Source: Neisseria leonii (GTDB taxonomy: Bacteria > Pseudomonadota > Gammaproteobacteria > Burkholderiales > Neisseriaceae). From it: 64,000 nt of DNA. The translations under genes were made by a program, and so were the position numbers. Under the pieces are notes generated by a model. It was given only the letters and a program-made list of their open reading frames with translations. It did not search any database and was not told where the DNA came from. This document shows positions 1-64,000 of this stretch, piece by piece; position 1 is the stretch's first letter; each line of letters begins with the position of its first letter. The stretch is taken from assembly GCF_028776105.2 (NCBI RefSeq), contig NZ_CP145606.1, forward strand, positions 1,364,001 through 1,428,000. The letters run 5' to 3'.

Positions 1-2
1 GG

Positions 3-36
3 CTGCGGCAGACGGTTTTCAGACGGCCTGCCGCAG
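3..36. repeat. Inverted repeat around a DUS
   Basis: Arms CTGCGGCAG (3-11) and CTGCCGCAG (28-36) form a 9-bp stem whose loop contains an inverted DUS at 18-29. It lies beyond the petC terminator, so it probably belongs to a gene outside the window. No coding region is recognisable between 1 and 110. Confidence 0.5.
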
Positions 37-110
37 ACAGTGAAAAATAAATGGAAATCATAGCCGATTTATGCCGGAAATACCAGAAAATCAGAACAAG
101 CATTTGTTTT

Positions 111-145
111 AATAATAAAAAAGCAGAATCTTCCGATTCTGCTTT
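111..145 (-). terminator. Rho-independent terminator after petC
   Basis: On the minus strand an 11-bp perfect stem (AAAGCAGAATC, loop GGAA, GATTCTGCTTT) is followed by a T-rich run. It lies just past the petC stop and should end the petABC transcript. Confidence 0.85.
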
Positions 146-161
146 GAGAAAACGCACCTGC

Positions 162-950
162 TTAATGCACGTCTTTCCAATACTCTTTTTTCAAGAAATA
201 CGCCAACGGCAGCAAAACGGCCAGCAGGAAAATCATCACGACATAACCGATCTGCTTACGCTGCATTTGTGCCGGTTCGGCCATGTACACCATAAAGCCA
301 ACCAAGTCGCGGACATAGTCGTCATAGTCTTTCTCGATGACATTGCCGTTGGGCAGTTGGCGGCTGTGCAGGCCGGTTGCCTCCCAGCGAAGCTTCGGCA
401 CGGTGTTGCCGTGTGCGTCCTGCTCCATCACAGGATTGCCCTTGTCGTCCAACTCCACTGCTTTGATGCCCTGCTGCTCCCACAGCGGATGCGGCATGGC
501 GGCATTGGGCAGAACCGTGTTGTTCCAGCCGGTCGGGCGGGTCGGATCTTTATAGAAACCGCGCATATAGGCGTACAGATAATCCGCACCGCGCGAACGG
601 GCAATCAACGTCAAATCCGGCGGCGCGACACCCAGCCATTTTTTCGCATCCTGCGGATTCATGGCCGCCTGCATGACATCACCGACCTTGTCGGTGGTAA
701 ACATCATGTTCTTTTTGATTTCGTCTTCAGTCAGCCCCAGATCCTGCAGGCGGTTAAAGCGCATACTCGTGGCCGAATGGCACGAAAGACAATAGTTCGT
801 AAAAATCTTGGCACCGTTTTGCAGGCTGATTTGGTTACCCAAATCAATGTCCACCTTTTCATAGCTGACATTGCCGCCGGCCGCCAGAGCCATACTTACC
901 GGTGCCGCCAAAACCAAGGCAGCAACCCATTTTTTCAAGGTTTTTTTCAT
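162..950 (-). CDS. petC: Cytochrome c1 of the bc1 complex
   Basis: Membrane-anchored c-type haem subunit of complex III. It takes electrons from the Rieske centre and passes them to a cytochrome c on the periplasmic face. Residues 1-24 form a signal peptide, the haem-binding motif CLSCH is at 54-58, Met152 in an AAMPHP stretch is a plausible sixth haem ligand, and residues 234-253 form the C-terminal membrane anchor before a basic tail. The protein has 262 residues. I chose the ATG at 950 because GAGG lies just upstream and the signal peptide starts there; an upstream ATG at 965 overlaps the petB stop. Third gene of petABC, translationally close to petB. Confidence 0.93.
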   Translation of the reverse strand: MKKTLKKWVAALVLAAPVSMALAAGGNVSYEKVDIDLGNQISLQNGAKIFTNYCLSCHSATSMRFNRLQDLGLTEDEIKKNMMFTTDKVGDVMQAAMNPQDAKKWLGVAPPDLTLIARSRGADYLYAYMRGFYKDPTRPTGWNNTVLPNAAMPHPLWEQQGIKAVELDDKGNPVMEQDAHGNTVPKLRWEATGLHSRQLPNGNVIEKDYDDYVRDLVGFMVYMAEPAQMQRKQIGYVVMIFLLAVLLPLAYFLKKEYWKDVH

Positions 951-964
951 CTTCACCGCCCTCA

Positions 965-2314
965 TCAAATATTGACTGCAAACAGATAAGCGCCAACCAA
1001 AGCCAAAGCCGTATATACAAAGAACATCAGCTTCTGCCTACCCGTACTCATGGTAACGCGCTCCGGTACGGCTTTGTTTTTGTCCAGCTTGGTGTAAAAA
1101 GGCATACCCAAAAAGAAAACAAAGTAGATAACACTCAAAATTTGCGATACAACCGTACGCAGGTTGCTTGCCGGCAGTGCACCCAAAATACCCAAGCCGA
1201 TAAAGGCGATCACAAACAGAACCAGCATGGTACGGAAAATCGGGCCGCGGTAACGGACAGATTTGACTTCCCCACGATCCAGCCACGGCAGCAGGGCAAT
1301 CAAAATGACCGCAGCCCCCATTGCCAATACCCCCCAGACCTGAGTACCCCAGAACGACGGAACCGCACGCAAAATGGCATAGAACGGCGTAAAGTACCAA
1401 ACGGGCGCAATATGGGGCGGCGTAACCATCGGATTGGCCGGATCAAAGTTGGGCTTCTCCAAGAAATAGCCGCCGGCCTCGGGCGCAAAGAACATGATGG
1501 CGCAGAAAACAATCAGGAACACCACCACGCCCAAAATATCCTTCACCGTGTAATACGGATGGAAAGGAATACCGTCCAGCGGGATACCGTTTTCGTCTTT
1601 CAGTTTTTTGATTTCGATGCCGTCGGGATTATTGGAACCCACTTCGTGCAGCGCAATCAGGTGCGCAACCACCAAACCCACCAGAACCAGCGGCAGAGCA
1701 ATCACATGCAGGGCAAAAAAGCGGTTAAGCGTTGCATCGGAAACGTTAAAGTCGCCGCGAATCCAAGTCGATAAATCGGGGCCGATAACGGGAATGGCCG
1801 CAAACAGGTTAATGATGACCTGCGCGCCCCAAAACGACATCTGCCCCCACGGCAGCAGATAGCCCATAAAAGCTTCGGCCATCAATACCAGGAAAATCAG
1901 TGAGCCGAACACCCACACCAGTTCGCGCGGTTTTTTGAACGAACCGTAAATCAGGCCGCGGAACATATGCAGGTATACCACGACAAAGAACATGGAAGCA
2001 CCGGTCGAGTGCATATAGCGGATAATCCAACCGCCCGAAACATCGCGCATGATGTATTCGACAGCAGTAAACGCCACCGGCACATTGTAACTGTTCAGGT
2101 TGCCGTCAGGCTTGTAGTTCATGGTCAGAAAAATGCCGCTGACGATTTGGATCACCAGCACCAGCATGGCCAGAGAACCGAAGAAATACCAAAAATTGAA
2201 GTTTTTCGGCGCGTAATACTCGGTTACGTGCTCTTTCATCATTTTAGACAAGGGGAAACGCGCGTCCACCCAGTCTAACAATGCTTTTGCTTTGCTATTG
2301 GTTTGGTTTGCCAT
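965..2314 (-). CDS. petB: Cytochrome b of the bc1 complex
   Basis: Core membrane subunit of the quinol-cytochrome c oxidoreductase, carrying haems bL and bH and the Qo and Qi sites. At 449 residues it is a full-length fused cytochrome b. Histidines 102/116 and 203/218 fit the two bis-His haem pairs in the second and fourth membrane helices. The Qo motif reads PVWY at 304-307 instead of the mitochondrial PEWY; this is a variant I recall from beta- and gamma-proteobacterial homologues and not a defect. Its stop codon overlaps the region just before petC, and the gene starts 18 bp after petA, so the three genes form one operon. Confidence 0.95.
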   Translation of the reverse strand: MANQTNSKAKALLDWVDARFPLSKMMKEHVTEYYAPKNFNFWYFFGSLAMLVLVIQIVSGIFLTMNYKPDGNLNSYNVPVAFTAVEYIMRDVSGGWIIRYMHSTGASMFFVVVYLHMFRGLIYGSFKKPRELVWVFGSLIFLVLMAEAFMGYLLPWGQMSFWGAQVIINLFAAIPVIGPDLSTWIRGDFNVSDATLNRFFALHVIALPLVLVGLVVAHLIALHEVGSNNPDGIEIKKLKDENGIPLDGIPFHPYYTVKDILGVVVFLIVFCAIMFFAPEAGGYFLEKPNFDPANPMVTPPHIAPVWYFTPFYAILRAVPSFWGTQVWGVLAMGAAVILIALLPWLDRGEVKSVRYRGPIFRTMLVLFVIAFIGLGILGALPASNLRTVVSQILSVIYFVFFLGMPFYTKLDKNKAVPERVTMSTGRQKLMFFVYTALALVGAYLFAVNI

Positions 2315-2332
2315 AATGGAGTCCCTTACTTA

Positions 2333-2914
2333 TCAATCTTCGCCTACCAGCAAAGTGGCATCGTCCAAATATTTATGCGGCGGGATAACCAGATTGCTCG
2401 GTGCGGGCACGCCTTTGTAAACGCGGCCGGCAATATCGAATTTGGAACCGTGGCACGGGCAGAAGAAGCCGCCTTTCCAATCGGCACCCAAATCCGCCGG
2501 ACCGATATCGGGACGGTAGGTCGGCGAACAGCCCAAGTGGGTACAGATACCGACGGCCACCCAATACTGGGGCTTGATGGCACGTGTTTCATTCTTGCAG
2601 TACTCGGGCTGCTGATCCGCATCGGAAGCGGGATCGACGAGATTGCCGTCAAGCGATGCCAGATCTTTAAGCTGCTGCTCGGTGCGGTTTACCACCCAAA
2701 TCGGCTTGCCGCGCCATTCGGCCGTCAGCATCTGGCCGGATTCGATTTTGGAAATATCGATCTCGATAGAAGCACCGGCGGCCTTGGCTTTTTCCGACGG
2801 GAACCAGCTCGCCACCAGCGGCACAGCCGTACCGGCGGCGGCCAGACCGCCCGCACCGGCTGTTGCCAGCGTCAAAAACCGGCGGCGGCCTTGATTGATT
2901 TCTTGATTACTCAT
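2333..2914 (-). CDS. petA: Rieske iron-sulfur subunit of the bc1 complex
   Basis: Carries the 2Fe-2S centre that oxidises quinol at the Qo site of complex III. The 193-residue protein starts with a Tat-type signal anchor (GRRRFLT at 10-15 and a hydrophobic stretch to about 36). The two cluster-binding boxes are CTHLGC at 124-129 and CPCHGS at 152-157, giving two Cys and two His ligands and the usual disulfide pair. First gene of the operon; transcription should start in the gap upstream of 2914. Confidence 0.95.
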   Translation of the reverse strand: MSNQEINQGRRRFLTLATAGAGGLAAAGTAVPLVASWFPSEKAKAAGASIEIDISKIESGQMLTAEWRGKPIWVVNRTEQQLKDLASLDGNLVDPASDADQQPEYCKNETRAIKPQYWVAVGICTHLGCSPTYRPDIGPADLGADWKGGFFCPCHGSKFDIAGRVYKGVPAPSNLVIPPHKYLDDATLLVGED

Positions 2915-2965
2915 TATTTCAGTCGTCCTAAATAATTGGGAAATACCGAGCCATTAAACCCCTTA

Positions 2966-2994
2966 ATTCTACCTGAACTTTCAGGCTGACTTAA
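2966..2994 (-). promoter_or_regulatory. Candidate petABC promoter with palindrome in spacer
   Basis: On the minus strand a TAGAAT -10-like box (2971-2966) lies 17 bp from a weak TTAAGT box (2994-2989). The spacer is filled by the near-perfect palindrome CCTGAAAGTTCAGG (2972-2985), which could be an operator. The -35 match is poor, so this is only a candidate. Confidence 0.3.
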
Positions 2995-3038
2995 AGCATT
3001 ATTTAAAATAAGTTAAAGTTTTACAGCAAAATTTGATT

Positions 3039-3788
3039 TTAAGCAGGGTTTTGCTCATCAAAGAAAACCGTTTCCACACCGAACTGTGCGGCAAGCGCCG
3101 CCGCCAATGCCTGCACGCCGTAACGCTCGGTGGCATGATGTCCCGCGCTGACAAACGCTACACCCGTTTCATTGGCCAAATGAAACTGCGCTTCGGAAAT
3201 TTCACCGGTCACATAAGCATCAACCCCCTGCTCCAAGGCCGTCTGAAACCAGCCCTGCGCACCACCGGTACACCACGCTAGACGGCAGATTTTCCGCTCC
3301 ATATCGCCTGCCGCCACAGGTGCACGCGCCAATTTCCCGTACAACTGCGCCGTCAGATCCGCCAATGTACCGCCTTGCGGCCAGATCCCGACACTCAGCA
3401 AACCCTGTTCCCCGCAGGTATATTCCGTCTCCCACCCCATCAAAGCGGCCAGTTGGGCGTTATTGCCCCACTCCGGATGCGCATCGAGCGGCAGATGATA
3501 GCCGACAAGGTTGATATTGTGCGCCAGCAACGCAGCAATCCGCTGCCGTTTCCACCCCACCAGCGGTACCGGCTCGCTCTTCCAGAACATGCCGTGATGC
3601 ACCAACAGCATATCCGCACCTTCCGCCACAGCATAATCAATCGCCGCCTTACTGGCCGTTACCGCCGCCACAATACGGCGCACCGTATGCCCGCCCTCCA
3701 CCTGCAAACCGTTGGGCGCATAATCCTTAAATGCCGCCACATTCAACGCCCGCGCACACCACGCCAAAAGCTCATCGCGTCCGACCAT
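3039..3788 (-). CDS. Nif3-like dinuclear metal-centre protein
   Basis: Member of the NIF3/YbgI family, a widely conserved hexameric protein with a two-metal site; its cellular role is not settled and GTP cyclohydrolase-like activity has been proposed for relatives. Family signatures include VHHGMFW, the HLPLDAHP stretch, YVTGEISEAQ and GHHATERYG near the C-terminus, which supply the metal-binding His and Glu residues. I start it at 3788 (249 residues, the family length) because AGGAGG lies eight bases upstream; a longer frame to 3848 runs into the tRNA-Asn terminator. It stands alone between petABC and tRNA-Asn. Confidence 0.88.
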   Translation of the reverse strand: MVGRDELLAWCARALNVAAFKDYAPNGLQVEGGHTVRRIVAAVTASKAAIDYAVAEGADMLLVHHGMFWKSEPVPLVGWKRQRIAALLAHNINLVGYHLPLDAHPEWGNNAQLAALMGWETEYTCGEQGLLSVGIWPQGGTLADLTAQLYGKLARAPVAAGDMERKICRLAWCTGGAQGWFQTALEQGVDAYVTGEISEAQFHLANETGVAFVSAGHHATERYGVQALAAALAAQFGVETVFFDEQNPA

Positions 3789-3828
3789 ATTTAAGCCTCC
3801 TGTCGCACCGCCAGATGGCGGCACTACC

Positions 3829-3861
3829 GAAACAAAAGCCCTGAACAAACGTTCAGGGCTT
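3829..3861 (-). terminator. Terminator after tRNA-Asn
   Basis: On the minus strand the stem AAGCCCTGAAC / GTTCAGGGCTT (3836-3846 and 3851-3861, four-base loop) is followed by TTTTGTTT. It lies 7 bp past the tRNA-Asn 3' end. Confidence 0.85.
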
Positions 3862-3867
3862 AAAATC

Positions 3868-3943
3868 TGGCTCCCCGACCTGGGCTCGAACCAGGGACCT
3901 GCGGATTAACAGTCCGTCGCTCTACCGACTGAGCTATCGGGGA
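3868..3943 (-). tRNA. tRNA-Asn (GTT)
   Basis: A 76-base cloverleaf with acceptor arm TCCCCGA/TCGGGGA, D-loop AGCTCAGTCGGTAGAGC, anticodon GTT in the loop CTGTTAA, the T-loop GGTTCGAGCC and an encoded CCA end. It has its own promoter and terminator, so it is a single-gene unit. Confidence 0.96.
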
Positions 3944-3955
3944 ATGAAAGCGCGC

Positions 3956-3985
3956 ATTATAAATACAAATATAGAAACCCGTCAA
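3956..3985 (-). promoter_or_regulatory. tRNA-Asn promoter
   Basis: On the minus strand TTGACG (3985-3980) and TATAAT (3961-3956) are separated by 18 bp, 12 bases upstream of the tRNA 5' end. This is a near-consensus sigma-70 promoter. Confidence 0.75.
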
Positions 3986-4387
3986 GCAGGCGGATAAAAA
4001 ATCTGCCGCACCCGCCTATAAATACCTCCCGATTCATTTCACCCCCGTTTTCAGACGGCCTGACCGCCACCTGAACCTGTTTATTTATTCAGCACCCGAT
4101 TTCTCACTCAACCGGATACAGCCGTTTCGCACACCAGCCAAAAATACCGTCAAATGAAACTTAAATTAATAGATTACATTACTGGTTTAAATCATCTAAA
4201 TTTTTATCAAATCAGCCCCCCAAAAAAATACCCCCAATTTTCAGACAATTCAATTAAACAGCATCGGACGGCATGAGACAGCCAAACAGGGAAGCAGGAC
4301 GGAAAAGGGAAAGCAGAAATCAGGCTGAAAGCCTTTGTTGATACAGGTTTTGCTGACAGCATTGGGCAGCGTTAGGCTGCATTGAAT
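3986..4387. other. Gene-free AT-rich spacer
   Basis: About 400 bp between two tRNA units, clearly richer in A and T than its surroundings, with runs of A and T and one inverted DUS at 4050-4061. I see no credible coding region; the only open frame (4250-4471, minus) runs into tRNA-Leu and has no ribosome binding site. Confidence 0.6.
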
Positions 4388-4424
4388 ATAAAAAAAACCG
4401 CCTGAGTTCCAGACGGTTTTTTGT
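4388..4424 (-). terminator. Terminator after tRNA-Leu
   Basis: On the minus strand the stem AAAACCGTCTG / CAGGCGGTTTT (one mismatch, loop GAACT) is followed by a T run. It closes the tpiA-secG-tRNA-Leu unit. The left arm resembles a DUS core but is not one. Confidence 0.8.
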
Positions 4425-4428
4425 TTGA

Positions 4429-4514
4429 TGGTGCCGACAATGAGACTTGAACTCATACGACCTAGGGTCACTACCCCCTCAAGATAGCGTGTCTACCAAT
4501 TTCACCATGTCGGC
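4429..4514 (-). tRNA. tRNA-Leu (GAG)
   Basis: An 86-base class II tRNA with a long variable arm, acceptor arm GCCGACA/TGTCGGC, D-arm GGTGAAATTGGTAGACACGC, anticodon GAG in the loop CTTGAGG, and an encoded CCA. It starts 13 bases after the secG stop and has no obvious promoter of its own, so it is probably processed from the secG transcript. The same secG-tRNA-Leu linkage is known in Escherichia coli (secG-leuU). Confidence 0.95.
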
Positions 4515-4527
4515 ATTGAAAAGAAAT

Positions 4528-4860
4528 TTATTTTGCCCCGCTTGCCGGTACCGCCGCAGGCGCAGCAGCCGGCGCACTTTGCTGCACATTGCTGAAATCC
4601 AAGCCGTGCTGCGGTGCATTCGTGTAAATATACACCAAAGCCATACAGGTTGCAAAGAAAACCGTCGCGGCAATTGCCGTACTGCGGCTCAGGAAGTTGG
4701 CATTGCCGGCCGAGCCGAACACACCCTGCGCGCTGCCGCTCCCACTGCCGAACGCGGCACCGGCATCGGCTCCTTTGCCGTGCTGCATCAAGACCAGAAT
4801 GATGACGGACAGGGCGGCAAAAATATTGACAATCCAAATAACGGTTTTAAATGCTTCCAT
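4528..4860 (-). CDS. secG: SecG subunit of the Sec translocase
   Basis: Small inner-membrane subunit that assists SecYEG-mediated protein export. The 110-residue protein has a first membrane helix at about 4-24 (ending LVLMQHGKGADAG, the family signature), a Gly/Ser-rich cytoplasmic loop with FGSGSGS, a second helix at about 60-78, and an Ala/Pro-rich tail. The start at 4860 (MEAFKTV) lies four bases past the tpiA stop, which implies tight co-translation. Longer upstream frames only reread tpiA. Confidence 0.93.
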   Translation of the reverse strand: MEAFKTVIWIVNIFAALSVIILVLMQHGKGADAGAAFGSGSGSAQGVFGSAGNANFLSRSTAIAATVFFATCMALVYIYTNAPQHGLDFSNVQQSAPAAAPAAVPASGAK

Positions 4861-4864
4861 ATAC

Positions 4865-5635
4865 TCAGGCTTGTTGTGCGGCTTCTTGTTGTGCGGCTTT
4901 GATAATCGCGGTAAACGAATCGTATGTGAGCGATGCGCCGCCGACCAAAGCACCGTCCACGTGGGGGACGCTGAAAATCTCCGCCGCATTGGCCGCATTC
5001 ACACTACCGCCGTAAAGGACGCGGATTTTAGCACCCTCACCCACCAAAGACAAGATTTCGTGGTAAATAAAGGCGTGCATATCGACAATCTGCTCGGTGG
5101 TGGCCACTTTTCCGGTACCGATCGCCCAAACCGGCTCGTAAGCCACCGCGAAATGTTTGGTTTTCAGTCCTTTAAATACCGACAACTGATAGGCCACCGC
5201 TTCTTTTTCGCGGCCGTCTTCCCGCTCTTTCAGGCTTTCCCCCACGCACAGCAGCGGCGTGAGGCCGACTTTGAGCACGTTTTCGATTTTGTGCCGCTGT
5301 ACGTCGTTTTTTTCATTGAAATACAGGCTGCGCTCGGAGTGGCCGATTAAGACAATATCCACGCCCACATCTTTGAGCATTTCGGCAGACACTTCGCCCG
5401 TGTAGGCACCGCTGCCGCCGAAACGGCTGACATCCTGCGCACAGGTGTGGATAGGATTATTGATGACTATCTGTACCGCATTATGTACCTGAGACAGGTA
5501 CACCGTCGGCGGCGTGATGCCGATACAGACCTTGTCCTGCACTTCCAGCGTGCGCAGTTTGTGCACCAAAGCATTGTTGTACTGCAACTGTCCGTTCATT
5601 TTCCAGTTGCCGATCACCCATTTCTGATCCCACAT
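4865..5635 (-). CDS. tpiA: Triosephosphate isomerase
   Basis: Interconverts dihydroxyacetone phosphate and glyceraldehyde 3-phosphate in glycolysis and gluconeogenesis. The 256-residue TIM barrel has catalytic Lys12 in NWKMNG, His99 in IGHSERS, Glu167 in [11 protein letters not shown] (the flexible loop 6), and the phosphate-binding YGGSVNA near the end. HSERS replaces the more common HSERR; the changed residue is outside the catalytic pair. AAAGGGAT lies upstream of the ATG. Heads the tpiA-secG-tRNA-Leu unit. Confidence 0.97.
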
Positions 5636-5680
5636 GAGTTATCCCTTTCAGGCCGACCGCCGTTTGTCTCGCGAAGCGGA

Positions 5681-5692
5681 ATTGTACCAAAT
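5681..5692 (-). promoter_or_regulatory. Extended -10 promoter for tpiA
   Basis: On the minus strand TGGTACAAT (5689-5681) gives an extended -10 element about 45 bases upstream of tpiA. No convincing -35 box is seen, as is typical of extended -10 promoters. Confidence 0.45.
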
Positions 5693-5740
5693 TTTGCTCT
5701 GCGCAACAGGATTCAGACGGCCTCTCCGCACACCGCACCG

Positions 5741-5758
5741 CTGTCACATTTCCGACAT
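5741..5758 (+). promoter_or_regulatory. Pho-box-like direct repeat upstream of pstS
   Basis: CTGTCAC (5741-5747), a four-base spacer ATTT, then CCGACAT (5752-5758). This is the 7-4-7 arrangement of a PhoB box (consensus half-site CTGTCAT), with one and two mismatches. It lies about 100 bp before the pstS start, with AT-rich -10 candidates just downstream, so phosphate-starvation control of pstS is plausible. Confidence 0.45.
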
Positions 5759-5853
5759 TTTTCTTTCATCATTCTGCAATATTTTTTTCATAGACTGGCG
5801 GCGTTCGCAGCGATTTGCGCTTTTTGTTTGACTCATTCTGCAAAGGACCCACC

Positions 5854-6951
5854 ATGCGTATCCGTTTGACTGCCCTTCTCATCACTTCCGCTTTTGCTTT
5901 GGCCGCCTGCGGCGGTTCCGAAAGCAGCAACACCGCCGCCCCCGCTTCCGCACCGGCCGCCCAGGCTCCTGCCGCCGCCGAACAGGTAGGCATCCAAGTA
6001 ACCGGTGCCGGCGCATCGTTCCCGCAACCCGTTTACGCCCAATGGGCGCAGGCCTATCAGGCAGCCAGCGGCGGCCAGGTAAACTACCAGTCCATCGGCT
6101 CTTCCGGCGGCATTAAACAGATTGTCGCCAAAACCGTCGATTTCGGCGCATCCGATGCCCCGCTGACACAAGAGCAGCTGGAAAAAGACGGTTTGGTACA
6201 GTTCCCCACCGTGATCGGCGGCGTGGTTCCCGTGATTAATGTGGACGGCATCGAACCGGGCAAACTGCAATTGGACGGTGCCACTTTGGCCGACATCTAC
6301 TTGGGCAACATCACCAAATGGAACGATCCGAAAATTGCTTCACTCAACCCCGACCTGCCCCTGCCCGATGCCGACATTACCACCGTCTTCCGTTCAGACG
6401 GCTCGGGTACCACCTTTATCTTCACCCATTATCTGGACCAAGTTTCACCGGCTTGGCGTGAAAAAGTCGGCGTAGAAAAAACTGTTAACTGGCCGACTGC
6501 ACAAAGCGGTGCCGCCGGTAAGGGCAACGAAGGCGTCGCCGCCTATGTCGGCCGTGTGAAAAACTCCATCGGCTATGTAGAGTACGCTTACGCCAAACAG
6601 AACAATATGTCTTACGCTTCGCTGAAAAACGCCGCAGGTAATTTCGTCCAACCCTCTCAGGAAAGCTTCGCCGCCGCTGCCGAAGCCGACTGGAAATCGG
6701 CTCCCGGCTTCAATCTGGTACTGACCAACCAGCAAGATGCCAAAGCCTGGCCGATTGCCGCCGCTACCTTCATTCTGGTACAGAAGCAGCCCGCCGATGC
6801 CGCCAAAACCAAAGCCGCACTGGATTTCTTCGACTGGGCATTTAAAGAAGGCGACAACGCCGCCGCCCAACTGGATTACGTCCCGCTGCCCGAATCGGTT
6901 AAAAACCTGATCCGCGACGAGTGGAAAAAAGTAGAAGGTTCCGGCCGCTAA
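5854..6951 (+). CDS. pstS: Phosphate-binding lipoprotein PstS
   Basis: Periplasmic substrate-binding component of the high-affinity PstSCAB phosphate importer. Starting at 5854 (AAAGGA upstream) the protein has 365 residues. A lipoprotein signal ends in LAAC with Cys19 as the lipid-bearing residue, an Ala/Pro-rich linker follows, then the PstS domain begins with GAGASFPQPVY. Phosphate-contacting segments include SIGSSGG and FRSDGSGTTF. The pstC, pstA and pstB genes are not next to it: rsmI follows on the opposite strand, so the rest of the transporter must be encoded elsewhere. Confidence 0.93.
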   Translation: MRIRLTALLITSAFALAACGGSESSNTAAPASAPAAQAPAAAEQVGIQVTGAGASFPQPVYAQWAQAYQAASGGQVNYQSIGSSGGIKQIVAKTVDFGASDAPLTQEQLEKDGLVQFPTVIGGVVPVINVDGIEPGKLQLDGATLADIYLGNITKWNDPKIASLNPDLPLPDADITTVFRSDGSGTTFIFTHYLDQVSPAWREKVGVEKTVNWPTAQSGAAGKGNEGVAAYVGRVKNSIGYVEYAYAKQNNMSYASLKNAAGNFVQPSQESFAAAAEADWKSAPGFNLVLTNQQDAKAWPIAAATFILVQKQPADAAKTKAALDFFDWAFKEGDNAAAQLDYVPLPESVKNLIRDEWKKVEGSGR

Positions 6952-6961
6952 CCGCACCCCG

Positions 6962-7003
6962 CCGAACAGGCCGTCTGAAAACCGTTTCAGACGGCCTGTT
7001 CGG
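6962..7003. terminator. DUS hairpin between pstS and rsmI
   Basis: A perfect 19-bp stem (6962-6980 and 6985-7003) with a four-base loop, built from two inverted DUS copies extended by CCGAACA. It lies between convergent pstS and rsmI. No strong T run follows on either strand, so termination efficiency is uncertain. Confidence 0.6.
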
Positions 7004-7054
7004 TCTCCGACAACCCGGCTTCCTGCTACCGGGCCGGATTGCGTTCAAACGGTA

Positions 7055-7933
7055 TCACGCATCTTTCCACGCCAAAGCCGCATCGTATAGCGTTTTTTTC
7101 CCCGCACCGGTAATCTTCGCCGCCAAATCGGCTGCCTGCTTGGTCGGCAGCTCCGCCGCCAGTATCCGCATCACCCGTTCCGCCTCCCGAGACAGACCGT
7201 CCGTTCCGTTGCGCACGGCAGCAGGGTGCAGCACCAACACCATCTCGCCTCGGCTCTGATTAGCGTCCTGCTGCAAGGCCGTCTGAATTTCAACCACCGT
7301 GCCGCTCAATACCGTCTCAAACGTTTTGCTGATTTCCCGCGCCAATACCAAATGCCGGTCGGGCAATACTTCGGCCATATCGTCCAATGCCGCCCCGATA
7401 CGGTGCGGCGTTTCAAACATCACCACTGGAAAAGCCGTTTCGCGCCAACCGGCCAGCAGCTTTTTGCGCTCGCCGCTTTTGGGCGGCAGAAAACCGTGAA
7501 AATAAAACGACGGCTCCACCACACCGGCCACACTCAACGCCCCCATTACCGCACTCGCACCCACCACCGGCACCACGGGATAACCCGCTGCCCGCACCGC
7601 CGCCGCCAGCCGCGCACCGGGATCGCACACCGCAGGCGTACCCGCGTCCGACACCTGTGCCACCACCTTCCCCGCCGCCAGTTCCGCCAGTACCCGTTCG
7701 ACCATCTGCCGCTCGTTGTGTTCGCGCACACTGAGCAACTTGGCCTGAATGCCGTAGGCACGCAGAAGCTGCGCCGTGACCCGCGTATCTTCCGCACACA
7801 CCCAATCCGCTTTGCCCAACACCGCCAAAGCGCGTAAAGTGATGTCGGCCAAATTGCCGATGGGCGTCGCCACCACATATAATGTCGAACCCTGCACGCT
7901 GTCGCAGGCTTTCTGATAATGTTTCTGCATCAT
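7055..7933 (-). CDS. rsmI: 16S rRNA C1402 2'-O-methyltransferase RsmI
   Basis: Methylates the ribose of cytidine 1402 in the 16S decoding centre, using S-adenosylmethionine. The 292-residue protein has the tetrapyrrole-methylase fold signatures [33 protein letters not shown] and FETPHRI. Divergent from yraN; the order rsmI-yraN-gmhA/diaA-BON lipoprotein matches the E. coli rsmI-lpoA-yraN-diaA-dolP block without lpoA. One DUS (7276-7287) is read in frame. Confidence 0.95.
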
Positions 7934-7984
7934 TTATGCCGTCTGAAAACCGGAAAACGGCATTATAAAGCAAAGGAAACCGCC

Positions 7985-8329
7985 ATGCGCCTGAACCACC
8001 CGCAGGGTGAAGCGGCCGAGGCCGCCGCCCTCGCCTTTCTGACCGGACAGGGCTGCACCCCCGTGGCACGCAACTGGCACTGCACGCACGGCGAAATTGA
8101 TTTAATCGTCAGACACGGTAAGATGCTGGTATTTGTCGAAGTGCGCTACCGCAAAACTGCCGCATTCGGCGGTGCCGCCCACAGCATCACACCGGCCAAG
8201 CTCGGCAAGCTGCAAAAAAGTGCCGAAGCCTACTTACAGCAACACCGCATCCAAACGCCATGCCGCATCGATGCCGTCCTCATCGAAGGCGGCGCGGCAC
8301 CGCAATGGCTGCAAAACATTACAGGTTAA
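7985..8329 (+). CDS. yraN: YraN-family (UPF0102) nuclease-like protein
   Basis: Small (114-residue) protein of the YraN family, with a fold related to Holliday-junction resolvases and restriction-type nucleases; its cellular function is not established. The acidic core is visible as GEIDLI followed by FVEVRYR, the E-x-D...E-V arrangement of the family. Start at 7985 is supported by AAAGGA upstream. It ends three bases before gmhA, so the two are probably co-translated. Confidence 0.88.
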
Positions 8330-8332
8330 ACC

Positions 8333-8926
8333 ATGACAACACTGCAATCGCGCATCCGCGCCCACTTTGAAGAAAGCATCGCCGCCAAACAGCAGGCAGC
8401 CGACATATTGGCCGAACCGGCTGCCGAAGCCGCACAAATGCTGACAAACTGCCTGATGAACGACGGCAAAATCCTCATCTGCGGCAACGGCGGTTCGGCC
8501 GCAGACGCACAGCACTTCGCCGCCGAAATGACCGGCCGTTTCGAAAAAGAACGCATGGAACTGGCCGCCGTCGCCCTGACCACCGACACTTCCGCCCTGA
8601 CCGCCATCGGCAACGACTACGGCTTCGACCACGTATTCAGCAAACAGGTGCGCGCACTGGGCCGTGCAGGCGACATTCTGGTCGGCATCTCCACTTCGGG
8701 CAACTCCGCCAACGTCATCGAAGCCGTCAAAGCCGCCCACGAACGCGAAATGCACGTCATCGCCCTGACCGGACGCGACGGCGGCCAAATCGCCGCCATG
8801 CTCCGCGACAGCGACATCCTCCTGAACGTACCCCACCCGCGTACCGCGCGCATTCAGGAAAACCACATCGTTCTGATCCACGCTCTATGCGACAGCATCG
8901 ACACCCTGCTGCTCGAAGGGCTGTAA
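8333..8926 (+). CDS. gmhA: Phosphoheptose isomerase / DiaA-like SIS protein
   Basis: SIS-domain protein of 197 residues. Sequence signatures [17 protein letters not shown] and [11 protein letters not shown] bind a sugar phosphate. The GmhA role is isomerisation of sedoheptulose 7-phosphate, the first step towards the heptose of lipooligosaccharide. The close relative DiaA instead promotes DnaA assembly at oriC. The neighbourhood (yraN before, BON lipoprotein after) is that of E. coli diaA, but neisserial genomes usually assign this locus to heptose synthesis, so either role is possible. Confidence 0.85.
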
Positions 8927-9043
8927 AACCCCCAAAACTATCCGCCGCAGGACAAAACCGCTAAAATAGCCCGTCCGCGCCCGGCAAAGGCCGTCTGAAA
9001 CCGCTCAGCGCGTTCCGCCAACCCATGACGAAAGGATACTCCG

Positions 9044-9664
9044 ATGAATACCGCCCCATTCAAAGCCCTGTGCTGTGCTGCCGCTGCCGCCGTCCTGTTG
9101 GGCGGCTGTGCCGCTGCCTTGGTCGGCGGTGCCGCCGTCGGTGCGGAGTCCGCTCTCGACCGCCGCACCACCGGCACACAGGCCGATGATCAGGTCATGG
9201 AATTGCGCGTACGCAACACCGCCCTGTCGTATCTGGAACAAAACCGCAACCCTTCGGCCGCACCGCCGCGCCTGAGCGTGGTCAGCTACAACCGCCACCT
9301 GCTGCTTTTGGGTCATGTTTCCAGCGAAGCGGAAAAAGCATTCGCCGCCCAAGTGGCGCGTGCCGAACAATCCGCCGAAGCCGTCTACAACTACATCCAA
9401 GTTACCTCTCAGCCGCGCACCATCGGCAATATCTCCGCCGACACATGGAGTACCGCCAAAGTACGTACCGCCTTACTGGGCATTCAGGGCGTCTATCCCG
9501 GCCGCGTCAAAATCGTTACCTATGACGGCGTAACCTATGTCATGGGTATTCTGACGCCTGCCGAACAGGCGGCCGTAACCGAAAAAGTCCGCACCACCGC
9601 AGGCGTACAGCAGGTGGTCACGCTGTACCAGAACTTTGCGCCGCAAATGCCCGCCGCCAACTGA
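9044..9664 (+). CDS. dolP: Dual-BON-domain lipoprotein (DolP/GNA2091-like)
   Basis: Outer-membrane-associated lipoprotein of 206 residues with a signal ending LLGGC (lipidated Cys22). Two BON domains follow: roughly residues 50-120, with LSVVSYNRHLLLLGHV, and 125-195, with VKIVTYDGVTYVMG. E. coli DolP (YraP) maintains outer-membrane integrity, and the meningococcal equivalent GNA2091 is a known surface vaccine component. Strong GAAAGGA ribosome binding site. A DUS at 8988-8999 precedes it. Position after gmhA matches the E. coli diaA-dolP order. Confidence 0.9.
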   Translation: MNTAPFKALCCAAAAAVLLGGCAAALVGGAAVGAESALDRRTTGTQADDQVMELRVRNTALSYLEQNRNPSAAPPRLSVVSYNRHLLLLGHVSSEAEKAFAAQVARAEQSAEAVYNYIQVTSQPRTIGNISADTWSTAKVRTALLGIQGVYPGRVKIVTYDGVTYVMGILTPAEQAAVTEKVRTTAGVQQVVTLYQNFAPQMPAAN

Positions 9665-9677
9665 TTAACCGACCGAT

Positions 9678-10241
9678 ATGAACACCTCCCGTCCCAAACC
9701 CGCTTTCCGCCTGACACCAAAAAAGCTGCTGCTGGCCGTTTTCCTGCTGGCTGTTTCCGCTGTCGCCGCGCTCCTGGTCGGCGTCTTCCGCACCCTGAAC
9801 CAAACGCCGGCCGCCGCTGCCGCACCTGCCGACAATCATACCGCTGTCGAAATCTGGTCGCCCGGCCGCAGCAGTGCCGTCGGCACCCTGCCCGCCGGCC
9901 AGGCCGTTCCGCCCCTGCCCGCCAACGATGAGGTACAGACGGCCGACAATACCGCCGACAGCACCGAATCCGCAGAGCCTGCCGCCGCACCGAATCCGGC
10001 CGCCACCGCCAAAGCCGCACGCAGCGAACCCGCTGCACCGGCAGTCAAAACCGAAACAGTAAAAGAAGCTGCTGTCAAGGCCGAAACACCTCAGGAAACC
10101 GTACCCGGACCGGTTGCCGCGAAACCTGATACACCGAAGGAGACACCGGCCAAACCCGTTGCCGCCAAAGCGGAAGCACCGAAAGAAGCCGCGCCCAAAC
10201 CGGCAGCCAAACCCAAAGACCTGACCGACAATCTGTTCTGA
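9678..10241 (+). CDS. Membrane-anchored Ala/Pro/Lys-rich protein, unknown function
   Basis: 187 residues, 13 bp after the lipoprotein gene. A basic N-terminus is followed by one membrane helix at about 17-38, then a region of about 150 residues made almost only of Ala, Pro, Lys, Glu and Thr, with imperfect repeats such as AKAEAPKEAAPKP and PKETPAKPVA. It ends DLTDNLF. The layout resembles periplasm-spanning proteins (TonB or FtsN linkers), but no folded domain is visible. I do not recognise a family. The close spacing suggests co-expression with the dolP-like gene. Confidence 0.7.
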   Translation: MNTSRPKPAFRLTPKKLLLAVFLLAVSAVAALLVGVFRTLNQTPAAAAAPADNHTAVEIWSPGRSSAVGTLPAGQAVPPLPANDEVQTADNTADSTESAEPAAAPNPAATAKAARSEPAAPAVKTETVKEAAVKAETPQETVPGPVAAKPDTPKETPAKPVAAKAEAPKEAAPKPAAKPKDLTDNLF

Positions 10242-10250
10242 CCGCCCGTT

Positions 10251-10284
10251 TTCAGACGGCCTGCCGCCACGCAGGCCGTCTGAA
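10251..10284. terminator. DUS hairpin before pmbA
   Basis: Two inverted DUS copies form a perfect 14-bp stem (10251-10264 and 10271-10284, loop CGCCAC) in the 65-bp gap between the hypothetical gene and pmbA. It lacks a T run, so it may attenuate rather than fully terminate. Confidence 0.55.
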
Positions 10285-10306
10285 TCCCATGATTCACGGA
10301 TTTCCT

Positions 10307-11641
10307 ATGTTCAACCATTCCGCTTCCGAACTGAACGAACTGTGCCTTCTCGCCCTGAATGCCGCACGCCGTCAAGGTGCTTCTGCGGCCGAAGTCGATT
10401 TAAGCGAATCACTGGGGCAGAACGTACAGGTCAGACTGCAACAAATCGAACAGATCGAACACCAGCAGGACAAATCGCTCGACATCACGGTTTACAGCGG
10501 ACAGAGCAAAGGCCGCGCCAGCACTGCCGACTTCTCCCCTCAGGCCGTCGAACAAACCGTCCGTGCCGCCCTCGACATCGCCCGCCACACCGCCCGCGAC
10601 GAATACGCAGGCTTGGCCGATGCCGCACTGATGGCGCAACACATCGGCGATCTCGACAAATTCCACCCGTGGGACTTATCCCCCGCCGCTGCCGCCGAGC
10701 TGGCCAAACGCTGCGAAGCGGCCGCACTCGACACCCACCCCGCCGTGCAGAATTCCGAAGGCGCGGATGTCCACACCAACCACTACCAATTCGTTTACGG
10801 CAACAGCCACGGCTTTATGCAGCACCAGCAGGGCACGCGCCACAGCGTATCCGTCAGCGTGGTGGCGGCCGACAGCGGCGGTATGCAGCGCGATTACTGG
10901 TACGACCTCGCCCGCAGCCCGCATGAAATCGACAGCATGGAAAACATCGGCCGCACCGCCGCCGAACGCACCGTCCGCCGTCTGGGCGCGCGCAGCCTGC
11001 CCACAGGAAACTACCCCGTCCTCTTCGACACCACCGTATCCGGCAGCCTGATCGGCCACTTGGTCGGCGCACTCTCGGGCGGCGCGCTCTACCGCCAAAG
11101 CAGCTTCCTCACCGGCAGTCTGGGCAGCCGGATTCTGCCCGAGTGGCTGAGCCTGCGCGAAGAGCCGCATATCCCGCGCGCTTGGAGCAGCACCTATTTC
11201 GATGCCGAAGGCGTGGCCACACAGCCGCGTTTCGTGATTGAAAACGGCCGCGTGGCGGGCTATTTTCTCTCCGCATACAGCGCGCGCAAACTCGGTATGC
11301 AGACCACCGCCAACGCTGGCGGCGCACACAACCTGATACTCGGCCACACCTGTGCCGCCCAATCCGACCTGTTGCGCCAGATGGGACGCGGCCTGCTGGT
11401 AACCGAACTGATGGGACAGGGCGTGAATATGCTGACCGGCGACTACTCGCGCGGCGCGGCGGGCTTTTGGGTGGAAAACGGCGTGATTCAATATCCGGTC
11501 GAAGAAATCACCATCGCCGGCCGCCTGCAAGATATGCTGCGCAACATCGCGGGCGTGGCCGACGATGCCCTGCGCCGCTCGTCGCACAAAGTCGGCTCGG
11601 TACTCATCGGCGAAATGACCGTGGCCGGACAATCATCATAA
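10307..11641 (+). CDS. pmbA: Metalloprotease PmbA/TldE
   Basis: Partner of TldD in the zinc metalloprotease that, in E. coli, matures microcin B17 and degrades unfolded peptides. The 444-residue protein aligns over its whole length with E. coli PmbA: FSPQAVEQTVRAALDIAR, GHLVGALSGGALYR, SYSARKLGMQT, and the C-terminal VTELMGQGVN, GDYSRGAAGFWVENG and YPVEEITIAG. The start is taken at ATG 10307 after a weak GGA; an in-frame ATG at 10289 is possible. The tldD partner is not in this window. Confidence 0.93.
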   Translation: MFNHSASELNELCLLALNAARRQGASAAEVDLSESLGQNVQVRLQQIEQIEHQQDKSLDITVYSGQSKGRASTADFSPQAVEQTVRAALDIARHTARDEYAGLADAALMAQHIGDLDKFHPWDLSPAAAAELAKRCEAAALDTHPAVQNSEGADVHTNHYQFVYGNSHGFMQHQQGTRHSVSVSVVAADSGGMQRDYWYDLARSPHEIDSMENIGRTAAERTVRRLGARSLPTGNYPVLFDTTVSGSLIGHLVGALSGGALYRQSSFLTGSLGSRILPEWLSLREEPHIPRAWSSTYFDAEGVATQPRFVIENGRVAGYFLSAYSARKLGMQTTANAGGAHNLILGHTCAAQSDLLRQMGRGLLVTELMGQGVNMLTGDYSRGAAGFWVENGVIQYPVEEITIAGRLQDMLRNIAGVADDALRRSSHKVGSVLIGEMTVAGQSS

Positions 11642-11683
11642 ATCCGGCCGCCATCACACATACCGTTTCAAAGCCCCCGACAC

Positions 11684-11830
11684 AGGCCGTCTGAAAACGA
11701 GCGAAGCGGGTTTCTGCGCAACTAAAACGAGCGAAGCGGGTTTCTGCGTAGCTAAGTCAAAACAAACGGAATTGCTTTTTGTCGGATACAAGTATCCGAC
11801 CTACATGAGAGCGAAGCGGGTTTCTGCGAC
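11684..11830 (+). repeat. DUS-anchored hairpin repeat array 1
   Basis: A DUS (11684-11695) runs directly into two 30-bp units (11695-11724 and 11725-11754), each starting AAACGAGCGAAGCGGGTTT and ending CTGCGNANCTA. A third partial unit is at 11808-11830. A REP-like palindrome sits between the second and third units. Same family as the arrays at 18.1, 38.0, 40.0, 41.3, 42.8, 43.5 and 44.4 kb. Confidence 0.85.
11781..11804 (-). repeat. REP-like palindrome a
   Basis: GTCGGATACAAGTATCCGAC followed by CTAC. The 20-bp core is fully palindromic. The flanking CTAC/GTAG shows its orientation. Confidence 0.75.
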
Positions 11831-11956
11831 ACCCAAACACGCCGGATTCCTGCCAAACAATCCATATCCGTTTCCACAGCAGCATTTTCAGACGGCCTGA
11901 AAACGAATCGCACCATGCCTTCCTACGCTTTCCTGCCGTTCTGACTGAGCCGCCGA

Positions 11957-11980
11957 GTCGGATTCGAGAATCCGACCTAC
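11957..11980 (-). repeat. REP-like palindrome b
   Basis: GTCGGATTCGAGAATCCGAC followed by CTAC, the same orientation as copy a, with a near-perfect stem GTCGGATTC/GAATCCGAC. Confidence 0.75.
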
Positions 11981-12054
11981 CTACTCATGGTCAATCATGT
12001 GCCGGGAATCCACGCCGCCAGATACAGCATAATCTGATACCAAGCCTACCCGCC

Positions 12055-12078
12055 GTAGGTCGGATTCTTGAATCCGAC
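12055..12078 (+). repeat. REP-like palindrome c
   Basis: GTAG followed by GTCGGATTCTTGAATCCGAC, in the opposite orientation to copies a and b. Confidence 0.75.
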
Positions 12079-12303
12079 ACCACCGTCCACGCCCCCAATA
12101 TCGCCACCCGACAACAACCTTCCCGCAAAACAAGGCCGTCTGAACGGCTCGATGCACAAACACCCCCGTTCAAACGGCCTGCAAACTGATACACGATGCG
12201 ATCAATCCGCTACTTTTCTGCAACAAATTCTCCATAACCGTTTCACACCACGCAACGGTATTTCAAACCTGCCGTGTTCCGGCAGGGTTTTCCGTTTCAT
12301 CCC

Positions 12304-12414
12304 CTATTTTGCGGCTGCCTGTTTTTCAGTAATGACAGGCCCGCCGCTGGTCGTTTTGCCGAGTGAGATGCTGTATGCCGATTCGAGCTGTTCGGTGCGG
12401 AAATCTTTAAGTGC
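12304..12414 (-). pseudogene. Short 3' remnant of an unidentified gene
   Basis: On the minus strand 36 sense codons end at a TAG (12306-12304). The translation (LKDFRTEQLESAYSIS, then LGKTTSGGPVITEKQ, ending AAAK) looks like a soluble protein C-terminus rather than repeat-derived sequence, and a hairpin-forming CCTGCCGGAACACGGCAGG follows it like a terminator. The frame has no start: its upstream side abuts REP-like palindrome d at 12417-12440. I cannot identify the parent family. Most likely a gene lost by deletion at a repeat. Confidence 0.35.
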
Positions 12415-12416
12415 CC

Positions 12417-12440
12417 GTAGGTCGGATTCTCGAATCCGAC
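12417..12440 (+). repeat. REP-like palindrome d
   Basis: GTAG followed by GTCGGATTCTCGAATCCGAC, same orientation as copy c. It directly borders the gene remnant at 12304-12414. Confidence 0.75.
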
Positions 12441-12567
12441 ACCCCCGCTTCCCCGTCTACCTGCCGCTCCGAACCCATTTCTTTTTTCCAATCAAAAACA
12501 GATATATTTTCCGATCCAACCCAAACCGTAAACATTAAGCCGACATATATTACCGTTCCCATACGGA

Positions 12568-13575
12568 TCAACAGTCTTCGGGCTGATTTTTATCCTCCGC
12601 CCGCCCGTCTGCCGCCAAACCCGCCGTAAAATCCGCCAATTCCGGCGGCAGAGGGGCGTGCAGATGCAGCATTTCGCCGCTTAACGGATGCGGCAGATGC
12701 AGCTCGGCCGCATGGAGAAACATCCGTTTCAAGCCCAATTTCTGCAACCGCCTGTTGGCCTGATAATCGCCGTAACGCTCGTCCCCCGCAATCGGCAGAC
12801 CCTGCGATTGAAGATGCACGCGGATTTGATGAGTGCGCCCCGTTTTCAGCGTGGCTTCCAGCAGAGTCAGCGCGCCAATACCCGCCCGATGCAGACGGCC
12901 GTCTGAAAAGCGCGACGCCACACGGAACAGCGTATGCGCCTGCTGCCCTTCCCCGCTCACCCGCACCATCTTCTCGCCCTGCGCACCGGTGTACTTCAAC
13001 AGCGGCAGCTTCACGGCAAACCCGTCCTGCGCCGCCGCCCCGACAGCAAGCGCCAGATAAATCTTCTTCGGCTTGTCGTTGCGGATCATCTCGTGCAGCT
13101 TCACCAGCGCGCTGCGCTTTTTCGCAACCATCAGCAGCCCGCTGGTATCCTTGTCCAGACGGTGCACCAATTCCAGATACTTCGCCTGAGGCCGCGCACG
13201 GCGCAACTGCTCGATCACGCCGAAGCTCACCCCGCTGCCGCCGTGCACCGCCACCCCGGATGGTTTGTTCACCACCAGCAGCGCATCGTCCTCAAACACA
13301 ATCTCAAACACCCGGGGCGGCACCGCACCGTTTTCAGACGGCCTGTTCGCCGCCACCCGCACCGGCGGAATCCGCAGGAAGTCGCCCGCTGCAATCCGGC
13401 TCTCCGGCTTGGCGCGTTTTTTATTCAAACGCACCTCGCCCGCACGGATTATCCGCCAGACATGGCTTTTCGGCACCCCTTTGAGCAGTTTGAGCAGGTA
13501 ATTGTCGAGCCGCTGACCGGCTTCATGCTCGGCAACGGTGAGGAACGTAACGGAATCTTTGCTAATCGGCGGCAT
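12568..13575 (-). CDS. rluC: 23S rRNA pseudouridine synthase RluC
   Basis: Isomerises uridines 955, 2504 and 2580 of 23S rRNA (E. coli numbering). The 335-residue protein has an N-terminal S4 RNA-binding domain (about 20-75, GQRLDNYLLKLLKGVPKSHV), a linker carrying a DUS-encoded RPSENG, and an RluA-type catalytic domain with HRLDKDTSGLL at 138-148 (catalytic Asp141). KTGRTHQIRVH is a further signature. I start it at 13575 (MPPISKDS); longer upstream frames are not family-like. It diverges from rne, the same arrangement as in E. coli. Confidence 0.92.
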   Translation of the reverse strand: MPPISKDSVTFLTVAEHEAGQRLDNYLLKLLKGVPKSHVWRIIRAGEVRLNKKRAKPESRIAAGDFLRIPPVRVAANRPSENGAVPPRVFEIVFEDDALLVVNKPSGVAVHGGSGVSFGVIEQLRRARPQAKYLELVHRLDKDTSGLLMVAKKRSALVKLHEMIRNDKPKKIYLALAVGAAAQDGFAVKLPLLKYTGAQGEKMVRVSGEGQQAHTLFRVASRFSDGRLHRAGIGALTLLEATLKTGRTHQIRVHLQSQGLPIAGDERYGDYQANRRLQKLGLKRMFLHAAELHLPHPLSGEMLHLHAPLPPELADFTAGLAADGRAEDKNQPEDC

Positions 13576-14067
13576 TTTCTCTATAATCCGAAAGCCCGTA
13601 TATCCGCACACAAACGGCAAAACAAGGCCGTCTGAAAAGGTGCCGGGGCAGAACAATCCGCCGGACACACCGGCAAACGCCTGCTTTTGCGCGGCAGCGC
13701 GGCACGGGCAATACTGCAAACCCGCTATTTTATCTGAAAAGCGCACTCGACAAAGCATTTCCTTGCAGCGGCAACAACCTGCCGATGCAGGATCGTAATT
13801 AAGTTTGACCGACACCCGGCCGCCGCCCACCGGCGGCACAACCGCGACGGGATTCCGGATTTAAGAAGACGACGGTTCCGATAATTTTAAGTTTGGCGGT
13901 GTTTTTCTGTTTACCGACACAACACGCAAACGGCGCCGCAACCTGCGGCGGATGTTCTTTATTTCCTTCTTAACCGGGCGGCACATGGCCGGCCATACCG
14001 GCATGAACCCCTGCCGCCGCAAGCTCAAATACTGATTACCGCCTCGAGAGTGCCAACCGAGGTCATC
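13576..14067. other. Divergent rluC-rne control region
   Basis: About 490 bp with no credible gene. It carries a DUS at 13625-13636, GC-rich inverted repeats (for example GCCGCAACCTGCGGC near 13935) and AT-rich patches such as GATAAT at 13880-13885. A long structured rne leader is likely, since in E. coli the rne 5' UTR mediates autoregulation by RNase E. No -35/-10 pair is convincing enough to assign. Confidence 0.45.
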
Positions 14068-16842
14068 ATGAAAAGAATGTTATTCAATGCCACGCAGGCC
14101 GAAGAGCTGCGCGTGGCGATTGTGGACGGGCAGACCCTGCTCGATCTCGACATCGAAACGCTGGGCAAAGAACAGCGCAAAGGCAATATCTATAAAGGCG
14201 TGATCACACGCATCGAACCCTCCCTCGAAGCCTGCTTCGTCGATTACGGCACCGACCGCCACGGCTTTCTGCCGTTCAAAGAAGTCTCCCGCAGCTATTT
14301 CCAAGACTACGACGGCGGCCGCGCCCGCATTCAGGACGTACTCAAAGAAGGTATGCAGGTTATCGTGCAGGTGGAAAAAGACGAACGCGGCAACAAAGGC
14401 GCGGCACTCACCACCTTTATCAGCCTGGCCGGACGCTACCTCGTCCTGATGCCGAACAACCCGCGCGGCGGCGGCGTATCGCGCCGCATCGAGGGCGAAG
14501 AACGTCAGGAACTCAAAGAAGCGATGGCGCAGCTTGATGTACCGCGCGGCATGAGCCTGATTGCGCGCACCGCCGGCATCGGCCGCAGCGTGGAAGAGCT
14601 GCAATGGGATTTCAACTATCTGCTGCAACTGTGGCAGGCCATCGAGGCAGCGGGCCAAGCCCACAGCGAACCCTACCTGCTGTTTATGGAAAGTTCCCTG
14701 CTTATCCGCGCCATCCGCGACTACTACCGCCCCGACATCGGCGAAATTCTGGTCGATAATCCCGAGGTACATCAGGAAGTGGCCGAATTTATGAGTTATG
14801 TGATGCCCGGCAACGTCGGCCGTCTGAAACTCTATCAGGACCACACACCGCTGTTTTCCCGCTTCCAAATCGAACATCAGATTGAAAGTGCGTTCGCGCG
14901 CAGCGTCAGCCTGCCCTCCGGCGGCGCCATTGTCATCGACCACACCGAAGCACTGGTTTCCATCGACGTCAACTCCGCCCGCGCCACACGCGGTGCCGAC
15001 ATTGAAGACACCGCGTTCAAAACCAATATGGAAGCGGCCGAAGAAGTCGCCCGCCAAATGCGCCTGCGCGACTTGGGCGGTCTGGTGGTCATCGACTTCA
15101 TCGATATGGAAAACCCCAAACACCAGCGCGATGTGGAAAACGTACTGCGCGACGCGCTGAAAAAAGACCGCGCGCGCGTTCAGATGGGCAAACTTTCCCG
15201 CTTCGGCCTGCTCGAACTCTCCCGCCAGCGGTTAAAACCCGCGCTGGGCGAAAGCAGCCACATCGCCTGCCCGCGCTGTGCCGGCACCGGCGTGATCCGC
15301 AGCATCGAATCCACCGCCCTGCACGTTTTGCGCATCATTCAGGAAGAGGCGATGAAAGACAACACCGGCGAAGTGCACGCACAGGTGCCGGTCGATGTCG
15401 CCACCTTCCTGCTGAACGAAAAACGCGCCGAACTGTTCGGACTCGAAGAACGTTTGGACGTTTCCGTTTTCCTGATTCCGAATATCCATTTGGAAAACCC
15501 GCATTACGAAATCACCCGGGTGCGTACCGACGACATCGAAGAAAACGGCGAACCGAGCTACAAACGCGTGGAAGTACCGCCGGCCGATGAAAACGACAAA
15601 CCTTTCGGCGGCGAAAAAGCCAAAGCCGCACGGCCGGAACCGGCCGTCAAAGGCCTGCGCCACAGCCAGCCCGCCCCGGTTAGCGAAACACCCGCCGCCC
15701 CGGGCTGGTGGCAGAACCTGAAAAACTGGTTTAAAGGCCTGTTTGCCGCACCCGAGGCCGCACCGGCCAAGCCCGAACGCAAAGCAGACGGCAAGCCCCG
15801 CCAAAATGGCGGACGGCGCAATCCGCAAAACCGCCGCCGGAACAGCCGCCACAGCAAAGCGCAGGAAGCGGACGCCACAGCCGAAACCCCAACCGGGGCG
15901 GCCGGAGACGAAAACCGCAACGGCAACCGCCGCAAACGCCATGACGCTTCCGAACAGCGCAACGGCAGCGAACGCCACAACGAACGCCGCAGCCGCAACA
16001 GCGAAACGGCAGCCGAAGACGAAACCCTGAATAACACTCCGTTAACGGCGGTTCAAAACGGGCAAGACGACACCGCAGCCGCAACACAGCCGCGCCGCCG
16101 CCCGTCCCGCCGTCAGGAAAACCGCACGCCCCAAGAAACAGCACTGCCGCTTGCCGCCGAAACGGAAACGGTATCCGATGATGCCGCGCCGGAGGCAGAA
16201 CAGCCGCAAAGCGATACGGCAAATGCGGAAACCAAGCCCAAACGTGAGCGCAGCCGTAGCGGCAGCCAGCGCGAGCGCAACCGCCGCAACGATAAAAAAC
16301 GCCATATTCCGTCGGCAGAAAAAATCGAGCAGTATCTGATGATTGACGAAGCGGGCGACAAAGTGCGCGCGGCCGTTGCCCATGTTTACGGCGAAACCGT
16401 TGCGGAAAACCGCCCTGCCGCAGACGATATGCCCTCAGACGGGCCGCTGATTATTACCCTGCCCGCCGCCGAAGAAGCGGCACAAACCCCGGGTACGGCC
16501 GACAGCAGCGAGCCGCTGGTGGTCACGCTCAGCCCGATTGAAAACGAAGCAGACGATGCGGTACAGCCCGAAGCAGAGGCCCACCCCGCACCCGAGCCTG
16601 CCGATGAAGACGAACCGCAGCCTGCCAAGCGCAAGCGCGCGCCCAAAGCGAAACCGAAAAAGGCGGAAACCGTGCTGCCCGAAGGCATGGTGATGGTTCA
16701 AACCCGAACCGATGCCGTGGCCGCTGCCGATGTCCCGCAGCCGTCGCAGGCAAAAGGTTTGCGCCGTTCCGATGTGCCGCGCCGTGAAACGGCAGCCGCC
16801 GAACCTGCCGAAATGGTGCAGGTGGAAACGCACAACGGCTGA
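14068..16842 (+). CDS. rne: Ribonuclease E
   Basis: Essential endoribonuclease for mRNA turnover and for rRNA and tRNA processing, and scaffold of the degradosome. 924 residues, starting at ATG 14068 with GAGG upstream and the family N-terminus MKRMLFNATQ. The S1 RNA-binding domain spans about 38-120, the DNase I-like catalytic domain has metal-binding Asp300 (VSIDVNSARATRG) and Asp343 (VVIDFIDME), and the zinc link is CPRC at 401-404. From about 520 on the chain is disordered and rich in Arg, Pro, Ala and Glu, with Arg-rich RNA-binding patches (RNRRNDKKRH). Length and layout match full RNase E rather than RNase G. Confidence 0.96.
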   Translation: MKRMLFNATQAEELRVAIVDGQTLLDLDIETLGKEQRKGNIYKGVITRIEPSLEACFVDYGTDRHGFLPFKEVSRSYFQDYDGGRARIQDVLKEGMQVIVQVEKDERGNKGAALTTFISLAGRYLVLMPNNPRGGGVSRRIEGEERQELKEAMAQLDVPRGMSLIARTAGIGRSVEELQWDFNYLLQLWQAIEAAGQAHSEPYLLFMESSLLIRAIRDYYRPDIGEILVDNPEVHQEVAEFMSYVMPGNVGRLKLYQDHTPLFSRFQIEHQIESAFARSVSLPSGGAIVIDHTEALVSIDVNSARATRGADIEDTAFKTNMEAAEEVARQMRLRDLGGLVVIDFIDMENPKHQRDVENVLRDALKKDRARVQMGKLSRFGLLELSRQRLKPALGESSHIACPRCAGTGVIRSIESTALHVLRIIQEEAMKDNTGEVHAQVPVDVATFLLNEKRAELFGLEERLDVSVFLIPNIHLENPHYEITRVRTDDIEENGEPSYKRVEVPPADENDKPFGGEKAKAARPEPAVKGLRHSQPAPVSETPAAPGWWQNLKNWFKGLFAAPEAAPAKPERKADGKPRQNGGRRNPQNRRRNSRHSKAQEADATAETPTGAAGDENRNGNRRKRHDASEQRNGSERHNERRSRNSETAAEDETLNNTPLTAVQNGQDDTAAATQPRRRPSRRQENRTPQETALPLAAETETVSDDAAPEAEQPQSDTANAETKPKRERSRSGSQRERNRRNDKKRHIPSAEKIEQYLMIDEAGDKVRAAVAHVYGETVAENRPAADDMPSDGPLIITLPAAEEAAQTPGTADSSEPLVVTLSPIENEADDAVQPEAEAHPAPEPADEDEPQPAKRKRAPKAKPKKAETVLPEGMVMVQTRTDAVAAADVPQPSQAKGLRRSDVPRRETAAAEPAEMVQVETHNG

Positions 16843-16857
16843 TGCCGCAAAACCGAA

Positions 16858-16908
16858 AAGGCCGTCTGAAAACCGCACCCGCCGGTTTTCAGACGGCCTT
16901 ATATATTA
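16858..16908 (+). terminator. DUS terminator after rne
   Basis: Inverted DUS copies extended to an 18-bp perfect stem (16858-16875 and 16883-16900, 7-base loop) and followed by ATATATTA, 15 bp past the rne stop. Same design as the hairpin at 61821. Confidence 0.75.
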
Positions 16909-16947
16909 CAGGCTCGAAGGAACTTAACAAAACTTCACAACATCTTT
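16901..16947 (+). repeat. Copy 1 of a 47-bp sequence downstream of a DUS hairpin
   Basis: The sequence from ATATATTACAGGCTCGAAGG to about AACATCTTT recurs almost unchanged at 61862-61909, in both cases directly after a DUS hairpin that follows a plus-strand gene. Only about three differences were counted. Origin unknown. Confidence 0.8.
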
Positions 16948-17017
16948 TACTGCATGATCATCCGTCGCACTCAAACGACAGTACACCGCTCCCGATACCG
17001 GTACACCGAGTGCAGAA

Positions 17018-17971
17018 CTACATCAGGCCGAATCCGCGCAGCAACACCATACCTGCCGCAGCGGAAAACATCGCGCCGAATGTCGTGATGCCGACAATAT
17101 TGGCCGCCGCCACATCGTTACCGCCCATGGCCTTGGCCATCACATAGCTGGCCGATGCCACCGGCGTCGCCACCATCAAAAACAATACCCCCATCGCCAC
17201 GCCGTTCAAGCCGAAAGCCAAGCCGGTCAAAACCGCCACCACCGGTGCCACTGCCAACCGACCGATACCCGCCTGCAACGCAACATCCGATACTTTCGCC
17301 ATCGAACGCCAGTCAAACGTCGCACCGGCACAAATCAGCGCCAGCGGCAGCGAAATATCGCCCACATAATCGGCCGTCTGCATCAGCGCGCGCGGCACGG
17401 GAATTTGGAAACGCTGCAACAGCAGCGCAAACACAATCGCCACAATCAGCGGATTGGTGTAAATCTTCTTTACCGTATGGTGCCATTTGGCCGCCGCCGA
17501 CCCACCCTGCGCACGGCTGAGCGTCACCACTGCCAAAATATTGTACAGCACGGTAATCACGCCCATATACACCGCACCCGCCGCCAATCCGCTTTTGCCG
17601 TAGGCATTGAGCACAAACGCCAGCCCCATAATGCCCATATTGCTGCGGAACACGCCCTGCACAAACACCCCTCTGTCGCGCACATCGGCGATTTTGCGCC
17701 ACGCATAAACTTCCGCACCGAAATACAGCACCAGCGTCGAAACCGCGCCCGCCGTCAGCAGAACCGCCTGTTCGGCGTAATCGATTTCCGCCGCCGCCAA
17801 ACGGGAAAACAGCAGCAGCGGCAGGCCGTAATGGAACACCAGATTCGATGCCTGCGCGACAAACTCCGCCCCCACCTGCCCGCTGCGCCGCAAAAACACA
17901 CCGAACAACAACAGCAACACGCTGGGCAGCGTCACATTCACCGCAAACCACACCGCATCAAAAAAGCCCAT
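17018..17971 (-). CDS. AEC-family transporter (auxin/malonate efflux carrier type)
   Basis: Inner-membrane carrier of the AEC family, a bile acid:sodium symporter-like fold. The 317-residue protein is almost entirely hydrophobic, with about ten membrane helices in two inverted halves. Recognisable segments are FRSNMGIMGLAF in the first half, YTNPLIVAIVFALLL in the middle, and SLPLALICAGATF in the second half. Bacterial members are annotated as malonate or organic-acid exporters, but the substrate cannot be told from sequence. Start at 17971 (MGFFDAVWF); longer frames read through the hairpin array at 18.1 kb. It stands alone. Confidence 0.85.
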   Translation of the reverse strand: MGFFDAVWFAVNVTLPSVLLLLFGVFLRRSGQVGAEFVAQASNLVFHYGLPLLLFSRLAAAEIDYAEQAVLLTAGAVSTLVLYFGAEVYAWRKIADVRDRGVFVQGVFRSNMGIMGLAFVLNAYGKSGLAAGAVYMGVITVLYNILAVVTLSRAQGGSAAAKWHHTVKKIYTNPLIVAIVFALLLQRFQIPVPRALMQTADYVGDISLPLALICAGATFDWRSMAKVSDVALQAGIGRLAVAPVVAVLTGLAFGLNGVAMGVLFLMVATPVASASYVMAKAMGGNDVAAANIVGITTFGAMFSAAAGMVLLRGFGLM

Positions 17972-18136
17972 ACTGCACCGTTTGTGAATATCGAAACAAA
18001 GTCCTATTCTAGTGCAGGCGGAAACAGGAAAAAAGGCCGTCTGAAAAAATAAAGACATGCACAAAATAGTGATTAGCAGGATTTTCCCTGTATACACTGC
18101 CGATTCGGCAGCACAAGCGCAACATCTGCCGCAAAA

Positions 18137-18272
18137 AGGCCGTCTGAAAACGGTGTCTTGCACCGTTTCTGCGAAGCTAAAACGATGCCCTGCGCCGTTT
18201 CTGCGAAGCTGAAACAGAGCGCAGCCGGTTTCTGCGATGTGATGAAACCCGCTGCTCATTTTCAGACGGCCT
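18137..18272 (+). repeat. DUS-anchored hairpin repeat array 2
   Basis: A DUS (18137-18148), units of 32, 32 and 30 bp (18148-18179, 18180-18211, 18212-18241), then a short degenerate stretch and an inverted DUS (18261-18272). Unit 1 is AAACGGTG-TCTTG-CACCGTTT plus CTGCGAAGCTA; unit 2 is AAACGATGC-CCT-GCGCCGTTT plus CTGCGAAGCTG. The arms of each unit are self-complementary although their sequences differ. Sits between gntK and the AEC transporter gene. Confidence 0.88.
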
Positions 18273-18287
18273 CTGCCTGTCCGCCGC

Positions 18288-18806
18288 TCAGCCCGATAAA
18301 CCCGCCAGCCATGCCGAAACGGCAGCGGCCGCTTCATCGGGCGTACCGCTGCCGTCGAGCGTGATGCCCGCCTCGCCGTCTGTCAGCGGTTCGAGAACCG
18401 CCAGTTGCGAATCGAGCATGTCTGCTTTCATATAATGGCCGACCCGCGCTTCCAAACGCTGCCTGTTTACATCAACGGGTACGGACAGATGCACGAACAC
18501 CACCTGCCCCTGCGCACCGCGCAACACATCGCGGTAGCTTTTTTTCAAAGCCGAACACGTTACCGCGCTGTACGCCTGTCCTGCCGCCTGCTGCGCACTC
18601 ATCCAGTCGCGCAGGCGCATCAGCCACGGCAGACGGTCTTCATCGGTTAAAGGCGTGCCCGCGCCCATTTTGTCGCGGTTGGCCTGAGAATGGAAATCGT
18701 CGCCCTCGGCATACGGGCAGCCGAAATGCTGCGCCAAAATACGCGCAACAGTCGTTTTGCCGCTGCCCGACACGCCCATGAAAACGATATGCACGGTTTC
18801 ACTCAT
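18288..18806 (-). CDS. gntK: Gluconokinase
   Basis: Phosphorylates gluconate to 6-phosphogluconate with ATP, feeding the Entner-Doudoroff or pentose phosphate pathway. The 172-residue protein has the P-loop GVSGSGKTTVA at 11-21, the gluconate-site EGDDFHSQANRDKM, LTDEDRLPWL, and CSALKKSYRDVLR, all typical of the GntK family. Preceded within 10 bp by the permease gene gntT, so uptake and phosphorylation are co-expressed. Confidence 0.95.
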   Translation of the reverse strand: MSETVHIVFMGVSGSGKTTVARILAQHFGCPYAEGDDFHSQANRDKMGAGTPLTDEDRLPWLMRLRDWMSAQQAAGQAYSAVTCSALKKSYRDVLRGAQGQVVFVHLSVPVDVNRQRLEARVGHYMKADMLDSQLAVLEPLTDGEAGITLDGSGTPDEAAAAVSAWLAGLSG

Positions 18807-18815
18807 CGGCTTCTC

Positions 18816-20204
18816 CTAACCCAGCAGCACCACGGCCGCCGCCGAAAAGGCAAAACCGCACAGCGCAATCAGGGTTTGATTGACCGTCCACGTTTTCAGC
18901 GTGGTCGGCACGTCCATATCCAGCAGGCGGCCGACCAGCCAGAAGCCGGAATCATTGACATGGCTGGCGCACACCGAGCCTGCCGCCGTTGCCAGCACCA
19001 CCCCGGCCAACTGCCATTCGTTGTAGCCCGCCGCCGCCACGGCCGGCGCCATCAGCGCGGCAGCCGTTGTCAAAGCCACGGTGGCCGAACCCTGCGCCAC
19101 GCGCAGCACCAGAGCCACCAAAAAACAGCCCAATAAAACGGAAATACCCAAGCCGTCCATCGTATCGGCCAAGGCTTTGCCGATACCCGAAGCGCGCAAC
19201 ACGCCGCCGAACATACCGCCCGCACCGGTAATCAGAATCACCGAACACACCGGCGCCAAAGTACTGTCCAGCGTTTTTTCCAAGGCCGAGCCGTTCAGGC
19301 CGCGCTTCGACCCCAACACATACATCGCCGCCAATACCGAAATCAGCAGTGCCACCGGTGTCGCACCGATCATACGCAGCAACTGCACCCACGCGGCCCG
19401 GCCGTCCACCCAACCCGCTGCGGCAGCCATATGCAGGCCGGTATTCATAAAAATCAGCACCATCGGCACCAGCATCAGCGCAACCACCGTCGAGGCTTTG
19501 GCGGGGTGCTCCGGCTGGTCGTTATCCTGTACACCGCCCGCCACCAAATCGGGTACCGGCAGCGGAAACAGCCTGTCCGCCTTCAAACCCCACCAATAAC
19601 CGCTCACCAGCCAGCTCAACACCGCCACCGGCAAACCCAAAACCAGCACATAACCGATATTCGCGCCGTAAAATTCGGACGCGGCAATCGGCCCCGGATG
19701 CGGCGGCAGAAAAACGTGCATGACCGAAAACGCGCCGATGGCGGGCAGCGCATACGCCAACACATTGGCTTTCATGCGCCGCGCGGTGGCAAACACAATC
19801 GGCAGCATCACAATCAGCCCGGCATCGAAAAACATGGGAAAACCGAAAATCAGCGAGGCCACACCCAAAGCAAACGGCGCGCGCTTTTCGCCGAATATGC
19901 GGATCAGCGCATCAGCCAGCGACTGCGCGCCGCCGGAAGTTTCCACCAACCGGCCGAGCATCGCCCCCAAGCCCACCAGCAAAGCCACCCCGCCCAAAGT
20001 CGCACCGAAGTTTTTAACCAGTACCTCCCCCACCAATGCGTTCAATGGCAAACCGGTTGCCAATGCAGTCAGCAGACTGACCAGAATCAGCGTCAGCAGC
20101 GCGTGTATGCGGAATCGGATAATCAGCACCAAAATCAGCGCAACCGCACCGGCGGCAACCGTCAGCAGCGGCCCCGTGCCCAAAGTCTGTGTCCAGTTTT
20201 CCAT
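18816..20204 (-). CDS. gntT: Gluconate permease (GntP family)
   Basis: Proton-coupled gluconate importer of the inner membrane. The 462-residue protein has about 12-14 membrane helices. Family segments include LGGVALLVGLGAMLGRLVE, PMFFDAGLIVMLPIVF, FLPPHPGPIAASE and the C-terminal AQGSATVALTTAAALM and SHVNDSGFWL. Start at ATG 20204 follows AGGTGG; an upstream GTG at 20213 is less likely. First gene of gntT-gntK. Confidence 0.93.
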   Translation of the reverse strand: MENWTQTLGTGPLLTVAAGAVALILVLIIRFRIHALLTLILVSLLTALATGLPLNALVGEVLVKNFGATLGGVALLVGLGAMLGRLVETSGGAQSLADALIRIFGEKRAPFALGVASLIFGFPMFFDAGLIVMLPIVFATARRMKANVLAYALPAIGAFSVMHVFLPPHPGPIAASEFYGANIGYVLVLGLPVAVLSWLVSGYWWGLKADRLFPLPVPDLVAGGVQDNDQPEHPAKASTVVALMLVPMVLIFMNTGLHMAAAAGWVDGRAAWVQLLRMIGATPVALLISVLAAMYVLGSKRGLNGSALEKTLDSTLAPVCSVILITGAGGMFGGVLRASGIGKALADTMDGLGISVLLGCFLVALVLRVAQGSATVALTTAAALMAPAVAAAGYNEWQLAGVVLATAAGSVCASHVNDSGFWLVGRLLDMDVPTTLKTWTVNQTLIALCGFAFSAAAVVLLG

Positions 20205-20303
20205 CGGTACCACCTGTCCGTGAGTTAATGGTCGGAATAGGATGAGTCAAACAGCGGAGAATATATAGTATAGCCCCGAGCCGTATTACGCACCGGGCAG
20301 CAC

Positions 20304-20343
20304 AGGCCGTCTGAAACGCACCCCGCCCGCTTTCAGACGGCCT
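20304..20343. terminator. DUS hairpin between lpxL-type gene and gntT
   Basis: DUS copies at 20304-20315 and 20332-20343 face each other (13-bp arms, 14-base loop). The right copy overlaps the stop codon of the acyltransferase gene (20335-20333), so the hairpin starts inside the end of that gene. Confidence 0.55.
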
Positions 20344-21217
20344 GATTATCCGGCTCAGGCGCACCGGCGGGCTGTTTGTAGCGGTTGTAGGAAAACAGGT
20401 ATTGCGCGGGGAAGCGGCGCACCCATGCTTCGATGTTGTCGTTCATCAGTTGCGCATCGCGGATTTTGTCGCCGGTCAGCGTTCCCGCCAACGGTGCAAC
20501 GTGCAGCACAAACCCGCGCCCGCCACTCAAACGCTCGCCGCAGAAAAACAGCGGGCAGACGTTCTGCACCTGCGCCAGCTTGGCCGCCAGCGTCATGGTG
20601 TAGGCCGGGCGGCCGAAAAAACGCACCCACACACCGCCGCCCTCTTCCGGCTTCGGCACATGGTCGGGCAGTACAATCGTCGCCTCGCCCGAACGCAGCG
20701 CCTTCATGACCTGCTTGACCCCCTGCACGCTGGCCGGTGCGGTTCTGCCTTTGCCGCGCACCCTGCCCGCCTGCATGATTTCGTCCAACACACGGATTTT
20801 CGGCGGTTTGTACATCGCCGTCAGCGCGAAAGGCAGCCGCTCGCTGATATAGCGTCCCGCCAAATCGTAGCTGCCCAAATGCGGGGTCAGCAGCAGCAGG
20901 CCCTGCCCCGCCGCCACCGCACGCTCGATATGCGCCCAACCGTGTACTTCGACAAACAGCGCACTGACCGCCTCAGGCTGTCTGAAAAACGCCACCGGCA
21001 ACTCCAAACCGCCCTTGGCCGTTTCCCGCAGCACGGCTTTGACCGCCGCATCATCACACGGCAGACGCGCCTGCGCCAGATGCTCGCGCACACGCGTCCG
21101 GCTGCGGGGTGCCGTATAAAACACGGCCGTTCCCGCCAGACTGCCCAGAGCGTGCAGCACGCGCAACGGCAGGCGTGCGGCCAGCCCGAACAGGAAAAAA
21201 ACCATTTTTTGCACCAT
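20333..21217 (-). CDS. Lipid A acyltransferase, LpxL/HtrB family
   Basis: Inner-membrane enzyme that adds a secondary acyl chain to lipid A. The 294-residue protein has an N-terminal membrane segment, the catalytic HX4D motif HLGSYD at 113-118, and family stretches VLPDHVPKPEEGGGVWV and LFSYNRYKQP near the end. I start it at 21217 because GGGAGG lies just upstream. Whether it is the LpxL1- or LpxL2-type enzyme, and the acyl chain length, cannot be decided here. Its last residues (NQAV) and its stop are read from a DUS. Divergent from metK. Confidence 0.88.
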   Translation of the reverse strand: MVQKMVFFLFGLAARLPLRVLHALGSLAGTAVFYTAPRSRTRVREHLAQARLPCDDAAVKAVLRETAKGGLELPVAFFRQPEAVSALFVEVHGWAHIERAVAAGQGLLLLTPHLGSYDLAGRYISERLPFALTAMYKPPKIRVLDEIMQAGRVRGKGRTAPASVQGVKQVMKALRSGEATIVLPDHVPKPEEGGGVWVRFFGRPAYTMTLAAKLAQVQNVCPLFFCGERLSGGRGFVLHVAPLAGTLTGDKIRDAQLMNDNIEAWVRRFPAQYLFSYNRYKQPAGAPEPDNQAV

Positions 21218-21260
21218 CTGCGGCCTCCCAAGTGCGCATTGTAACATTCCCACATATATC

Positions 21261-21295
21261 TTGGCCGTCTGAAACGGCACGGCTTTCAGACGGCC
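21261..21295. repeat. Near-DUS hairpin between divergent genes
   Basis: TGGCCGTCTGAAA (21261-21273) and TTTCAGACGGCCA (21283-21295) form a 13-bp stem with a 9-base loop, between lpxL-type and metK start regions. Each arm differs from the 12-mer DUS only in its first base. Confidence 0.6.
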
Positions 21296-21363
21296 ATGAA
21301 GCCCGCTCACTTTCCCCGTGCAAATTATTCATCTGCCGCTGCGGGGATACCGCCCGCCATCTC

Positions 21364-21372
21364 TGCTATAAT
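21364..21372 (+). promoter_or_regulatory. Extended -10 promoter for metK
   Basis: TGCTATAAT (21364-21372) is a perfect extended -10 element 60 bases upstream of metK. No good -35 box is seen at the expected distance. Confidence 0.6.
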
Positions 21373-21431
21373 ACGGCCGAACCGCCATACGGCCGCCGCG
21401 CCGTTTTTCTTCTGCATAGAAAGTCCGAATC

Positions 21432-22601
21432 ATGAATGAATATCTGTTTACTTCCGAATCCGTTTCGGAAGGCCACCCCGACAAAGTTGCCGACCAAATT
21501 TCCGATGCCGTACTGGATGCCATTCTGGCACAAGACCCCAAAGCGCGCGTGGCCGCCGAAACGCTGGTGGCCACCGATTTGTGCGTGCTGGCCGGCGAAA
21601 TCACCACTTCGGCCAAAGTCGATTATGAAAAAATCGCCCGCGACACCATCGCGCGCATCGGCTACTGCAACCCTGAATGGGGCTTTGCCGCCGATTCGTG
21701 CAAAGTGGTACTCAACTACGGCGAGCAGTCGCCCGACATCGCACAGGGTGTGAACGAAGGCGAAGGCGTGGATCTGAATCAGGGCGCAGGCGACCAAGGC
21801 CTGATGTTCGGCTATGCCTGCGACGAAACCCCGTCTCTGATGCCGTTTCCGATTTATTACAGCCACCGCCTGATGCAGCGTCAGAGCGAAGTACGCAAAA
21901 GCGGCATCCTGCCCTGGCTGCGACCCGATGCCAAAGCCCAGCTGACCTGCGTGTACGACGGTGAAACCGGAAAAGTCAAACGCATCGACACCGTCGTCCT
22001 CTCCACCCAGCACGACGAGGGCATCAACCGCGACGATTTGATTGCCGCCGTCAAAGAACACATCATTCTCCCCGTTCTGCCGTCTGAAATGCTCACGGAA
22101 GAAACCAAATACCTGATCAATCCCACGGGCAATTTCGTTATCGGCGGCCCGCAGGGCGACTGCGGTCTGACCGGCCGTAAAATCATCGTCGATTCCTACG
22201 GCGGTGCCGCACCGCACGGCGGCGGCGCATTCTCCGGGAAAGACCCGAGCAAAGTGGACCGCTCGGCCGCCTATGCCTGCCGCTATGTGGCCAAAAACAT
22301 TGTCGCCGCCGGTTTGGCCGGACAGTGCCAGATTCAGGTCTCCTACGCCATCGGCATTGCCGAGCCGACTTCGATTGCCATCGACACTTTCGGCACCGGC
22401 AAAATCAGCCAGGAGAAACTGACCGCCATCGTACGCGAACATTTCGACCTGCGCCCCAAAGGCATTATCCAAATGCTTGACCTGCTGCGTCCGATTTACA
22501 GCAAATCCGCTGCTTACGGCCACTTCGGCCGAGAAGAGCCGGAATTTACGTGGGAGCGTACCGACAAAGCCCGCCTGCTCAGACAGGCAGCAGGCCTGTA
22601 A
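21432..22601 (+). CDS. metK: S-adenosylmethionine synthetase
   Basis: Makes S-adenosylmethionine from methionine and ATP, the methyl donor for RsmI, RsmH, RlmD and others in this window. The 389-residue protein has the family motifs [17 protein letters not shown] at the N-terminus (His and Asp of the active site), [12 protein letters not shown], and the glycine-rich [16 protein letters not shown]. Single gene with its own extended -10 promoter. Confidence 0.98.
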
Positions 22602-22823
22602 GCATTCCGGCCGTCTGAACGCCGTTTCCACATCACGCTCCAAACGGATTCCGCTTGACGGAATCCGTTTTTGTATCTCATCAACACCGCTGCCCAATGC
22701 GTTATTTCCAACAGCCGTATTGTATTCCGTCAGCCCCTCATGCTACATTCAAATCCGCAGCCGTATATAAAACCACCACAAGCGGCCGCATTCCCCCTAT
22801 CACGAAACAAGGAGAAGAAACTT

Positions 22824-24455
22824 ATGTTAGGCCTGATGCAAAACCAGCCGCTGCTGATTTCCACCCTGCTTGATTCAGCCGCCCGCCACCACGGCAGCAA
22901 TGAAATCGTTTCCCGCCGCGTCGAAGGCGACATCCACCGCTACACTTGGAAAGACCTGCAAAACCGCGCCAAACAGGTTGCCAACGGTCTGGAAGAACTG
23001 GGTGTGGCCGACGGCCTGCGTGTCGGCACCCTGGCGTGGAACGGCTACCGCCATCTGGAACTTTATTACGGTGTCAGCGGAGCTGGGCGCGTGATTCATA
23101 CCGTCAATCCGCGTCTGTCGCCCGAACAAATCGCATGGATTATCAACCATGCCGACGATCAGGTGCTGTGTTTCGACATGACCTTTCTGTCTACCGTACA
23201 GCAAATCCACACACTCTGCCCGTCCGTCAAACACTATATCGCGCTGTGCGACAGTGGCGCACTGCCCGCCGACAGCGGCATTCCCAACCTGATCTGCTAC
23301 GAAGACTGGCTGGCCGCCCAATCCACCGATTATGTCTGGCCGGATTTAGACGAAAACACCGCTTCCGGCCTTTGCTATACCAGCGGCACCACAGGCAACC
23401 CGAAAGGCGTACTGTACAGCCACCGTTCCAGCGTGCTGCACGCTTACGCCATCAGTCTGCCCGACACCATGTGTCTGCGCGAAGCCGATGCCGTTCTGCC
23501 GGTCGTACCCATGTTTCACGTAAACGCCTGGGGCATTCCTTACGCCGCCGCCATGGTCGGCTGCAAACTGGTGCTGCCCGGCCCGCAATTGCACGGGGAA
23601 GCACTGTACAGCCTGATGGAACAGGAACAGGTTACTTTTTCGGCAGGTGTCCCAACCGTCTGGCAGATGCTGCTGTCTTATGTTCAGGAACACAAGCTGA
23701 CATTTAGCTCGCTGAAACGCGTCGTCATCGGCGGCTCAGCCGCGCCGCGCTCCATGATCGAAACTTTCCTGAACAACTACCACATCGAACCGCTGAATGC
23801 CTGGGGCATGACGGAACTCAGTCCCGTCGGTACGTTTTGTACGCTGAAAGCGAAACAGCGCAGCTGGAACGAGGCCGATCAGATTACCGTCCGCCAGAAA
23901 CAGGGGCGCGCCGTATTCGGTGCTGACATCAAAATTCTCGACGAAAACGGCAACGAACTGCCGTGGGACGGACAAAGCTGCGGCGAACTGTACGTGAAAA
24001 GCCCGTGGCTGCTGTCCCGCTATTTCAATGAAGACAGACTGCCACTGAAAGACGGCTGGTTTGCCACCGGCGATATTGCCGTTATCGATGCAGACGGCTT
24101 TATGCAGATTACCGACCGCAGCAAAGACATCATCAAATCGGGCGGCGAATGGATCAGCTCCATCACACTGGAAAACATCGCCACCGCCCACCCTGCCGTC
24201 GCCATGGCCGCCTGTATCGGCATCCCCCACCCGAAATGGGACGAACGGCCGATTGTCGCTGTCGTCCTCAAACCCGGAACCGAATTGGCCGTACAGGATT
24301 TGCAGGCATTTTATGCGGATAAAGTCGCCAAATGGCAGATTCCCGACGATGTCGTCATCATGGACGCTCTGCCTCTGGGCTCAACCGGAAAAATCCTGAA
24401 AAGCAAACTGCGCGAACAGTTGAAAGACTACCGCCTGCCCGTTCAGACGGCCTGA
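22824..24455 (+). CDS. AMP-forming fatty acyl-CoA ligase
   Basis: Activates a carboxylic acid, probably a medium- or long-chain fatty acid, to its CoA thioester through an acyl-AMP. The 543-residue protein has the ANL-family motifs [17 protein letters not shown] (P-loop), [10 protein letters not shown], the hinge [11 protein letters not shown], and the C-terminal catalytic Lys in GSTGKILK. It resembles FadD3/AlkK-type ligases more than acetyl-CoA synthetase. Start at 22824 follows AAGGAG. The C-terminal residues QTA and the TGA are read from an inverted DUS (24442-24453). Convergent with rpsJ. Confidence 0.88.
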
Positions 24456-24478
24456 CGGCGGTCAGACGGACACGGCAA

Positions 24479-24514
24479 CAAAAAAGCCTGAACAAAGTTC
24501 AGGCTTTTTTCCGT
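24479..24514. terminator. Bidirectional terminator, acyl-CoA ligase / rpsJ
   Basis: AAAAGCCTGAAC, loop AAA, GTTCAGGCTTTT with A and T runs on both sides. It serves both the ligase gene and the str-operon transcript ending with rpsJ. Confidence 0.85.
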
Positions 24515-24521
24515 TCAATGC

Positions 24522-24833
24522 TTATTGCACTTTGATTTCTACATCAACACCCGCAGGCAGGTCGAGCTTCATCAGCGCATCGGTCGTTTTGTCGGTCCAG
24601 TCCACAATGTCCATCAGACGCAGGTGGGTACGGATTTCCAACTGTTCGCGCGACGTTTTATTGACGTGCGGCGAGCGCAGGATATTGAAACGCTCGATTT
24701 TGGTCGGCAGCGGAATCGGGCCTTTAACCACAGCACCGGTACGCTTGGCGGTTTCCACAATTTCTTGCGCGGAACGGTCGATCAGGCTGTAATCGTATGC
24801 TTTCAAACGGATACGGATTTTTTGGTTTGCCAT
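24522..24833 (-). CDS. rpsJ: 30S ribosomal protein S10
   Basis: S10 of the small subunit, also the NusE partner of NusB in antitermination. 103 residues, starting [14 protein letters not shown] at 24833 with AGGA upstream. Full family length and sequence. It follows tuf by 18 bp and is the last gene before a strong terminator and a convergent gene, so it is cut off from rplC and the rest of an S10 operon. Confidence 0.98.
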
Positions 24834-24851
24834 TGTCAATATCCTTTCCGA

Positions 24852-26036
24852 TTAAGCGATGACAGAAGAAACGACACCGGCACCTACGGTACGGCCACCT
24901 TCGCGAATCGCAAAGCGCAGACCGTTTTCCATGGCGATCGGGGCAATCAGTTCAACTGTGATTTTCACGTTCTCGCCCGGCATAACCATTTCCACGCCTT
25001 CCTGCAAGGATACCGCACCGGTTACGTCGGTGGTACGGAAGTAGAATTGCGGACGGTAGTTCGCGAAGAACGGTGTATGGCGGCCGCCCTCTTCTTTGCT
25101 CAGTACGTATACTTCGGCTTCGAATTTGGTGTGCGGGGTAATCGTACCCGGTTTGGCCAATACTTGGCCGCGCTCGACTTCTTCGCGTTTGGTACCGCGC
25201 AGCAGTACGCCCACGTTGTCGCCTGCCTGGCCTTCGTCCAGCAGTTTGCGGAACATTTCCACACCGGTACAGGTGGTTTTTTGGGTGTCTTTCAGACCGA
25301 CGATTTCAATCTCGTCGCCGACGTGGATGATGCCGCGCTCGACACGGCCGGTAACCACGGTACCGCGGCCGGAAATCGAGAATACGTCTTCAATCGGCAG
25401 CAGGAAGGGTTTGTCTACGGCACGCTCGGGGGTCGGGATGTAGCTGTCCAAAGCGGCAGCCAGTTCGAAGATTTTTTCTTTGAATGCGGCATCGCCTTCC
25501 AAAGCTTTCAGGGCAGAGCCTTGGACGATCGGGCAGTCGTCGCCCGGGAAGTCGTAGCTGGACAGCAGGTCGCGGATTTCCATTTCAACCAGCTCCAGCA
25601 GTTCTTCGTCGTCCACCATGTCACATTTGTTCATGAAGACGAGAATGTAGGGTACGCCTACCTGACGCGCCAGCAGGATGTGCTCGCGGGTTTGCGGCAT
25701 GGGGCCGTCTGCGGCGGATACGACGAGAATCGCACCGTCCATTTGGGCGGCACCGGTAATCATGTTTTTCACGTAGTCGGCGTGACCCGGGCAATCTACG
25801 TGGGCGTAGTGGCGGGTTTCGGTTTCGTATTCTACGTGTGAGGTGTTGATGGTGATGCCGCGGGCTTTTTCTTCCGGGGCATTGTCAATCTGGTCGTAGC
25901 CTTTGGCCTGGCCGCCGAATTTTTCGGCCAAGATGGTGGTCAGGGCAGCTGTCAGGGTGGTTTTACCATGGTCAACGTGACCGATGGTGCCAACGTTTAC
26001 GTGCGGTTTGCTACGTTCGAATTTTTCCTTAGCCAT
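24852..26036 (-). CDS. tuf: Elongation factor Tu
   Basis: GTPase that brings aminoacyl-tRNA to the ribosomal A site. 394 residues with [10 protein letters not shown] (G1), the switch I region with [27 protein letters not shown] (G3) and NKCDM (G4), followed by the two beta-barrel domains. Separated from fusA by a terminator and a strong promoter, so it can be expressed independently of the upstream str genes. Confidence 0.98.
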
Positions 26037-26140
26037 GAGCTAATTTCCTTAAATCAAAGAGCGAGTTGAAAGAACGGACAAGGCATCAGCCCTGCCAAAA
26101 GTTCGGGCGGCATTTGTGCCACCCTGAAAATAAGGAAGCG

Positions 26141-26169
26141 ATTATCGACCATCGCATAAAAAAAATCAA
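26141..26169 (-). promoter_or_regulatory. tuf promoter
   Basis: On the minus strand TTGATT (26169-26164) and GATAAT (26146-26141) are separated by exactly 17 bp containing a T run. It lies about 100 bp upstream of tuf and explains tuf-rpsJ expression beyond the fusA terminator. Confidence 0.75.
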
Positions 26170-26265
26170 GTATTTTCAAGCATTCCTTTTTCAGACGGCC
26201 TCACTGATATATCCACCGCACCGCATAGCGGCACAGGAAGGGAATAGGCACACAAACATCCATAA

Positions 26266-26286
26266 ATGAATTCATGGTGTATACAC
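26266..26286. repeat. Twin 10-bp palindromes upstream of tuf
   Basis: ATGAATTCAT (26266-26275) and GTGTATACAC (26277-26286) lie one base apart, about 100 bp upstream of the tuf promoter. Each is a perfect palindrome. No binding protein is known to me. Confidence 0.5.
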
Positions 26287-26343
26287 TGCTTTTGTCCGAA
26301 TCAAAAAGCATAACAGACAATAGATGACCCATACTTCTAACGC

Positions 26344-26368
26344 CAGACGGCCTGTCAGGCCGTCTGAA
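26344..26368. repeat. Head-to-head DUS palindrome
   Basis: CAGACGGCCTG and CAGGCCGTCTG separated by one T; the right copy extends into an exact DUS (26357-26368). Confidence 0.7.
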
Positions 26369-26380
26369 AACAACCGGATA

Positions 26381-26424
26381 AAAAAAACCGGATTTTTCCA
26401 AACACATCGGAAAAATCCGGTTTT
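26381..26424 (-). terminator. Terminator after fusA
   Basis: On the minus strand a perfect 16-bp stem AAAACCGGATTTTTCC / GGAAAAATCCGGTTTT (nine-base loop) is followed by TTTTATCC. It lies 50 bp past the fusA stop and separates the rpsL-rpsG-fusA transcript from tuf. Confidence 0.88.
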
Positions 26425-26473
26425 GCCGTTTCAGAACAGCAGGAATATTCCCGCTGCCCTAAACCGCCGATAC

Positions 26474-28579
26474 TCAGCCTTTACGCGCCTCAGTTACCGC
26501 AGCGGCAACGTGCGCCGGAGCTTCGGCATATTTTTTAAATTCCATAGAGTAAGTGGCACGGCCTTGGGTGGCGGAGCGCAGGTCGGTCGAATAACCGAAC
26601 ATTTCGGCCAGCGGCACTTCGGCGCGGACTTTTTTGCCGCCGATGCCGTCGTCATCCATACCCAGAACGATACCGCGGCGGCGGTTCAAATCGCCCATCA
26701 CATCGCCCATATACTCTTCGGGGGTTTCCACTTCAACCGCCATAATCGGTTCCAGCAAAGCAGGAGAAGCCTGACGCATACCTTCTTTAAAGGCTTGCGA
26801 TGCAGCCAATTCAAACGCCAGCTGCGAAGAGTCCACATCGTGATAAGAACCGAATACCAGACGAATGCGCACATCCACAACCGGGAAGCCCGCAACCACA
26901 CCGTTCGGCAGGGTGTCGCGGATACCTTTATCGACAGACGGGATAAATTCACGCGGAATCACGCCGCCCTTGATTTCATCGATAAACTCGTAGCCTTCGC
27001 CACCCGGCTCCATCGGCTCCATCTCGATCACCACGTGACCGTATTGACCTTTACCGCCCGATTGCTTGGCGTGTTTGTGCTCGGCTTTAACGGCTTTGCG
27101 GATGGTTTCGCGGTAAGCCACCTGAGGCGCACCGATATTGGCTTCCACACCAAACTCGCGCTTCATGCGGTCCACAATGATTTCCAAGTGCAACTCGCCC
27201 ATACCGGAAATAATGGTTTGACCCGATTCTTCGTCGCTGCGTACACGGAACGACGGATCTTCCTTGGCCAGACGGTTCAGAGCGATGCCCATTTTCTCTT
27301 GGTCAGCCTTGGTTTTCGGCTCAACAGCGACGTGGATTACCGGTTCGGGGAATTCCATACGCTCCAAGATAATCGGTGCATCTTCCGCACACAGGGTCTC
27401 GCCTGTGGTTACGTCTTTCAGGCCGATGGCGGCGGCGATGTCGCCGGCACGCACTTCTTCGATTTCCGTACGGTCGGCAGCAGTCATCTGAACCAGACGG
27501 CCGATGCGCTCGCGGGTACCTTTAACCGAGTTAATAACGGTGTCGCCAGACTTCACAAAACCGGAATAAACACGGATAAAGGTCAGCTGGCCGACATATT
27601 TGTCGTTCAGCATTTTGAACGCCAGAGCCGAGAACTTGGCATCATCGCTGGCTTCGCGTGTTTCAGCCGCATCAGTAGACGGATTGACACCGGCAACCGG
27701 CGGAATGTCGGTCGGCGCAGGCAGAAACTCCACCACCGCATCCAACATACGCTGTACACCTTTGTTTTTGAACGCAGAACCGCACAACATAGGCTGAATT
27801 TCACCGGCCAGAGTACGCTGACGCAGCGCGCCGACGATTTCTTCCTCGGTCAGCTCTTCACCGCCCAAGTATTTGTCCATCAGCTCTTCGCTGGCCTCGG
27901 CAGCCGCTTCGATCATGTTTTGACGCCATTCTTCAGCAGTCTCCACCAGATCGGCCGGAATATCGCCGTATTCGAACGTAGTACCTTGAGTGGCATCGTC
28001 CCAAATGATGGATTTCATTTTCAACAGATCCACCACACCGCTGAAGCTGTCTTCCGCACCGACCGGAATCACAATCGGAACCGGATTGGCGCGCAGACGG
28101 GCTTTCATCTGCTCGACCACACGGAAGAAATTAGCGCCTTGGCGGTCCATTTTATTGACAAATGCCAAACGCGGCACTTGGTACTTGTTGGCTTGGCGCC
28201 ATACGGTTTCAGACTGGGGCTGTACGCCACCTACCGCACAGTAAACCATGACCGCACCGTCCAAAACGCGCATGGAACGCTCCACCTCTACGGTAAAGTC
28301 CACGTGTCCCGGAGTATCGATGATGTTGAAACGGTGCTCTTTAAACTGACCGCCCATACCTTTCCAGTAGGAAGTTACGGCTGCGGAAGTAATGGTAATA
28401 CCGCGCTCTTGCTCTTGTTCCATATAGTCGGTAGTAGCCGCACCGTCATGCACCTCGCCCAGTTTGTGGGTCAGGCCGGTATAGAACAGGATACGCTCGG
28501 TCGTCGTCGTCTTACCTGCATCAATGTGGGCAGAGATACCGATATTGCGGTATAGGCTGATTGGGGTCTTGCGAGCCAT
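26474..28579 (-). CDS. fusA: Elongation factor G
   Basis: GTPase that drives ribosomal translocation and, with RRF, recycling. 701 residues with [12 protein letters not shown] and NKMDR in the G domain, near the [20 protein letters not shown]-loop, and domains II-V including [18 protein letters not shown] and the C-terminal [15 protein letters not shown]. Third gene of the str operon, 19 bp after rpsG. Confidence 0.98.
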
Positions 28580-28597
28580 TGGATTAGCCTTTCAAAA

Positions 28598-29068
28598 TTA
28601 GAAGCGGAAGTGGGAGAACGCTTTGTTGGCTTCGGCCATGCGGTGTACTTCTTCACGTTTTTTCAACGCACCGCCGCGGCCTTCGGAAGCATCGATCAAC
28701 TCGCCGGCCAAACGCAGATCCATCGATTTCTCACCGCGTTTGCGGGCAGCATCGCGTACCCAGCGCATCGCCAGAGCCAAACGGCGTGAAGCACGTACCT
28801 CAACAGGAACTTGGTAGTTGGCACCGCCGACACGGCGGCTTTTCACTTCGACCAGCGGTTTGGCATTGGAGATAGCTTCGTTGAATACTTCGATAGCTGC
28901 TTTGCCGGTTTTTTTCTCGATTTGCGCCAGCGCACCGTAAACAATGCGCTCCGCTACGGATTTTTTACCGTCAATCATCAATACGTTCATGAATTTAGTC
29001 AGCTCGACGCTGCCGAATTTCGGATCAGGCAGAACATCGCGCTTGGGGACTTCTCTACGACGTGGCAT
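28598..29068 (-). CDS. rpsG: 30S ribosomal protein S7
   Basis: Primary 16S rRNA-binding protein of the 30S head and, in E. coli, the translational repressor of the str operon. 156 residues, [20 protein letters not shown] at the start, matching the family over the full length. Between rpsL and fusA in the standard str order. Confidence 0.98.
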
Positions 29069-29186
29069 ATCAATTTCCTTTAAATCTATTCAGCTGGGAA
29101 CATTCCCACAAATACCCAACGGGGCATTCGCTTACTCGGCCGTTTTTTTTCAAATCAGGCGGCCGACGTGCCTAATGAAGTCCGAA

Positions 29187-29558
29187 TTACTTGGGACGCT
29201 TCGCACCGTATTTGGAACGGGCCTGTTTACGGTCTTTCACACCTGCGGTATCCAGAGAACCGCGTACGGTATGGTAGCGCACACCCGGCAAGTCTTTGAC
29301 ACGACCGCCGCGGATCAGCACCACGCTGTGCTCTTGCAGGTTGTGGCCTTCGCCGCCGATATACGAAATGACTTCGAAACCGTTGGTCAGGCGGACTTTG
29401 CAGACTTTACGCAATGCAGAGTTCGGTTTTTTCGGAGTAGTGGTGTACACACGGGTGCATACGCCGCGTTTTTGCGGGCAGGCTTCCAGTGCGGGCACTT
29501 TGTTTACGTACACGGGCTTTTGACGGCCTTTGCGTACTAATTGGTTAATCGTTGGCAT
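29187..29558 (-). CDS. rpsL: 30S ribosomal protein S12
   Basis: Decoding-centre protein of the 30S subunit. 123 residues starting [13 protein letters not shown] at 29558; the upstream extension is promoter sequence. [10 protein letters not shown] carries the streptomycin-site lysine (Lys43) in wild-type form, and [16 protein letters not shown] completes the signature. First gene of the str operon. Confidence 0.98.
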
Positions 29559-29613
29559 ATTTTCTCGTCCTGTTGAGTTCAATATTTGCCGACACCATGC
29601 CGACAAGAGCGGA

Positions 29614-29643
29614 ATTATATTATCAAGGCAAGTCAAAGGTCAA
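29614..29643 (-). promoter_or_regulatory. str operon (rpsL) promoter
   Basis: On the minus strand TTGACC (29643-29638) and TATAAT (29619-29614) with an 18-bp spacer, about 55 bp upstream of rpsL. Near-consensus, as expected for a ribosomal protein operon. Confidence 0.78.
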
Positions 29644-29710
29644 TGCCTGATACTATTTTTCTGTTTAAAATCAGCCGATTTTTGGCAGCACTTTTTGACC
29701 GCACACAAAA

Positions 29711-29782
29711 AGGCCGTCTGAAAACGGAGAAACGGGCTGTTTCCGGGCAATGGAAATTTCCGAATCCGTTTTCAGACGGCCT
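29711..29782. terminator. DUS hairpin between ftsZ and rpsL
   Basis: 18-bp perfect arms AGGCCGTCTGAAAACGGA (29711-29728) and its complement (29765-29782), 36 bp apart. Lies just beyond the ftsZ stop and upstream of the rpsL promoter, so it should insulate the dcw cluster from the str operon. Confidence 0.6.
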
Positions 29783-29843
29783 TGTGTTGGCAGGTTCGAC
29801 AAGTTTGGCCAAACCTTACAATACGCAAGCCGGCAAGCCGGTC

Positions 29844-31055
29844 TTATTTATCGAAATGGTTTTGGCGGCGCAACACGGCAGGAACTTCCAAATCGTCCAA
29901 CACGGCCTGATTGGAAAAATCGGCAGCCGACAGATTCATATTGCGGGTATCGCGGCCGGAACGGATGACGCTTTCAATATTCGGCATATCGGCAGCATAA
30001 TCTTCGCGGCTGAATACCGGCTGACGGATGCGCGCCGATTCCTTCACGCTGCGGATATGCGACTGGCTCGCGCCGGTAAATGCGCCTTCTTTCAGGCCCG
30101 TGGCAATGATGGTAACGCGGATCGCATCTTCCGGCATACTTTCGTCTTCCGCCGTGCCGTATTTCCGCTCGGCATCCGGGTGCACATAATCGTCAATCAT
30201 GCGCATGATGGTGTTGTATTCCGACATTTTCAGACTGTCGGGCGCAGTCGTGATATTTACCAGTACACCGCGCGCACCGTCCAGGCTGACGTTGTCCAGC
30301 AGCGGGCTGGCAATCGCCTCTTCCGTTGCCAGACGGGCACGGTCCACGCCCTGAGACGCACCGGTTCCCATCATGGCCATGCCGGTAATCCCCATTACGG
30401 TTTCGACATCCGAGAAATCGGCATTCATAAAGCCCGGGCGGGTAATCAGTTCGGAAATGCCTGCCACGGCGGCATACAGCACATTATCTGCCGCACGGAA
30501 AGCCTCGCGCACGGTAACGTCTTCGCCCAAGGCTGTCATCAATTTGTCGTTCGGAATCACAATCAGCGAATCGACTTGGCTTTTCAGATGCTCGATACCT
30601 TGTTGGGCAACATGGATACGCTTGCCTTCATGCTCGAAAGGACGGGTAACCACGGCAACGGTCAATACGCCCATTTCTTTGGCAATTTCCGCCACCACCG
30701 GAGCAGCACCCGTTCCCGTACCGCCGCCCATGCCGGTAGTGATAAACAGCAGATTGGCACCGCTGATGGCTTCGGCAATGGCTTCGCGGTCTTCCAAGGC
30801 GGCATCCCGACCGACTTCGGGGTTGGTACCCGCACCCAAACCTTTGGTCAGATTGCGCCCCAACTGGATACGCTTGGCCGCACGGCTTTTATTTAAAGAC
30901 TGTGCATCAGTATTGGCACTGATGAAGTCCACGCCTTCAATCGTATTGTCGATCATATTGTTGATGGCGTTACAGCCGCCGCCGCCCACACCGATGACTT
31001 TAATCACCGCAGGGCTTGCGGCATTTTCTTCGACCACGTCGTAAACAAAATCCAT
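29844..31055 (-). CDS. ftsZ: Cell division protein FtsZ
   Basis: Tubulin-like GTPase that forms the Z ring. 403 residues with the GTP-binding signature GGGTGTG at 110-116, the T7-loop region with NADFSDVETVM, a variable linker, and the C-terminal peptide DLEVPAVLRRQ that binds FtsA and ZipA-type partners. Last gene of the dcw cluster, 118 bp after ftsA; that gap may hold an internal promoter but none is clear. Confidence 0.98.
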   Translation of the reverse strand: MDFVYDVVEENAASPAVIKVIGVGGGGCNAINNMIDNTIEGVDFISANTDAQSLNKSRAAKRIQLGRNLTKGLGAGTNPEVGRDAALEDREAIAEAISGANLLFITTGMGGGTGTGAAPVVAEIAKEMGVLTVAVVTRPFEHEGKRIHVAQQGIEHLKSQVDSLIVIPNDKLMTALGEDVTVREAFRAADNVLYAAVAGISELITRPGFMNADFSDVETVMGITGMAMMGTGASQGVDRARLATEEAIASPLLDNVSLDGARGVLVNITTAPDSLKMSEYNTIMRMIDDYVHPDAERKYGTAEDESMPEDAIRVTIIATGLKEGAFTGASQSHIRSVKESARIRQPVFSREDYAADMPNIESVIRSGRDTRNMNLSAADFSNQAVLDDLEVPAVLRRQNHFDK

Positions 31056-31173
31056 GTGTTTTCTCCGGCGCCCCGTTACAGGACGAATAAAATAAATGGT
31101 GTCGATTATATAAGATGCTGCCGTTTTTTGGCAAAACGGTCACCGGCTCTTTACCTGTTTTTATGGCACATCT

Positions 31174-32418
31174 TTAAAACGCATTGCGCAGCCACTCTTT
31201 GATGCGTACCAGCAGCCCCTCTCCCGAATGACTGTTGCGCACCTGAACCGCATGACTGCTGGGCGCACCCTCCGCCTCGCCGCAAGCTTCCTGCAACAGG
31301 CCGATAACGGTCGCATAACGCGGATTGCGGATGCGCTCGGACACGCCGGACATTTCTTTCGGCACACCGATGCGCGCAGGCAGATTGAACACGTCTTCGG
31401 CCAAATCGACAATGCCCGCCAGCATAGACGCCCCGCCGGTCAGCACCACGCCCGAAGTCAATACTTCTTCGGGGAAACCGCTGCGGCGCAGTTCGTTAAG
31501 CGTCAATTCCAGAATCTCTTCGACACGCGGGCCGATCACGCTGGCCAAAACCCGGCGGGAAATCTGACGCGGCAGCCGATCGCCCACACTCGGCACTTCC
31601 ACCATTTCGTCCAAACCCTCCAAATCGGGGTGTGCGGCACCGTGGTGCACCTTAATGTATTCGGCCGATGCGTAAGGCGTACGCAGGGCTTGCGCCAAAT
31701 CGCCGGTAATCAGATCACCTGCTACCGGAATCACGGCCGTATGGCGGATGGCACCGTTGGTATAGACCGCAATGTCGGTGGTACCGCCGCCGATGTCGAT
31801 CACGCACACACCCAAATCTTTTTCATCTTCGGTCAGCACCGCACGACCGCTGGCCAAAGGCTGCAACATCATTTGGTTCATTTGCAGTCCGCAGCGTTTC
31901 ACGCATTTTTCGATGTTCTGCATCGCGGTTACCGCACCGGTGATAATGTGGACGCGGGTATCCAGCCGCACACCGCTCATACCGATGGGTTCGCGCACGC
32001 CCGGCTGGCTGTCGATGATGTATTCCTGCACGACGGTATGCAGAATTTTATGATCCGGCGGAATATTCACCGCTTTGGCCGTTTCAATCGCACGGTCGAT
32101 ATCCGCCTGCGCCACTTCGCCGTCTTTGATTTTCACCACGCCCTGCGAATTGAGACTGCGGATATGGTTGCCCGCGATGCCTGTGGTGACGCCGGAAACT
32201 TTGCAGTCGGCCATCAGCTCTGCTTCGCCCACCGCCTGCTGAATCGCCTGAGCGGTGGCATCGATATTGGTTACCATGCCGGCTTTGAGGCCGCGCGAAG
32301 GCGCCTGCCCCAAACCGACAATCTGAATCTCGCCGTCTTCGTGCACTTCGCCGATCAGGGCAATGACTTTTGAAGTACCGATATCGAGTGCCGTAACGTA
32401 TTGCTTGCCTTTAACCAT
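31174..32418 (-). CDS. ftsA: Cell division protein FtsA
   Basis: Actin-like ATPase that tethers FtsZ to the membrane and recruits later divisome proteins. 414 residues with actin-fold motifs TALDIGTSKVIALI (phosphate 1), CVIDIGGGTTDIAVY (phosphate 2) and VLTGGASMLAG (adenosine). The C-terminus IKEWLRNAF is an amphipathic membrane-targeting helix. Sits between ftsQ and ftsZ as expected. Confidence 0.97.
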   Translation of the reverse strand: MVKGKQYVTALDIGTSKVIALIGEVHEDGEIQIVGLGQAPSRGLKAGMVTNIDATAQAIQQAVGEAELMADCKVSGVTTGIAGNHIRSLNSQGVVKIKDGEVAQADIDRAIETAKAVNIPPDHKILHTVVQEYIIDSQPGVREPIGMSGVRLDTRVHIITGAVTAMQNIEKCVKRCGLQMNQMMLQPLASGRAVLTEDEKDLGVCVIDIGGGTTDIAVYTNGAIRHTAVIPVAGDLITGDLAQALRTPYASAEYIKVHHGAAHPDLEGLDEMVEVPSVGDRLPRQISRRVLASVIGPRVEEILELTLNELRRSGFPEEVLTSGVVLTGGASMLAGIVDLAEDVFNLPARIGVPKEMSGVSERIRNPRYATVIGLLQEACGEAEGAPSSHAVQVRNSHSGEGLLVRIKEWLRNAF

Positions 32419-32435
32419 AATTTGCTTCCTAACAA

Positions 32436-33194
32436 TTAATTTGATGGTGCGGCCGCTGCCGCTGATGCCGCCTGATCCGGCGCGGCTTCGTCCGCCGGTT
32501 TTGCACGCACGGCAAAACCGTCTTTATAACGCATATCCACATATTGCAGACGCGGTGCCTGTTCGCGCAACACCGGCTGCCACACGGCAATAAAGCGTGC
32601 CAAACGGGCATTTTCGTCTTCGCGCCCCAAGCGCACGGTCAGCCCGTTGTCCAATACCAGCTCCCACGCCGAACGCGGTGTGTAAACCAAGCGGCGTACC
32701 GCCAGTTTTTCACGCGCCAAGGCCGTCTGAAAAGCAGAAAGATGCGCCACCATATCGCGTGCGGCCTCCGCTTCTCCCACCAGCTGCGGCAGCGGTTCGG
32801 CCACTTCGCCTACAAATACCGTACCTTCCGTATCTACCAGCCGTCCCGCCTCTTCACCCCAGCGTGCAACGGCAATGCGTTCGCGCAACACGATTTCCAC
32901 CGTATCGGGCAGACGGCGGCGCACCTGCGCTTCCGCCAGCCACGGCAGCGCGGCATAGGCGGTCTGCGCGCCGTTCAAATCCGCCCGCAGAATATTCCCC
33001 CGGATATACTGTTTGGCAATCTTCTGCAATACCGCCTCATCGGTATGACGGATGTCGCCGCTGATGACAACCTGTTTGATGGGGAAATACGGCGAATGGT
33101 ACAGCCACGCACCGCCCGCCGCCAACAGCAGCAGGAACAGCAAAACAGTCAGCCAACCGCTGATGCGGCGCATGGCGGAAGCATTATTCCACAT
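32436..33194 (-). CDS. ftsQ: Cell division protein FtsQ
   Basis: Bitopic divisome protein that links FtsA/FtsK to FtsB/FtsL. 252 residues: cytoplasmic N-terminus, one membrane helix at about 14-31, a POTRA domain beginning [17 protein letters not shown], then the beta domain and an Ala-rich tail. The start overlaps the end of ddl by 11 bases. A DUS (32720-32731) is read in frame as SAFQTAL. Confidence 0.93.
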
Positions 33195-34098
33195 GGGCGG
33201 TTTTCAAAATCTCGATGCACAAATCGGCAAAACCGATGCCTGCCTGCGCGGCCGCTTTGGGAACCAGACTGTGGCCGGTCATGCCCGGCAGCGTGTTGGC
33301 TTCCAGCAGATACAGCCTGCCGTCGCCGTCTTTCAAAAAGTCGATGCGTCCCCAGCCCGTTCCGCCGATGGCGGCAAACGCCCGCTCGGCCAGACTGCCC
33401 ATCAGCCGTTCGTCTTCGTCCGAAAGATCCGAAGGACACAGATATTGCGTGTCGTCGCGGCTGTATTTGGCTTCGGCATCGTAAAATTCGGTGGCCGGAA
33501 TGATGCGCACGGACGGCAGCGCGCGGCCGTTGAGTACGGCACAGGTATATTCGCCGCCGCCGATAAACCGCTCGGCGATAATCTCGCCTTTAAACTGCTT
33601 CAATTCGGCATACACACTTTTCAGACGGCCTGTTTCTTTCACTTTCACCACGCCCACGCTGCTGCCCTCGGCAGCGGGTTTGACAAACAGCGGCAGACCC
33701 AACCGTGCCTCGACCGCATCGAAATCGCAGTCGTCGGACAAAACCGCATAATCGGGCACAGGCAGATCCAAGCCTTTCCACAACAGTTTGCAGCGGTATT
33801 TGTCCATACCGACGGCCGAAGCCATCACGCCGCAGCCGGTATAAGGAATACCCAAGGCGTTCAATGCCCCCTGCACCGTGCCGTCTTCACCGAAACTGCC
33901 GTGCAGGATATTGAAGACACGGTCAAATCCCTGTGTTTTCAGGTCGGCCAACGGTATTTCTTTGGGGTCGAACGCATGCGCATCAATGCCTTTGCCCCGC
34001 AAAGCGGCCAAAACGGCGCGCCCGCTGTTGAGCGACACTTCGCGTTCACTGGAAAAGCCGCCCATTAAGACGGCCACTTTGCCGAAATGCTGCGTCAT
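33184..34098 (-). CDS. ddl: D-alanine--D-alanine ligase
   Basis: ATP-grasp enzyme that makes the D-Ala-D-Ala dipeptide used by MurF. 304 residues with [15 protein letters not shown] at the N-terminus, [15 protein letters not shown] (ATP loop), [11 protein letters not shown] and [19 protein letters not shown] (Mg and substrate site). A DUS at 33620-33631 lies inside the gene. Three bases from murC and overlapping ftsQ. Confidence 0.97.
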
Positions 34099-34100
34099 GC

Positions 34101-35534
<1,434 letters not shown>

Positions 35535-35569
35535 AATTCTGAACTTCCGCCCGCAATCTTGTCCCGAAA

Positions 35570-35617
35570 AAGGCTTTTCAGACGGCCTGCCGCTGTCTGA
35601 GGCCGTCTGAAAAGCCT
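35570..35617. terminator. DUS hairpin between murC and murG
   Basis: 18-bp arms built from DUS copies at 35577-35588 and 35600-35611, 11-base loop, in the 164-bp gap between murG and murC. Inside the dcw cluster it may act as a partial attenuator or RNA-processing site rather than a full terminator. Confidence 0.5.
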
Positions 35618-35698
35618 GCCGTCCGCCGAGAATAAAAGTCTGGATTGTAAACGCGCTGCCCGCTGCCCGCTATCGGAAAAATTGTTTTTCGCTTAATT

Positions 35699-36766
35699 TT
35701 ACTTCAAACAGGCAATGGCGGCCTGTGCCACGCGCTGCGCGCTGTCGGGTACGGCCAAAGTACGCGCGTTCCCCGCCCATTGCAGACAGCGTTCCCGCGT
35801 CAGCCCGGCCAGCACTTCGGCCAGTTTTTCCGCGCTCAGCTGCGCCTGCGGCAGCAGCAGCCCCGCTTCGGCCTGAACCATAAAACGTGCGTTGGCGGTT
35901 TGGTGGTCGTCCACCGCCTGCGGATACGGCACCAAAAGCGCGCCCACCCCCGCCGCCGTCAGTTCGGCAATCGTCAGCGCGCCGGCGCGGCACAATACCA
36001 CATCGGCATCGCGGTAGGCGGCGGCCATATCGTCGATAAATTCGCTGCATTCGGCGGCGACACCGGCCTGACGGTAAGCAGTTTCCAGTGCTTCGAGTTT
36101 GCCGCGACCCGACTGGTGGCGCACCTGCGGCCGCATTTCGGCCGGTATGGCCGCCAATGCCTGCGGCACGGTTTCATTTAATACCTGCGCGCCCAAGCTG
36201 CCGCCCACCACCAGTATTTTCAGACGGCCTGTCCGTCCGGCAAAACGTGTTTCGGGTGCGGGCAGCGCGGCGATTTCCACGCGCACGGGGTTGCCCACCA
36301 GCCCGCCTTCTGCGTCAAAGGCTTTGGGGAAGGCATACAGCACCCGTTCCGCCCAGCGTGCCAGCTGTCTGTTCGCCAAGCCGGCCACCGCGTTCTGCTC
36401 GTGAATCACCATCGGCACGCCCGACAGTTTCGCCGCCAAACCGCCGGGGAAAGTCACAAAGCCGCCGAAACCGATTACACAGGCGACACGGTGTTTTCGG
36501 ATAATGCGCCGCGCCGCGTTGACCGTCTGCCACAGGGTAAACGGCAGCATCAGTTTGCGTTTGAGACCGTTGCCGCGCACGCCTTTAATCGCCAGCGTTT
36601 CGAGCAGAATGTCCTGTTGCGGCACAATCCGCGTTTCCATCGCCCCTTCGCTGCCCAACCAGACGACATGATGGCCTTCGGCCTGCAAGGCACGCGCCAC
36701 GGCCAGCGCGGGAAAAATATGTCCGCCCGTACCGCCTGCCATCAGCATAAAGGTTTTTCCGCCCAT
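35699..36766 (-). CDS. murG: MurG N-acetylglucosaminyltransferase
   Basis: Transfers GlcNAc to lipid I to make lipid II at the inner face of the membrane. 355 residues, GT28 family, with MAGGTGGHIFPALAVA, IGFGGFVTFPGG, HEQNAVAGLANR, VVGGSLGAQVLNE and CRAGALTIAEL. A DUS (36219-36230) is read in frame as TGRLKI. Four bases from ftsW. Confidence 0.97.
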   Translation of the reverse strand: MGGKTFMLMAGGTGGHIFPALAVARALQAEGHHVVWLGSEGAMETRIVPQQDILLETLAIKGVRGNGLKRKLMLPFTLWQTVNAARRIIRKHRVACVIGFGGFVTFPGGLAAKLSGVPMVIHEQNAVAGLANRQLARWAERVLYAFPKAFDAEGGLVGNPVRVEIAALPAPETRFAGRTGRLKILVVGGSLGAQVLNETVPQALAAIPAEMRPQVRHQSGRGKLEALETAYRQAGVAAECSEFIDDMAAAYRDADVVLCRAGALTIAELTAAGVGALLVPYPQAVDDHQTANARFMVQAEAGLLLPQAQLSAEKLAEVLAGLTRERCLQWAGNARTLAVPDSAQRVAQAAIACLK

Positions 36767-36769
36767 CTC

Positions 36770-37930
36770 TTACCCTTCCACTTTAAAGCCGCGCATTTTG
36801 AGGCGGTTTTCATAATCCACACGCATCAGCAATGCCACGCACACCAGCATCATCACCACCGACGAACCGCCGTAAGACATCAGCGGCAGCGGCAGCCCTT
36901 TGGTGGGCAGAATGCCGACATTGACCCCGATATTGAAAAAACTCTGAATCCCCAGCCAGATACCGATGCCCTTGGCGACAAATGCACCGAAAAAGAGTTC
37001 CAGATCGCGCGCCTGCTTGCCGATGGAAAAAGCGCGCCATACCAGCCAGCCGTAGCAGAACACCAGCACGCACATACCGGCAAAGCCGAACTCTTCGCCG
37101 ATAACGGCAAAAATAAAGTCCGTGTGCGCCTCGGGCAGATAAAACCGTTTTTCCAAACCCGCACCCAAGCCCACACCGAACCATTCGCCGCGCGTAATCG
37201 CCATCAGCGAATGCGAAAGCTGGTAGCCCGAGCCGAACGGATCTTTGAACGGGTCGAGGAACGACGTTACCCGTGCCACACGGTAAGGTGCAGCCGCAAT
37301 CAGACCGGCCATCATCATCAGCCCGACCGCCACCATGACGCTGAACCACTGCCACGGCAGACCGGCCAGATACAGCATACCCACGGCAATCACGGAAATC
37401 ACCACAAACGAGCCGAAATCCGGTTCCAGCATCACCAGCCCCAGGCCCAGCCCGATCAGCATGCCCGGCGGAATGATTTTTTTAAACTCGCGCAGCACCT
37501 CGGCCTTTCGGGTAAAAAAACTGGCCAGATACAGAATCACCGCCAATTTGAAAATCTCCGTCGGTTGGAGATTGACCGGCCCCAACTGTATCCAGCGTTT
37601 GGCACCGTTGATCTCCCGTCCCACGCCGAGTACGGCCATCAACAGCAGCAACGCAACACCGAAAATCAACGGCGTCCACTTTTTCCACACCGCCAGGCGG
37701 ATTTTGGCCGCTGCCAGTGCCGCTGCCGCCCCCGTGGCGACAAATGCCGCCTGACGGGTCAGGAAAAACATTTTGTCGCCGTTCTCCTGCCCCGCATACA
37801 CAATCGAGGCAGAATAAATCATCAGCAGGCTGAACGCGGTGAGCAGCACCACCATCCATAATAAAGACTGGTCGATTTTATGCCCGCTTTTGAGCACCGG
37901 CCGGTCCAGAAGTTTCGATTCGCTAATCAT
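36770..37930 (-). CDS. ftsW: Septal peptidoglycan glycosyltransferase FtsW
   Basis: SEDS-family polymerase that builds septal glycan from lipid II with PBP2 (FtsI). 386 residues with ten predicted membrane helices. Signatures are REINGAKRWIQLGP, NLQPTEIFKLAVI, MLEPDFGSFVVI (catalytic Asp of the SEDS family), EEFGFAG and LPTKGLPLPLMSYGGSS. Start at 37930 (MISESKLLD); the frame stays open upstream only because the hairpin array at 37957-38059 has no stops. Confidence 0.95.
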   Translation of the reverse strand: MISESKLLDRPVLKSGHKIDQSLLWMVVLLTAFSLLMIYSASIVYAGQENGDKMFFLTRQAAFVATGAAAALAAAKIRLAVWKKWTPLIFGVALLLLMAVLGVGREINGAKRWIQLGPVNLQPTEIFKLAVILYLASFFTRKAEVLREFKKIIPPGMLIGLGLGLVMLEPDFGSFVVISVIAVGMLYLAGLPWQWFSVMVAVGLMMMAGLIAAAPYRVARVTSFLDPFKDPFGSGYQLSHSLMAITRGEWFGVGLGAGLEKRFYLPEAHTDFIFAVIGEEFGFAGMCVLVFCYGWLVWRAFSIGKQARDLELFFGAFVAKGIGIWLGIQSFFNIGVNVGILPTKGLPLPLMSYGGSSVVMMLVCVALLMRVDYENRLKMRGFKVEG

Positions 37931-37956
37931 ATCCGACTTCTTAAAATTGACTCCGA

Positions 37957-38059
37957 AGGCCGTCTGAAAACGAGTGCAGCGGGTTTCTGCGAAGCTAAAA
38001 TAGTGCGCAGCACTATTTCTGCGCAGCGAAAACAAGCAGAACCAGTTTTCAGACGGCCT
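37957..38059 (+). repeat. DUS-anchored hairpin repeat array 3
   Basis: A DUS (37957-37968), a 30-bp unit AAACGAGTGC-A-GCGGGTTT plus CTGCGAAGCTA, a 32-bp unit AAATAGTGC-GCA-GCACTATTT plus CTGCGCAGCGA, a degenerate third unit, and an inverted DUS (38048-38059). It fills almost the whole gap between murD and ftsW. The second unit is a perfect 9-bp hairpin. Confidence 0.88.
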
Positions 38060-38063
38060 GAAT

Positions 38064-39401
38064 TTATAGGGCGCGGAATGCTTCGGCAAACACCTGCGCG
38101 CGGTGGGCATAGCCGTCAAACATATCGAAGCTCGCGCAGGCGGGCGACAGCAATACAGTATCGCCGCTTTGCGCCAGACGGTAGGCCGTCTGAACCGCTT
38201 CGGGCAGCGTGGCACAATCGGTCATCGCCACACCCGATCCGGCCAAATCGCGGCGGATTTGCGCCGCATCGGCACCGATCAGCAGCACCGCGTGCGCTTT
38301 GTCGCGCACCGCAGGCACCAGCGGCGTAAAGTCCTGTCCTTTGCCCTGCCCGCCCAAAATCAGCACCAGCGGCGCGGACAAACCCGAAATCGCCGCCAGC
38401 GTCGCGCCGACATTGGTGCCTTTGGAATCGTCGATAAAGGTAATGCCGTTTTTCTCGCCGATTTTTTCCACACGGTGCGGCAGGCCTTTAAACGTTTGCA
38501 GGTGGCGCAGCAGCTCCGCACGCGGCAGGCCGATGCTTTCGCACAGAGCCAGCGCGGCCAGCGCGTTGGCCGCATTGTGCAGCCCCTGCAACGGCACGGC
38601 TTCCAGCGCAAGCAAATCCGTGCCGCCGTTTTTCAGACGGCCTGCCGCCGTATCCGCCCAATAATCGTTTTCCTGCCGCAGCGAAAACCATTTCACTTCG
38701 CGCCCGCCGCGCCGCATCGCACGGCAGAAGGCATCGTCGGCATTGAGCACCTGCACGCCGCTGCCGTTGAACACGGCGGTTTTGCTGTGCGCATAATCGA
38801 GCAGGTCGTTGTAGCGTTCGAGATGGTCTTCGGAAATATTCAGGCACACGGCGGCATCGGCATTCAGACTCGGCGCGGTTTCCAGCTGGAAACTCGACAA
38901 TTCCAACACCCACACACCGGCTTTTTTGCCGCCGCGCTGCATTTCGGCTTCCAGCACCGGCAGGCCGATATTGCCCGCCACCACGGTATCCAACCCGCTT
39001 TCGCGGCACAAATGGCCGACCAGGCTGGTTACCGTGGTTTTGCCGTTGCTGCCGGTGATGGCGATGACTTTGTCGCCGCGTGCGCGCACAATCCGCGCCA
39101 GAATTTCCACATCACCCAGCACTTCGCCGCCGCGCCGTTCAAACGCGGCAACGGCCGCCTGACGGCGCGTGATGCCCGGGCTGAGCACCAGCGTATCGAA
39201 ATCCGCCAGCGGCACATCGTCCAAACGGCCGCCATATAAAGGCAAATCGGGGAAACGCGCCGTTAATCCCTCAGCGCGCGCTTCGTCCAAGCCGGTATCG
39301 TAGGCCGATACCGCCGCGCCGCTGCCGCGCAAATAGGCAATCGCGGACACGCCGCTGCCGCCCAGACCCGCTACCAGAATTTTTCGCTTTTGCCAGTTCA
39401 T
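38064..39401 (-). CDS. murD: UDP-N-acetylmuramoyl-L-alanine--D-glutamate ligase
   Basis: Adds D-glutamate to UDP-MurNAc-L-Ala. 445 residues from ATG 39401 (a TTG 12 bases upstream is a less likely start). [15 protein letters not shown] at the N-terminus, ATP loop [39 protein letters not shown], and [18 protein letters not shown] near the end. Two DUS copies lie in the coding sequence. Separated from ftsW only by hairpin array 3. Confidence 0.96.
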
Positions 39402-39458
39402 ATCCGTCTTCAAAAATCTTCGGGTTTACATTTGTCCTGCCAACGGCCGGCACGGTTT

Positions 39459-39959
39459 TCAGACGGCCTCGAAAACGTCCGCCATACCGTATTCGGCGAG
39501 TACCTCAGCCAATTCGGGCAGGCGGTCGTGCATACTGCCCGCCACCGGCGGCTGCGGCGGCGCGTATTTCGGCTCGTTTTGGTTGCGCATCCAGTCGGCC
39601 AGCACAAACAGATGCAGCAGCACCGCCCCCGCCGCATCGCGCGCCAAAGGCGTACTCCGCAAGGCTTCGGCAAAACAGGCAATCCATTGATTGCGCGTTT
39701 TCACCGTTACCGCAAAAGGAAAATGCCGCCGGCGCAGGCGCGGGTGGCCGTGGCGCGTTTCATACAGCGGCGGCCCGCCCGTCCAGCCGCTTAAAAACTC
39801 AAACAGCCGCTCTTCGGCATAGTCCAGCGTTTCGCCGTGTACCGCGCGCAAAGCGGCATAACGCGGATTGGTGTCCATCAGATGATAGAAACGGCCTACC
39901 AGTGCGGCCAAGCCTTCTGCCCCGCCGAGCAGGGTGTAGAGTGTGGTGGGTTCTGTCAT
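39459..39959 (-). CDS. Group II-type truncated haemoglobin
   Basis: Small haem protein, 166 residues, with the trHbO-like signature HGHPRLRRRHFPF: His79 fits the proximal haem ligand, Tyr25 in FYHLMD fits B10, and Trp92 in RNQWIACF fits the G8 tryptophan of this group. Relatives bind oxygen or NO and are linked to oxidative or nitrosative stress. Start at ATG 39959. The final EAV and TGA are read from an inverted DUS (39458-39469), and hairpin array 4 begins just upstream. It is out of place in a dcw cluster and is probably an inserted accessory gene. Confidence 0.85.
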   Translation of the reverse strand: MTEPTTLYTLLGGAEGLAALVGRFYHLMDTNPRYAALRAVHGETLDYAEERLFEFLSGWTGGPPLYETRHGHPRLRRRHFPFAVTVKTRNQWIACFAEALRSTPLARDAAGAVLLHLFVLADWMRNQNEPKYAPPQPPVAGSMHDRLPELAEVLAEYGMADVFEAV

Positions 39960-39969
39960 TTTCGGTTCC

Positions 39970-40122
39970 ACAAACGGGCGCGCTGCCGTTTCCGCCGCGC
40001 AGAAATACCGTACCTGTTTTCACTTTGCAGAAACTTGCCCCGTGCCGTTTTCACTGCACTCAACCCGCTTCGCCCGTTTTAGCTGCGCAGAAATAGTGCT
40101 GCGCACTATTTTCAGACGGCCT
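39970..40122 (-). repeat. DUS-anchored hairpin repeat array 4
   Basis: Read on the minus strand from the DUS (40122-40111): AAATAGTGC-GCA-GCACTATTT plus CTGCGCAGCT, then four increasingly degenerate units that still begin AAAAC and mostly keep CTGC (the last is AAACGGCAGCGCGCCCGTTT). It runs to within a few bases of the globin gene start and separates mraY from that gene. Confidence 0.82.
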
Positions 40123-40125
40123 GTA

Positions 40126-41208
40126 TCAGCGGATTTTCAGCGTACTCAAACCCACCAGCACCAGCACAATGGTGATAATCCAAAAACGCACCACCACCTG
40201 TGTTTCTTTCCAGCCTTTTTGTTCGTAGTGGTGATGAATCGGCGCCATCAGGAAAATGCGCTTTTTGCGCGTTTTATACGAGCCGACCTGCAACATCACC
40301 GACAAAGCCTCCACGACAAACAGCCCGCCCATAATCAGCAATACCAGCTCCTGCCGCACAATCACGGCCACCGTTCCCAAGGCCGCGCCCAGGGCCAGCG
40401 CACCCACATCGCCCATAAACACCTGCGCCGGATAGGCGTTGAACCACAAAAAGCCCAGACACGCGCCGCACATGGCCGCGCAGAAAATCACCACTTCATT
40501 CGCACCGGCGACAAAAGGCAGTTGCAGATAATGGGCAAACTGGGCGTGCCCCGTGGCATAGGCGAACACGGCCAGACCGCCCGCCACCAGCACCACGGGA
40601 AACGCCGCCAGACCGTCCAAACCGTCGGTCAGGTTCACCGCATTGGACGTACCGACAATCACAAAATACGTCAGCACCACAAAGCCGATGCCGCCCAAAG
40701 GATAGGCAATCTGTTTGAAAAACGGCACGATAAACGCATTGCTCGCGCCCAGGCTGGCAAAATAAAACAGAAAAATGCCCGCACCCAGCGCAACGGCCGA
40801 CTGCCAGACAATCTTGAACCGCCCCGACACGCCGTTGGGGTCTTTGTACACCACTTTGCGCCAATCATCGTAAAAACCCAGCGCGCCCGTCGCCAGCAGC
40901 ACCGCCAGCAGCACCCAGATATACGGATTCGCCCAATTGCCCCACAGCAGGGTGGACACGGTAATCGCCGTCAGAATCAGCGAACCGCCCATCGTGGGCG
41001 TACCGTTTTTAATCAGATGGGTCTGCGGCCCGTCGGTGCGCACCGCCTGCCCCACTTTCAGCGCGGTCAGGCGGCGTATCGTCCAGGGCCCCAAAAGCAG
41101 CGAAAACCCTAATGCCGTCAGCGCGGCCATCACGGCGCGGAAGGTGGTGTATTGGAAAATATTCAGCGCGGAAATCCAGTCGCTGAAATGGGTGAGCCAT
41201 AAAAACAT
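40126..41208 (-). CDS. mraY: Phospho-MurNAc-pentapeptide translocase MraY
   Basis: Makes lipid I by transferring phospho-MurNAc-pentapeptide to undecaprenyl phosphate. 360 residues, ten membrane helices, with [29 protein letters not shown] (catalytic Asp residues) and the cytoplasmic [14 protein letters not shown]. Start at 41208 follows AAGGA. The upstream open frame is hairpin array 5. Confidence 0.97.
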
Positions 41209-41277
41209 GGGGCTTCCTTCGGGTTGGTTCTGTTTTGGTTCCGTAACGGTTTTTGCATCATGCGGACGGTGCCGCCA

Positions 41278-41437
41278 AAGCCGTCTGAAACCGGCGAAGC
41301 TGTTCTGCGAAACCAAATCAGCGGCGCGGATTTCTGCACCGTTAAAACGGAAGGCAGCAAATTTCAGTTTTGCAGAAACCCGCTGCACCCGTTTTGGCTG
41401 CGCAGAAATAGTGCTGCGCACTGTTTTCAGACGGCCT
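41278..41437. repeat. DUS-anchored hairpin repeat array 5 (two-headed)
   Basis: Two sets of units face each other. From the left near-DUS (41278-41289, plus strand) come AAACCGGC..., then AAATC-AGCGGCGCG-GATTT plus CTGCACCGTT. From the right DUS (41437-41426, minus strand) come AAACAGTGC-GCA-GCACTATTT plus CTGCGCAGCC and AAACGGGTGCAGCGGGTTT plus CTGC. The right DUS overlaps the murF stop codon. Fills the murF-mraY gap. Confidence 0.85.
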
Positions 41438-42791
41438 CAGCCAGCAGCGCATCGGCCACTTCTTCCATCTTCATAAAGCGCGAGCCTTTCACCAAAACGT
41501 GTGCGTGTTCGGGCAAGTCGTGGCGCAACACCTGTATCAGCGGGTCTTTGTCGGCAAACCACAGACCGTTGCTGCCGAAGGTTTCGGCGGCGTGTGCGCT
41601 GTCGCTGCCGGTGAAATAAGCGGCTTCGATGCCTTTTTCGCGTGCGTATACGCCCACTTCGGCGTGCATGGCGGCCGTTTCGGCTTCGCCCAGTTCGCCG
41701 ATGTCGCCCATCACAAACACGCGCGGGGCGGGCAGCGCGGCCAGCACGTCGAGCGCGGCTTTCATGCTGTCGGGATTGGCGTTGTAGGTATCGTCCAGAA
41801 CGGTTGCACCCTTGATGCCCGCCTTAATATTCAGACGGCCTTTGATGTTGGCAAAGTCAGACAGGCCGTCTGAAATCTGTTGCAGCGTCAAACCGGCCGC
41901 CTGCGCCAACGCGGCGGCGGCCACGGCGTTGGCGATATTGTGCCGCCCGGGTACAGGCAGCCTGACGGCGGCACGCTCACCGCCGCACACCAAATCAAAT
42001 TCGCACGACAGCGGTTTTAAAATGATGTTTTCGGCATGAATGCCGCCTTTTTCCACGCCGAAGGTCTGCATTTTCAGACGGCCGGCCGCTGCCTGAAAGG
42101 TTTCCGCGTTCGCATCTTCGCACGGAATCAGCGCAAGGCCGTCTGAATCCAGGCCTGCGTAAATTTCGCTTTTCGCTTTCGCGATACCGGCCACGCCGTC
42201 GAAACCGCAGCCCACATGCGCGCGCAGGGCATTGTTCACCAGCGCGGCATCGGGCCGGGCGATGCGGGTCAGCACCGACAGTTCGCCGGCATGGTTCATG
42301 CCCATTTCAATCACGGCATAGCGGTGCTGCGGCGCGAGTCGGAGCAGGGTCAGCGGCAGGCCGATGTGGTTGTTGAAATTGCCCGCCGTCGCCAGCACGG
42401 CCGCTTCGCCGAATGCGCGCCGCAACACCGCCGCCAGCATTTCTTTGACCGTGGTTTTGCCGCTGGAACCGGTGATGCCGAACACAAAGGGATCGACTTC
42501 GCCGCGCCACGCCTGCGCCAGCTTTTGCAGCGCGGCCAAAGTGCCGTCCACCACCAAAGCCCCACCCAAACCCGCACAGTCCGCCCGCGACACCACAACG
42601 GCCGCCGCACCCCGCGCCAAGATGTCCGGCACGAAATCGTGGGCATCAAACCGTTCGCCCGCCAGCGCAAAAAACACATCGCCGCCCTGAATATCGCGGC
42701 TGTCCGTTACCACACGCCCGACCGCGCGGTTTTCACGCGGCGCGGGCAGGTTCAGGGTTTGGCAGATAAAGTTTAAATCTAAATGTTTCAT
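41427..42791 (-). CDS. murF: UDP-MurNAc-tripeptide--D-Ala-D-Ala ligase
   Basis: Adds the D-Ala-D-Ala made by Ddl to UDP-MurNAc-tripeptide. 454 residues from ATG 42791 ([13 protein letters not shown]; in-frame ATGs at 42809 and 42815 are alternatives). ATP loop [42 protein letters not shown] and [10 protein letters not shown]. Several DUS or near-DUS copies lie inside, and the last residues EAV with the TGA come from a DUS. Confidence 0.96.
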
Positions 42792-42819
42792 ATTTTCCGT
42801 GCCGTTCATGGCCATTTTG

Positions 42820-42898
42820 CAGCCGGGCAGAAACCCGCTTTGCCGATTTGAGCTTCGCAGAAACTTCGCTGCGCCGATTTTACCGTTTCAGACGGCCT
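42820..42898 (-). repeat. DUS-anchored hairpin repeat array 6
   Basis: From the DUS (42898-42887, minus strand) the units AAATCGGC-GCA-GCGAAGTTT plus CTGCGAAGCTC and AAATCGGC-AAA-GCGGGTTT plus CTGCCCGGCT follow, ending just before the murF start region. Lies between the M23 gene and murF. Confidence 0.82.
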
Positions 42899-43415
42899 AA
42901 CGGTTCTGATCAATCAGCGGATAAGGATTCACCGCGCCCTCAGGCAGATATATTCCGTAATGCAGCTGCGGCATACCTTTGGCATTGCCCGTGTCGCCGA
43001 CATAGCCGATGATGTCGCCGGCGCGCACCCGCGCATAGCGTCGGTGGCCGGCGGTGCGGCTCAAATGGGCATAGTAATGCTGCGCGCCCGCACTCTGCAC
43101 ATAAACGGCTTTTCCACCCAAGCCGCCGTCTGAAAAGCGGATAATGATACCGTCGGCGGTACTGCGCACGGGGGTTCCGCGCTCGGCCAAAATATCGACG
43201 CCCTCGTGTTTGCGCCCGCCGCTGCGCGGTGCACCCCATGTATCGGCAAAACGGTGGCCGCGCACGGGATTGGGCAGGCTCATCATTTCGGGCGGCGGCT
43301 GCATTTTCAACGCGGCCAATTCCGCCGCAGGCACGGGCGGCGAGAGACTGCGGCAGGCTGCCGCCGATAGGGCGGCGGCCGCCAACATCAGGCGGCACAG
43401 GCTGCGTTTTGTCAT
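42897..43415 (-). CDS. M23 (LytM-type) peptidase-like lipoprotein
   Basis: 172 residues with a probable lipoprotein signal (LSAAAC, Cys21) and a LytM domain from about 62. His70 and Asp74 in KHEGVDIL and His152 in QLHYGIY are in place as zinc ligands, and His117 in YYAHLSR is present, but the first His of the usual HLH motif is Gln150. This may reduce or abolish endopeptidase activity, as in the amidase activators NlpD and EnvC. Its place between murF and murE suggests a role in septal wall processing. The stop overlaps a DUS (42887-42898). Likely an accessory insertion in the cluster. Confidence 0.85.
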   Translation of the reverse strand: MTKRSLCRLMLAAAALSAAACRSLSPPVPAAELAALKMQPPPEMMSLPNPVRGHRFADTWGAPRSGGRKHEGVDILAERGTPVRSTADGIIIRFSDGGLGGKAVYVQSAGAQHYYAHLSRTAGHRRYARVRAGDIIGYVGDTGNAKGMPQLHYGIYLPEGAVNPYPLIDQNR

Positions 43416-43445
43416 CGTTTCTTCCGTAGTTCGTGTACGGGGCGT

Positions 43446-43580
43446 TTCAGACGGCCTTTACCGCAATCACATCATGCCGTTGCCGTTTTCCGCTTTTATC
43501 AGGCCGCCTGAAACGGGCAAAGCAGGCTTTTTCACAGCTCAAATAAATGCGCAGCCAAAACGGGAAAGCGGTTTCTACCC
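43446..43580 (+). repeat. Degenerate hairpin repeat array 7
   Basis: After an inverted DUS (43446-43457) and a near-DUS (AGGCCGCCTGAA, about 43501-43512), degenerate units begin AAACGGGCAAAGCAGGC..., AAATAAATGCGCAGCC and AAAACGGGAAAGCGGTTT plus CTACCCGTCC. Lies between murE and the M23 gene. Family membership is clear but the copies are worn. Confidence 0.6.
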
Positions 43581-43636
43581 GTCCAAAGCGGCCGCAATGC
43601 GTTTTTCATTCGTGAAAACAGCCGACGGTACGGCAT

Positions 43637-45223
43637 TTAACGTGCCGCCAATGCGGCTTGCGCGGCTTCAAAGTCGGAAAAGTGCTGTTTTTCGCCCAAT
43701 ATGTCCTGATAGGTTTCATGGCCTTTGCCTGCGATCAGGACAATATCGTCTGCTGCCGCGTGCCGGACGGCATATTCAATGGCGGTTCGGCGGTCGGCCG
43801 ACACATATTCGGGCTGCGGCACGGCAGGCAGAATATCGTTGATAATGGCCTGAGGTTCTTCCATGCGCGGGTTGTCGCTCGTCACGACCACTTTGTCGGC
43901 ACCGCCGTACGCAGCCGCGCCCATCAGCGGGCGTTTGCCCTTGTCGCGGTTGCCGCCGCAGCCGAACACGCACCATAAATCCGCGCCCTGCGGCTTGATT
44001 TCCTGCAAGGTGGCCAGTGCTTTTTCCAGCGCGTCGGGCGTGTGGGCATAATCGACGACGACCAGTGGTTTGCCCGCATTCATGATGCAGTCCATGCGGC
44101 CGGTGGCGGGGCGGATTTGCGCCAGCGCGTCCAATACCTGCGCCAAGGGATAACCCGCCGCGCACAGCACGCCCGCACAGGCAGCCAGATTCTGCGCATT
44201 GAATCGGCCGAGCAGCCGGGTTTGGCAGCGTCCCTGCCCCCACGGTGTTTCCAGTACTACTTCCATGCCGTTGGCGGAAGCGGCAAATGATGCAATGCGG
44301 ATATCGGCCTGTGCCGAAAATCCGTAGCCGTAAACTTCCGGCCCGCCGCGCTCGGTTTGAGCGGCACGGAGATTCACGCCGTCTGTTTCGGCCTCGCAGA
44401 AACCTGCTTCACTCGTTTTAGCTTCGCAGAAACCCGCTGCGCTCGTTTTCAGACGGCCTGCCAGTTCCGCACCAAAGGCATCGTCCACATTGATGACGGC
44501 GTGTTGCAGCCCCCGCCAGTCGAACAGGCGCGCTTTGATGTTGCCGTAAACTTCCATGCTGCCGTGATAATCGAGATGGTCGCGGGTAAGGTTGGTAAAC
44601 ACGGCCGTCTGAAATGCCACACCGTTCACACGGCCTTGGTCGAGGCCGTGGCTGGATACTTCCATCGCCACGGCACGCGCGCCCTGTTGCCGGAATCCGT
44701 GCAGCAGGGTTTGTACGCTGACGGGATCGGGCGTGGTGTGGGTGGCTTCGGCCAAACTGCCCCAAAAGCCGTTGCCCACTGTGCCGATGACGGCGCAGCT
44801 GTTCGGGCGGCCTTCCAGAATGTCGGCGGCCTGTGCCAGCCATTGGGTGATGGAGGTTTTGCCGTTGGTGCCGGTTACCCCCCATACGTTCAGGCCGTCT
44901 GAATCGATGCGCGACGGGAGGCCGTAAAGTTGCGCGGCCAACAGCCCTGCCCGTTCAGTCAGATTTTTGATGCCTTGATGGGGGACGCACCATTCACTGT
45001 TCCAGGTAAATGTGCCGTCGTCGTCCCAAAATACAAACGCCGCGCCGCGGGCAAGGGCATCGGGGATAAAGTTGCGCCCGTCGGTGTATTCGCCTCGGCA
45101 GGCAATAAAAATATCGCCGCTGCGGATGTTGCGGCTGTCGGCATGAAGCAGCCGCCCCGCCGCGTTTTCACACAGCAGGGGCGGCAGAACGGTTTCGGCC
45201 GGGGGAAATGACTCGCTGAACAT
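43637..45223 (-). CDS. murE: UDP-MurNAc-tripeptide synthetase with repeat-derived insert
   Basis: Adds meso-diaminopimelate to UDP-MurNAc-L-Ala-D-Glu. 528 residues, about 35 more than I recall for relatives such as the E. coli enzyme. ATP loop GVTGTNGKTSITQWL (GTNGKT at 118-123), MEVSSHGLDQGRV, NLTRDHLDYH, and the meso-DAP motif DNPR at 450-453. Residues 257-294 are an in-frame hairpin repeat array, read as KTSAAGFCEA, KTSEAGFCEA, ETDGVNLRAA and so on with a ten-residue period, between DDAFGAELAG and EVYGYGF. The insert probably forms a surface loop, because all active-site motifs remain intact. Confidence 0.95.
   Translation of the reverse strand: MFSESFPPAETVLPPLLCENAAGRLLHADSRNIRSGDIFIACRGEYTDGRNFIPDALARGAAFVFWDDDGTFTWNSEWCVPHQGIKNLTERAGLLAAQLYGLPSRIDSDGLNVWGVTGTNGKTSITQWLAQAADILEGRPNSCAVIGTVGNGFWGSLAEATHTTPDPVSVQTLLHGFRQQGARAVAMEVSSHGLDQGRVNGVAFQTAVFTNLTRDHLDYHGSMEVYGNIKARLFDWRGLQHAVINVDDAFGAELAGRLKTSAAGFCEAKTSEAGFCEAETDGVNLRAAQTERGGPEVYGYGFSAQADIRIASFAASANGMEVVLETPWGQGRCQTRLLGRFNAQNLAACAGVLCAAGYPLAQVLDALAQIRPATGRMDCIMNAGKPLVVVDYAHTPDALEKALATLQEIKPQGADLWCVFGCGGNRDKGKRPLMGAAAYGGADKVVVTSDNPRMEEPQAIINDILPAVPQPEYVSADRRTAIEYAVRHAAADDIVLIAGKGHETYQDILGEKQHFSDFEAAQAALAAR
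44338..44459 (-). repeat. Hairpin repeat array 8, in frame inside murE
   Basis: Starts at a DUS (44459-44448, minus strand). Units of 30 bp: AAACGAGCGCAGCGGGTTT plus CTGCGAAGCTA, AAACGAGTGAAGCAGGTTT plus CTGCGAGGCCG, then two degenerate units beginning AAACAGACGG and AAACCGAGCG. All units are exactly 30 bp here, unlike the 30-32 bp seen in intergenic arrays, which keeps the murE frame open. Confidence 0.9.
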
Positions 45224-45236
45224 AACGTGCTTTCCG

Positions 45237-47003
45237 TCAGTTTTTCGCGGCTTGAACGCCGCCGCTCTCTTTCAGGGGCTTGGTCGGTGCCACGCCCATG
45301 ATATTCAGGCTGCCCGCCGTAACCGCTTTAAAAACAGGCCCGGCCACCGTGCCGCCGTAATAACCGTTAGCGGAAGGCTCGTCCACCGACACAGCCACAA
45401 TCACGCGCGGTGCTTCGGCCGGCGCAAAGCCGATAAAGGTGGCCACGTGTTTGTTGTCGGCATAACGGCCGTTGACCAATTTGCGCGCCGTACCGGTTTT
45501 GGCCGCCACATCAAATCCGTCCACCGCACCGGCCGTACCCGTGCCGCCTTTTTCGGTTACCGCAATCATGATTTTGCGCATGGCACGGGCAGTTTCCGGT
45601 TTGATAACCTGCTCGCCCTGCGGTGTCTGCTCCTGTTTTTCAAATGAAACCGGCATCAGCTTGCCGTCGGTGGTCAAAACCGTATAGGCGCGCGCCAGTT
45701 GCAGCAGGCTCAGCTGCAAACCGTAGCCGAACGACATGGTAGCCTGCTCGATGGGCCGCCAGTTTTTCCAGTTGCGCAGCATACCCGGGGTTTCGCCGGG
45801 AAAACCGGAATACATACGCTGCCCCACACCGATCTGCCGGTAGAAATTGTACATATCCTGCGGCGCGTACATGGCGGAAATACGGCTGGTTCCGACATTT
45901 GACGATTTCTGGATAATGCCGCGCACGTCCAGCGAGGCATAGTTGTAGGTATCGCGCACGGTGGCGGGGCCGATTTTATAGCTGTTGGTGTTGAACCACG
46001 AATTTACGCCGATTTTGCCGTCGTCCAACGCTTTGGCCACCGGAAAAGGTTTGAGTGCGGAACCGGGTTCCAGCATATCGGTTACTGCGCGGTTGCGGCG
46101 CTGTTCGCTGTTTGCGTTGCCGGGATTATTGGGGTCGTAATCCGGCGCATTGACCAAAGCCAGAATTTCTCCGGTTTGTGCGTCCAGAACAACGGCACTG
46201 CCCGCCTTGGCACGGTGGTAAGCCACCGCCTTGTTCAATTCTTCATACACCAGCGTTTGAATGCGCTGATCCAGCGACAGCCGGACATCGAGGCCGTCTT
46301 TCGGTTCGCGGTTGCGCGGCGAATCGATGCCGTCCACGATATTGCCTTTATTGTCGCGCAGTACCACTTTGGCACCGTTCTCGCCGCGCAGGCGTTTTTC
46401 CAACGCCAGTTCGAGACCTTCCTGCCCTTTGCCGTCGATATTGGTAAAACCGACCACTTGGGCAAACAGCCTGCCCGACGGGTAATGGCGTTTCGTTTCC
46501 TTCTCAAACGCCAGACCTTTAATATTCAATGCCGCGATTTTATCGGCCGTCTCTTTCGGCAGCTGGCGTTTCAGGTAAACAAATTCCACCGGTCTGCCCG
46601 ATTCGGTTTCCTTGCGCGCCAAACGGCTGCGCAGGGTTTCCTGCGGCATATCCAGCAGTGCGGACAATTGCGCCAACTGATCATCACCCGGCATTTCCAT
46701 ACCCGCCGGCACGGCATACAGTGATTCCGTGGGCGCGGAAATGGCCAGGCGCGTACCGTTGCGGTCGGTAATCAGGCCGCGCGACGCAGGCAGGGTAACC
46801 GTACGCACAAAACGGTCGTCGCCGTACTTCTTGTACTCTTCGTATTTCACGGTATTCATGCGCACGCCCTGAAAAATAATGGCGCTGAACGCCACGGCAA
46901 ACGCACCGAGTACCAAAACGATACGGCCGTTACTGGTAACCGGTTTTTTGCCTTTGGGCTGGCGCGGAAGCATCCGCGGCTTGTAGTCGTTCTTAATCAG
47001 CAT
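45237..47003 (-). CDS. ftsI: Penicillin-binding protein 2 (FtsI)
   Basis: Septal transpeptidase and main beta-lactam target, called penA in Neisseria. 588 residues; the N-terminus [13 protein letters not shown] and most of the chain match the gonococcal PBP2 pattern. One membrane helix at about 28-46, dimerisation region, then the active site Ser315 in GSALKPF (SxxK), SSN at 367-369 and KTG at 502-504. Where gonococcal PBP2 has GSAIK, this protein has GSALK. That is a natural difference and says nothing by itself about susceptibility. 14 bp before murE. Confidence 0.97.
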
Positions 47004-47025
47004 ATGACTTCCGAATACTGCTTTT

Positions 47026-47289
47026 TTATTGTTTTACCGTAATGATTTTGGTGTCGGCCGCAATAGGCGGCTGCAATTTCTGACGCTCGGCCGCCGCTTT
47101 AATCAGGCGGGTATTGGCCAGTTTTGCCTGAGCCAGTTGCAGGCGCGCATAATCCTGTTCCAGTTTGATTTCGGCCTTCTGTGCCCGATCCAGTTCGCTG
47201 AACCGCAGGCGGGTTTGGTTTTTGACCGTCACCACCGTCATGGCCGAAGCAAAAGCCACCGCCAGCAAAATAATGTTCACTTTATTCAT
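47026..47289 (-). CDS. ftsL: Cell division protein FtsL
   Basis: Small bitopic divisome protein, 87 residues: short cytoplasmic N-terminus, one membrane helix at about 4-20, and a periplasmic coiled coil ([20 protein letters not shown]) that pairs with FtsB and FtsQ. Start at 47289, two bases past the rsmH stop; the intervening DNA is a DUS (47291-47302), which overlaps the rsmH stop codon. Confidence 0.9.
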
Positions 47290-47291
47290 TT

Positions 47292-48272
47292 TCAGACGGC
47301 CTGTTCTCTGTCGGGCAATCCGTGTACTGCAAATCCGCCTGCGGTACGCTCGGCCACCCGCAACACAGCGGAACGCGCACGCGGATTGGCCGCCACTTCC
47401 TGCGCCGAAGCCTTTTGCGCCTTGCCGATCAACGTCAAAGGCGGCTGCGGCAAATCCGCTTCGCGCACCATCACCCACTTGGGCAGCTGCTCGCGGCCGG
47501 CACAGCGTTTCATAAACTGTTTGACGATCCGGTCTTCCAAAGAATGAAAGGCAATTACGGCCAAGCGGCCGCCGACATTCAGACGGCCTACCGCCTGCGG
47601 CAGCACCGCCTCGATTTCTTCCAATTCGCGGTTGATAAAAATCCGCACCGCCTGAAACGTACGCGTGGCCGGATCCTGCCCGCGCTCGCGGGTGCGCACA
47701 TTCTGCGCCGCCACCGCCGCCAGCTTGGCCGTCGTATCAATCGGTGCTGCGGCCCGCTGCGTCACAATCGCGCGCGCAATCTGACGGCTGAACCGCTCTT
47801 CGCCGTAGTTTTTAATCACTTCGTGAATCTCGTCTTCCGAAGCCGATGCCAGCCATTCGGCGGCAGACTGCCCCCGCGTCGGATCCATGCGCATATCCAG
47901 CGGCGCATCAAAACGGAAACTGAAACCGCGTGCCGCCTCATCAATCTGCGGCGACGAAACACCCAGATCAAACAGCGCACCGTCAATCTGCCCGATACCC
48001 AAGCCGTCCAAGGCCGTCTGAAAAGCGGCAAATCCGTCATGCACCACCGACACCCGCTTATCTTTCGCCGCCAGCTCACGCGCCACCGACACCGCCTGCG
48101 GGTCTTTGTCGAACACCACCAGACGGCCTTTTTCGCCAAGCTTCGACAAAATCAGGCGCGAATGGCCGCCGCGGCCGAACGTGCCGTCCACATACACACC
48201 GTCGGGTTTGACTGCCAGCGCGTCCACCGCCTCATGCAGCAGCACCGTAATATGAACCGCTTCTTTCGTCAT
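47292..48272 (-). CDS. rsmH: 16S rRNA N4-methyltransferase RsmH
   Basis: Methylates N4 of 16S C1402, the same nucleotide whose ribose is methylated by RsmI at 7-8 kb. 326 residues from ATG 48272, which overlaps the mraZ stop. Motifs: [55 protein letters not shown] and [13 protein letters not shown]. The end REQAV and its TGA are read from a DUS. Two further DUS copies lie inside the gene. Confidence 0.96.
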
Positions 48273-48733
48273 AACGGCAGATCCAGTCCGGCCAACTCGG
48301 CAGCCAGCACCTCGGGATCCATCGCCAGCACTTCGGCCTGCTGCCGCTGCCACACACCGCGATCCCACAATTCCAGCTGATTGCCTTTGGGCACCAGATT
48401 CACTTCACGGTCAAACGATACCTGCCGCCGCAGCCCGCCCGGCAGCAAAATGCGACCCGCGCCGTCCAAATCGACCGATTCGGCATTGTGCAGCATCATA
48501 TTCTGTACACGGCGCGCCAACGGATTACCCTGCGCCGTGGTCGGATCCAAAAGTTTGGGCACCCAGCCCGCCCATACCTGCTCGGGGAACAGCAGCAGAT
48601 GATTTTGACTGGCAATCGTGATGACCAGCGTCGGCGTATATTGGCGGTGCAGGACATCGCGAAGCTTGGCCGGTATAGCCAAACGCCCCTTGCTGTCTAT
48701 GCTCAATTCCTGAGCGCCGCTGGTAAAAAACAC
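48269..48733 (-). CDS. mraZ: Transcriptional regulator MraZ
   Basis: DNA-binding regulator that represses the dcw promoter. 154 residues with two SpoVT/AbrB-like halves ([18 protein letters not shown] and [18 protein letters not shown]). I choose the GTG at 48733, because GGAG lies just upstream and the protein then matches the neisserial length. A longer frame starting at a GTG at 48772 would begin inside the MraZ operator. First gene of the dcw cluster. Confidence 0.9.
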
Positions 48734-48766
48734 GCCGTTCTCCGATTGGATCTCTTTCGGCAAATA

Positions 48767-48792
48767 TCCCACTTAAAGACACTTTGCCCCAC
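48767..48792 (-). promoter_or_regulatory. MraZ operator (three 10-bp repeats)
   Basis: On the minus strand GTGGGG (48792-48787), GTGTCT (48782-48777) and GTGGGA (48772-48767) are spaced by exactly 10 bp. This matches the TGGGN direct repeats bound by MraZ in other bacteria (the middle copy is degenerate). The operator begins about nine bases past the -10 box, where a bound repressor would block the promoter. Confidence 0.72.
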
Positions 48793-48800
48793 ATTTCGAC

Positions 48801-48829
48801 ACTATAAGAAAAATCCGCAGCCACGTCAA
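48801..48829 (-). promoter_or_regulatory. dcw cluster promoter (mraZ)
   Basis: On the minus strand TTGACG (48829-48824) and TATAGT (48806-48801) with a 17-bp spacer. Drives mraZ and probably the whole cluster; the MraZ operator lies immediately downstream. Confidence 0.75.
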
Positions 48830-48984
48830 ACAAGCCCGACACAAAAACAATCCGTCTAACAAACACTTAGCCGCCACCCAACCGCACACACCCGCAGCCA
48901 AACCGCCCCAAAAAACCAGCCAAACCAAAATATTCGGTAAAAATACAAACATTTACTATCCGGCAGCCGACACCGTACACCTCC

Positions 48985-49013
48985 ATGACAATCCGCAACC
49001 GGCACGCTACAAT
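48985..49013 (+). promoter_or_regulatory. Candidate promoter for the MidA-type gene
   Basis: ATGACA (48985-48990) and TACAAT (49008-49013) with a 17-bp spacer, 37 bp upstream of the start codon. Divergent from the dcw promoter in the same 277-bp gap. Confidence 0.45.
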
Positions 49014-49049
49014 AGCCGCCGCACCTGAACTTTTTACAAAATCTAACCG

Positions 49050-50201
49050 ATGCCCCCCGACCTGCCCCAACCCGAAACCGATGCCCTGCACGCCAGCCTG
49101 ATGCTGCAAGAAACCGTCAAGCAGGAAATCCGCCGCCAAGGCGGCTGGATACCGTTTTCCCGCTTTATGCAGCTGGCACTCTATGCCCCGCAATACGGCT
49201 ACTACACCGGCGGCGCGCACAAAATCGGTGCCGCAGGCGACTTCATCACCGCCCCGACACTCTCCCCGCTGTTCGGCCAAACCCTCGCCCGCCAGCTGGC
49301 CGAATTACTGCCGCAAACCGCCGGTACCGTGTACGAATTCGGCGCAGGCACCGGCGCACTGGCCGCCACCCTGCTGCAACACCTGCCGCCGCACAGCCTG
49401 CGCGAATACTGCATCATCGAACTGTCTCCCGACTTGGCCGCCCGCCAGCTGGACCATATCCGCCGCCACGCCCCCGAAGCCGCCGCCAAAGTCCACCGCC
49501 TGAACACCCTGCCCGATACGTTCGACGGCATCATCATCGGCAACGAAGTACTGGACGCCATGCCTGCCGAACGCATTGCCCGCATTTCAGACGGCCTGAT
49601 GCAGGTCGGCACCGGCATCGAAAACGACACTCTGTGCCTGCAAAACCGTCCGCTGGATAATCCCGGACTTATCCGTGCAGCCGAAACCTACCTGCCGCAC
49701 CTCACCCCCTACACCAGCGAGCTGCACCCCGCCCAACACGCCTTTATCCGCACACTCGCCGACAAACTCACACGCGGTGCGATGATTTGGATAGACTACG
49801 GCTTCGATGCCGCCCAGTACTACCACCCGCAGCGCAGCGACGGCACCCTGATCGGCCACTACCGCCACCATACCGTCCACGACCCGCTGTTTCTCCCCGG
49901 CCTGACCGACCTGACCGCCCACGTCAATTTCACCGACATTGCCGATGCCGGCTGCTCGGCCGGACTCGACCTGATCGGCTATCTGCCGCAAAGCCGCTTT
50001 CTGCTGAATCTCGGCATCACCGACCTGCTCGCGCAAACCGCCCCTCCCGACAGCGCCGCTTATCTGCATGCAGCCGCCGCACTCAACCAACTGACCGCAC
50101 AGCACGAAATGGGCGAACTCTTCAAAGTCATCGCCTTCGGCCGCCATATCGGCATCGACTGGACGGGCTTTCGGCACGGCGACATCTGCCATAAGCTGTA
50201 A
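49050..50201 (+). CDS. MidA/NDUFAF7-family SAM-dependent methyltransferase
   Basis: 383-residue class I methyltransferase of the COG1565 (MidA) family. The SAM-binding motif EFGAGTGALAATLL lies at about 95-108, preceded by APQYGYYTGG and GDFITAPTLSPLFGQ, and followed by IIGNEVLDAMP and WIDYGFDAAQYYHP. The mitochondrial relative NDUFAF7 methylates an arginine of complex I; the bacterial substrate is not established. Divergent from mraZ. One DUS lies inside. Confidence 0.9.
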   Translation: MPPDLPQPETDALHASLMLQETVKQEIRRQGGWIPFSRFMQLALYAPQYGYYTGGAHKIGAAGDFITAPTLSPLFGQTLARQLAELLPQTAGTVYEFGAGTGALAATLLQHLPPHSLREYCIIELSPDLAARQLDHIRRHAPEAAAKVHRLNTLPDTFDGIIIGNEVLDAMPAERIARISDGLMQVGTGIENDTLCLQNRPLDNPGLIRAAETYLPHLTPYTSELHPAQHAFIRTLADKLTRGAMIWIDYGFDAAQYYHPQRSDGTLIGHYRHHTVHDPLFLPGLTDLTAHVNFTDIADAGCSAGLDLIGYLPQSRFLLNLGITDLLAQTAPPDSAAYLHAAAALNQLTAQHEMGELFKVIAFGRHIGIDWTGFRHGDICHKL

Positions 50202-50269
50202 AAGAAATTTAAATTTACAGATAAATCAAACAACAACAGCCGGCCCATCAGTAAAACATCAGACAGTAT

Positions 50270-50298
50270 TTGACAAACTGGCAGGCAGACTTTATAGT
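50270..50298 (+). promoter_or_regulatory. tRNA-Met/tRNA-Ala promoter
   Basis: TTGACA (50270-50275), 17-bp spacer, TATAGT (50293-50298), 14 bases upstream of the first tRNA. Near-perfect sigma-70 promoter. Confidence 0.82.
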
Positions 50299-50311
50299 TG
50301 CAACTTCGCTA

Positions 50312-50388
50312 GGCGAATTAGCTCAGTCGGTTAGAGCAGAGGAATCATAATCCTTGTGTCCGGGGTTCGAGTCCCTGATTCGCCACCA
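50312..50388 (+). tRNA. tRNA-Met (CAT), elongator type
   Basis: 77-base cloverleaf GGCGAAT...ATTCGCC with anticodon CAT in the loop ATCATAA and an encoded CCA. The first acceptor pair is G-C, unlike the initiator. A CAT anticodon can also belong to tRNA-Ile2 (after lysidine modification), and I cannot fully exclude that. Confidence 0.9.
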
Positions 50389-50394
50389 GAATAC

Positions 50395-50470
<76 letters not shown>

Positions 50471-50473
50471 AAC

Positions 50474-50512
50474 AAAAAAAAGCAGTCGGTTTGTCCGACT
50501 GCTTTTTTTATT
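50474..50512 (+). terminator. Terminator after tRNA-Ala
   Basis: A run of A, the stem AGCAGTCGG / CCGACTGCT and a run of seven T, starting just past the tRNA. Strong intrinsic terminator. Confidence 0.9.
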
Positions 50513-50653
50513 TTTGCCGCCCCTGCCGGCCCGGTTTCTCTGTCTGCCGAACGACATCTTTATTTCAGACGGCCTATCCGCCTTGCCATTTGCTGCGAAA
50601 AGCAATATGGTTATGCGGCAGCACCATATCCAGCAGCCGCAAAGGAATCCGCC

Positions 50654-52417
50654 ATGTCTCCACCCTGCCCGCGCACCATCGCCGAAACCATTCTGGCCGG
50701 TTTCAACCGCCATTACCGCCTCTACCGCGAAGCCTCGTCCCAGGCCAAACATCTGTTTGAAACCCGCAACTGGAAAGGCATTCAGGATTTGGTGGCCTAC
50801 CGCATCCAAATGTATGACAACCGCGTACGCGAAGCTGTGGACGTATTGCGCGAAACCCTGGCCGACTGCTGCGGTTCCGATGCGCTGTGGGCGGGTGCGA
50901 AAAAGGAATACATCGCCCTGCTGGTGAACCACAAACAGCCTGAATTGGCCGAAACGTTTTTCAATTCGGTATCCACCAAGGTTTTGGCCAAGGAATACTT
51001 CAACAACCAGTTTATTTTCGTCAAACCGGCCATCAGCACCGAGTTTATCGATTCCGACCCGCCCGCTTTCCGCACCTTTTATCCCGCCCAATCGAGTCTG
51101 GCCGACTGTTTCCGCCAGATTCTGCACCATTTCGGCTGGCAGGTGCCGTTTGCCCACGAAGATGAAGACATCGCCCATATTCTGACGGCGGCCGAACGGC
51201 ACCTGCGGCAGGAATGGCCCTTACAGGAAATGAACCTGCATATCCAAGTACTGCATTCGCCGTTTTACCGCAACAAATCGGCCTATATTTTCGGCCAGAT
51301 TGTCAATGGCAGCAGCAAACACCCGTTTGCCCTGCCCGTTCTGCACAACGATGACGGCAGGCTGATGATTGATGCTGCGCTGTTCGATCCCAAGCAGATT
51401 TCGGTATTGTTCTCGTTTGCCCGCGCCTATTTTTTGGTCGATATGCCGGTTCCCAGCAGCTATGTGCGTTTTCTGCGCGAAATGCTGCCGATGCGTTCGG
51501 ACGGCGACTTCTACACGCTGCTGGGACTGCACAAGCAGGGCAAAGGCATTTTCTGGCGCGAGTTTACCCAGCATCTGCAATATTCCGACGATAAATTTAT
51601 TCCCGCACCCGGCATCAAAGGCTTGGTGATGAGTGTATTCACCCTGCCCTCGTTTCCTTATGTTTTCAAAGTCATTAAAGATGTTTTCGGCCACAATAAA
51701 GATTTCGACCGCGACTATGTGCGCGGGAAATACCTGCTGGTGAAAAAGCACGACCGTGTCGGCCGCATGGCGGATACGCTGGAATTTTCCAATGTGCCGC
51801 TGCCCAAACACCGCTGCGATGAAACTTTCCTGCAAGAAATGCGCACACTTGCCCCCAATCAAATCGAAGAAACCGAAGATTGGGTCATCATCAAACACGT
51901 TTACATCGAACACCGCCTCAAACCGCTCAATCTGTTTATGCAGCAGGCCTCGCCGGAAGAAAAAGCCGCCGCCGTTATCGATTACGGCTTCGCACTCAAA
52001 GAGCTGGCTTCGGCCAATATTTTCCCCGGCGATATGCTGTATAAAAACTTCGGCATGACCCGTTTCGGCAGAGTGATTTTCTACGACTACGACGAAATCG
52101 AATACATGACCGACTGCAACTTCCGCAAAATCCCGCCCGCCCCCTCGCCGGAAATGGAAATGTCCGACGAAATCTGGTATCCCGTCCGTCCCGGCGATGT
52201 CTTTCCCGAAGAATTCGGCCCCTTCCTGCTGGGCGAACCCGATGTACGCCAAGTATTTATGAAGCACCACAAAGACCTGCTGACCGTCGAATTCTGGCAG
52301 GGCAAAAAAACACGCCTGCAAGCCGGACTGTATGACGATTTCTACCCCTATCCGCAATCGGTCCGCTTCCGCCCGCAGAAAACCGCCGAAGGCCTGGTGG
52401 ACGATACCGATGTCTGA
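50654..52417 (+). CDS. aceK: Isocitrate dehydrogenase kinase/phosphatase
   Basis: Bifunctional enzyme that phosphorylates and dephosphorylates isocitrate dehydrogenase and so controls the branch point between the TCA cycle and the glyoxylate bypass. 587 residues from ATG 50654 with AAAGGA upstream. Typical AceK segments: [20 protein letters not shown] (ATP site), [17 protein letters not shown], and [19 protein letters not shown]. The aceA/aceB genes are not in the window. It overlaps xerC by eight bases. Confidence 0.95.
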
Positions 52418-53333
52418 CATTGCCGGTTTTTTCGCCCATCAGGAAGCCTATTTCACCCGCCTGGCCCAACAGGGAAAATCGGCACACACCTTGTCCGCCT
52501 ACCGCCGCGACTTGGCCGAACTGGCCGCATTGATGCCGTCTGAAAACGGTGTACTGCACCCGCACCACTTCACGGCCGCGCTAAAAAAACTCTCGCAGCG
52601 CAACCGGCATCCGCGCTCGCTGGCACGCAAATTGTCGGCATGGCGGCAATACGCACGCTACCTTCAGGAACAAAACCTGATCGATACCGATCCGCTTGCC
52701 GGTCTGCGCGCCCCGAAAACCCCCGAAAGGCTGCCCAAAGCCGTCGATGCCGAACCGCTCAACCGCACCTTCGACCATGCCGCCGCCGACACTCTGCCCG
52801 ACTGCCGCGACTTGGCCATTTTCGAACTGCTGTACGGCTGCGGCCTTCGGCTGGCGGAAGTACACGGCCTGAATGTGGACGATATCCACCTGGACGGCGG
52901 CTGGGTCAGTGTTACCGGCAAAGGCGGCAAACCGCGCCAAGTTCCCTTGGGCAGCCAAAGCAGGGCTGCCCTGCACCGTTATCTGCCCCGGCGCCATGCC
53001 CCAAGCGGCGAGCAGGCACTGTTTACCAACAACAGAGGCCGCCGCCTGGGTATGCGCCAAATCCAGAACCGCCTGCGCGACTGGGCACTGAAAAACGGCA
53101 GCCCACAGCATTTAAGCCCGCACATGCTGCGCCACAGCTATGCCAGCCACCTGCTCCAATCGGCAGGCGACATCCGCGCAGTACAGGAGCTGCTCGGCCA
53201 CAGCCGTCTGTCCACCACCCAAATCTATACCAAACTGGATTTCGACCATCTGGCCGCCGCCTATGATGCCGCCCACCCGCGCGCGCAGCGGCAAAACAGC
53301 AGCCCGGACACCGACGAACAGGCCGGACGGTAA
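52410..53333 (+). CDS. xerC: Tyrosine recombinase XerC
   Basis: Site-specific recombinase that resolves chromosome dimers at dif with XerD. 307 residues: N-terminal SAM-like core-binding domain, then the catalytic domain with Arg147, Lys171, His238, Arg241, His264 and Tyr273 (motifs [38 protein letters not shown]). It is called XerC rather than XerD on overall similarity, which is not decisive. Contains an AT-form DUS at 52533. No signs of a mobile element nearby. Confidence 0.88.
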
Positions 53334-53334
53334 A

Positions 53335-53372
53335 AGGCCGTCTGAAAACACCCCCGGCGTTTCAGACGGCCT
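53335..53372. terminator. DUS hairpin between xerC and secB
   Basis: Facing DUS copies (53335-53346 and 53361-53372) with 13-bp arms and a 12-base loop, placed between convergent xerC and secB. Confidence 0.6.
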
Positions 53373-53401
53373 TCAAGCCTTCAAACATCAGCAGTCGGAA
53401 A

Positions 53402-53860
53402 TCAGGCGTTGCCCGCCGCTTCCTGCTGCTGTTGGTACATCGCCTCGAAATTGATCGGCGCGAGCATCACGGGCGGGAAGCCCGCACGGGTAACGGTACT
53501 GGAAACCGCCTCGCGTGCATACGGGAACAGGATATTCGGGCAGGCAACGCCCAGCAGCAGCTGGCGGTCTTCCTCGGGAATACCCGCCAGACGGAAAATA
53601 CCCGCCTGCGTTACTTCGTTCAGGAACATCACGCGCTCATCGGCCAGCTTGGCGGTTACGGTAACGGTTACGGCCACATGGAAAAATTCGTCTTCCAACT
53701 GCTCGCTTTGGGTAGAAATGCGCATATCCACTTCCGGCTCGCCTGCTTCCAGAAAAATCTTCGGCGCATGGGGCACTTCCAAAGACAAATCTTTGATATA
53801 CAGTTTTTCAATACTGAAAACCGGTTGCACTTCCTGCTGTTCTTGCACTTGTTCACTCAT
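53402..53860 (-). CDS. secB: Protein-export chaperone SecB
   Basis: Cytoplasmic tetrameric chaperone that keeps preproteins unfolded and passes them to SecA. 152 residues from ATG 53860. Family segments: [46 protein letters not shown] and [16 protein letters not shown]. Acidic Gln-rich N-terminus as usual. Single gene. Confidence 0.97.
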
Positions 53861-53984
53861 TTCACTACTCCGCTTGTCTAAATAGGCCGTCTGAAAACGG
53901 CAGGTCAAGATAATCTGCGGCCACCGCCGCCTGCTTCATACAGACAGCACCATACCGCTTATTCAGGGACACCGCAAGCCCGGC

Positions 53985-55088
53985 CTAAATCCGCATCGGC
54001 ATCACGATATATTTGAAGTTCGGATTGTTCGGCACGGTAAACAGCGTCGAACGGTTGGCATCGCCGAACGCCAGCTGCATATCGTCGCTGTGGACATTGC
54101 GCAACACGTCCATCAGATAATTGATATTGAAGCCCACTTCCAGCTCTTCGCCCTGATAAGCGATTTCCAGCTCTTCGCGCGCCTCCTCCTGCTCGCTGTT
54201 GCTGCACACCACGCTCAACAGGCCGGGTTGGAGCAGCAGGCGTGCGCCGCGGAATTTTTCGTTGGCCAAAATCGCCGCACGCTCCAACGCGCCCAGCAGC
54301 GCGGTGCGGCCGACCAGAAAGATTTTATCGTTATCGAGCGGAATCACGCGGTTGAAATCGGGGAATTTGCCGTCCACCACTTTGCTGACGATAATCGTAT
54401 CGTTGCAGCGGAAACGGACTTGGTTGTTCAGCAGCTCGACCGTTACCTGCTCTGTCGGCTGGTTGAGCAGTTTGAACAGTTCCAACACCGTTTTGCGCGG
54501 CAGAATCACTTCGGCTTTGGGCAGCTGCGCATCAATGGAAGTGGCGGTATAGGCCAGACGGTGGCCGTCTGTCGCCACCAGACTCAGCCGGTTACCCTCA
54601 ACCTGCATCAGCAGGCCGTTGAGATAATAACGGATATCCTGCACCGCCATGCTGTACTGCACCTGAGACAGCATATTTTTCAGCACTTCCTGCGTCAGCG
54701 AAAAAGCCGAGCTGACTTCCTCGCCCACACTCATCAGCGGAAAATCTTCCGCCGGCAGGGTTTGCAGGGCGAAACGCGACTTGCCCGCTTTCAGTGTCAG
54801 CCGGTTTTGTGCCCAATCCAAAGCCACCAGCGACCCTTCGGGCAGTGCGCGCAGAATATCCTGTAATTTTTTGGCGTTGGTGGTGATGCGGAAGTCTTCG
54901 GCCGCGCTGTCGGGGCCGGCGGTGTTAATCTGGATTTCCAAATCGGTGGCCAGAATATTCGTTTGGCCGTGCACATTTTCCAACAGCACATTAGACAGAA
55001 TCGGCAGCGTGTGGCGTTTTTCCACAATGCCGGTTACTGCCTGCAGCGGTTTGAGCAGCGCATCGCGTTCGGCTTGTAAAATCTGCAT
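53985..55088 (-). CDS. dnaN: DNA polymerase III beta clamp
   Basis: Ring-shaped processivity factor for replication. 367 residues, three clamp domains, starting MQILQAERDALLKPLQAVTG with LPILSNVL, YLNGLLMQVEGNRLSLVATDGHRLA, and the C-terminal YIVMPMRI that forms part of the clamp-binding pocket. 23 bp after dnaA, the standard dnaA-dnaN pair. Confidence 0.98.
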   Translation of the reverse strand: MQILQAERDALLKPLQAVTGIVEKRHTLPILSNVLLENVHGQTNILATDLEIQINTAGPDSAAEDFRITTNAKKLQDILRALPEGSLVALDWAQNRLTLKAGKSRFALQTLPAEDFPLMSVGEEVSSAFSLTQEVLKNMLSQVQYSMAVQDIRYYLNGLLMQVEGNRLSLVATDGHRLAYTATSIDAQLPKAEVILPRKTVLELFKLLNQPTEQVTVELLNNQVRFRCNDTIIVSKVVDGKFPDFNRVIPLDNDKIFLVGRTALLGALERAAILANEKFRGARLLLQPGLLSVVCSNSEQEEAREELEIAYQGEELEVGFNINYLMDVLRNVHSDDMQLAFGDANRSTLFTVPNNPNFKYIVMPMRI

Positions 55089-55111
55089 TTTTCGTTATCC
55101 CTTTATGCGGA

Positions 55112-56665
55112 TTAATTTCGGATTAAATTGAACAGTTTTTCGTAATCTTGCGCCACTTCGGGATCTTCCGAACGCAGCTGGCCGACTTTTTTCACACCGT
55201 GCATTACCGTCGTGTGATCGCGTCCGCCGAAAGCGTCGCCGATGGCGGGCAGGCTCATATTGGTCAGCTCTTTGGTCAGGCACATGGCAATCTGGCGCGG
55301 GCGGGCAATATTCTGCGAACGCTTTTTGCCGAGAAGATCGCTGATTTTGATGCGGTAGTGGCGCGCCACTTCTTCCATAATCAAATCGGCCGTGATGACC
55401 TTGTAGGCACTCGCCACCATCGCACCCAATGCTTCGCGCACCAAATCCAGATCCACTTTTTTGTTCAGAAAACGGCTGCGCGCTTCCACCTGCTTGAACG
55501 CCCCTTCCAGCTCGCGCACGTTCGAGCGGATATGCTTGGCGATAAAGTCGGCCACTTCTTCACTCAACTCTATGCCCGACAATTCGGCTTTTTTGCGCAG
55601 AATATCCACGCGCATCTCAAATTCCGGCGGAGCCAGTTCCAGAGTCAGGCCCCAGACAAAACGCGATTTGAGACGGTCGTCCAACTCTTCTATGCGCGCA
55701 GGCAGGACATCGCAGGTCAGAATCAGCTGTTTTTTCTTTTCATGGAAATGGTTGAAGAGGTAGAAAAACTCCTCCATCGTGCGGTCTTTGCCTTTGATAA
55801 ACTGAATATCGTCGATAATCAGCAAATCATATTGCTTGTATTTCTGCTTGAACGCTTCAAAACCCTTATTGCGGAACGCCGCCATCAGGCCGCGCACATA
55901 ATCGTCAGCGTGCATATAGCAGACCTTGGCCTGCGGATTCTTGGCCAGCAGGCTGTGGCCGATGGCCTGAGCCAGATGGGTTTTACCCAAACCCGTGCTG
56001 CCGTAGAGAAAAAAAGGATTGTATTGCTGGCCGGGGTTTTCGGCAATGGCCTTGCCTGCTTCCGCCGCCATGCTGTTGCCCTTGCCCACCACCAAAGTTT
56101 CAAACAGATAGTCGGGAGCCAGATTGCTTTGCTTCAAACGTTCGGTATGCGCATCAAACGCGCCTGTTTCCGCATCAGCCTGCACTGTTGCCGCCGTCCG
56201 GCCGTCTGAAACCGGTGCGGCGGCAGTTTTCGCCGACAACCGGCGCACACGTTCACTCAAAATATCGGCCGCCTTGCCGCGCATCACGGTTTCATCCGCC
56301 TCAACCCGCTCCGCAACACCGTTTTCAGACGGCCTGAAATCGCCCTGCATCTCTTCCCGCACTCTTGGCAAAGAAGCCGCCTTTTGCGTCTCAAAAGTCT
56401 CGGACGCCATCGGATAACTTTCCCCGCGTCCGGTTTTAATCAACAACGGCGGACGGGCAGGCACCAGCTCGGCACGCACCGCCTCCAAATGGACGGCAAA
56501 CTGCGTTTTCAGCATATTGCAGCAAAACTGGTTTTTGGCATACACCGTCCAAACACCCGCCTCTTCTCCCACAGTCAGCGGCGCAATCCAAGTTTCAAAC
56601 TGTTGCGGCGTCAGCATTTGGGAAAGGCGGCGCAGACACTGCGGCCAAAAATCGGCTAAATCCAT
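55112..56665 (-). CDS. dnaA: Replication initiator DnaA
   Basis: AAA+ initiator that opens oriC. 517 residues: domain I about 1-85, a long linker about 90-180 partly encoded by DUS (RPSENG), domain III with Walker A GSTGLGKTH at 222-230 and Walker B LLIIDDIQFIKGK, and domain IV with the DNA-binding signature FGGRDHTTVMHG. Divergent from rpmH, as in many bacteria. Confidence 0.98.
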   Translation of the reverse strand: MDLADFWPQCLRRLSQMLTPQQFETWIAPLTVGEEAGVWTVYAKNQFCCNMLKTQFAVHLEAVRAELVPARPPLLIKTGRGESYPMASETFETQKAASLPRVREEMQGDFRPSENGVAERVEADETVMRGKAADILSERVRRLSAKTAAAPVSDGRTAATVQADAETGAFDAHTERLKQSNLAPDYLFETLVVGKGNSMAAEAGKAIAENPGQQYNPFFLYGSTGLGKTHLAQAIGHSLLAKNPQAKVCYMHADDYVRGLMAAFRNKGFEAFKQKYKQYDLLIIDDIQFIKGKDRTMEEFFYLFNHFHEKKKQLILTCDVLPARIEELDDRLKSRFVWGLTLELAPPEFEMRVDILRKKAELSGIELSEEVADFIAKHIRSNVRELEGAFKQVEARSRFLNKKVDLDLVREALGAMVASAYKVITADLIMEEVARHYRIKISDLLGKKRSQNIARPRQIAMCLTKELTNMSLPAIGDAFGGRDHTTVMHGVKKVGQLRSEDPEVAQDYEKLFNLIRN

Positions 56666-56738
56666 TTCATACCGTCCGAAAAATCAGGTAAACCCCTGAA
56701 ACCAATCATAAAGGCACCGGCCGTGCCAAGATGCGCGG

Positions 56739-56744
56739 ATTATA
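56739..56744 (-). promoter_or_regulatory. Candidate dnaA -10 box
   Basis: TATAAT on the minus strand (56744-56739), about 75 bases upstream of dnaA, without a clear -35 box. A short hairpin GGCAC/GTGCC lies in the leader at 56713-56727. Confidence 0.35.
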
Positions 56745-56831
56745 CCGAATTTCCCCACCATCGGCTATGAATAAAGCTGCGGCATATACGCTCCGTTTAC
56801 ACTCCGCGCACACGCAAAGAGTTTATATTGT

Positions 56832-56860
56832 TTGACAAAAGCCGCTTTTTAGGTTGTAAT
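56832..56860 (+). promoter_or_regulatory. rpmH promoter
   Basis: TTGACA (56832-56837), 17-bp spacer, TGTAAT (56855-56860), 38 bp before rpmH. Should drive rpmH-rnpA-yidD-yidC. Confidence 0.75.
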
Positions 56861-56898
56861 TGTCCGTTTGATATTTCTGATACATTTTAGGAAACAGT

Positions 56899-57033
56899 AT
56901 GAAACGCACTTACCAACCCTCCGTTACCAAACGCAAACGCACCCACGGCTTCCTGGTCCGCTCGAAAACCCGCGGCGGTCGTGCCGTTTTGGCCGCACGC
57001 CGTGCCAAAGGCCGCAAACGCTTGGCTGTGTAA
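56899..57033 (+). CDS. rpmH: 50S ribosomal protein L34
   Basis: 44-residue basic protein [18 protein letters not shown]..., ending GRKRLAV, a full match to L34. TAGGA upstream of the ATG. Six bases before rnpA. Confidence 0.97.
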
Positions 57034-57038
57034 CGCCC

Positions 57039-57383
57039 ATGCCGTCATACGGCTTCGGCAAGCCTTACCGCTTACGCAAAACGGAAGATTTTTCTTCCGT
57101 TTTTGCTTTAAAAAAGCAGCGTCACTCCGCACTGTTCCAAGTCTGGTTTGCCGCTTCGGACGGACACTGCCACCCGCGTCTCGGCTTGATTGTCGGCAAA
57201 AAAGCCGCCAAGCGCGCCAACCGGCGCAACTACATGAAACGCCTGATCCGCGAATGGTTCCGCCTCAACCGCCACACGCTGCCGCCGCACGACTTTATCG
57301 TGCGCGTCCGCTGCGGCTTTACCCGCAGAGAAGCCGCACAGGCACGCGCGCAGCTGGCACGGCTGCTGGGCGGCCGAATATGA
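57039..57383 (+). CDS. rnpA: Ribonuclease P protein component
   Basis: Protein subunit of RNase P, which trims tRNA 5' ends. 114 residues with [29 protein letters not shown] and KRLIREWFR (the RNR motif region). Starts at ATG 57039, five bases after rpmH, and overlaps yidD by ATGA. Confidence 0.95.
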
Positions 57384-57589
57384 GCAGGCTGCTGCAATGG
57401 CTGGTGCAGTTCTACCGCTACGCCGTCAGCCCGCTGATCCCGCCACGCTGCCGCTATACCCCGACCTGCTCGCAATATGCACTGGAAGCTCTGCAAAAGT
57501 ACGGCGCCCTCAAAGGCAGTTTGCTGGCCGCCAGACGCATCGCCCGCTGCCACCCGTGGGGCGGCCACGGCCACGACCCGCTGCCCTGA
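57380..57589 (+). CDS. yidD: Membrane protein insertion efficiency factor YidD
   Basis: 69 residues, amphipathic N-terminus ([17 protein letters not shown]) and the family motif [18 protein letters not shown], ending [14 protein letters not shown]. Its relatives assist YidC-mediated membrane insertion. Its start overlaps the rnpA stop. Confidence 0.95.
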
Positions 57590-57693
57590 TGCAAATAGCG
57601 TTCGGCAAAGCCCGATTTATCTGCTATCCTTAGCCGTTTCAGCCTGCGGCCGAGTTGCCGCAACCCCTTAATCCCGAAACACAGGAAAACACC

Positions 57694-59328
57694 ATGGATT
57701 TCAAACGCATGACCCTGTTTTTTGCTGTGGCTCTGCTGATTCTGCTGGGCTGGGAACAACTGTTTCCCACCCCGAAACCCGCGCCGCAATCCGCCGCGCA
57801 GCAGCAGGCACAACAAAAAGCAGCGGCTGACACGGCATTGAAGCCCGCCGTCCCGGTTACGGTAACGACCGACACCGTCCAAGCCGTCATCGACGAAAAC
57901 AGCGGCGACCTGCGCCAGATGACGCTGCTGAAATACGATGCGGCCAACGACAAAGCCAAAAATTTCCAGCTGTTTGGCGACAGCCAAGCCTATACCTACA
58001 TCGCACAGGCCGATTTGGTGGACGATGCGGGCCGCAGCCTGACGAAAAACCTGACGTTCAGCGCACCGCAAAAAACCTACAACCTCAACGGCGGCAAAGC
58101 CGAAGTGAAACTGTCGGCCACAGCAGACAACGGCCTGCAAATCGATAAAATCTATACCTTTACCGAAGGCAGCTATCTGGTCGATGTCCGTTTTGACGTA
58201 ACCAACAACAGCGGCACCGCCGTCAAAGCCGATCCGGCCTACCGCGTGGTACGCGACAAGAGTGCGCCCGAGGGTGAAGGCTTCTTTATGTACAGCTTTA
58301 CCGGCCCCGTGCTCTACACCCCCTCGGGCGAGTTCCAGAAAGTCGCTTTCGACGACTTGGACGACGATTTCGAGAGCGGCCGCGAACAATCCGAATACCA
58401 ACGCCGCACCGATTCGGGCTGGGTCGGCATGGCCCAGCACTATTTCATGGCCACTTGGATTCTCCAACCCAAAGACGGAGCCAGCGTCTGCACCACCGGT
58501 GTATGCAACATCGAGATCAAACGCCGCAGCAACAATCTTTACTCGGCCGGTGTCAGCGTTCCGATGAACGAAATCGCGCCGGGCACCGCCCGCAGCACCA
58601 ATATGCAGCTTTACGCCGGTCCGCAGACCACCGACGTCATCCGCAATGTGGCCGACAAATTGGAGCTGGTCAAAGATTACGGCCGCGTCCACTGGCCGGC
58701 CACCGGCCTGTTCTGGCTGATGGAAAAAATGTACAAACTGACCGGCAACTGGGGCTGGGCGATTGTCCTGCTGACGGTTATCGTGAAAGCCCTGCTCTAT
58801 CCGCTGACCAATGCCTCATACAAATCGATGGCCAAAATGCGTGCCGTCGCGCCGAAAATGGAAGCACTCAAAAAGCAGTACGGCGACGACCGCATGGGCA
58901 TGCAGCAGGCCATGATGCAGCTTTACCGAAACGAAAAAATCAACCCCTTGGGCGGCTGCCTGCCGATGCTGTTGCAGATTCCCGTATTCATCGGCCTGTA
59001 TTGGGCGATTTTCAACTCGGTCGAACTGCGTCAGGCACCGTGGCTGGGCTGGATTACCGACCTGTCGCGTACCGACCCGTGGTTTATCCTGCCCGTTCTG
59101 ATGGCGGCCACCATGTGGTTTCAAACCACACTCAATCCGCCGCCCACCGACCCGATGCAGGCGAAAATGATGAAGATCATGCCTTTGGTGTTTTCCGTCA
59201 TGTTCTTCTTCTTCCCCGCAGGCTTGGTACTGTACTATGTGGTGAACAACCTGCTGTCGATTGCCCAGCAGTGGTACATCAATAAGAAAATCGAAAGCCA
59301 ACGCCAGCAAGGCGAAGTCGTTTCGTAA
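57694..59328 (+). CDS. yidC: Membrane protein insertase YidC
   Basis: Inserts inner-membrane proteins with or without SecYEG. 544 residues: first membrane helix at 5-20, a large periplasmic domain (about 55-330), then the conserved five-helix core with WGWAIVLLTVIVKALLYPLT, MGMQQAMMQLYRNEKINPLG and FSVMFFFFPAGLVLYYVVNN. Ends at the DUS terminator at 59342. Confidence 0.97.
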   Translation: MDFKRMTLFFAVALLILLGWEQLFPTPKPAPQSAAQQQAQQKAAADTALKPAVPVTVTTDTVQAVIDENSGDLRQMTLLKYDAANDKAKNFQLFGDSQAYTYIAQADLVDDAGRSLTKNLTFSAPQKTYNLNGGKAEVKLSATADNGLQIDKIYTFTEGSYLVDVRFDVTNNSGTAVKADPAYRVVRDKSAPEGEGFFMYSFTGPVLYTPSGEFQKVAFDDLDDDFESGREQSEYQRRTDSGWVGMAQHYFMATWILQPKDGASVCTTGVCNIEIKRRSNNLYSAGVSVPMNEIAPGTARSTNMQLYAGPQTTDVIRNVADKLELVKDYGRVHWPATGLFWLMEKMYKLTGNWGWAIVLLTVIVKALLYPLTNASYKSMAKMRAVAPKMEALKKQYGDDRMGMQQAMMQLYRNEKINPLGGCLPMLLQIPVFIGLYWAIFNSVELRQAPWLGWITDLSRTDPWFILPVLMAATMWFQTTLNPPPTDPMQAKMMKIMPLVFSVMFFFFPAGLVLYYVVNNLLSIAQQWYINKKIESQRQQGEVVS

Positions 59329-59341
59329 CACAGGAAATGGC

Positions 59342-59387
59342 AAGGCCGTCTGAAAACCGTCCATAGCGGTTTTCAGACGGCCTTTTT
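59342..59387 (+). terminator. DUS terminator after yidC
   Basis: 18-bp perfect stem (59342-59359 and 59367-59384, 7-base loop) made of facing DUS copies extended by AAACCG, followed by a T run. Serves yidC and possibly rlmD from the other side. Confidence 0.8.
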
Positions 59388-59412
59388 ATCCGCATGCCAT
59401 TTCCATCCGCAC

Positions 59413-60750
59413 TCAGCCGCCATACTCGAAGCGCGCCACCAATTCCACATGGGCGGTTTGCGCAAACAGATTCATCACGCCCGCTTCTTCCAATACATAC
59501 CCTTTGCGCACCAACACCGCCGCATCGCGCGCAAACGTAGCCGGATTGCACGACACATACACCAGCCGTTTCGGCATACCCGCCGGCAAAGCCTGCACCA
59601 GCGCATACGCGCCCGCGCGCGGCGGATCAATCAGCATCTTATCCAAATGCCCCCAAGCCGCAACCGTTTGCGCCGTACATGCAAACAAATCGGCCGTCTG
59701 AAAACGGATATGGCCGGCCAAACCGTTCAAGCACGCATTGGCCTGTGCCCGCCGCGTCAGCGAAGCCAAACCCTCCACCGCCAGCACCTGCGCGCCGCTT
59801 TGCGCCAACGGCAGGGTAAAATTGCCCAAACCGCAAAACAAATCGGCAATCCGCTCCCCCGCTGCGGGATTCAGCAATGCCAGCGCACGCGCCACCATCA
59901 GCTCATTGGTTTCGGCATTGACTTGGGTAAAATCGCCCGGTGCAAACGGCATACGGATACCGTATTGACGCAACTCATAATACAAATCCGCCGCCTGCCC
60001 CGCCACACATTCGGCCGCCCCGCGCCCGTGCGACAGCCACAGCTGCAAAACCGTACCTGTTTCCTCCTGCCATGCCGCCAACGCCGAAATCAAGCGCGCA
60101 CGCACCGCATCCGCCAGCGGGTGGCGCGTATGAATCTGCCACGCCAGTACACGGCTGCCTTGGGCAAACGACAGACCCTCCAAGGTTGCTTTGTCCAGCA
60201 GAGCACCGAGCAGCTGCTGCCACAAGGGCAGCATTCGCGCCACCGCCTCAGGCAGTACCAAACACCCGCCGGCCGCCACCACCCGATGACTGCGCCGCGC
60301 CTGAAACCCCAGCCGCAAGCCGTTTTCCGTCCATTGCGCGCGCAAACGGCCGCGCTGGCGGTAATGGCGGGCAAAACCGTAAATCGGCGGCAGCCAGCGT
60401 TGCGGGCGCACCCTGCCGATGCGCCACAACTGCTCTTCCACAATCCGCTGCTTAAACGCCACCTGCGCACTGTCTTCAATATGCTGCAACGCACAGCCGC
60501 CGCATTCGCCGAACTGCGGACACGGCGGTTCGCGGCGCACGGGCGAAACGTCGGACAGCGACACCGCTTCGGCCTCATCAAAGCCCTTATGCCGCCGCAC
60601 AATACGGTATACCGCCCGCTCCGACGGCAGCGCACCGGCCACAAACACCGTTTTCCCCGCACCGCGCACCACCCCGCGCCCTTCCTGATCGATGCCCGAC
60701 ACCCGACCCTCGCCCGTCAAGGCCGTCTGAAACGCACCGGATTTCATCAT
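59413..60750 (-). CDS. rlmD: 23S rRNA U1939 C5-methyltransferase RlmD
   Basis: Methylates uracil 1939 of 23S rRNA, with a 4Fe-4S cluster. 445 residues: N-terminal TRAM-like region, cluster Cys in CPQFGECGGC (77, 83, 86) plus a later Cys, SAM site DLFCGLGNFTLPLA, the catalytic Cys in VSCNPATFARD, and a C-terminal Glu in HVELVARFE. AAGGA upstream of ATG 60750. The N-terminus AFQTAL and a later segment are read from DUS copies. Confidence 0.94.
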   Translation of the reverse strand: MMKSGAFQTALTGEGRVSGIDQEGRGVVRGAGKTVFVAGALPSERAVYRIVRRHKGFDEAEAVSLSDVSPVRREPPCPQFGECGGCALQHIEDSAQVAFKQRIVEEQLWRIGRVRPQRWLPPIYGFARHYRQRGRLRAQWTENGLRLGFQARRSHRVVAAGGCLVLPEAVARMLPLWQQLLGALLDKATLEGLSFAQGSRVLAWQIHTRHPLADAVRARLISALAAWQEETGTVLQLWLSHGRGAAECVAGQAADLYYELRQYGIRMPFAPGDFTQVNAETNELMVARALALLNPAAGERIADLFCGLGNFTLPLAQSGAQVLAVEGLASLTRRAQANACLNGLAGHIRFQTADLFACTAQTVAAWGHLDKMLIDPPRAGAYALVQALPAGMPKRLVYVSCNPATFARDAAVLVRKGYVLEEAGVMNLFAQTAHVELVARFEYGG

Positions 60751-60879
60751 GTTGTATCCTTGTCATTACTCAGCCGCACCGCGCGGCAAAAACGCATATT
60801 TTCGCACAACCGTCAGCAAACTTCGGTATGATAGTCGGTTATTTTTTCCAACCGACAGCCCTACTGAAAGTCTGCCATC

Positions 60880-61806
60880 ATGATGAAAAAACTCGGATTC
60901 AGCCTGCCGGCCGCCATATTGAGTGCCGCAGCGGCCGCCAACAACCCAACCGCCCTGCCCGATGTCGCGCCGCTGGCGCAAGGCCAGCACGCCGCCGTCA
61001 ATATTCCGCAACAGCGCCTGTTCCTGTATCAGGACGGCAAGTTGGTCAAAATCTATCCGGTCGGCGTAGGCAAAGCGGATACCCCCACCGATCTGGGCCG
61101 CCATTTAATCGGTGCCACCGCATACAACCCCACATGGTATGTCCCCAAATCGATTCAGAAAAAACGCAATGACGGTGTCAAAGTCGTTCCGCCCGGCCCC
61201 GATAACCCGTTGGGCGGCGTATTTATCCGCATGGGCGAACCCAAACTGGGGCTGGGCATCCATGCCACCAACACGCCTTCCAGCGTCCCCGGTGTCGTCA
61301 GCGCGGGCTGCGTGCGCATGAAATCTCCCGATGCGATGGAATTTGCCCGCACCATCAAACGCGGCACACCGGTTGATGTCATCTACCAGCTGGCCGCCCT
61401 CAACAGCGACAGCGACCAAAACCTCTGGCTGGCGGCATTCCGCGACCCCTACAAACAGAAAAACCTCGATACCGCCGCACTGCGCAAAAGCATCGCCGAA
61501 TGGGCAAAAGCCAACGGTAAAACCGTACAGGCCAAACGTTTGGAAGCCGTCCTGAAAAACCGTACCGGCACACTGAACTGCATTACCTGCACCGCCCCCG
61601 CCAAAGTCAAAGGCAGCCTGCAATCGATTGAGTGGACAAGCGGCCGAGGCGTACTGACCGGCACCGAAGCCGTCAAAACCCCTGCCACTCCGGCCGAACC
61701 GACCGAAACGCTGCCCGAGGGTACGGCCATCGAAGTCGATGTCGGCGACACCGCACCGGCTTCCACCCCCGCTTCGGCACCGACTGGCAGCAATACCCTG
61801 TTTTAA
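60880..61806 (+). CDS. L,D-transpeptidase (YkuD domain)
   Basis: 308-residue exported protein: signal peptide ending about residue 20 (AAAAA), then a YkuD catalytic domain (about 38-170) with His128 in LGIHATNT and the catalytic Cys144 in SAGCVRM. The usual SHGC motif reads SAGC, so the second His is Ala; SSGC-type variants exist in active enzymes. The remaining half is a helical region and an Ala/Pro/Thr tail. Such enzymes make 3-3 cross-links or attach proteins to peptidoglycan. Ends at a DUS terminator. Confidence 0.88.
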   Translation: MMKKLGFSLPAAILSAAAAANNPTALPDVAPLAQGQHAAVNIPQQRLFLYQDGKLVKIYPVGVGKADTPTDLGRHLIGATAYNPTWYVPKSIQKKRNDGVKVVPPGPDNPLGGVFIRMGEPKLGLGIHATNTPSSVPGVVSAGCVRMKSPDAMEFARTIKRGTPVDVIYQLAALNSDSDQNLWLAAFRDPYKQKNLDTAALRKSIAEWAKANGKTVQAKRLEAVLKNRTGTLNCITCTAPAKVKGSLQSIEWTSGRGVLTGTEAVKTPATPAEPTETLPEGTAIEVDVGDTAPASTPASAPTGSNTLF

Positions 61807-61820
61807 ACCGCGCCAAACGA

Positions 61821-61868
61821 AAGGCCGTCTGAAAACACACTTTACGTTTTCAGACGGCCTTATATATT
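61821..61868 (+). terminator. DUS terminator after the L,D-transpeptidase gene
   Basis: 16-bp perfect stem (61821-61836 and 61846-61861, nine-base loop) built from facing DUS copies, followed by an AT-rich run, 15 bp past the stop. Confidence 0.72.
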
Positions 61869-61909
61869 TACAGGCTCGAAGGAGCTTAACAAAACTTCAC
61901 ATCATCTTT
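61862..61909 (+). repeat. Copy 2 of the 47-bp sequence downstream of a DUS hairpin
   Basis: From ATATATTTACAGGCTCGAAG to about CATCATCTTT this nearly repeats 16901-16947 (GGAGCTT for GGAACTT, one extra T, CATC for AACATC). Beyond it the two loci diverge. Confidence 0.8.
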
Positions 61910-61990
61910 GATGCCACAGTCATCATCACTTGCGTAAGCCTGGTTCGGGTTCCTTTATTTACAATCCGTTAAATTCAAAGGAACCCAACT

Positions 61991-62098
61991 ATGCCTTTTG
62001 CCGTTTTACCGGTGCCGCAACCGCCTCAGCCGGATTTTCCGATCGATACCGGCAGCCGCTTTTACCGGATACCGGTATCCGTCCTGCCCCAAACCTGA
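61991..62098 (+). CDS. Possible 35-residue small protein
   Basis: ATG at 61991 with a good AAAGGA ribosome binding site eight bases upstream, then 35 codons (MPFAVLPVPQPPQPDFPIDT and 15 more) to TGA at 62096. The composition (Pro, Arg, Val) gives no family hint. Lies in the gap between the L,D-transpeptidase and pepP genes. The binding site is the only support; it may be a chance frame. Confidence 0.28.
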   Translation: MPFAVLPVPQPPQPDFPIDTGSRFYRIPVSVLPQT

Positions 62099-62107
62099 TT
62101 CAGAAAT

Positions 62108-63898
62108 TCAGACAGCCTCTGTACGCGCCAGCAGCCAATCGCGTGCCGCGCCGTCGGTCAGCGGCAGCAGGGCTTCGCGCACTTTGGCATGATAGGCGTT
62201 CAGCCAGGCGGTTTCGCTTTCCGTCAGCAGCGCGCGCTCAATCAGGCGTGTGTCGATCGGGCAGAGTGTCAAATCTTCAAAATACAGGTAGCTGCCGAAT
62301 GCGGTTTCCTGCGGTGCTTCGACTTTGCGGGCGGCCACCAGATTTTCGATGCGTATGCCCCATTGGCCGGGACGGTACAGCCCCGGTTCGTTGGACGTAA
62401 TCATACCCTCGCGCATGGCGTGGTTGGGATTGGGTTGGGCGGTATAGGCAATGACCTGCGGGCCTTCGTGGACGTTCAGGAAATAGCCCACGCCGTGTCC
62501 CGTGCCGTGGCCGTAATTGCATTGTGCCTGCCATAAGGGTTTGCGGCAGACGGCATCGAGCATCGGTGCCAAAATGCCTTCGGGGAAAACGGTTTCGGCC
62601 AGCGCGATATGGGCTTTGAGCACCAGTGTGAAATCGCGGATTTGGGCGGCCGACGGTTGGCCCACAGGCACAACGCGCGTGATGTCGGTGGTGCCGCCCA
62701 AATATTGGCCGCCCGAATCAATCAGCAGCAGGCCGTCGCCTTTAATCACGCTGTGCGCTTCGGGCGTGGCGCGGTAGTGCGGCAGCGCGCCGTTGGCGTT
62801 GAAACCGGCAATGGTATCGAAGCTGGGCGAAATAAAACCCGGCTGCTTGGCACGTTCGTTCAACAGCATTTCATCGATATCGATTTCGGTCAGACGCACG
62901 CCGTCGGCCAGTTTCTGCTCGAAATCGGCAAAAAACGCACACAAGGCCGCACCGTCATACGCCATCGCCTGCCGGATATGTGCCAGATCGGCAGCGGATT
63001 TCTGTGCCTTGAACAAGGTGCTCGGATTGATGTTTTCCACCAGGCGGACAGTGTCGGGCAGACGGTTCAAAGTAGACACAGCGGTTTTGTTCGGCTCAAT
63101 CAGCAAACTGCCCGAAACGCCGGCCAAATCCGCCGCAGCGGCGGCATAAGGGCGGGTTCGCACCGCTGCCGCTGCCAGAGCCTGCCGTGCGGCCGGATTG
63201 AGTTTGCCCTCATCGACATACAGAACGGCATCACCGGCACTCAGCAGCAGAAACGATAAAAAGACGGGGTTGAACGATACATCACTGCCGCGCAGATTGG
63301 TCAGCCACGCAATATCGTCCAGAGACGAAATGAAATGATAATCCGCCTCCTGCGCCAGCATGGCGGCACGCACGCGGCGGATTTTGTCGGCCGCGCTTTC
63401 GGATACATAGGCCGCATCGTGAGGATACACCGTTTCCTGCGGCAGCGGCGGCCGCTGCGGCCACACCGCACTGTTTAAATCCCCGTCCAGGTGCAGTGTC
63501 ATCTTCTTGGCGGCAAAAGCCGCTTCCAACTGGCGTTTGCCGCTTAAAGACAGCATATCGGCCGCCGCACCGGCGCGCGCGCCTTCGGGCAGATGTTGCG
63601 CCAGCCATTCGTGATACGGCGGCACTTCGCCCGCCTTTTGCAGCGTAATGCCGGAACCGGCCAACTGCGCGGCCGCCTGCTCCCAATAACGGCTGTCCAC
63701 CCACAAGCCCGCAGTATCGCGGCAAACCACCAAAGTCCCGACCGAGCCGGTAAAGCCGGAAAGATAACGGCGCGCCTGCCAGTGTTCGGGCAGGTATTCC
63801 GACAAATGCGGATCGGCCGACGGCACAATCCACGCGTCCAAACCGTGTTGCGCCATGTGTCCGCGCAAAGCGGCCAAAGTCTGTTGAACCTGATTCAT
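62108..63898 (-). CDS. pepP: Xaa-Pro aminopeptidase (M24B)
   Basis: Removes an N-terminal residue that precedes proline. 596 residues, the long three-domain form: two N-terminal creatinase-like domains (DAWIVPSADPHLSEY, RYLSGFTGSVGTL) and the metal-binding pita-bread domain with LLIDSGGQYLGGTTDITR (two Asp), YGHGTGHGVGYF (His) and TSNEPGLYRPGQWGIRIEN (two Glu). Complete within the window. The last residues TEAV and the TGA coincide with a one-mismatch DUS. Confidence 0.95.
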   Translation of the reverse strand: MNQVQQTLAALRGHMAQHGLDAWIVPSADPHLSEYLPEHWQARRYLSGFTGSVGTLVVCRDTAGLWVDSRYWEQAAAQLAGSGITLQKAGEVPPYHEWLAQHLPEGARAGAAADMLSLSGKRQLEAAFAAKKMTLHLDGDLNSAVWPQRPPLPQETVYPHDAAYVSESAADKIRRVRAAMLAQEADYHFISSLDDIAWLTNLRGSDVSFNPVFLSFLLLSAGDAVLYVDEGKLNPAARQALAAAAVRTRPYAAAAADLAGVSGSLLIEPNKTAVSTLNRLPDTVRLVENINPSTLFKAQKSAADLAHIRQAMAYDGAALCAFFADFEQKLADGVRLTEIDIDEMLLNERAKQPGFISPSFDTIAGFNANGALPHYRATPEAHSVIKGDGLLLIDSGGQYLGGTTDITRVVPVGQPSAAQIRDFTLVLKAHIALAETVFPEGILAPMLDAVCRKPLWQAQCNYGHGTGHGVGYFLNVHEGPQVIAYTAQPNPNHAMREGMITSNEPGLYRPGQWGIRIENLVAARKVEAPQETAFGSYLYFEDLTLCPIDTRLIERALLTESETAWLNAYHAKVREALLPLTDGAARDWLLARTEAV

Positions 63899-63945
63899 GA
63901 TTTTCCCTAGGATTAGTATGTTGCAGAATACTGTCGATACGCTTT

Positions 63946-64000
63946 TCAGACGGCCATACGGTTAAAGACCGTTCGGGCGTGTGCCACGGTTTCATCAATC
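63946..64000 (-). CDS. 3' end of an unidentified gene (partial)
   Basis: The last 17 codons of an open frame (reading IDETVAHARTVFNRMAV and then TGA) enter from the right edge, 47 bp before pepP on the same strand. The stop lies in a near-DUS, as with other genes here. Too short to identify; it could also be a chance frame. Confidence 0.4.
   Translation of the reverse strand, partial: IDETVAHARTVFNRMAV

Follow-up and report, generated by a model that had tools for sequence, protein, structure and literature searches.

Interspersed hairpin repeats arrayed behind DNA uptake words in Neisseria leonii and other Neisseriaceae

Arrays of the window and their repeat unit

The stretch of DNA analysed here, referred to as the window, comprises 64,000 nucleotides of Neisseria leonii (G000:C1:1364001-1428000), the genome of which has 2,206,085 bases. 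Its repeat arrays begin at a DNA uptake word (DUS) and lie next to or inside genes such as murD, ftsW, mraY, murF and murE (Table 1). Array 1 is placed after the stop codon of the gene at 10289-11641, which we take to be pmbA/tldE-like, and its third unit is broken by a GTAG-type repeat. Array 3 sits between murD and ftsW, antisense to both, and array 4 lies immediately 3' of the mraY stop codon. Array 8, to which an earlier reading had assigned the span 44338-44459 and of which it had overlooked the location in the murE frame, encodes the residues TSAAGFCEAK TSEAGFCEAE ... The first-pass annotation had described eight DUS-anchored arrays. Seven of them contain the conserved tail, but array 7 has no tail within 3 mismatches in the window tail search and is weak. 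The layout that had been proposed, a DUS followed by AAA, arm, loop, arm and TTT and then by CTGCGNAGCTA, proved correct on reading all eight places, and a DUS was indeed found at both ends of arrays 2, 3 and 5.

Table 1. Repeat arrays of the window and the gene frame carrying array 8 (positions are those of the window)
Feature	Position	Strand	Description
Array 1	11684..11830	+	DUS 11686-11695; two 30-bp units, tails 11711-11723 and 11741-11753
Array 2	18137..18272	+	DUS 18139; tails 18166 and 18198; degenerate third unit; inverted DUS 18261
Array 3	37957..38059	+	DUS 37959; tails 37984 and 38016; inverted DUS 38048
Array 4	39970..40122	-	DUS (reverse) 40111; 15-nt stem of first unit perfectly paired; distal units degenerate
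Array 5	41278..41437	-	DUS (reverse) 41426; at least two units; inverted DUS 41280; between murF and mraY
Array 6	42820..42898	-	DUS (reverse) 42887; tails 42851 and, more degenerate, 42821
Array 7	43446..43580		Near-DUS GCCGCCTGAA and degenerate unit-like sequence only; weak
Array 8	44358..44447	-	Three 30-bp units (90 bp) inserted in frame into murE, immediately 3' of DUS 44448-44457
murE frame	43637..45223	-	Intact, 528 aa, carries array 8

The tail 17-mer TTTCTGCGAAGCTAAAA, searched with up to 3 mismatches, has 13 matches in the window, all of which fall inside seven of the eight arrays named earlier, compared with a mean of 0.21 expected from 100 dinucleotide shuffles (largest shuffle value 1). 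In the whole G000 genome, the exact tail TTTCTGCGNAGCTNAAA occurs in 98 copies and its reversed-pattern control in none; with up to 2 mismatches, TTTCTGCGAAGCTAAAA is found 158 times and its reversed form three times. Moreover, the exact tail is present in 38 of 83 Neisseriaceae genomes, with 1 to 135 copies each, and in six of 12 genera, and the reversed-tail control gave 0 in all 83 genomes. The earlier idea of a spreading repeat family is supported. A scan of named genomes detected the DUS-plus-unit pattern in N. elongata ATCC 25295, Bergeriella denitrificans NBRC 102155, N. weixii 10022, Neisseria sp. MVDL19-042950 and three Neisseria MAGs. Tandem Repeats Finder made a tandem call for only two of the eight arrays (11694-11755 and 18147-18237). 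At the gathering score, Rfam reported three tRNAs only in the whole window, and the arrays match no family.

Each unit consists of AAA, a segment X, TTT, CTGCGNAGCT and A. Its first part is a small stem-loop made up of AAAC, one arm, a loop that is frequently GNA, the other arm and GTTT, and its second part is the conserved tail TTTCTGCGNAGCT; the unit edges are AAAAC or GAAAC. Among 154 units from 60 G000 arrays, X measured 13 nt in 71, 15 nt in 36, 14 nt in 19, 5 nt in 12 and 12 nt in eight units, the rest having other lengths, which places most units at 22-32 bp. A 15-nt X forms a stem with a three-base loop. In 27 distinct sequences of this length, 134 of 162 arm pairs were of the Watson-Crick type, as opposed to 108.3 (sd 4.4) after shuffling the right arms among units; none of 2000 shuffles reached the observed value. 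The arms have changed on both sides, as in CGGTGC/GCACCG, TAGTGC/GCACTA and CAGCGC/GCGCTG. For the 13-nt X, the excess is smaller (96 of 180 pairs vs 84.5, sd 3.1, 0 of 2000), and two of the five positions hold mostly unpaired letters (GA, GG, AG). Both shuffle tests assume an independence that is broken by the kinship of the units. The paired arm changes back the hairpin label strongly for 15-nt arms and weakly for 13-nt arms. Folding of window pieces as single-stranded DNA supports a structure in only three of seven: z values relative to shuffles were -7.6, -5.9, -3.6, -0.35, -0.19, +0.80 and +1.58, meaning that three pieces clearly beat the shuffles and four do not. The best value belongs to array 3 and is aided by its inverted DUS pair, and both of the two best-folding pieces (z -7.6 and -5.9) contain such a pair. 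The piece of array 4 at 40050-40122, with its perfect 15-nt stem, folds no better than shuffles (z -0.35).

The most variable position of the tail is the N of its core, GCGNAGC: 29 of 55 rows deviate there, and 13 at the position ranking second. The rows stem from the 63 mismatched places among the 100 listed of a total of 158, nine copies of a single array having been reduced to one. Passages of PMC4686876 describe exceptionally stable, nuclease-resistant DNA mini-hairpins with a GNA loop, in which N is free, and two G-C pairs. By its letters alone, the tail core conforms to the same loop rule as the mini-hairpin d(GCGAAGC), which in these passages is known from synthetic oligonucleotides, whereas the tail core belongs to a genomic repeat. 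A DNA folding program returned no fold for the tail 8-mer, its tables presumably being without such loop bonuses. A C-GNA-G centre is also found in 68 of 119 units with an X of 5, 13 or 15 nt (22 of 68 distinct X). A second type of unit, with 18 bp, a GNA loop and a sequence close to AAAACCGNAGGTTTCGCY, was observed between ordinary units in G025 and G051 (L193, L209-L228).

Uptake words, their dialects and the empty sites

A whole-genome count of AG-DUS cores in G000 gave 1302 forward and 1287 reverse copies. When the exact tails of this genome were grouped into 55 arrays, 53 had a forward DUS or one-mismatch DUS at most 49 nt upstream, with the array 3' of it, in agreement with the DUS being the left boundary. 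An exact DUS precedes the first exact tail by 7-23 nt in 45 of the 55 arrays (21 at 17 nt, 20 at 15 nt, three at 7 nt and one at 23 nt). In four arrays, the exact DUS is 45-49 nt away, beyond one imperfect unit, and in four others, the DUS at 15 or 17 nt has one mismatch. In one array, the DUS lies 167 nt upstream across degenerate units, and the last array lacks a forward DUS, its sole DUS being an inverted one downstream. As a control, an exact DUS was found within 30 nt of 23 out of 1100 random positions in the same loci. The 13 extra places fetched for imperfect tails yielded a DUS at 15-17 nt for 12 of 17 tail matches; the five matches without a DUS are in L276, L278, L282 and L285 (two). 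The right edges are ragged, and inspection of the printed arrays by eye revealed no common inverted ends besides the DUS pairs.

According to PMC3630211, CTG at +6 to +8 and A at +10 are common to all DUS dialects. For 16 genomes, the dialect in front of the fetched arrays was compared with that of the sampled DNA, the number of arrays being small (one to a few) outside G000, G025 and G003. The letters of the individual dialects were found in the sampled DNA. In this comparison, 55 of 62 arrays in G000 and 29 of 32 in G025 have AG-DUS. G003 has 31 of 32 cores of the eikDUS type, and 11 of its 16 arrays stand behind eikDUS. Likewise, mucDUS accounts for 43 of 45 cores in G015 and precedes four of five arrays, and wadDUS accounts for 34 of 60 cores in G014 and precedes its one array. 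The majority dialect of the host stands before most fetched arrays in G000, G025, G003, G004, G014, G015, G019 and G021. Since the fetched arrays often follow the host dialect, as in the genomes with eikDUS, mucDUS and wadDUS, the DUS would seem to serve as a landing site and not to travel as cargo. However, arrays behind a dialect other than the main one of the host are found in G012, G023, G026, G027 and G031. An exact DUS is missing from three of three fetched arrays in G009, six of six in G054 and four of five in G063, some G054 arrays starting with a damaged DUS; an intact DUS is therefore not essential. DUS anchoring is a trait of many lineages and not of the unit everywhere. The proposed confinement of the arrays to AG-DUS species is not supported, in view of both the other dialects and these three genomes. 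In G009, arrays of 22-bp units without a DUS occur three times with a spacing of about 3.85 kb (L145 and L146; G009:C1 at about 799.6, 803.4 and 807.3 kb). This locus seems to be repeated in tandem because the two copies that were compared have the same flank.

Empty sites bounded by a DUS, as expected of an element, were recovered at two genes. A murE match is present in 46 of 46 genus genomes, and 30 loci were fetched, including that of G000. Among the 29 other relatives inspected, 28 carry a DUS or near-DUS followed by native sequence and no array, the empty-site words being GCCGTCTGAA (21), GTCGTCTGAA (6) and GCCGACTGAA (1). At the same place, G000 has exactly 90 bp extra, namely three 30-bp units inserted in frame, with the DUS before them and the native AACCGAGCG after them. 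The MurE of G000 has conserved ends and shares 98% identity over all 528 residues with an N. leonii protein of the same length. Complete N. leonii genomes are available for the three strains 3986T, 51.81 and JF 2415, the ANI of 3986T to the other two being about 97% (PMC11316581). The remaining relative, G051, has a different and shorter array at the murE site. Compared with G051, the left flank of G025 is identical at 229 of 238 positions and G025 is 39 bp shorter directly behind the DUS; this difference may reflect loss instead of gain because the shorter G025 copy retains a unit-like stub. At mraY, ten of 16 fetched relatives were processed; each of the ten shows a DUS of one dialect or another at most 20 nt from the stop codon, and none has an array there. 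Thus, the DUS predates the array at murE and mraY. Behind pmbA, where G000 carries array 1, a count by eye over the 150 nt shown behind the gene found a forward AG-DUS, mucDUS or wadDUS in 20 of 29 relatives, in many cases within a short inverted pair, and the tail unit occurs in none of those relatives over the same 150 nt.

Order of the units and placement in the genome

The order of the units was studied by walking from the DUS through 60 G000 arrays selected for a start at a DUS or one-mismatch DUS, 40 of which have at least two units. The first unit was allowed up to 2 mismatches and later units 3, and the loci were retrieved by their exact tails, a selection for arrays that contain at least one good unit, wherever in the array it lies. 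Tail mismatches average 0.18 for first units (n=60), 0.78 for second units (n=40), 0.95 for third units (n=20) and 0.33 for fourth units (n=9); from the fifth unit on, the means are 0.83 upward with small n. Of the 40 arrays, 25 have a better first than last unit, four a better last unit and 11 a tie. With a single threshold of 2 mismatches throughout, the corresponding numbers for 37 arrays are 19, four and 14. Furthermore, 15-nt stems occur in 28 of 60 first units, 17 of them being perfectly paired, vs four of 40 second units (p 1.5e-4). The DUS-proximal units are the best preserved ones in G000; therefore, the newest units probably adjoin the DUS, where they would have entered.

A unit interrupted by the GTAG-type repeat at the identical break point recurs at different DUS sites in L001, L012, L024, L025 and L031, and looser variants are present in array 1 (window 11758-11805), L014, L051 and L278. 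This recurrence suggests that array pieces are copied between sites. The interrupted unit lies behind at least one ordinary unit, and the first units differ among the arrays sharing the block, so simple block copying is insufficient to account for them.

The skew origin of G000 was located at about 1.6 Mb by GC skew in 20 sampled stretches. Around it, at 1.16-1.80 Mb, lie 44 of 56 arrays (the placement listing counts as 56 the same tails that are grouped as 55 elsewhere), and sampled DUS counts look even. In G025, the array density is also higher toward the skew origin at about 1.8 Mb. Many DUS-unit-DUS pieces of G025 (L209-L228) were found inside a larger dispersed repeat with the flanks GTGTAGCGTGCTTGCCTAAGCATGCACG ... 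GTGCGTGCTTTGGCTCGCACCC.

Possible origins of the arrays and their relation to known repeats

Our tentative reading, which we hold to be nearly as probable as not, is that the arrays consist of interspersed, non-coding repeats that are copied to sites with a DUS, and we infer that this probably happens by DUS-primed ectopic copying. A DNA end stopping in the DUS plus AAAAC would pair with an array-bearing DUS elsewhere and copy one or more units from the donor array. It would then return to its own site via AAAAC or GAAAC at the unit edges, by template switching or ectopic gene conversion. New units would enter at the DUS, and older ones would be pushed outward and decay; slippage between the AAAAC edges could multiply identical units. 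Transformation, which prefers DUS-bearing DNA, may carry arrays between cells and species. The arrays would mostly be passengers, for which no function is required. Spread by transformation and recombination between DUS copies, as suggested at first, fits the left boundary fixed by the DUS and the shared blocks. However, template switching needs homology, and yet the dialects with arrays share little beyond CTGAA.

The chief rival, which we consider unlikely, holds that a Y1/HUH or other transposase moves the folded single-stranded unit in trans, the target being the 3' end of the DUS (CTGAAAAC), which the unit edge GCTAAAAC would imitate. Single-strand transposition would suit the precise left boundary, the fixed orientation and the newest units lying at the target, as well as the variable stems of conserved shape. 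It would also suit the replication-strand lean in G025, where 77 of 110 arrays are on the lagging side and 33 are not (p 3e-5) and DUS in 20 sampled regions have no such lean; this lean may, however, belong to the larger composite repeat that carries the unit. In G000, by contrast, the arrays have no strand lean (29 vs 27). Moreover, Pfam Y1_Tnp matches and unit counts are hardly correlated in 72 genomes of at least 90% completeness (Spearman 0.08), and G003, G009, G054 and G063 contain 17-31 exact tails and no Y1_Tnp match. The RAYT-like gene of G000 is located among ten GTAGGTCGGAT copies, and no unit tail occurs in the 5.5 kb fetched around it. Pfam Y1_Tnp, the sole transposase family scanned, was thus rejected as a tracking partner of the repeat family.

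It is improbable that the arrays are kept behind stop codons for a selected function, as expanded DUS terminators or 3'-UTR hairpins serving termination or mRNA protection. As judged with a crude frame caller, 33 of 60 DUS-anchored G000 arrays follow a gene in sense, and 20 of these have the DUS at most 30 nt from the stop codon; several of the same places in relatives are short DUS-pair terminators, and the paired changes in the 15-nt arms also agree with a function. However, 17 arrays are antisense and eight lie inside predicted frames (two are unclear), with one of the copies being in frame in murE. An inverted DUS is found within 60 nt of the array end in 10 of 60 arrays, compared with 60 of 218 other DUS. 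In addition, the T run has only three or four bases, the distal units decay and, of the seven window pieces folded, four are unremarkable. Some of the arrays may act as terminators, but this role leaves the antisense and in-frame copies unexplained.

More speculative still, and in our judgement rather improbable, is a selfish repeat coupled to transformation: arrays of nuclease-resistant GNA mini-hairpins behind a DUS would survive import as single strands, move as incoming DUS-bearing single-stranded DNA and settle behind the dialect of the host, so that transformation would be the transposition cycle and no transposase would be involved. If imported single-stranded DNA were the moving form, the family would represent a mobile element without an enzyme of its own, and a mini-hairpin known synthetically would be put to natural use in the GCGNAGC core. 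Finally, array 7 hardly exceeds background and some of the extra imperfect tail matches without a DUS (L276, L285) resemble coding sequence, but the notion that chance or codon bias makes the sequence only look repetitive is refuted by the reversed-pattern and shuffle controls in the genome (98 vs 0), the window (13 vs 0.21) and the family (38 of 83 vs 0 of 83) and deserves practically no credence.

Several known repeats resemble the arrays in part. REP/BIME and REPIN repeats, which are mobilised by RAYTs, are likewise short intergenic stem-loops in many, clustered copies (PMC2817692; see also PMC3116915). In contrast, the units lack a GTAG tag, their stems are highly variable, they form head-to-tail direct arrays with a DUS boundary, and no association with RAYTs was found, neither near the G000 gene, which is flanked by GTAG repeats, nor as a correlation over the 72 genomes. 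The units read AAAAC...TTTCTGCGNAGCT, and CGTC is present in them only as a part of the AG-DUS and is absent from eikDUS-anchored arrays. A 183-aa RAYT-like frame with a Y1_Tnp match lies at L269 2441-2989 (G000:C1:980.9-981.5 kb), and its GTAG-type copies have at most 1 mismatch and occur on both sides. The frame and these repeats are probably the REP system of G000, separate from the DUS-anchored family.

The dRS3 and CGTC-1 repeats are likewise palindromic and clustered in Neisseria (PMC3733652); a word search of the text of that paper gave no mention of uptake or DUS. The AG-DUS happens to contain CGTC, and the eikDUS does not. The dRS3 sequence differs from that of the unit. Correia/NEMIS elements are likewise small, non-autonomous and intergenic in Neisseria; they have about 100-150 bp, long terminal inverted repeats and a TA target duplication, none of which is seen in the arrays. 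The arrays instead show a DUS at the left edge and a ragged right edge. Array 8, with its 90 bp, three units and open frame in murE, is similar to the Rickettsia palindromic elements (mentioned in PMC3733652), which are small palindromic repeats lying in frame inside genes. In its behaviour, it resembles an element of this type. Rickettsia elements are scattered, whereas the units here stand in tandem behind a DUS. Terminators formed by inverted DUS pairs start from the same DUS as the arrays, and passages of PMC2397512 count such pairs at distances of up to 21 nt. The arrays differ in adding tail units, which can separate the pair; the DUS-pair stems of the window often extend as AAAAC...GTTTT.

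Carriage of array 3 by a plasmid or phage is unsupported: its 103 bases, searched in distant mode, matched none of 50,697 phage and 72,556 plasmid records, in collections that may omit the records of G000 itself, and a 1-kb query around it had no plasmid match. Full-text literature searches, mostly outside subscription journals, where a description may be in print, retrieved none of a DUS-anchored repeat family, and searches for pieces of the tail returned unrelated human-biology papers only. Interspersed hairpin repeats themselves are known; what would be new is their use of the DNA uptake word as a landing site. The DUS, which has been described as an uptake word and a terminator, would here also be a preferred landing site for repeats that cross genera. 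Often standing behind the local dialect, the family may provide a natural record of events at the DUS. Moreover, since new units apparently join at one end of an array and those at the other end decay, the arrays could hold ordered histories like those of CRISPR spacers, for use in strain tracking. L272, L015 and L031 contain runs of up to nine or ten near-identical units, which point to recent tandem slippage and would be suited to strain typing.
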